21,197 nucleotides of DNA from a virus. Where the stretch lies: IMG/VR virus record IMGVR_UViG_3300029448_000529, positions 1 to 21,197 of that record; one strand, written 5' to 3'. Each line of letters starts with the position of its first letter. The first letter of the stretch is position 1. The position numbers and the translations under genes are program-made. Of this stretch, positions 1 through 21,197 are shown one piece after another. Below the pieces are notes generated by a model that saw nothing but the letters and a program-made list of their open reading frames with translations, searched no databases and had not been told where the DNA came from.

Positions 1-420
1 ACTCGAAATAACCCTCTGAGTTTTTCCCAGAAAGGACCCAACGTCTACTAAATCGTGACGTACTATGCCTCAATCCCTCCCATGTTGCGACATCTTGAAA
101 CTAATAACAACTACATAGAACATATGGCTACAACTTACCGCTATAAGTAACACGCCAACTTTTTAGATTAATGGCTACTAATTACCGCTAACTATCTCTA
201 ATTGCCTCTAATTATTGCAGTATGTCGCAGTATGTCGCAGTATGTCGCAGTATGTCTGCCAGTCTTGCAACGTATTAATACCTAACGTCTCCAATCGTCT
301 CTATTGACCGCAATTTGCCACCATGTACTACATAGCACGTTTTAGTTTGGGCTGTCTGAAGGCCATACAGAGGCCATATATTTATATGATTTTAGGCTAG
401 ATTCTCCAGAAGAAATAAAA
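1..420. other. Non-coding left end with short repeats
   Basis: I see no convincing gene on either strand here. The stretch holds short related motifs. ACGTCTAC occurs at 41-48 and a near copy at 285-292, matching the array at 2608-2720. TTACCGCTA-like words recur between about 135 and 195, and a decamer tandem repeat lies at 221-256. The inverse of ATGTCGCA appears near 84-93. It lies downstream of the leftward operon's terminator. An origin, a packaging or attachment region, or an intergenic regulatory region are all possible; the window edge prevents a decision. Confidence 0.5.
221..256. repeat. Decamer tandem repeat (TATGTCGCAG)
   Basis: Three perfect head-to-tail copies of TATGTCGCAG are followed by a fourth partial copy, TATGTC, then TGCCAG. 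The ten-base period matches one helical turn, so all copies would face the same side of the DNA. That suits a protein-binding site. No gene overlaps it. Confidence 0.85.
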
Positions 421-432
421 AAAGGCATAAAA

Positions 433-455
433 AAAAGCCTATTTATTAGGCTTTT
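433..455 (-). terminator. Rho-independent terminator of the leftmost operon
   Basis: A perfect 9-bp stem (AAAAGCCTA at 433-441, TAGGCTTTT at 447-455) has a 5-base loop. Read leftward it runs straight into a run of T residues (A-run at about 429-436 on the plus strand). It starts 22 bases after the stop codon of the last leftward gene. Confidence 0.85.
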
Positions 456-476
456 AAATAGTTGTTTAGTATGCTC

Positions 477-1172
477 TTAATCTTCAAATAATCCTAGATG
501 ATCCTCTAAGTTAGCTAGGATCATATTCATAATAAAGTTAATCTCTTCATATTGTCTTGACCTGATTTGATCATGTATATCACTATTATCATTCCTGAAA
601 CAATCATCTTCAAAATATCCCCTAGAGTTATTATCACTTAACCATTTAGCCAAATCATAATTATAAATATCTACTAAACTATCAACAGTCTCAAGCTCTA
701 AGCTATCCCTATAATCATCTAAATCAGGATCATTATCATAAGTAATAAAATGTTCGTATAAGCTGTCAATAATACTGTCTACCATTTCATATCTCCAATC
801 ATTAGGAAACTCTCCATTATGGCACTCTCTTATGATCTCTTGTAAATTCTCTTTAAATTGACTTTCCCATAAAAGAACATATTCGGAGCCGTCTTCTCTT
901 TTATCCCTTGTAAGAGACTCTTTGAAGATTCTTAGAGATAGTTTGAACTTATCAACTTGTAGGGACTCTCTAAGCTCACTTGGAAAAGTAAAGAAGTTAA
1001 CTTCTTTTTTATCTCCAAATAAATTTTGGAAGGCTAAATATTCATAGATAGGACTATTGAAAGTCAACTTATCAAAAGCTGACATATAAGAATTTAAAGC
1101 TTTGATTTTTTTAAATTCATCAGTAAATGACTTTTGAGCTTGACCGAAAGTAAAAGAATTAGTGTGTAGCAT
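477..1172 (-). CDS. Hypothetical acidic protein, 231 aa
   Basis: I do not recognise this protein. It is soluble-looking, with no signal peptide or membrane segment, and is strongly acidic in its second half (clusters such as DNDPDLDDYRD and FEDDCFRNDNSD). The N-terminus (FTFGQAQKSFTDEFKKI) could form an amphipathic helix. The ATG at 1172 lies inside the end of the preceding 37-codon gene (14-base overlap), which suggests coupled translation. It is the last gene of its operon, 22 bases before the terminator. Codon use is AT-rich like its neighbours. Acidic early phage proteins sometimes act as DNA mimics or host-takeover factors, but nothing here proves that. Confidence 0.75.
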   Translation of the reverse strand: MLHTNSFTFGQAQKSFTDEFKKIKALNSYMSAFDKLTFNSPIYEYLAFQNLFGDKKEVNFFTFPSELRESLQVDKFKLSLRIFKESLTRDKREDGSEYVLLWESQFKENLQEIIRECHNGEFPNDWRYEMVDSIIDSLYEHFITYDNDPDLDDYRDSLELETVDSLVDIYNYDLAKWLSDNNSRGYFEDDCFRNDNSDIHDQIRSRQYEEINFIMNMILANLEDHLGLFED

Positions 1173-1272
1173 TGTTTTTAAGAAAAGATGGAAGAGTTAC
1201 GGGTTTAATAGGTTTGTAGCTTTGACTTTTAGGATCAAAACGCAAATTAATAGTTTTAATTGTTCTAGTCAT
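1159..1272 (-). CDS. Small basic protein, 37 aa
   Basis: This short frame starts with ATG at 1272 inside the stop of the 109-residue gene (ATGACTAG, 8-base overlap) and ends inside the start of the 231-residue gene (14-base overlap). The protein is basic and rich in K, T and P (MTRTIKTINLRFDP, then KPIKPV). It fills a gap that would otherwise be empty in a tightly packed operon. There is no recognisable domain. The overlaps on both sides are the main argument that it is real; it could also be a chance frame. Confidence 0.55.
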   Translation of the reverse strand: MTRTIKTINLRFDPKSQSYKPIKPVTLPSFLKNNATH

Positions 1273-1594
1273 TTAAAAGCTCCATCATTTCGGTAAAAGC
1301 TGCCTTATATTTATTTGGTGAATAATCATCATTCTGTAAATCATTAACATCTACGGTTAAAACAAAAGCATGAAAAGCCTCCATATCTTGCTTTTTTAGA
1401 TACTCGTCAATCGCTCCATATTCAACGCCTATTTGGATAATTCTCTTAGTATTTGCTTTAGTTCTTTTTAATTCTCTTAAAACGTGTTGAGCCTCAATAC
1501 TATTAATAGCCTCACAATATAAAGGCTCGATATGGTCAGCAACTTTAAGTCCTGACTTTTTATAAGCCTTATTGATTAAAGCAATAGAGTCCAT
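1265..1594 (-). CDS. Hypothetical protein, 109 aa
   Basis: I do not recognise this protein. It looks largely helical and soluble (IEAQHVLRELKRTKANTKRI, then YLKKQDMEAFHAFVLTVD). The ATG at 1594 is preceded directly by the leader TATCTTTTAGCTTTTATCTC, a sequence type found before many starts in this window. The 50 bases upstream closely match those upstream of the 223-residue gene ending at 2515, so the two genes probably share a promoter type. It is followed without a gap by the 37- and 231-codon genes. Confidence 0.75.
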   Translation of the reverse strand: MDSIALINKAYKKSGLKVADHIEPLYCEAINSIEAQHVLRELKRTKANTKRIIQIGVEYGAIDEYLKKQDMEAFHAFVLTVDVNDLQNDDYSPNKYKAAFTEMMELLND

Positions 1595-1637
1595 GAGATA
1601 AAAGCTAAAAGATAATTACATTTATTAATATACAGAG
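1589..1637 (-). promoter_or_regulatory. Shared leader/promoter element, copy A
   Basis: Read leftward, the region from CTCTGTAT (1637-1630) to the ATG at 1594 aligns over about 50 bases with the region before the gene starting at 2515. Both share CTCTGTAT, then TAAATGTAATT, then a T-rich tract ending in TTTAG, then ATGGA. Upstream of it on the same strand lies AGTAGCGG, similar to the GTAGCG words at copy B and near 6620. I infer a common promoter plus 5' leader. Confidence 0.6.
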
Positions 1638-1667
1638 TAATGGTACTAAACCGCTACTCTGTAACAT

Positions 1668-1841
1668 TTATTCATAATTCATTAAGGCATCATCAAAAGC
1701 CTCTTGATATGTTTCAAAAGGCCCAAATGCGTCACCATCAGGAAGGCAGGCAGGAAAGCAAGCCCACCAATAAAAATGTTTGTCAGCATGGAGGAAAACT
1801 TCAAAACTTCCACAATCGTCATTAAATCGGTGATAAGACAT
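1668..1841 (-). CDS. Small aromatic-rich phage protein, 57 aa
   Basis: The frame runs from ATG at 1841 to TAA at 1668-1670 and follows the stop of the 223-residue gene by two bases. The protein reads MSYHRFNDDCGSFEVF, then an aromatic core with FYWWACFPACLPDGD, then GPFETYQEAFDDA. This pattern, with W/Y core, CFPxCLPD and a C-terminal GPFxTxxEAxxDA helix, is common in small uncharacterised phage proteins. I know no function for them. The opposite strand has an open frame of similar length, but it lacks a recognisable protein pattern and a fitting context. Confidence 0.75.
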   Translation of the reverse strand: MSYHRFNDDCGSFEVFLHADKHFYWWACFPACLPDGDAFGPFETYQEAFDDALMNYE

Positions 1842-1843
1842 AA

Positions 1844-2515
1844 TTAAAAACTTAGAGTTAATTGGGCTTTTCTAGCTTTAATTTTTTCCATTCTTTTATT
1901 TAAAAAATCCCTTGTTTCATCACTTAAAGTCATATAGATATTTTCATTTATTGCGGTTGAAACATCTTCATGTAATGAATAATTAAATTCATTATCCATA
2001 AAGAAAACTAATAAAGCTGTTCCTATCTGATTATGATCCCATAAAGATATTTTTCCCCACTTTTTAAGGTCATTCTCATAGTGTGGATAATAACCGTCAC
2101 AAGCGGTAAAGCGTTGTTTAATTACTGCTTTTAGTTCTTCATATTTGTTTTTAAATATCCATCTTAAAAGCTCAATAACTTCATTAGTTGGTAACTCACA
2201 ATACAAAATATCCAAAGCATGACAAGGATGATATTGACTGCCTAAACTTTCAAATATTGGGCCTAATAATATTTTTGTTTCTTCTTCTATCGGTTGAAAA
2301 TATGCTGAGATATAAGCCTTGCAAACTTCTTTTTTTAATTCTTCCATATTTTGAGAAAAAAATGAAGTTTCGACTTCTTCTTTTTCTTCTTCATTTAACT
2401 CATATTCTTGCTCATAATATTCAAGTTCATATTGAACAACGTGTTCCATCTCAGAGTCAATCCAAGAATAAGAAAAGCCTTCAAAATTTGGAATTTCTAT
2501 TAATGAAGAATCCAT
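1844..2515 (-). CDS. Hypothetical acidic protein, 223 aa
   Basis: I do not recognise this protein. It is highly acidic near the N-terminus, with a charged helical stretch (EYYEQEYELNEEEKEEVE at about residues 32-49), and basic at the C-terminus (KRMEKIKARKAQLTLSF). There is no membrane segment or signal peptide. The ATG at 2515 follows the leader shared with the gene starting at 1594. The 57-residue gene follows two bases after its stop, so they form one unit. The acidic-then-basic layout could suit a protein- or DNA-binding factor, but this is only a description. Confidence 0.75.
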   Translation of the reverse strand: MDSSLIEIPNFEGFSYSWIDSEMEHVVQYELEYYEQEYELNEEEKEEVETSFFSQNMEELKKEVCKAYISAYFQPIEEETKILLGPIFESLGSQYHPCHALDILYCELPTNEVIELLRWIFKNKYEELKAVIKQRFTACDGYYPHYENDLKKWGKISLWDHNQIGTALLVFFMDNEFNYSLHEDVSTAINENIYMTLSDETRDFLNKRMEKIKARKAQLTLSF

Positions 2516-2558
2516 AATAAAAACTAAAAAATAAAATTACATTTAAGACAATACAGAG
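2510..2558 (-). promoter_or_regulatory. Shared leader/promoter element, copy B
   Basis: This is the second copy of the leader described at 1589-1637. Read leftward it is GGTAGCGTTTCTCTGTATTG, followed by a TAAATGTAATT block and a T-rich tract up to the ATG at 2515. Similarity to copy A continues into the first codons (ATGGA followed by TC in both). Confidence 0.6.
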
Positions 2559-2607
2559 AAACGCTACCAAATCAATATTGCTTAACATTCAGTAACAATC
2601 TATAAAT

Positions 2608-2720
2608 ACGTCTACTTGTCAACGTCTACTCGTTATAGCTATACCTACACGACAACGACTACTCGGCGTTGCTATTTTATACGTCTACCTCTATTCGACG
2701 TTGTTATTCAATACGTCTAC
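2608..2720. repeat. Iteron-like array of ACGTCTAC
   Basis: ACGTCTAC occurs exactly at 2608, 2622, 2681 and 2713, with ACGACTAC at 2655. Several copies are followed by a second word of the type CGTTGCTAT or CGTTGTTAT about 10-15 bases later. A further exact ACGTCTAC lies at 41. The array is intergenic, between the leftward gene that starts at 2515 and the operon that ends at 2910. Arrays like this serve as replication iterons, partition sites or multi-copy operators. Confidence 0.65.
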
Positions 2721-2754
2721 TTGTAGTTGTTAATTTAAACTTTTTTCAAAATCG

Positions 2755-2784
2755 CAAAAAAAATTCAGGATAAAAAATCCTGAA
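2755..2784 (-). terminator. Terminator of the ten-gene small-protein operon
   Basis: A perfect 8-bp stem (TTCAGGAT at 2764-2771, ATCCTGAA at 2777-2784) has an AAAAA loop. Read leftward it is followed by a run of eight T residues (A-run at about 2755-2763 on the plus strand). It lies about 125 bases after the stop at 2910, so the operon transcript carries a long 3' untranslated tail. Confidence 0.8.
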
Positions 2785-2909
2785 AAATTATTTTTATGTG
2801 CGTACATTCGGGGAACCTCCTATGTGCGTGTGTGCGTGTATGTCAAAGCTTGCGAGTCTCTCTGTATGTGCGCCCTAGCGAGTCTCCGAGTCTTCGTGAT
2901 AGCGAGTCT
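2785..2909 (-). other. 3' untranslated stretch with clustered motifs
   Basis: This stretch lies between the stop codon at 2910 and the terminator and has no credible gene. It holds TCGGGGAACC near 2808, a TGTGCG-rich tract (2820-2842), and three copies of GCGAGTCTC at 2852, 2878 and 2902 with a relative, CCGAGTCTT, near 2887. The copies are spaced 26 and 24 bases apart. Two motifs that recur inside genes elsewhere therefore also occur together outside genes. Confidence 0.6.
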
Positions 2910-3356
2910 CTAACCATAGACAGTATCTCCAAAGCAAGCTACTTGGAAAATCAAGTCAGCGAGTCCAGCATCAATCAATCCCATATCAATCTCTTCATCA
3001 TCCTTTTTAGGTTTAAAACAACTTGCAATTTGAGAAGCATAATCCCAATGAATACTTGTCTTATTGCTAGAGATTTTGTTAATGGCTTCAAGCAGGTCTT
3101 TAATCTTGATGTTTACGGGTTCCTCATCCTCTCTATCCATACCAGAGATAGGATCATCAAGAGTGAATTTTTTAGCCCATGCAGCACATCCTTCCCACTC
3201 ATACTCACCCTTGTAATAGCCTTCGCTATCAGTTTCTATTCGACCTATAGAAACATCTTCACACCAATAACTAGAGCCTTGTCCAATAGAACAGAAGAGA
3301 GAAGTCATGTCCTCTTCAGAGAGTTCTACATTTGTTTGATATTCAACTTTAAACAT
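2910..3356 (-). CDS. Hypothetical protein, 148 aa
   Basis: I do not recognise this protein. The N-terminal half looks like a small alpha/beta fold (MFKVEYQTNVELSEEDM, then a G/Y/E-rich stretch YYKGEYEWEGCAAWAKKF). The C-terminal half is probably helical and ends GLADLIFQVACFGDTVYG. This resembles small phage or plasmid proteins of about 150 residues with an acidic N-terminal sheet and no known role. The ATG at 3356 overlaps the preceding stop (TAATG) and sits downstream of a GGAGG Shine-Dalgarno sequence. It is the last gene of the operon running from 5740. Confidence 0.75.
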   Translation of the reverse strand: MFKVEYQTNVELSEEDMTSLFCSIGQGSSYWCEDVSIGRIETDSEGYYKGEYEWEGCAAWAKKFTLDDPISGMDREDEEPVNIKIKDLLEAINKISSNKTSIHWDYASQIASCFKPKKDDEEIDMGLIDAGLADLIFQVACFGDTVYG

Positions 3357-3580
3357 TAGTGTTTTCCTCCAAATTCAGCTTTAGAAAAGGCATCTCTAAT
3401 AGCGTCTTTTAATAGCTTGGATGCCAAGGTTGTTGGTGGGATGGGGTCTTGTGTAACTAAGTGAGAAAGATCCCATGACTTGCCGCAAGTAGGGCAATCT
3501 GTTGCTAATTCACCCTTTGCAAGTGCTTTAAGCATTTCCCATTCTTCAGTAGGAAGTTTGGTGTTGACTTGATGTTTCAT
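3356..3580 (-). CDS. Small protein with CxxC pair, 74 aa
   Basis: I do not recognise this protein. The N-terminal part (MKHQVNTKLPTEEWEMLKALA) looks helical and is followed by one C-P-T-C-G motif at about residues 29-33, half of a zinc ribbon. A dimer or another partner would be needed to complete a metal site. The ATG at 3580 overlaps the preceding stop (CAATGA, ATGA-type), and its own stop overlaps the next start (TAATG). Both point to coupled translation within the operon. Confidence 0.7.
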   Translation of the reverse strand: MKHQVNTKLPTEEWEMLKALAKGELATDCPTCGKSWDLSHLVTQDPIPPTTLASKLLKDAIRDAFSKAEFGGKH

Positions 3581-3708
3581 TGTTCTTTTTTCTCCTGTGG
3601 TTTAATTGTTTTCCATTCAGCTTCTTCGTGTTTCCTGCTAACACGGCCCAAATATTCGTCTAATGCCAATCGATTTTTTTCTGGAGTGCCGTTATTTATT
3701 TTAGTCAT
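3577..3708 (-). CDS. Small charged protein, 43 aa
   Basis: I place the start at the ATG at 3708 (MTKINNGTPEKN). It sits six bases after a GAGG Shine-Dalgarno sequence and overlaps the stop of the preceding gene by 8 bases (ATGACTAA). A longer in-frame extension to 3783 exists but would lie wholly inside the preceding gene. The protein is hydrophilic and ends in a lysine/glutamate-rich tail (KTIKPQEKKEQ). No domain is recognised. Its stop overlaps the next start (ATGA). Confidence 0.7.
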   Translation of the reverse strand: MTKINNGTPEKNRLALDEYLGRVSRKHEEAEWKTIKPQEKKEQ

Positions 3709-3928
3709 TTTGTTCCTCCAATTCGTTGTATTCGTTGTTAAGAAAGCCATCAGCATTAGCGGCTTCAGTTGCTTGAGCTTCATTCCAAACTTGAATAAAT
3801 TTGGTAATGACTTGTTGTTGCTTTTCGCTTAGTTCAGAAAGTGTATGCTCATCAGCAGAGATGCAAGGTAATTTTTCTTGCAAACAATAAGCTGAATAAA
3901 GTTCACTATAAAAATCAATTTTGTTCAT
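3701..3928 (-). CDS. Hypothetical acidic protein, 75 aa
   Basis: I do not recognise this protein. It is probably all-helical, with a middle helix ELSEKQQQVITKFIQVWNEA and an acidic C-terminus (NNEYNELEEQND). The ATG at 3928 follows a GAGG sequence and overlaps the preceding stop (CCATGA). It is one of the ATGA-linked chain of small genes between 5740 and 2910. Confidence 0.75.
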   Translation of the reverse strand: MNKIDFYSELYSAYCLQEKLPCISADEHTLSELSEKQQQVITKFIQVWNEAQATEAANADGFLNNEYNELEEQND

Positions 3929-4227
3929 GGTTTAACCTCTTCTAATTCTTCTAAGATGTCTATCCAATCGTTCTTTCTTCCCCATATGTCTTCTTCAGTA
4001 CACTCACTAAATAGAGCAGGACTGAAGTTCATTGCTTCAATCTCGTCATAAATATCACCTAATTTATCTTCTGGAATGTTATCAATTAATAATTCAATAA
4101 CACTATTCATTCTTGGCACAAGTTCAAACATTGCGTCCAAATAGGCTATTTCACCTTTAACTTTGCTGGAGTTTCTAATTAGCCTTTTACAAGCGAGATC
4201 AAGGCAAGTACTCATGCTTATGCTCAT
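3925..4227 (-). CDS. Hypothetical protein, 100 aa
   Basis: I do not recognise this protein. It appears helical: CLDLACKRLIRNSSKVKGEI is followed by MFELVPRMNSVIELLIDNI and an acidic C-terminal part (DIYDEIEAMNF, ILEELEEVKP). There are two possible ATG starts five codons apart (MSISMST). I chose the first, at 4227, because it overlaps the preceding stop as ATGA. No metal motif or membrane segment is seen. Confidence 0.75.
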   Translation of the reverse strand: MSISMSTCLDLACKRLIRNSSKVKGEIAYLDAMFELVPRMNSVIELLIDNIPEDKLGDIYDEIEAMNFSPALFSECTEEDIWGRKNDWIDILEELEEVKP

Positions 4228-4412
4228 AATTTAACCTCACATTTACAAGGGAAATAAATTTCAAGCCATTTCATAGCTTGTATAAGAGCTTGTTCACAAA
4301 TTGCTTGATTAACAGGCTCTTCATAGTCTTCGATTGAATCAAAGAAATTACGAGCTAATTGCATAGCTCTAATAGATTCAGGTAAATCTGATTTGCCGTT
4401 TTCTTTAGTCAT
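4224..4412 (-). CDS. Hypothetical protein, 62 aa
   Basis: The protein begins MTKENGKSDLPESIRAMQLA and ends with KCEVKL after a helix containing QALIQAMKWLEIYF. I prefer the ATG at 4412 over the one two codons upstream at 4418. A GAGG sequence is seven bases before the former and only about one base before the latter. The 4418 start would instead give a perfect ATGA overlap with the preceding stop, so it remains possible. Its own stop overlaps the next start as ATGA. Function unknown. Confidence 0.7.
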   Translation of the reverse strand: MTKENGKSDLPESIRAMQLARNFFDSIEDYEEPVNQAICEQALIQAMKWLEIYFPCKCEVKL

Positions 4413-4414
4413 AA

Positions 4415-4699
4415 TCATTCCTCAAAGTCATTGAACATTTCTTCTAATTCAATAGGTTTTTCTGATTTAAAAATCACATCAACCCAGTTCCATGCGTCAT
4501 GCTCTGAATACGTTTCCTCAAAGTCTTCACTTGTCCAATGTGGCTCTGCATTGCTTCCTATAAAATCCAATACAGCTTTGTTATGCCACTTTTGAATTAA
4601 CTCTTCTTTAGTTAATTCAATATCACTTGAAAAAACTCTTGAAGTTTTAATGCGTCCATCATTATGGAAGCCTTCACGACCAATGACTAGGTAGTTCAT
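4415..4699 (-). CDS. Hypothetical protein, 94 aa
   Basis: I do not recognise this protein. The N-terminus (MNYLVIGREGF) suggests a beta strand, followed by a helical section (LTKEELIQKWHNKAVLDFI) and a tryptophan-rich acidic part (HWTSEDFEETYSEHDAWNWVD). The ATG at 4699 follows a good Shine-Dalgarno sequence (AGGAGGT) and overlaps the preceding stop (ATGA). Confidence 0.75.
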   Translation of the reverse strand: MNYLVIGREGFHNDGRIKTSRVFSSDIELTKEELIQKWHNKAVLDFIGSNAEPHWTSEDFEETYSEHDAWNWVDVIFKSEKPIELEEMFNDFEE

Positions 4700-4860
4700 A
4701 CTTCTACCTCCTGACCTAGCTTGTTAAAAGCTTTTTGTAAGTCTGGAACAATTAAATGTCCATCATCTGTAAGATGTGAGATCATTTGATTGAACCATTG
4801 ATTATTCACTTCATGCTCATAGGCATTTAAGTGAGGAAAATACTTTTGACTCCAGTTCAT
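4696..4860 (-). CDS. Hypothetical protein, 54 aa
   Basis: I place the start at the ATG at 4860 (MNWSQKYFPHLNAYE). It directly follows AGGAGGAAGC and overlaps the preceding stop as ATGA. A longer frame from 4884 would remove this ribosome-binding-site arrangement. The protein carries H/N/W-rich segments and a C-terminal helix ending KLGQEVEV. Function unknown. Confidence 0.7.
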   Translation of the reverse strand: MNWSQKYFPHLNAYEHEVNNQWFNQMISHLTDDGHLIVPDLQKAFNKLGQEVEV

Positions 4861-5213
4861 GCTTCCTCCTGACAATGTGGACATTCAGGTGATGCAATAG
4901 GTCTTCCAGACAAGATTGCTACAAGAACTAATACAGCAACCGTTGAGGCTGGCTGATCGTCACTAATAACGATTGATGAGCAACCTTCAGGAAACTCAAG
5001 GCCGTCTTCAAAGCAGCAAACGTAACTTGTAGGATCATCTTTAAGTTGAGTGATACCAAAGCCAACGCCTTTGCTTTTATCTTCAGAATGGCCCATATAA
5101 GCAGGATTAAAATCATTAATGTCTAACCCAGCAGCATCTAGACCAATAGCTATGTGTTGCTCAAAGCTAGAAGCATTTGGCCCTAGCTTTTTGCGTAGTT
5201 CGGTGTCAGTCAT
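4857..5213 (-). CDS. Hypothetical protein with C-terminal CPxC, 118 aa
   Basis: I do not recognise a family. The N-terminus is helical (MTDTELRKKLGPNASSFEQH). The middle is a mixed region with CC in YVCCFEDG. A hydrophobic segment (STVAVLVLVAILSG, about residues 89-102) could be a buried helix or a weak membrane helix. The protein ends with CPHCQEEA, half of a zinc-binding site. The start at 5213 follows GAGGTGG and overlaps the preceding stop (ATGA). Confidence 0.7.
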   Translation of the reverse strand: MTDTELRKKLGPNASSFEQHIAIGLDAAGLDINDFNPAYMGHSEDKSKGVGFGITQLKDDPTSYVCCFEDGLEFPEGCSSIVISDDQPASTVAVLVLVAILSGRPIASPECPHCQEEA

Positions 5214-5740
5214 ACTGCCACCTCTTCCTGAGACTTTTTTGCGTCTTCTTCCTTTTGAGCTTTGAGTAACTTGTCAAACTCAGCTTCATATTTATCATCT
5301 AATTCTCTATAAGTTTTATAATCTCTTTCTTTAATAAACTCAGCAGCTTTAAGCTCTTCCTGAAGCTTTGGTATCTCAGCTAATTGCTTTAACTTAGCTT
5401 CCCTTAAAACTTTTAATGACTCGCTTAAGGCACAAGACATATCTTCATCTACTCCATAAATTCCTTGATATTTTTTTGCGAATTTTTTAACAGCTTTTGT
5501 ATAGCCAGCATTGCCATAAATCAAATCACTGTCTAAGTCATCTAAGATTCTGATAGCAGGATCATGCGTATCAGTATTCATAATCTTATGATTAATTGTC
5601 CTTTCTAGATCTTGACACTTTTCAAGATTTACTCTGTGAACTTCAAGAGCTTTCTTTAATTCGGGGAACCTATCATCAGCCTTCCATTGGTGGAAGTACT
5701 CAGGAATACGTTCAGTTGTTGTTTTTGTAGTTGATGCCAT
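5210..5740 (-). CDS. Predicted coiled-coil protein, 176 aa
   Basis: The protein is highly charged. From about residue 108 it forms long heptad-like helices (LKVLREAKLKQLAEI, LQEELKAAEFIKERD, YEAEFDKLLKAQKEE), which suggests a coiled coil. No enzyme motif is seen. It is the first gene of the ten-gene small-protein operon that ends at 2910. Upstream lies a 66-base gap with an inverted repeat (5773-5795). A GAGTC word read in the opposite sense to most others in the left arm lies within it (5418-5424). Function unknown; a structural or scaffolding role would only be a guess. Confidence 0.75.
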   Translation of the reverse strand: MASTTKTTTERIPEYFHQWKADDRFPELKKALEVHRVNLEKCQDLERTINHKIMNTDTHDPAIRILDDLDSDLIYGNAGYTKAVKKFAKKYQGIYGVDEDMSCALSESLKVLREAKLKQLAEIPKLQEELKAAEFIKERDYKTYRELDDKYEAEFDKLLKAQKEEDAKKSQEEVAV

Positions 5741-5772
5741 AAGGCTGGGCCGATAAATGATAAAGAATTAGT

Positions 5773-5795
5773 TGAACAGTTTAGTCACATGTTCA
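5773..5795. promoter_or_regulatory. Inverted repeat TGAACA-N11-TGTTCA
   Basis: A perfect 6-bp inverted repeat with an 11-base spacer lies in the only gap (5741-5806) between the DUF2786 gene and the ten-gene operon. Half-sites of the GAACA type recall LexA or phage repressor operators, but the spacing does not match a known consensus that I can state. It may be an operator for the downstream operon or part of a weak hairpin. Confidence 0.4.
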
Positions 5796-5806
5796 GGTGA
5801 TGATGT

Positions 5807-6568
5807 TTAAGACCCTGAAAGTCTGAGTGAAGACTTACCAGATACTTGCTTACCTAGACCGACAGACGCACCAGCAGCACGACCTGATTCACGCCCTGAA
5901 CCACCGCCTGTAAATCCACTACCTTTGCCTAATCGTGGATAAGTTTTGTGCATCAAAGCTTTACTTATATCCATTTCAGTAGCATTTTTACCTCTTACAA
6001 CCATTGCTGATTGATTGACTGATTCGTTATTGATCTGAATTGTTCTACCGTCTTTCTCTTCAGCTTTTTTCATTTCATGTAACCTAGTCCAAACTTGATT
6101 AGCCCATGCTTTTCTAAATGAGAAATTAAAATCTCTTTTAAACCTATAACCATTAACGTACTTTTTACGCTCATCAATTAAGGCACGATCTAACGCTCCT
6201 AAAAGATATTCTGTATAAAGTTTTATTTGAACTTCATTTCCTTTAGTTGCAAAAACATCGAAATGATCTCTACAGATAACAATGTCACCATTAAAGAATC
6301 TTGCAACAGCACCAAGAATAATTTGCTCAGATGGTGTAACTCTGTTGAAAAAGATTTTGCCGTCACGATTAACCCATTTCCAAGTAGTAGGCTCTTTTAA
6401 ATCTTCATCTATATCTGAAGAATTAATTTTACGTTCTAACTCAGATTGAGTAATTCCATATTTTTTAAGCTGTTCTTGAAGCTTTGCTTCAGCTACTTTA
6501 CGCTCATTAGCGTTAGAGCTTGAAGTCATGCCAAGTATCTTGGCTAAGAATGAAAAATCGTTTGTCAT
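5807..6568 (-). CDS. DUF2786 domain protein, 253 aa
   Basis: The N-terminal 50 or so residues (FLAKILGMTSSSNANERKVA, then LQEQLKKYGITQSEL) match the DUF2786 pattern: a short helix, an SxNxxE turn and a helix ending KYGI. This domain occurs in phage and actinobacterial proteins of unknown function, often followed by a domain like the one seen here (AVARFFNGDIVICR). The C-terminus is a flexible glycine/serine/arginine-rich tail. A longer frame starts at 6592. I choose the ATG at 6568 because the recurring TATCTTTT leader lies directly in front of it. Its neighbours suggest a role in DNA metabolism. Confidence 0.75.
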   Translation of the reverse strand: MTNDFSFLAKILGMTSSSNANERKVAEAKLQEQLKKYGITQSELERKINSSDIDEDLKEPTTWKWVNRDGKIFFNRVTPSEQIILGAVARFFNGDIVICRDHFDVFATKGNEVQIKLYTEYLLGALDRALIDERKKYVNGYRFKRDFNFSFRKAWANQVWTRLHEMKKAEEKDGRTIQINNESVNQSAMVVRGKNATEMDISKALMHKTYPRLGKGSGFTGGGSGRESGRAAGASVGLGKQVSGKSSLRLSGS

Positions 6569-6643
6569 AAAAGATAGGTCTGTTGAAGACATATTTAATA
6601 TATCAGAAAAAATACCGTAACGCTACCCTGTAATAATTCGTAA

Positions 6644-7444
6644 TCAATCAGGATCTTGCCAATAATCTTTTATTGCAATTATTCCTCTTTGTGTTTTACT
6701 GTTCATTGGATATAACTTTCTAAAATTCTTATTATTTGGCTTAACTACAATTCCATCCGTAGGAATATAGTTTGAAAAGAATCGACTATCTAGCCATAAA
6801 TCATGGCACTTTTTTATATAGTCTCTTTTATTCTTTTTATCTGCTATTGCAAAACGTGGTATTTCAAAGCCCCAACCACTTTGCAAAAATCTAAGCTGAT
6901 CCAATTCAGTTGTATAACGATCAACTACTTGAAAAGCACAGAAATTAATTTGTGAATCAATCTTTTCAGGTGCTTTTTTTCTTATATGACCTGCTGCAAG
7001 TCTCTGTGATGTTGCTGGTGTTTCGTGAGGTGCGTAAAGTTCACCTCTAATATGAACAACACCTTTTGCATCAATAATCTGAGGAATATTTTCAATAAAA
7101 CGCATGTGATAAGTTTTATCTTTGCCTTTTCTATTGAAAGCAGCTACAAAAAGTCCATCAACATACCTAAGTAAAATTGCAATTCCATCAATCTTAGGTT
7201 GGATAATTAAAGTCTCATCGTCTGGAATTTTTTTGTACCAATCATCAAAAGAGTTTGTATCTATTCCTTTAAGTGCGAGTCCTTCATCAATCTTGCTAAG
7301 AACAGGATGATCTGGTGCTAGAGATTTTAATTGTTTTTCTAACTGATTAAATTCTTGATCGCTAATCCTTGCGAGTCCTGCCCTGTATAGTTCGCTATGC
7401 AATAAATACTTGCTTGCGAGTTTTTCAATGTCTTGGATGTCCAT
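6644..7444 (-). CDS. Stand-alone NAD-dependent DNA ligase adenylation domain, 266 aa
   Basis: NAD-dependent ligases seal nicks by first forming an enzyme-AMP intermediate. The N-terminus (HSELYRAG, ISDQEFNQLEKQL) matches the NMN-binding domain Ia. The adenylation motifs follow: KIDG (residues 84-87, K84 the AMP-accepting lysine), RGELY (133-137), DGIVVK (230-235) and a final IAIKDYW (256-262) at motif V. The protein then stops. The OB fold, zinc finger, helix-hairpin-helix and BRCT domains of full LigA (about 670 aa) are absent. All catalytic motifs of this domain appear intact, so it is a compact form and not a decayed fragment. The start at 7444 follows the leader CTATCTTTTATCTCTT. Confidence 0.88.
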   Translation of the reverse strand: MDIQDIEKLASKYLLHSELYRAGLARISDQEFNQLEKQLKSLAPDHPVLSKIDEGLALKGIDTNSFDDWYKKIPDDETLIIQPKIDGIAILLRYVDGLFVAAFNRKGKDKTYHMRFIENIPQIIDAKGVVHIRGELYAPHETPATSQRLAAGHIRKKAPEKIDSQINFCAFQVVDRYTTELDQLRFLQSGWGFEIPRFAIADKKNKRDYIKKCHDLWLDSRFFSNYIPTDGIVVKPNNKNFRKLYPMNSKTQRGIIAIKDYWQDPD

Positions 7445-7471
7445 AAGAGATAAAAGATAGGGCTTAGAGCC

Positions 7472-7493
7472 AGTACCAATATAGTACCAATAT
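7472..7493. repeat. Perfect 11-bp tandem repeat before the ligase gene
   Basis: AGTACCAATAT occurs twice in direct tandem. It lies between the ligase start (7444) and the stop of the upstream gene (7493-7495). Read leftward it gives two TTGGTACT words about 30-45 bases before the start codon, a fitting place for an operator or promoter element. Confidence 0.7.
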
Positions 7494-8263
7494 TAACCCT
7501 TGTCAATTGCAGCTTTAATTTCTTTAAGCCACATTTCAGGAAATATTTTCTGTGCTTCTTTGGTTGCGAGTCTGTAATAGTCGTAGGTTCGGGGAACCGT
7601 TGGTTGTTTTGTTGTATAGCTAAATAGCTTTGTAGTTGTATCTCCTTTAACTCTGTAAATACCACCACCTGCTTTAAACAAACCTCTTTCTTTTCCTGAT
7701 TTTTCTACTGGAACACTTACTACTCTTCCCATTGAAGTTGTTTTCTTTCTATTTGCACGTTTAGAAAGACTTGTTGGAGAAGAACTACCTTTTCTTGTGT
7801 TAGACCTAGCGAGTCCTGCAAGTGTTTGAGCGTAAAACCATGCAGGAGTTTTATTTTTACCAAGACCAATTTGATCTGTATTAGGAACAGCCCAAGTCTT
7901 GTCTGAAATATAATTTTGCGCTCTTAATGCTTTAGTAAATCTTGTTGTATAAGCTGCACCACCTGAAACCATAGGAGGAAAAAGATACTTTGCAGGCGCA
8001 TTGCCTTTTCCTTCTGCTTCGTTAACAGTTAACTCAAGCCTATTATTATCAACAATTCCGTAACGAATACTATTTAATGTGTAAGGTGCTGCTTGCTCGC
8101 CAATTCTAAAATTAGCTTTCATTTGCCTCGGTATAACATTCTTCTTCATTTCAAAGCCAAGCTTCCTTAAAGCACGACCTCCAGAATATTTAAGTTGCGA
8201 TTGTTCGAGAACATTTAAAGTCTTAAAAAGTTTCTTAGCTTCAAACTTAACGTACTGTCCCAT
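7493..8263 (-). CDS. Minor tail protein Z-like / head-tail joining protein, 256 aa
   Basis: The sequence resembles phage minor tail proteins of the lambda gpZ type. An N-terminal helical region (ALRKLGFEMKKNVIPRQM) is followed by FRIGEQAAPYTLNSIRYG. Next comes a region with the family-like phrase GNAPAKYLFPPMVSGG (about residues 87-102), then an AL..Q.Y / W.VPN segment. A basic linker (SKRANRKKT) and a YRVKG-type strand follow near the C-terminus. Such proteins normally help complete tail or head-tail assembly. Here the gene lies among replication genes, far from any visible structural cluster. The assignment rests on pattern memory, and other basic phage proteins are possible. Confidence 0.55.
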   Translation of the reverse strand: MGQYVKFEAKKLFKTLNVLEQSQLKYSGGRALRKLGFEMKKNVIPRQMKANFRIGEQAAPYTLNSIRYGIVDNNRLELTVNEAEGKGNAPAKYLFPPMVSGGAAYTTRFTKALRAQNYISDKTWAVPNTDQIGLGKNKTPAWFYAQTLAGLARSNTRKGSSSPTSLSKRANRKKTTSMGRVVSVPVEKSGKERGLFKAGGGIYRVKGDTTTKLFSYTTKQPTVPRTYDYYRLATKEAQKIFPEMWLKEIKAAIDKG

Positions 8264-8470
8264 TGTTAATAACTCAGAGAGCTTATGTGTATGTTAGCAA
8301 GTCTTTGGCGTGAGACTGGTGTCCTAAGTGACCTAACCCCCCGTGCCGTTTTCAAACTTTTCCGTTTTGCTATAGCGTTTTCCAACATACAGCCCTTTTA
8401 CCCCTATACCTCTATAACTACATAAAAAATATACTAATTAATGATTAAGGTTAGGACTAGGACACTTCTC
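8264..8470. other. Intergenic stretch with long inverted repeat and CGTTTT iterations; candidate origin
   Basis: This 207-base gap separates the primase-helicase gene from the gene ending at 7493. GTGTCCTA (8319-8326) and CCTAACC (8332-8338) are mirrored by GGTTAGG (8449-8455) and TAGGACAC (8458-8465). Between the arms CGTTTT occurs at 8347, 8363 and 8376. C-rich tracts and an AT-rich segment (about 8421-8448) follow. Repeats plus an AT-rich stretch beside a primase gene suit an origin, but a terminator or operator region remains possible. Confidence 0.45.
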
Positions 8471-10717
8471 TCAAATCTCTTGATATGAGTGGGTGGCAAC
8501 CTCGTCCAACCTAGACTCTTCTAGCTCATGGGTATGGACACCTATCAATTCTCGAATGTAGACCCATTTGCGACTGTTTTTTGGCCCTCTACGCTTTTTC
8601 ACAAGTCCCAAGTCTTTCAATATGGTTGCTACTTGCATCTGGTCATAGCGTGATTGTCTTTCTAAAGGTTTTTCAATTACCTCAGTTAATATTTTATTAG
8701 TGGTAAATTCTTGAAGTGCATTAACTGGTGCATTTACATAATCTGCGATCTTATTTTTCCAAGGATTATCTATTAAATATCTTTCATTTTTCTCGTTAAT
8801 TGTAAGTTCAGTTTCTACTGGAAGTTGCCAAGGTGTTTTATTTTTATACTCGCAAACAGCCTGTGACCAAAGTTGGTCAACTTCCATAGATAAGCCGTCA
8901 CAATTAATTTGATTTTGAATAGTACAAGATGTTTCTATAACCCAGAATCTTCTTGATCCAGTTTCATCCAAAAGGAAACCATCGTGTCTGTTAGTTGAAC
9001 CTACGATGATGCCTCTACGAGGAAAATCTTCTGTAGCTTTACCGTATGGAACTCTAAACATATCGGTTGATTGTGAGAGAAAAGCTTTAATTTCTCCAGA
9101 CTGTTTTTTAGAATTTATATGATCCAACTCGGACATCTCCATTATCCAAGAACGGTGCATGATCATTAATGCGTCTTTTGTAGAAATATCTTTTAAAGCA
9201 TCAGAGAAAAACTTACCGCCCAATACAGCCCAAAAAGAAGATTTCCTTGCACCTTGCGGCCCCATTAGAACACAAGCATTATCGAATTTGCAACCTGGTT
9301 CGTAAACCCTTGCTACTGCTGCGATCATGGTACATTTCAACATCTGATCGTAGATTGTTGGCTCTGGTAATGCAGCGTCTTCAGGTCTTAGGTAAGTGCT
9401 TGCAAGTCTGTCGATAGATATGGGAGAAGCATTTTTCTTGCAGTCTTCTAAATATTCTTTAACTGGGTCGTAGTCATTTTCTCTAGCAACTTGAACTACG
9501 CAGTCATAGGCCAAATCTTTGGAAATTTTATGTCCATGATCTGCAAGTCCTAAATAGAATCGTTCAGGTGATGCTGCGCCTTGACATACATTTTCATCAA
9601 ATTCAATTTGTTGAGTAAAAATGTTATATCTAAAGTTGCCTTCTTGCCTTAATGCAAAGAGTAAATCATGCGCCTCAAGTCTTTGTAATCTTTCGCTGCT
9701 GCGTTCTATTTGTGTTTCTTCATTATTAGGTTTTTGATTGTTACTGGCTTGCTCTTTCTTAGGGTTATTGAATAAGCTCCATCCTTTAGGTAAAACTGTT
9801 ACTGTTTTGCGAGGAACATAGCCATTTTTTATAGCCCAATACCAAAAAGTACCTGCTGTAATATCTTTACCGCCTGAGTTAGCAATTTGATCTATGCCAC
9901 CCCAAGAAGGAGAGTGAGATTGCATAAGATTTGTTGCGTAAACGCTGTCTTTACCAGCATCTTCGCAAGCTTTTATTAATCCCCAGAGTATATTTCTATA
10001 CATGTGATATGTATTACTACCAGGCGTTCTTTGAGGAATACAATTCAATGCTTTTTCCACGACCTCTATGGGTTCTTTTCTGTAGTCTTTGTACTCTGAA
10101 CTTTGTTTTATTTGCTCATTTACTGTGGCAGTTGGTAGACAACCTTCAATATCCTTGACGGAATAAAGTTTGTCAGAATTATGAATAATTGTAGTTAAAC
10201 CGCCTGCACTTCCATCTTCATTCATGTGATAAGTTCCAGGTAATCTCATCACTCTGGAAGGATTTTTTAATGCTCTATCTGCGTCTGCATGATCTAATAA
10301 TCTTTCTTGAATAGGCTTCCAAGTTTTTGGATCAATAGATTTTTTTAGAATCCAATAATTGTGTATGGATTTACCGCCTGTATCTATTTGAAGGCTTGGT
10401 TCGGGGAGTCCCAAGTCTTTCCAAGCAAAAATCTGATCTTCTTTCGGCCTATCATCCCATTCGCAGAAAAAAGCTTTGCAATGCGTGATTGAGGAATCGG
10501 TGTCGCCACCATCATTAACAACGATATAAACACCACGCCCTTCTTCTTGGCATTGCGTAATCCATTTAAGATCTGCATTAGATTTTTTACCACGATCACG
10601 ATCTTTAAGAGGATGACCTTTTGGATAGAAAGATCTAAGTCTGACTTGATCTTTTGTTTTGTTTAGAAGTTGGGTGAATATTCTCCATTGGTTACGATCT
10701 AGTTTTAATTCGCTCAT
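8471..10717 (-). CDS. RepB-like primase / VirE-type superfamily 3 helicase, 748 aa
   Basis: This is the main replication protein and would make primers and unwind the template. The N-terminal third resembles RepB/AEP-type primases, with FCEWDD (84-89, acidic metal site), TGGKSIHNYW (113-122) and KNPSRVMRLPGTYH (151-164). After a linker comes a VirE-type helicase: Walker A GPQGARKS (486-493), Walker B near WIMEMSELD (524-532), a sensor GSTNRHDGFL (573-582) and TGSRRFW (586-592). The C-terminal part probably carries a winged-helix domain. The start at 10717 is preceded by CTATCTCTTATCTCA and overlaps the preceding nuclease gene by 26 bases. Its length and domain order fit phage and plasmid primase-helicases. 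Confidence 0.92.
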   Translation of the reverse strand: MSELKLDRNQWRIFTQLLNKTKDQVRLRSFYPKGHPLKDRDRGKKSNADLKWITQCQEEGRGVYIVVNDGGDTDSSITHCKAFFCEWDDRPKEDQIFAWKDLGLPEPSLQIDTGGKSIHNYWILKKSIDPKTWKPIQERLLDHADADRALKNPSRVMRLPGTYHMNEDGSAGGLTTIIHNSDKLYSVKDIEGCLPTATVNEQIKQSSEYKDYRKEPIEVVEKALNCIPQRTPGSNTYHMYRNILWGLIKACEDAGKDSVYATNLMQSHSPSWGGIDQIANSGGKDITAGTFWYWAIKNGYVPRKTVTVLPKGWSLFNNPKKEQASNNQKPNNEETQIERSSERLQRLEAHDLLFALRQEGNFRYNIFTQQIEFDENVCQGAASPERFYLGLADHGHKISKDLAYDCVVQVARENDYDPVKEYLEDCKKNASPISIDRLASTYLRPEDAALPEPTIYDQMLKCTMIAAVARVYEPGCKFDNACVLMGPQGARKSSFWAVLGGKFFSDALKDISTKDALMIMHRSWIMEMSELDHINSKKQSGEIKAFLSQSTDMFRVPYGKATEDFPRRGIIVGSTNRHDGFLLDETGSRRFWVIETSCTIQNQINCDGLSMEVDQLWSQAVCEYKNKTPWQLPVETELTINEKNERYLIDNPWKNKIADYVNAPVNALQEFTTNKILTEVIEKPLERQSRYDQMQVATILKDLGLVKKRRGPKNSRKWVYIRELIGVHTHELEESRLDEVATHSYQEI

Positions 10718-11084
10718 TGAGATAAGAGATAGGATTAGAAATTATTTGAATAGCGTCTTGAACGCTACGAGCAACACCTGTGATGCCGCCTGCCTTATTT
10801 ACGCAGGAAAGCCAATTATGCTGCATTGGTGAAAGTTTGCCCTTAGCAGTTTTCACTTCGATACTTGTGAAGACTGCAAGTTTTTGTCCAACCATGTCTG
10901 AAGTGACTTCAATAGTTTTAAAGCCGATTAGATCAGAAGAACCTTTAGCTAAACCAAACTGAACTGGTCTTCCTGTTCTTAGGTCTGGAAGTTGTCCTAC
11001 TTGATTACGAAACATTCGGAGGTCGGGGAGTTGCCCCAAAGCAAGTCTTATCTCCTGTTGGAGTGTTGTTTCTTTGTTGCTCAA
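10692..11084 (-). CDS. VRR-NUC domain nuclease, 130 aa
   Basis: VRR-NUC proteins are PD-(D/E)XK nucleases related to Holliday-junction resolvases and flap nucleases. The signatures visible are an N-terminal helix (TTLQQEIRLALGQL), FRNQVGQ, FGLAKGSSDLIG (43-54, with the catalytic aspartate), IEVKTAKGKLSPMQ (75-88, ExK) and GGITGVARSVQDA (98-110). Its size is typical for stand-alone phage versions. The start is TTG at 11084, which gives MSNKETT and lies directly behind CTTATCCCTT. It overlaps the primase start by 26 bases, as in many phage helicase / VRR-NUC / VirE modules. GQLPDLR occurs twice (17-23, 30-36). Confidence 0.9.
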   Translation of the reverse strand: MSNKETTLQQEIRLALGQLPDLRMFRNQVGQLPDLRTGRPVQFGLAKGSSDLIGFKTIEVTSDMVGQKLAVFTSIEVKTAKGKLSPMQHNWLSCVNKAGGITGVARSVQDAIQIISNPISYLNERIKTRS

Positions 11085-11107
11085 AGGGATAAGTTCTTTT
11101 CATCAGA

Positions 11108-11797
11108 TTAAAACAGAAGTGTTTGAGTTGCAGCAAGATGGCTGGAGTCATATCTGGAGTTATCGCCTTTTGGATAGGGTTCTATTTCGTAAGCTAAGTT
11201 TCTAAGCATTTCTTTTTTATCCTTTTTTGTTCCAATAAAATAGAAATATCTGTGTTTTCGTGGCCTGTCTTTTAGATATAAATCGTCACCATAAATTGCT
11301 TTAAGTTTGTCAATCTTGCCTTTTTCTACTCCTCTGCCAGCGTGATCCATAACAGATGCACTATGCAAATGTTCCATACCTTTAATTTTGTAATCGGTGC
11401 GTTTTGCAGATAAGCCTGTGTAAATGAAATTGGTGGCTTGATAAATATATCCGTGGTGATTGAGAGAAGTGTCAGCGTAACTAACTACTACGACAGGGGA
11501 TGGAAGTTGTTTGAGTGTGGCTGAAACAAAGAAACTTAGCGAGTTTTTTGGAAGGTTATCGTTAACTACTAATCTATTTAGTTCTAAAAAATTATCTTGA
11601 TAGTGACCGTTGAAGGCATGTTTAATTAAGGTATGAGCAACAGGTCTGCCATAGGAACAGATACCAAGAAGCGAGTTGTTTTCATATAAGCCAAAAGCGT
11701 AAGAAATAGATGGAATTCTTTTTGCGTAGTGTTTATGTAAAAACCACTCCTTACATTCTTGATTCTTAATTTTTTGAACTTTATAATTATTTATCAC
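11108..11797 (-). CDS. mom: Mom-family DNA adenine hypermodification protein, 229 aa
   Basis: Mu Mom adds a carbamoylmethyl group to adenine N6 in phage DNA and so protects it from many restriction enzymes. This protein shows the family phrases in order: HYAKRIPSISYAFGLYE (23-39), GICSYGRPV (45-53), LELNRLVVND (71-80), KNSLSFFVS (84-92), VVSYADTSLNHHGYIYQATN (104-123) and GLSAKRTDYK (128-137). These fit the GNAT-like fold described for Mom. The start is GTG at 11797 and overlaps the stop of the preceding 146-residue gene (GTGA), so the pair is probably translated together. No Com-like zinc finger regulator is seen beside it. A modified host or own-DNA target sequence cannot be read from the protein. 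Confidence 0.9.
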   Translation of the reverse strand: MINNYKVQKIKNQECKEWFLHKHYAKRIPSISYAFGLYENNSLLGICSYGRPVAHTLIKHAFNGHYQDNFLELNRLVVNDNLPKNSLSFFVSATLKQLPSPVVVVSYADTSLNHHGYIYQATNFIYTGLSAKRTDYKIKGMEHLHSASVMDHAGRGVEKGKIDKLKAIYGDDLYLKDRPRKHRYFYFIGTKKDKKEMLRNLAYEIEPYPKGDNSRYDSSHLAATQTLLF

Positions 11798-12234
11798 TTA
11801 AAACGCCCCTTATCATCTACATCTAAATGTGAAGCATATAAATGCAACCCATCAAAGAAGCAGGGTTGGACATGATCCATAAAACTAATAGTGTTTTCTG
11901 TATTAAAAAAAGTTCTTGTTCTTGCTTGTCCTCCTCTGTCATGATTGATTTCAGTTAATGATATACCTTCAATTCCTCCATCTTTTTTGCACAAGATAGA
12001 ACAACATTCTTCCAGAATTTTCTTATCAATTCTTTCAAATTCTAAATCAAATTCTAATTCACCAACATAAGGCTTTCTAATAAAGAAAGAAATGCGTTTG
12101 TGTTGCTCGAAAACATCTGCATCAGTGTTTGTAGCATATCTAAGAATACTATCAATTTTTTGATCTTTCATTTTTGATCTAGCTTTTAAGCTTAAATCAA
12201 TTGCAAGAAGTTTGAAGTCAGAATTGTTAGTCAT
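11794..12234 (-). CDS. Unknown protein coupled to Mom, 146 aa
   Basis: I do not recognise this protein. It looks like a soluble mixed alpha/beta protein with LELEFDLEFER-like strands (FDLEFERIDKK), a cysteine pair (EECCSILCKKDGG), an RGGQARTRTFF stretch and a C-terminal HLYASHLDVDD segment. There is no membrane helix. It lies directly upstream of mom in the same operon, and its TGA overlaps the GTG start of mom. That close coupling suggests shared regulation or a shared task in DNA modification or its control. This is inference from position; the 146-residue length and sequence do not match Com. Confidence 0.7.
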   Translation of the reverse strand: MTNNSDFKLLAIDLSLKARSKMKDQKIDSILRYATNTDADVFEQHKRISFFIRKPYVGELEFDLEFERIDKKILEECCSILCKKDGGIEGISLTEINHDRGGQARTRTFFNTENTISFMDHVQPCFFDGLHLYASHLDVDDKGRFK

Positions 12235-12270
12235 TGTATTTAAAAATAATAGTTATGAAAGAAGAAGTAT

Positions 12271-13698
12271 CTAAGACCCCCAATTCCATTTTTCGTTTAA
12301 GCTGTTGTCAGCGGGTTTCATTGTTTTCATGCCTTTGTTTTTCAAGGCAAAATAAGCCCATCCTTTTTTGTAACCACGCCTTTCAGCAATAGCTAAGAAG
12401 TCCTGCAAGGTTTTTGCGTTTTTATATTCAGAATTTCTTTGAGTTTTTTCTTCAGCGTTAAGACGAACTTCTTCTCTTTTTAACTCAATTAATTCTGCTT
12501 CTTCAAATCTTATTTTGCGTCTTGCTATTTCTTTTTCAAATCCACAACAAGGACAAACACGTTGAGGTCTGTAGGTTGCAAAACATTTTTCACAAACAGT
12601 TACGGATGGAGCTTGTTCATTCTTTCTTTTAGATTTTGCTTTGGCATCTAAAGACCAATTTCTTACGTCATCAACAAAACCATGATCTCTTGTACTGTTT
12701 ACATGATCCAGAACTATGGCAACTTTATCTTTTTGCGGTCTGAGAATACGTCCGACTTGTTGCATGTATAACCCTTCAGATTTTGTCGGTCTGAGGAGGA
12801 TTGCACAGCCAATAATCGGTAAGTCAAATCCTTCTGAGACGACATCGACTGACACAAGGACTTGGATTGATCCATTGGATAGGTCATTAATAACCTGATC
12901 TCTATCATCATTCTTCATCTCACCTGTAATTATGTCAGCCTTAATTCCCGAATCATTAAACTTTTCAGCGACAGCTTCAGCATGATTTATATCACAACAA
13001 AAAGCTACTGATGGGACTCCATTAGCGTATTTTCGCCAATGTTCTATGGTGTCTCCTTTGATTACATATTCTTTCATCCTGTTTGCTACTTCTTCTTTAG
13101 CAAAATCACCTGCCCTAGTTCTTAACCCATCAAGGGATACAGGTTTAGGTGCTGCAAAAACTCGGTGAGGAGATAAATAACCTTGCTCAACAAGTTCAGG
13201 AATAGTTGGGCCAAGTATTAAATCGTCAAAAAATTCTTTTAGGCCACGACCATCTAAACGACATGGTGTTGCTGTAACTCCTAAACGAATTGCGTCTGGA
13301 TAATGGTTAAGAATTTTGCTCCAAGATCCTGCAACAGCATGATGGGCTTCATCAATAATGATTAGTGAGGGTTTGAATTTAGTGGTATCAAGTCTTCTGA
13401 CTAATGTTTGAACTGAGGCTATCTGGGTCGGGGAGTCTTTAGGTTTGAATTTTGCTGCAATTATTCCGTGGTCTACGTTAATGGCTGCGAGTTTTTCAGA
13501 TGCTTGTTTTATTAATTCTCTACGGTGAACAAGGATAAGTACATTGTTGTTTTTATGTAAGGCACTTTGAGTTATTTGAGAAAAAACTACAGTCTTTCCT
13601 GCTCCAGTTGGCATGACAAGTAACGCAGCTTTCGTACCTTGTCCGAACGAATTGCGACAATTTTGAATCGCTTCAGTTTGATACTTTCTTTGTTCCAT
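12271..13698 (-). CDS. Superfamily 2 DEAD/DEAH helicase, 475 aa
   Basis: This protein is an ATP-driven DNA or RNA translocase of the phage replication module. Motifs are an N-terminal RKYQTEAI (Q-like), Walker A MPTGAGKT (29-36), DEAH (116-119), GVTATPCRLD (140-149), SVDVVSEGFDLP (283-294) and QQVGRILRP (313-321). A zinc-binding segment follows: CEKC at 369-372 and CPCC at 382-385. The C-terminus has a basic charged helix. A GTG start at 13713 is possible, but I choose the ATG at 13698 (MEQRKYQ) because it leaves the divergent promoter region free. It is the first gene of the leftward arm, followed after 36 bases by the 146-residue gene. Confidence 0.95.
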   Translation of the reverse strand: MEQRKYQTEAIQNCRNSFGQGTKAALLVMPTGAGKTVVFSQITQSALHKNNNVLILVHRRELIKQASEKLAAINVDHGIIAAKFKPKDSPTQIASVQTLVRRLDTTKFKPSLIIIDEAHHAVAGSWSKILNHYPDAIRLGVTATPCRLDGRGLKEFFDDLILGPTIPELVEQGYLSPHRVFAAPKPVSLDGLRTRAGDFAKEEVANRMKEYVIKGDTIEHWRKYANGVPSVAFCCDINHAEAVAEKFNDSGIKADIITGEMKNDDRDQVINDLSNGSIQVLVSVDVVSEGFDLPIIGCAILLRPTKSEGLYMQQVGRILRPQKDKVAIVLDHVNSTRDHGFVDDVRNWSLDAKAKSKRKNEQAPSVTVCEKCFATYRPQRVCPCCGFEKEIARRKIRFEEAELIELKREEVRLNAEEKTQRNSEYKNAKTLQDFLAIAERRGYKKGWAYFALKNKGMKTMKPADNSLNEKWNWGS

Positions 13699-13700
13699 GT

Positions 13701-13750
13701 GGTTGCATCTCACAGTATCAGGGTATATGATGTGACAAGTTTATGCAACC
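13701..13750. promoter_or_regulatory. Divergent promoter with palindromic operator
   Basis: GGTTGCAT (13701-13708) is mirrored by ATGCAACC (13743-13750). Inside these arms TCACA (13710-13714) is mirrored by TGTGA (13731-13735). Rightward, TTGCAT at 13703 and TATGAT at 13726 stand 17 bases apart, a near-perfect sigma70-type promoter for the exonuclease operon. Leftward, TTGCAT or TTGTCA with a weaker -10 could serve the helicase operon. A single symmetric binding site would touch both -35 regions, so one regulator may switch both arms. Confidence 0.75.
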
Positions 13751-13753
13751 CTT

Positions 13754-14614
13754 ATGAAAGGTAATGTCCAGCTAACTAACGAAGAGTATCACTCTAAAAA
13801 AGAGTACATTTCAAAGTCTGCTTTAGATGCTGCAAATAAAAGTGGGCTTCATTTTCAGCATTATGTAGAAGGGCCAAAATCAAAGCCAACTCCAGCGATG
13901 CGAATTGGATCTGCTTTTCATGGATTAATTCTGGAGCCTGATGTTTTTGATGATGAGTTTATTTACAAACCTGAATTTCTAAATGCAAGAAGTAAGGAGG
14001 GTAAAGAATGGAAGGCTACTCAAGAAGAAGCTGGAAAAACTGTTCTTAACGAAGACGATAAGGAACAGTTAGAAGCTATGAAAAAGTCCTTATTTGATTG
14101 CGCTCCTGCTAAAAAATTATTATCTGCTGCTGGTAAAGCAGAGCAAAGTTATTTTTGGGAAGACAAAGAAACTGGTCTTGGCTGCAAGTGCCGTCCTGAT
14201 TATTTGCTAGAAGATGGAGGAACAATTGTAGATTTAAAAACTACAACCGATGCTTCTTACAGAGGTTTTTTAAAAAGCATTTCTAACTTCAGGTATCACG
14301 TTCAATCTGGCTGGTACATGAATGGTTTAGAGCAAGCAACTGGTGAAAGACCAGACCGTTTTATTTTTATTGCAGTAGAAAAAACTGCTCCTTATGGAGT
14401 TGGTGTTTATGAGGCTGACTTGTATATGACCGTTAATGGTTATGACCAAGCCAGAATTGATTTAGAAAAGATTGCTAAGTGGAAAGAAGAGGAAAAATAT
14501 CCAAACTACTGCACCGAAATACAGCAAATCAGTTTGCCATCTTGGATGACTGGTGCTGTAAAAGGTAAGCCTCCTGCTGGCTATGACTCTATTCCTGACA
14601 TTACTTTGTTCTAA
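13754..14614 (+). CDS. RecE / lambda-exonuclease-like PD-(D/E)XK nuclease, 286 aa
   Basis: This is a 5'-3' exonuclease of the type that pairs with RecT annealing proteins. Visible family features are MRIGSAFHGLILEP (49-62, with H56), a glutamate in EQSYFW (130), CRPDYLLEDGG (146-156), IVDLKTTTDAS (158-168, the D160/K162 catalytic core) and a YHVQSGWYMNGL helix (181-192, with Q184). These match the PDDEXK/RecE-like (DUF3799) family, whose members are often about 260-300 residues. The start at 13754 is the first ATG after the promoter at 13703-13731. The stop overlaps the next start (TAATG). Confidence 0.9.
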   Translation: MKGNVQLTNEEYHSKKEYISKSALDAANKSGLHFQHYVEGPKSKPTPAMRIGSAFHGLILEPDVFDDEFIYKPEFLNARSKEGKEWKATQEEAGKTVLNEDDKEQLEAMKKSLFDCAPAKKLLSAAGKAEQSYFWEDKETGLGCKCRPDYLLEDGGTIVDLKTTTDASYRGFLKSISNFRYHVQSGWYMNGLEQATGERPDRFIFIAVEKTAPYGVGVYEADLYMTVNGYDQARIDLEKIAKWKEEEKYPNYCTEIQQISLPSWMTGAVKGKPPAGYDSIPDITLF

Positions 14615-14790
14615 TGAGTTGGCACTCTTCTTCTTTAGGATCTTCAATTCACCTCTTTTGGGTTTGCGAAAAGCCAACTGTTAAGGGGAGAAACGTAAGG
14701 ATCACAGCACCAACGCCTGAAGAGGCAAGAAAAATACTTGATAACAAATTTCCTGAAGCCAAAATTTTATTTAAAAAAACATTGCCATGA
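14614..14790 (+). CDS. Small protein between exonuclease and RecT, 58 aa
   Basis: I do not recognise a family. The protein begins MSWHSSSLGSSIHLFWVCEK and continues with a basic segment and a helix (TPEEARKILDNKF). Its start overlaps the exonuclease stop (TAATG) and its stop overlaps the next start (ATGA). That places it firmly in the operon, so translation of all four genes is probably linked. The second half, TPEEARKIL...FPEAKILF, resembles the small phage proteins that follow RecE-like nucleases. Its role is unknown. Confidence 0.75.
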   Translation: MSWHSSSLGSSIHLFWVCEKPTVKGRNVRITAPTPEEARKILDNKFPEAKILFKKTLP

Positions 14791-14930
14791 CTGATCAATT
14801 TAATCGTTTGTTGATGAAAGAAATTAACGAACACAAAGCATCTATTGAACGCCTTGAAAACAAACTCGACAAAGTACTTGGTGCTTTTGAAATCTTATTA
14901 ACTTCTGTACCAAAAAAGAAAAATGACTGA
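14787..14930 (+). CDS. Short coiled-coil protein, 47 aa
   Basis: The protein is one continuous predicted helix with heptad-type spacing (FNRLLMKEINEHKASIERLE, then KLDKVLGAFEILL) and a lysine-rich end. The start overlaps the preceding stop by four bases (ATGA), and the RecT start lies inside its last codons (8-base overlap). Such peptides may form dimers or bind a partner. Sitting between the nuclease and RecT, it could link the two; that is inference. Confidence 0.75.
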   Translation: MTDQFNRLLMKEINEHKASIERLENKLDKVLGAFEILLTSVPKKKND

Positions 14931-15609
14931 ATCAGCATTAACAAATACTCCTGAGTCTTCCGTTTACAAAAACGAAGGATCATTTGAGTTATATCAACGA
15001 ATGGCTAAATCATTAGCCCAAAGCAAATTAGTTCCTACTGCTTATCAAGGACAAGATGGATTACCAAATTGTCTGGTAGCTCTTGAGATGGCAAATCGCA
15101 TGAACATTAGTCCTTTAGTGGTCATGCAAAATATGAATGTTATTCATGGAAAGCCAAGCTGGTCTGCTCAGTTTGTAATTGCAACGATTACAGGATGCGG
15201 CAGGTTTGAGGACTTTGATTATGAAGAGAAAGGTACAAAGGCTATCCGATGTAAAGCCATTAGAAGAAAAGACGGAAAGGAGGTCTTTGGTGCATGGGTA
15301 ACGATGGAAATGGCACAAAAAGAAGGCTGGACTCGCAACAGTAAATGGTCAACTATGCCACAATTGATGTTGCGTTATAGGGCAGCAACTTTCTTTGGGA
15401 GACAATATGTGGCAGATTTGCTCCTTGGGATACAAACTGAGGATGAAATAGTTGACATCCAACCTGTGAATGTAACTGTGCCAAACACACCCCATGAGGC
15501 TGCCATCGCAGAACCAAAAGAAACTGAACCTGAGTTTAGAGATGGCAAATGGAGGCCACCTCTAACTGAGGAAGAAAAACCAACCATAGGTGATGAATTT
15601 GACTTCTGA
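14923..15609 (+). CDS. recT: RecT-like single-strand annealing protein, 228 aa
   Basis: RecT proteins coat single-stranded DNA and anneal complementary strands after the exonuclease has resected an end. The RecT-type phrases seen are ELYQRMAKSLAQSKLVPTAY (22-41), LVALEMANRMNISPLVVMQN (51-70), IHGKPSWSAQFVIA (74-87), TMPQLMLRYRAATFFGRQYV and ADLLLGIQTEDE. The C-terminal part is acidic and proline-rich and probably flexible. The length is slightly below that of E. coli RecT (269 aa). It starts at 14923 inside the preceding gene and ends 17 bases inside the next, in one operon with the RecE-like nuclease. Confidence 0.9.
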   Translation: MTESALTNTPESSVYKNEGSFELYQRMAKSLAQSKLVPTAYQGQDGLPNCLVALEMANRMNISPLVVMQNMNVIHGKPSWSAQFVIATITGCGRFEDFDYEEKGTKAIRCKAIRRKDGKEVFGAWVTMEMAQKEGWTRNSKWSTMPQLMLRYRAATFFGRQYVADLLLGIQTEDEIVDIQPVNVTVPNTPHEAAIAEPKETEPEFRDGKWRPPLTEEEKPTIGDEFDF

Positions 15610-15784
15610 ATTTCTAACTGACACGCAGCTTGCCGAACGATGGCAAATGCACCGTAAAAGTTTAATTAGGTGGAGGAGCCAACGAAAAGGGCCACCATTT
15701 ATTGCAATTAACGGAAAGATTCTCTACAAAATGGCTGATGTAGAGAGCTACGAACAAGCCAACACTCAAGCAAATGTTTCTTAA
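15593..15784 (+). CDS. Small helix-turn-helix (excisionase/HTH_17-like) protein, 63 aa
   Basis: LTDTQLAERWQMHRKSLIRW fits the MerR/excisionase-type winged-helix pattern: an LT..xLAxxw turn, then a recognition helix, then a wing with GPPFIAINGKILYKMADVES. These 60-70 residue proteins bind DNA and act as excisionases or small transcription factors. I choose the ATG at 15593 (MNLTSEF). A GTG codon one position earlier is possible. It overlaps the end of RecT by 17 bases. No integrase is visible, so a regulator of the early operon seems as likely as an excisionase. Confidence 0.8.
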   Translation: MNLTSEFLTDTQLAERWQMHRKSLIRWRSQRKGPPFIAINGKILYKMADVESYEQANTQANVS

Positions 15785-15792
15785 CTTTTATC

Positions 15793-16176
15793 ATGTTTAA
15801 CATCAAACTCGCAGTATTCCCACAATCAGCAGAAGACCACAAAAGGATTCGTAAAGACAAGTACGATGCAACAAAGAAGTATCCCGAATTTGGTGGGATA
15901 GCAAATGTTCCTGTTAGTGAGTTACCTGCTTTAATCAAGTATTTAACTCATGCAACACCTGACTATGACGATTATCTAAAACAAGAAGTTGTCCCACTAA
16001 GAGCTAGTGGATACATGAATGAGTCGAAAGGAGGCAAGAAGTATTTAGGCTTGCAACTCACTAGCGATTACAACAAGCAGCAGGAAGTAAACCAAGGCAA
16101 ATCTATTAGCGCAAATAAAGACGCTGATAAGCCTGCTGTTCCTGAGACAAGCAAAGAGAACTCAAACTGGTTCTAA
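15793..16176 (+). CDS. Unknown protein, possible ssDNA-binding protein, 127 aa
   Basis: It begins MFNIKLAVFPQSAEDHKRI and looks basic, with a compact N-terminal domain of about 90 residues ending in KYLGLQLTSDYN. That phrase recalls the last strand of small OB-type DNA-binding proteins. A disordered polar tail follows and ends SNWF. Position supports an SSB-like task: it is the last gene of the nuclease/RecT operon, and phages often put an SSB there. No family signature is secure, and an acidic SSB C-tip is not clearly present. The ATG follows TTTTATC directly. Confidence 0.6.
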   Translation: MFNIKLAVFPQSAEDHKRIRKDKYDATKKYPEFGGIANVPVSELPALIKYLTHATPDYDDYLKQEVVPLRASGYMNESKGGKKYLGLQLTSDYNKQQEVNQGKSISANKDADKPAVPETSKENSNWF

Positions 16177-16181
16177 TTAAT

Positions 16182-16278
16182 GGTCGGGTAGCTTGTATTT
16201 ATACAAGACTGGGATGGAATGTTCAGAAAGAATACAAGGAGGTCACGCAAAGCACCTTCATAAACTGCCCGATCTTTT
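16182..16278 (+). ncRNA. Predicted structured RNA (multi-branched, about 95 nt)
   Basis: Outer arms GGTCGGGTAG (16182-16191) and CTGCCCGATC (16265-16274) pair over 10 bp with two G-U pairs and are followed by TTTT. Inside, CTTGTAT/ATACAAG (16192-16207) is a perfect 7-bp hairpin directly stacked on the outer stem. GGAGGT/ACCTTC (16238-16259) forms a second hairpin. The stretch between them holds GGGATGGAAT. It lies just after a stop and before the promoter at 16301. It could be a terminator with elaborate structure, a small RNA, or a riboswitch-like element. I recognise no known class. Confidence 0.5.
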
Positions 16279-16300
16279 ATTACTTTTTCGTTACACAAGG

Positions 16301-16329
16301 TTGCATTGAGTTACCCCTAGTGTTATGTT
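16301..16329 (+). promoter_or_regulatory. Sigma70-type promoter before the ParB-like gene
   Basis: TTGCAT (16301-16306) and TATGTT (16324-16329) are separated by exactly 17 bases. The -35 element belongs to the octamer GGTTGCAT (16299-16306), otherwise found only in the divergent promoter at 13701-13750 (both strands). This suggests that the three promoters share a regulator or a preferred -35 context. Confidence 0.7.
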
Positions 16330-16377
16330 GAGCATAAGCGTAAAGCTTTTATCTTTTATTTTTAATACTTATCTTCT

Positions 16378-17325
16378 ATGCGAAGACGTACTAGCGCAAA
16401 AAAGGCTCTTACTGCAAAAGCCAATCAAACTAAGATTGATAACTCAAAAGTTTCTTTTGAGATTGAATCTATTGACAAGCAATTAGCTACAGATTATTTA
16501 GCTACTAACTTTGAAAACAATAGAAAAGTTAGATCTTCTTCTGTTTCTAAAATAGTTGAAGATATTAAAGACGGTAATTTCCATTTAAGTTGGGATTGCC
16601 TTGCCTTTAATGAAGAAGGCCAATTAGTTAATGGTCAACACAGATTATCTGCTGTTATAGAAGCTGATATTCCTTGCTTGTTTTATGTTTTAAGAAACAT
16701 AGATCATTCAACGGTCAAGCATTTCGATATTGGTAATAAGCGAAGCCAAGCTGATCGTATTTCAGTTCATGGGACACCAATGCACCCTAAAGCTTGTGCT
16801 GCTATCAAAGCTATGTTTGGTGACTGGGATGCTAATTTCACAGGATCAGCCAAGTTTGGTAATGCTAAATTTGATGACTTAATTGCTTCTTACTACAGCA
16901 GACATTCTGAGTATTTTGAGCAACTTGAAGCTGATGGATATTTTAAAGCGAAATACATAGGCAACTATGTTGCAGCAGCTTTCAAAATCTTTTTAGAGAT
17001 GAAAGTTGGGAAAGCAAAGTTCAATGAATACCCTCATGAGATGGAACCTTACGAAAGAAGTACTTACTGGTTGGATTTGTGTACCGATGGCAAATCTAAA
17101 GACACGATGATCGATTACAACACAGATCAAGCACCGTTTAAGCTTAAAGAAAAGCTAATTGCTAGGAAAGGCTTAGGTAAAACTATGTATGGGCAAGATG
17201 CTTTCAAGCTTCATTGCGTGGCTGCTTATTACTTTATGCAAGGCAGATGCCCAAACATAAGAGTTGACAATTTAAAAGGAGATCCTTTTAGTGTCTTTAG
17301 AGGGTTGTCCGCTTCAAATGTATAA
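16378..17325 (+). CDS. ParB-like N-terminal domain protein (VNGQHR motif), 315 aa
   Basis: An N-terminal ParB/Srx-type domain is seen: SSSVSKIVEDIKDGNFHLSW (53-72), then the signature VNGQHRLSAVIEA (84-96) and FDIGNKRSQADRIS (116-129). This N-terminal pattern is common in phage proteins of 250-350 residues. Chromosomal ParB uses a related domain as a CTPase clamp, but the helix-turn-helix of true ParB is not obvious here. The long C-terminal helical part is unrecognised. The start at 16378 follows TATCTTTTATTTTTAATAC and a second TATCTTCT. A role in phage DNA partition, or DNA binding and nicking, is inference. Confidence 0.85.
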   Translation: MRRRTSAKKALTAKANQTKIDNSKVSFEIESIDKQLATDYLATNFENNRKVRSSSVSKIVEDIKDGNFHLSWDCLAFNEEGQLVNGQHRLSAVIEADIPCLFYVLRNIDHSTVKHFDIGNKRSQADRISVHGTPMHPKACAAIKAMFGDWDANFTGSAKFGNAKFDDLIASYYSRHSEYFEQLEADGYFKAKYIGNYVAAAFKIFLEMKVGKAKFNEYPHEMEPYERSTYWLDLCTDGKSKDTMIDYNTDQAPFKLKEKLIARKGLGKTMYGQDAFKLHCVAAYYFMQGRCPNIRVDNLKGDPFSVFRGLSASNV

Positions 17326-17330
17326 ATAAT

Positions 17331-17353
17331 GGAGAAGAACATACCTCTTCTCC
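17331..17353 (+). terminator. Hairpin after the ParB-like gene
   Basis: A perfect 8-bp stem (GGAGAAGA at 17331-17338, TCTTCTCC at 17346-17353) with a 7-base loop starts six bases after the ParB-like stop codon. No T-tract follows directly; the next bases are TATAAAG and later an A-run. It may still end transcription or shield the message end. Confidence 0.5.
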
Positions 17354-17385
17354 TATAAAGCAACTAAAATCAAATAAAAAAAAAG

Positions 17386-17511
17386 ATGATCCAACCTCTT
17401 GTTATTAGCAGCGTTATTAGCGCAATCTCTGTTGTAGCTGCAAAAAAGTTTCTTAGAAGAGAACCTAAGATGCAGAAAGTTCTTGAAAGGAGGAGACTTG
17501 ATCCGACCTAA
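17386..17511 (+). CDS. Small single-helix membrane protein, 41 aa
   Basis: The frame gives MIQPLVISSVISAISVVAAK followed by a basic tail (KKFLRREPKMQKVLERRRLD). The first 19 residues form a hydrophobic helix and the C-terminal half carries ten or so positive charges, so the tail would lie inside the cell. The ATG lies behind a long A-run ending in AAAAAAGATG and about 33 bases after the hairpin. Phages have many such small proteins, some acting as holins or membrane regulators, but nothing specific is visible. Confidence 0.6.
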   Translation: MIQPLVISSVISAISVVAAKKFLRREPKMQKVLERRRLDPT

Positions 17512-17554
17512 CAAGCTAATTCCTTAGAATTGGTTTATCTCTTATCTTTATCTC

Positions 17555-17965
17555 ATGGCTTTAACTTTCAACAGTAAAACGATTAAGAAGGTTATTAGTA
17601 TTGATGAGCTTGAAAAACTAAGTGATCCAGAACTAGAGCTTGTAGAAAAAGAACTTGAAACAGCTATTAAAACCATGAATGAAAGCATGGCAGAAATAGC
17701 TCACGAAAAACATTCGCAAGGTCTTAAACCTGACTCTGACTGGCTGATAAGAATCAAGAGAAAGAAACAAATTTGTGATACTTTTTTACAAAAAATACAA
17801 ACAAATATAACGCTAAATAATAGCGAATTTGTTAAACAAAAGTACCAACAAAATCTAAACAAATTGTTACAGAAAGCTCTTGGTGTTACAGAGTTTGAAG
17901 CTTTAAAAAGTGAAGCTCAAAACATTACATTTGAACAAGTCATTAACACTAAAACCACATGCTAG
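17555..17965 (+). CDS. Hypothetical helical protein, 136 aa
   Basis: I do not recognise this protein. It is almost entirely helical and charged (IDELEKLSDPELELVEKELE, then KRKKQICDTFLQKI), so coiled-coil dimerisation is likely. The start at 17555 lies directly behind TATCTCTTATCTTTATCTC, a strong example of the leader seen before many genes here. It follows the 41-residue gene by 43 bases. There is no membrane segment and no metal-binding motif. Confidence 0.75.
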   Translation: MALTFNSKTIKKVISIDELEKLSDPELELVEKELETAIKTMNESMAEIAHEKHSQGLKPDSDWLIRIKRKKQICDTFLQKIQTNITLNNSEFVKQKYQQNLNKLLQKALGVTEFEALKSEAQNITFEQVINTKTTC

Positions 17966-18002
17966 TGTGTTAGAAAACTACTCTAGTCTCTACAATTTAA
18001 AA

Positions 18003-18176
18003 ATGCCAAAAGACTATGGCGTAAATCTTCTTTCTTATGGACTCGACTCTTACTTCAAACCTTGGTACTCAGACGGAAAAGCTATCTATTGGGGGCAGCA
18101 ATGCCTTACTAGAAGCGAAGCTGAAGAAGCAGCTAAAGCCTTGGCAAGTGGAGAATGGAAAAGCCCAGTTCTCTAA
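18003..18176 (+). CDS. Small phage protein, 57 aa
   Basis: I use the ATG at 18003 (MPKDYGVNLLSYGLD), as an upstream extension would overlap the previous gene. The protein holds WYSDGKAIYWGQQCLTRSEA followed by a helix EEAAKALASGEW. This is the pattern of small phage proteins with an aromatic core and a trailing E/A-rich helix, comparable in layout to the 57-residue protein encoded at 1668-1841. Function unknown. Confidence 0.7.
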   Translation: MPKDYGVNLLSYGLDSYFKPWYSDGKAIYWGQQCLTRSEAEEAAKALASGEWKSPVL

Positions 18177-18342
18177 TTTTCTTTATCTATTATTTGATAG
18201 AGACAATGCAGAGTTGCCACTAAAAGGAACCTATTCAGGTCTTTGGGAGCTATTCCAAGAACTTAAAGAAATAGATCCTGATCTACCAGAACACATTCGA
18301 TTAAATTTTATTCTTAAACATAATGACAAAGCCAGCAATTGA
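18148..18342 (+). CDS. Hypothetical protein, about 64 aa
   Basis: The open frame is longer upstream, but its first part lies inside the preceding gene. The likely protein core is FSNFLYLLFDRDNAELPLKG, then YSGLWELFQELKEIDP and a basic C-terminus. The GTG at 18148 is my best start, but no clear Shine-Dalgarno sequence supports it. The next gene starts 20 bases before its stop. Function unknown. Confidence 0.5.
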   Translation: MENGKAQFSNFLYLLFDRDNAELPLKGTYSGLWELFQELKEIDPDLPEHIRLNFILKHNDKASN

Positions 18343-18493
18343 TTCAGAAAATGAAGGGAAAGTAGTTTCAGCTTCTGGTCATGTTTTTCTAATAGAAAAT
18401 GGAATCAGAAGGTGGCTTTCTACTCCACCTGATGACTATATTTGTACCAATGGCATCGCTCAGGTATCACGCAGGAAGAATGGTTCTCTATGA
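18323..18493 (+). CDS. Hypothetical protein, 56 aa
   Basis: The frame runs from ATG at 18323 to TGA at 18491-18493 and overlaps both neighbours (20 bases before, 14 after). The protein contains GHVFLIENGIRRWLSTPPDD, a phrase resembling the cell-wall or lectin-like repeats seen in exported or surface proteins, though it is too short to name a domain. The C-terminus is basic (QVSRRKNGSL). Its position in a tight gene chain supports it. Confidence 0.6.
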   Translation: MTKPAIDSENEGKVVSASGHVFLIENGIRRWLSTPPDDYICTNGIAQVSRRKNGSL

Positions 18494-18761
18494 GGACACC
18501 TGTGAGTCTTGGCGAGTAAAAATCAAAACAAAACAAGAAAAACTTGACTTACCGTTATCTAGCAAGTCTCTTGAAGATGCAGTTTTAGAAGCTGAATATC
18601 TTTACGCAGACGCTAGAGCAATAAGCCAAGGCTTACCTAAATGTATTGATTGCTTGCATTGGTTAGTTGTTAAGGCCGAATGTGGTCTTGGTTTACCCGA
18701 AGGAAAAGGTAGCGGTGGAGTTTTTGCTAAGGATTGTGCATGTTTCTGGGCAAGGAATTAA
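18480..18761 (+). CDS. Cysteine-rich protein, possible zinc binding, 93 aa
   Basis: I choose the ATG at 18480 (MVLYEDTCESWRVKIK). A longer frame from 18399 would lie inside the preceding gene. After a helical middle (LEDAVLEAEYLYADA), the C-terminal third has CIDCLHW, a cysteine in AECGLGLPEG and CACFW. This is a plausible four-cysteine metal site of a type seen in small phage proteins. The 3' end overlaps the convergent leftward gene by 35 bases. Function unknown. Confidence 0.65.
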   Translation: MVLYEDTCESWRVKIKTKQEKLDLPLSSKSLEDAVLEAEYLYADARAISQGLPKCIDCLHWLVVKAECGLGLPEGKGSGGVFAKDCACFWARN

Positions 18762-18963
18762 CAACATCTTCTAGCTCATAAATATATTCTTCTGCCTGTT
18801 CCAACATTTTACTAGCTTTAAAATTTTCTAAAGCCATCATGCTAATGATTTCTGCTATCCCTTCTACCCCTGCTTCTGATATTGCTATTCGTAAAGCAAT
18901 TTCAATTCCTAATTCATCTTCTAATGATATTTCTGCTGTTCTCCATGATTTCTTAGAGGTCAT
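18727..18963 (-). CDS. Hypothetical helical protein, 78 aa
   Basis: I start at the ATG at 18963 (MTSKKSWRTAEISLEDE), which overlaps the preceding 58-codon gene (11 bases); a TTG further up at 18978 is weaker. The protein is helical (GIEIALRIAISEAGVEGIAE, then KMLEQAEEYIYELEDVV). It converges with the cysteine-rich gene, with a 35-base overlap. Function unknown. Confidence 0.65.
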   Translation of the reverse strand: MTSKKSWRTAEISLEDELGIEIALRIAISEAGVEGIAEIISMMALENFKASKMLEQAEEYIYELEDVVNSLPRNMHNP

Positions 18964-19129
18964 TGACAATAAGATCAATAAGATCTGCTTTCCTATAAAC
19001 CATAGGCTTTTTCCCAGCCATTTGCCGCAGATACCAATTAGGAAAATGTCTTAAGTGTGACTTAAAACCATCTAATTCTTTAGGTGATCTGTAAACAAAA
19101 GGTTTACCAATCCAATCAAGTAAATTCAT
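18953..19129 (-). CDS. Small DNA-binding-like protein, 58 aa
   Basis: The frame from ATG at 19129 gives MNLLDWIGKPFVYRSPKELD, then FPNWYLRQMAGKKPMVYRKA and DLIDLIVNDL. The C-terminal part is reminiscent of small excisionase/AlpA-like winged-helix proteins, with a basic turn and a short final helix. This is a resemblance only. It is first of a two-gene leftward unit, and a strong hairpin lies nine bases upstream of its start. Confidence 0.6.
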   Translation of the reverse strand: MNLLDWIGKPFVYRSPKELDGFKSHLRHFPNWYLRQMAGKKPMVYRKADLIDLIVNDL

Positions 19130-19137
19130 AACGGCAT

Positions 19138-19186
19138 GAGAATCGAGAAACCCTTTAGCTGGGGATCAGGACTAAAGGGGATTCTC
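19138..19186 (-). promoter_or_regulatory. Long interrupted hairpin before a leftward gene
   Basis: Two perfect stems nest here: GAGAATC/GATTCTC (19138-19144, 19180-19186) and CCCTTTAG/CTAAAGGG (19151-19158, 19172-19179). A 6-base bulge lies on one side only and the loop is 13 bases. It has no T-tract in either direction. It lies in the 5' leader of the leftward gene starting at 19129 and may control its translation, or act as a transcript-end structure. Confidence 0.6.
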
Positions 19187-19262
19187 TGTCTGTTGTGGAG
19201 CGTATTCCATCCCACTCCAAACTTAAAATAACTTAAAAAAAGTTACTAGCAAATTATCTTTT
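19187..19262. other. Intergenic stretch before 19263
   Basis: No gene is seen. It contains the word ATTCCATCCCA (near 19204-19214), whose reverse complement also occurs inside the structured RNA near 16210-16220. It also contains an AT-rich inverted repeat (TAACTT...AAGTTA near 19227-19243) and ends with TTATCTTTT directly before the ATG at 19263. A promoter for the rightward pair is likely here but I cannot place it. Confidence 0.45.
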
Positions 19263-19472
19263 ATGCCTACTCCAAAATTTGAACTTAACGATCAAGTTAA
19301 TAAAAAAAGAAACACAGGAGTCTTCTTAAAAACAGAACCTGCTGTTGGAACCATTATCAAAGTCATAGAAAAGCACAATGTAAGGAAACGCATTTGCTAT
19401 TACTACGGAGTAAAATGGCCTGATGGCAGGCGGTCAGAACACGCACAACACATACTGGTTCCAGCCCCATAA
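19263..19472 (+). CDS. Hypothetical small protein, 69 aa
   Basis: The protein begins MPTPKFELNDQVNKKRNTGV and continues with a beta-rich core (GTIIKVIEKHN, CYYYGVKWPDGRRSEHAQHI). This looks like a small SH3/KOW-type barrel, with an opening F.L.D.V.....G pattern and a closing WPDGR...H. Related short proteins occur in phages of picocyanobacteria, as far as I recall. The start is directly preceded by TTATCTTTT. Its stop overlaps the next start (TAATG), so it is coupled to the zinc-ribbon gene. Confidence 0.7.
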   Translation: MPTPKFELNDQVNKKRNTGVFLKTEPAVGTIIKVIEKHNVRKRICYYYGVKWPDGRRSEHAQHILVPAP

Positions 19473-19690
19473 TGGTTAATAAAATTCAAGCAGACTGTCC
19501 TGAATGTGGGAACACTAGGACTAGAGTCGTATGCACTAGGCGTGATCCCGATGGAGTTACCATTAGACGCAGGAGATGTGTCACCTGTGACTATCGGTGG
19601 TATTCAATTCAATACCCAGAAGTTCCTGTTGCTAATCAAGAAATTAAGTGGATGAAAGGCGATGTTGCCAAATTCTGTCCTTCTACTTAA
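19472..19690 (+). CDS. NrdR-type zinc ribbon protein, 72 aa
   Basis: The sequence CPECGNTRTRVVCTRRDPDG followed by IRRRRCVTCDYRWYSIQYPE matches the N-terminal zinc ribbon of the ribonucleotide reductase repressor NrdR (CPxC, RxxxDG, IRRRRxCxxCxxRF). The ATP-cone that senses nucleotides in full NrdR (about 150 aa) is missing. A stand-alone ribbon would bind DNA but could not sense dATP. Phage versions of this kind are known in marine cyanophages as far as I recall. It is coupled to the gene before it, and its end overlaps the convergent gene by 8 bases. Confidence 0.82.
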   Translation: MVNKIQADCPECGNTRTRVVCTRRDPDGVTIRRRRCVTCDYRWYSIQYPEVPVANQEIKWMKGDVAKFCPST

Positions 19691-19955
19691 CTCCAAAAAT
19701 TCTCTGTAAAAAACTGGGTGCTTCCATTTCTTTAGCTACGAGTCTTCCTTGTAATTTTGCTATTTGTTCTAAACAAGTAGCAATAAAATAACTTTGATGT
19801 AAATTTTGACGTTGCAAAGAAATTGCATACTTACGCAAATCGTTTATGTCGTGGCTTTCTTTTATCGCAAGGACTCTTTTTTCAATTATCAATTCCTCCT
19901 CTAATGTTGGTTTAGAAGCTAAAGCCTCAAGAAACGTAAGATCTACTGGTTTCAT
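19683..19955 (-). CDS. Conserved-looking protein, 90 aa
   Basis: The protein begins MKPVDLTFLEALASKPTLEE and continues as helices (IEKRVLAIKESHDINDLRKY, then LQRQNLHQSYFIATCLEQIA). I have the impression that such sequences occur in cyanophages and marine cyanobacteria, but cannot name a family. It starts at ATG 19955, inside the 42-codon gene upstream (29-base overlap). It is the last gene of a four-gene leftward unit. Confidence 0.75.
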   Translation of the reverse strand: MKPVDLTFLEALASKPTLEEELIIEKRVLAIKESHDINDLRKYAISLQRQNLHQSYFIATCLEQIAKLQGRLVAKEMEAPSFLQRIFGVK

Positions 19956-20055
19956 GCTTTTCTTTTATCTTTAGCAATTTTTCTTGACGCAAGTAAGCCC
20001 TAAGCTGTTGCCTTCGTAATTCTTTGCAATGAGAACATTGACATTCAGATTTCAT
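19927..20055 (-). CDS. Small cysteine/lysine-rich protein, 42 aa
   Basis: The frame gives MKSECQCSHCKELRRQQLRA followed by a lysine-rich helix. The CxCxxC cluster at residues 5-10 plus H9 could hold one metal ion. The start (ATG at 20055, or a second at 20058) overlaps the preceding stop at 20045, and the end overlaps the next gene by 29 bases. A basic, cysteine-headed peptide may bind nucleic acid; this is inference. Confidence 0.55.
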   Translation of the reverse strand: MKSECQCSHCKELRRQQLRAYLRQEKLLKIKEKHETSRSYVS

Positions 20056-20212
20056 CATTTTCTAGCTCATTAGCTTTAGCGAGTAATCCTTTGTAGGAGT
20101 TGTGAAGCTTATGACTTGGGATATGACGACCATCTAAGACGTAAAGCCGATCTAAACGCATTGCATGGGCAACGTCTTGACCCATAACTGTTTTTATTGC
20201 TCTATTAATCAT
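20045..20212 (-). CDS. Hypothetical protein, 55 aa
   Basis: The protein reads MINRAIKTVMGQDVAHAMRL, then DGRHIPSHKLHNSYKGLLAK and an acidic end (ANELENDEI). The start overlaps the preceding stop (ATGA), and the end overlaps the 42-codon gene. There is no known domain. The translation looks like a real globular helix-turn pattern with balanced composition. Confidence 0.65.
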   Translation of the reverse strand: MINRAIKTVMGQDVAHAMRLDRLYVLDGRHIPSHKLHNSYKGLLAKANELENDEI

Positions 20213-20364
20213 TGCAATTTAAGAGTCCTGTTAGGCCACAGTCTAGCCTCAATAAAATCAACGTCTTCAATGCAAAGACTGTTGTTATTTTGTTCGGCAG
20301 CAGATTCAAGTACCCAGAGGGTAAAGCGTTTGCCTCGCTCGCTGTTGAAGAAAAGTTTTTTCAT
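20209..20364 (-). CDS. Hypothetical protein, 51 aa
   Basis: The first gene of the four-gene leftward chain encodes MKKLFFNSERGKRFTLWVLE, an ESAAEQNNNS linker and VDFIEARLWPNRTLKLQ. No family is recognised. The start at 20364 faces a possible tiny rightward gene starting at 20365. The stop overlaps the next start (ATGA). Confidence 0.65.
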   Translation of the reverse strand: MKKLFFNSERGKRFTLWVLESAAEQNNNSLCIEDVDFIEARLWPNRTLKLQ

Positions 20365-20445
20365 TTGAAATATTCATGGAAATGGCTAAAATATTTTTGT
20401 ACTTCACCCCCGATTGCAAGCATTATCATTTTGGTTATTGGATAG
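20365..20445 (+). CDS. Possible tiny membrane peptide, 26 aa
   Basis: A TTG-started frame gives a short basic head (KYSWKWLKY) and one hydrophobic helix (FCTSPPIASIIILVIG). Its stop is six bases before a good rightward terminator. That position is the main reason to list it, since no other rightward gene would use the terminator. The TSPPIA step before the helix is loosely like the start of photosystem I PsaJ, but the rest of PsaJ is absent. The start codon is uncertain and a chance frame is quite possible. Confidence 0.3.
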   Translation: MKYSWKWLKYFCTSPPIASIIILVIG

Positions 20446-20450
20446 CTATT

Positions 20451-20487
20451 AAACCCTTAGAGTTGTAGAGGACGCTAGGGGTTTTTT
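20451..20487 (+). terminator. Bidirectional-type terminator
   Basis: AAACCCTTAG (20451-20460) and CTAGGGGTTT (20475-20484) pair over 10 bp with one G-U pair and a 14-base loop, followed rightward by a run of T residues. Leftward it could also end the unit that stops at 20493, though with a weaker tail. Confidence 0.75.
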
Positions 20488-20492
20488 AGTAT

Positions 20493-20672
20493 CTACTGCC
20501 CACGCCAATTTCTAGGTCTAATTGAATCAAGCCTAACTAATTCCTTGTCTATGGCGTTGAGTCGATGAAAGATCTCACGAATGTCTCCTTGGCGTTTATT
20601 AGAGCGATTGCCAAGAACCATTAGTAAGGCTGACACCATAGCACCAATTAACGCAGCAATGATTTCAGACAT
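20493..20672 (-). CDS. Small single-helix membrane protein, 59 aa
   Basis: The frame from ATG at 20672 gives MSEIIAALIGAMVSALLMVL, a hydrophobic helix at about residues 4-20, then a basic soluble part (GNRSNKRQGDIREIFHRLNA, IDKELVRLDSIRPRNW) that looks coiled-coil-like. N-terminal anchor plus helical tail is a layout of spanins and small phage membrane proteins. The start overlaps the preceding stop by 8 bases. It is short for a class I holin and has one helix only. A lysis role is possible but not shown. Confidence 0.7.
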   Translation of the reverse strand: MSEIIAALIGAMVSALLMVLGNRSNKRQGDIREIFHRLNAIDKELVRLDSIRPRNWRGQ

Positions 20673-20856
20673 TTACATTAGGCCAAGTTCCTTGCTGTAT
20701 CTTAATCCATGCCTTTTGTGCTTCTACCAGATCAGGCTGTGATATGTCTGGATCATTAATGATGCTCCACAACTCAATTCTTTTATTTATAGATTCAACA
20801 GTAATACCGTGAGACTGTGCTATTACTTCTTTTTGCGCTTGTGACAAGAACTTCAT
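20665..20856 (-). CDS. Hypothetical protein, 63 aa
   Basis: The protein begins MKFLSQAQKEVIAQSHGITV and continues with ESINKRIELWSIINDPD and LVEAQKAWIKIQQGTWPN. The first part may form a helix-turn-helix-like pair of helices. It is coupled by an 8-base overlap to the 59-residue membrane protein. It is transcribed away from the final rightward gene, with 51 bases between the two starts. Function unknown. Confidence 0.7.
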   Translation of the reverse strand: MKFLSQAQKEVIAQSHGITVESINKRIELWSIINDPDISQPDLVEAQKAWIKIQQGTWPNVNV

Positions 20857-20907
20857 TACTTTTTAACCTTTTATGTCTAGATTAGTAATGTTTTCTAGTT
20901 TTTACGC
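20857..20907. promoter_or_regulatory. Divergent intergenic region, possible promoter
   Basis: The gap between two divergent starts holds TTAACC (near 20868) and TAATGT (near 20891), about 17 bases apart, a weak sigma70-like pair for the rightward gene. A leftward promoter must also lie here or be read through from the right. No strong Shine-Dalgarno sequence is seen. Confidence 0.3.
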
Positions 20908-21197
20908 ATGGCAGAGTCAAAAGTAGACGAACCGAAAAAGAAAAATCCTCTGCAAAAATTAAAAGAGGGCTTGGATGATAAGGAAGAACAACTGCAAGTC
21001 TTGTCTACATTTGTGCGTTTGGGAGTTGTCGTTTGGAGTGGATTTATCCTCACTTTAAATTACGTTACGATCCCTGGTCTTGGGGAACAAGAACGCATAG
21101 ATCCAACTTTTATTGCGTCGGTATTCACCGGGGCCCTGGCAAGTTTTGGGCTTGAGACAGCAAAAAAGAGAGGTGATGGAACGTATAAAGCTGACGA
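20908..21197 (+). CDS. Two-helix membrane protein, holin-like, partial (at least 96 aa)
   Basis: The gene starts at ATG 20908 and is cut by the window end. A charged N-terminal region (MAESKVDEPKKKNPLQKLKE) is followed by LSTFVRLGVVVWSGFILTLN (membrane helix at about 32-51) and IASVFTGALASFGLETAKKR (helix at about 69-84). N-in, two-helix small proteins near small lysis-like genes are holin candidates in cyanophages. A virion or other membrane role is possible. The 3' part is not visible, so length and class cannot be fixed. Confidence 0.7.
   Translation, partial: MAESKVDEPKKKNPLQKLKEGLDDKEEQLQVLSTFVRLGVVVWSGFILTLNYVTIPGLGEQERIDPTFIASVFTGALASFGLETAKKRGDGTYKAD

Follow-up and report, generated by a model that had tools for sequence, protein, structure and literature searches.

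A Com-less Mom gene in a variable cargo slot flanked by helicase and VRR-NUC genes in a phage replication cluster

How does a gene for a Mom-family DNA modification enzyme come to lie among the replication genes of a phage with no Com regulator beside it, and is the small protein encoded directly upstream its partner? These questions are raised by the 21-kb virus record of a marine phage (IMG/VR IMGVR_UViG_3300029448_000529, positions 1 to 21,197), the whole of which was analysed and is here called the window. On its minus strand, a superfamily II DNA helicase (480 aa, 12271-13713; PF04851/PF00271; phrog_16, E 5e-109) is followed by a 146-aa protein (p146, 11794-12234), mom (229 aa, GTG start, 11108-11797), a VRR-NUC nuclease (130 aa, 10692-11084; PF08774, E 3e-9), a VapE-type primase/helicase belonging to the conserved replication backbone (748 aa, 8471-10717; PF05272, E 4e-67), a tail-type protein and a compact NAD-dependent ligase. 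The ligase (266 aa, 6644-7444) matches adenylation and N-terminal domains only. Divergently, on the plus strand, lie a DUF3799 PDDEXK exonuclease (13754-14614; PF12684, E 6e-41), which is kept in related loci and marks the backbone, and a RecT-like annealing protein of a recombination operon (14923-15609; phrog_561, E 1e-66). The gene order bears out the statement of a first-pass annotation that mom is located within a replication gene cluster, between helicase and VRR-NUC. Its description of this cluster as ‘cyanophage-like’ fits the VapE-type protein, with best matches in S-LBS1 and S-2L, and the helicase, with its best match in S-LBS1, but not the terminase of the closest long relative of the window, a 51-kb IMG/VR contig (G001, loci L074-L077), which is nearest to those of Roseobacter CRP phages and then to that of S-LBS1. 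The same contig encodes a 2917-aa protein (L076:4763-13516), 18 stretches of which match a tail fibre family.

The 229-aa protein is a genuine member of the Mom family, as had been proposed from its signature motifs. It matches the Pfam family Mom (PF25680; E 6.4e-43, 147 bits at a curated cut-off of 27) and phrog_1384, ‘Mom-like DNA modification protein’ (E 1.2e-58), and the crystal structure of Mu Mom (PDB 8bv8, P06018) is its sole significant solved relative by sequence (phmmer E 9.2e-14). Likewise, a structure model built from 37 relatives (pLDDT 84) retrieves 8bv8 first in a Foldseek search (E 1.8e-12), with the other GNAT proteins far behind (next matches 3e-4), and a closer kinship to another acetyltransferase family, the outcome named beforehand as speaking against the Mom call, was thus not observed. 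Both proteins have in common the KHY motif (H23-Y24 here), the SFAD motif (SxAD; S106/A108/D109 here), the YQA-N motif and a serine, S88, which aligns with S124 of Mu Mom, the residue mutated in the inactive Mu structure, and is invariant across the 37-sequence alignment. They differ in that they are only 25% identical and in that the N-terminal extension of Mu Mom is absent from the 229-aa protein. By analogy with its Mu relative, the enzyme would be expected to modify adenine. GATC occurs in the window about as often as expected (82 vs 71) and forms no special cluster at mom.

The genomic setting, however, is not that of Mu, where mom follows the invertase at the right end: the window’s mom lies beside replication genes, by position not in a late region away from them, and is overlapped not by a Com gene but by the unrelated 146-aa ORF. 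A search for the Com zinc ribbon (PF10122, E <= 1) found none in the window, in its 51-kb relative or in six other Mom-bearing records (these records may be fragments), which supports the earlier observation that this mom has no Com regulator. Such an apparent absence is not odd, since Mom without an annotated Com adjoins replication genes in the cultured phages CRP-902, VSiP and MenE. (i) In the marine Roseobacter phage CRP-902, helicase, VRR-NUC and Mom (gp22, annotated as hypothetical) form an overlap chain; compared with the window, Mom follows rather than precedes VRR-NUC, is 36% identical and is not accompanied by p146. (ii) In Salmonella virus VSiP, mom overlaps a replication gene, that of DNA polymerase, although the Mom-like protein of VSiP / FSL SP-031 is from a different phage group and shares 30-33% identity with that of the window over two thirds of the protein. 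(iii) In Microbacterium phage MenE, Mom is preceded by DnaB, SSB and a ParB-like protein. Mom was known earlier from jumbo phages and bacteria (PMC7824862).

A census of related loci shows that the interval between the helicase and VRR-NUC genes, which form its upstream and downstream borders, is a variable cargo slot of a conserved replication cluster. Starting from proteins related to the VRR-NUC nuclease and the helicase, the genes between the two were listed and the helicases collapsed at 95% identity. Among the 60 backbones obtained (loci L093-L191 and window 10692-13713), 28 slots were empty in the sense that no called ORF reached 45 aa, ten held a DNA methyltransferase, three Mom, six HNH only and 13 other genes; since the backbones were picked by helicase or VRR similarity, these frequencies are not population estimates. 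Two of the three Mom-holding backbones carry p146. Filling can vary between close relatives: L101 and L102 have helicases that are at least 95% identical, and one slot is filled while the other is empty. Of the ten methyltransferase backbones, seven carry C5-cytosine enzymes (five of them scanned, with PF00145 matches of E 5e-39 to 3e-43, and two labelled by a profile built from those five), and three carry enzymes assigned to phrog_757 ‘DNA methyltransferase’ (two by scan, the third by sequence motif). Seven of the ten C5 methyltransferases in the examined loci reside in the slot, and the others lie close to the helicase or VRR genes that border it. In L101, L117, L118 and L123 the C5 gene starts within an ATGA that also contains the helicase stop, the very join by which mom is attached in L005, a relative discussed below, and L175 likewise has an ATGA at the helicase stop. 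These enzymes thus share with Mom the slot, the join and a DNA-modifying activity, but are of an unrelated family and act on cytosine instead of adenine. In two backbones the C5 gene is preceded and overlapped by an HNH gene, and one such HNH protein matches homing-endonuclease models. In Synechococcus phage S-LBS1, the best cultured match by helicase, the VRR-NUC cluster includes a DNA modification methylase that is flanked by two helicases. Other slots, among the 13 ‘other’, hold genes unrelated to DNA modification, e.g., in several backbones, a ParB-like protein (phrog_5931) together with a small ribbon-helix-helix-like protein (L158:6757-8054; L172:6796-7997). A relative of this ParB-like protein is encoded elsewhere in the window (16378-17325), and in phage MenE mom directly follows the annotated ParB-like gene. 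The slot of L119 (6648-7928) is filled by three short opposite-strand ORFs, and the larger two of these (166 and 214 aa) are without a match in Pfam.

Mom is hence best read, from the comparison of these sequences, as an interchangeable anti-restriction cargo that is co-expressed with the replication genes. We consider it likely that a Com-less Mom, carried in the slot and made along with the replication proteins, shields the phage DNA, and that p146 is an optional, younger insert. The mom gene is cargo between the helicase and VRR-NUC genes, joined to the helicase either directly or through p146. Since a four-base ATGA often links cargo to the helicase, Mom would probably be translated along with the replication proteins, so that DNA could be modified while it is being copied and no Com switch would be needed. 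Modified at its adenines, the phage’s own DNA would thereby be protected from host restriction, and p146 would constitute a second insert between helicase and mom with a selected function of its own. Com-less Mom beside replication genes being known already, the worthwhile general point is the exchangeable DNA-modification slot: Mom may be seen as interchangeable cargo of phage replication operons, in the place where other phages carry DNA methyltransferases, and when phages exchange one DNA disguise for another, and for what reason, becomes testable in a defined locus.

Early timing of mom, as suggested by its position, forms part of this reading. Alternatively, mom could be a late gene that is expressed, as in Mu, with the terminase-side genes of the same strand, under a control other than Com. 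In the 51-kb relative, the minus-strand run from the helicase through mom indeed continues past the tail-type gene to an HNH gene and the terminase large subunit. Yet mom has replication genes on both sides, the overlaps imply that it is translated together with the helicase or p146, and scans for promoters and terminators remained at chance level, with no signal above chance that separates mom from its neighbours; a 9-of-12 promoter-like site upstream of p146 (12246-12273, minus strand) is not meaningful by itself. Late expression therefore appears distinctly unlikely. One paper on a P100-like phage of Listeria makes no statement about the timing of Mom.

We now turn to p146. Its four alleles are 94-96% identical with dN/dS of 0.12-0.33, so that p146 is a real gene under purifying selection, and its GTGA stop-start overlap with mom (11797-11794, minus strand) is exact, as noted in the first-pass annotation. 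The claim that it belongs to no described family also held, with no significant match in Pfam, NCBIfam, PHROG, PADLOC or the PDB. The gene was found in four contigs only, i.e., the window and three close relatives of one lineage, in each directly upstream of mom; none was found away from mom across viral contigs, genome contigs, plasmids and phages, and a profile search of 11,110 ORFs from 192 loci added nothing further (best E 0.95). An AlphaFold2 model from the four-sequence alignment reached a pLDDT of 37. An acidic DNA mimic is not favoured, since the protein is not strongly acidic (pI 5.95, net charge -3).

Is this protein dedicated to Mom? One may envisage a translationally coupled, Mom-specific partner, be it a regulator of translation or activity that replaces Com, a subunit for target choice or a brake on toxicity. 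Such a role would account for purifying selection on p146, for the position of all four copies immediately before mom, each joined to it by GTGA, and for the lack of copies apart from mom in the viral, genome, plasmid and phage collections. The same facts weigh against the cargo reading: a Mom-specific role likewise predicts the exclusive place beside mom, and p146 is both under purifying selection and in precise overlap with mom. A further point against that reading is that the 13 ‘other’ backbones hold genes unrelated to DNA modification. In the co-occurrence test, where p146 mostly without Mom would have argued against a link, every copy (4/4) thus adjoins mom; however, the four copies amount to a single, non-independent observation because they stem from one lineage and one slot.

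The decisive comparison is with the natural sister locus L005 (contig G002), in which helicase, mom, VRR-NUC and VapE follow each other as in the window and mom, in the same place, encodes a 97% identical protein, but p146 is missing. There, the helicase gene ends in TGGGGATGA and mom begins at that ATG, forming the ATGA join. The window, by comparison, has some 480 extra bases exactly at the helicase/mom junction, and its mom starts with GTG instead of ATG; in an alignment of the window, L002, L004, L006 and L005, this p146-carrying 480-bp stretch missing from L005 spans 11798-12277 on the minus strand (limits +/- few bases). An obligate two-gene system of Mom and p146 is not what these loci display, and p146 is, judging from this sister, probably not required for Mom. 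Nor does the presence of p146 track the history of mom, since the L005 and window alleles are equally near to the p146-linked mom of L002 (dS 0.21 and 0.24, respectively), which places L005 mom among the p146-linked alleles. Moreover, p146 was not detected in 67 of 70 related IMG/VR contigs that carry Mom, L005/G002 among them (some of the 70 are cut off at or near mom). Nor is the stop-start overlap peculiar to p146: among 47 distinct Mom genes, 22 share 1-8 bases with an ORF upstream, and the genes in that upstream position are of many kinds. RNA folding around the mom and p146 starts was indistinguishable from that of shuffled sequences, with no unusual structure at the mom start of either the window or L006. 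The proposal that the 146-residue protein is a dedicated Mom partner is hence not upheld, and we regard a Mom-specific role as unlikely. Instead, p146 might perhaps be an independent accessory gene, e.g., another anti-defence gene or a selfish cargo gene. G001 and G002 represent a natural pair with and without it.

A further alternative would make p146 a nuclease that forms a couple with Mom, either similar to restriction-modification or directed at killing competitors, with Mom shielding the phage’s own DNA. Precedents are the Mom-REase couples of jumbo phages and DSL-LC03 (PMC7824862), in which, as with p146, a second, small protein is adjacent or fused to Mom: an annotated type II restriction endonuclease gene overlaps mom in cyanophage DSL-LC03, and in the slot under study HNH genes precede C5 methyltransferases (L116, L120). 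The partner in those couples, however, is an identifiable or annotated nuclease, whereas p146 has no such similarity: it matched no nuclease at any of the thresholds applied, hhalign against the DSL-LC03 nuclease remained at noise, and the nuclease recognisable by family that a restriction-modification pair would have beside Mom is thus not p146. The HNH protein of L120, in turn, scores as a homing endonuclease, suggesting selfish insertion and not restriction. A nuclease function of p146 is therefore highly improbable. We are also very doubtful about the more far-reaching proposition that p146 founds a new family which has replaced Com in controlling Mom (timing, target choice or self-toxicity), combined with the notion that the gap between helicase and VRR-NUC is a dedicated site for the exchange of adenine- and cytosine-modifying enzymes, by which phages escape changing host restriction.

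Compared with L004, the synonymous divergence of p146 is mostly below that of the flanking genes (0.16-0.20 against 0.21-0.50; other pairs are mixed), which suggests that p146 spread more recently. Between the window (11108-11797) and L002 (1460-2149), in turn, the synonymous divergence of mom (0.24) exceeds that of helicase (0.04), p146 (0.06) and VRR-NUC (0.01), and this excess suggests recombination within the cluster. The mom gene also appears to move between phage types, since a Mom 87% identical to that of the window is found in a different backbone (L008-L013). In that backbone, mom (L012:7018-7707) is flanked by a gene that looks like a RecB-like exonuclease and by a RusA-like gene, both named by eye.
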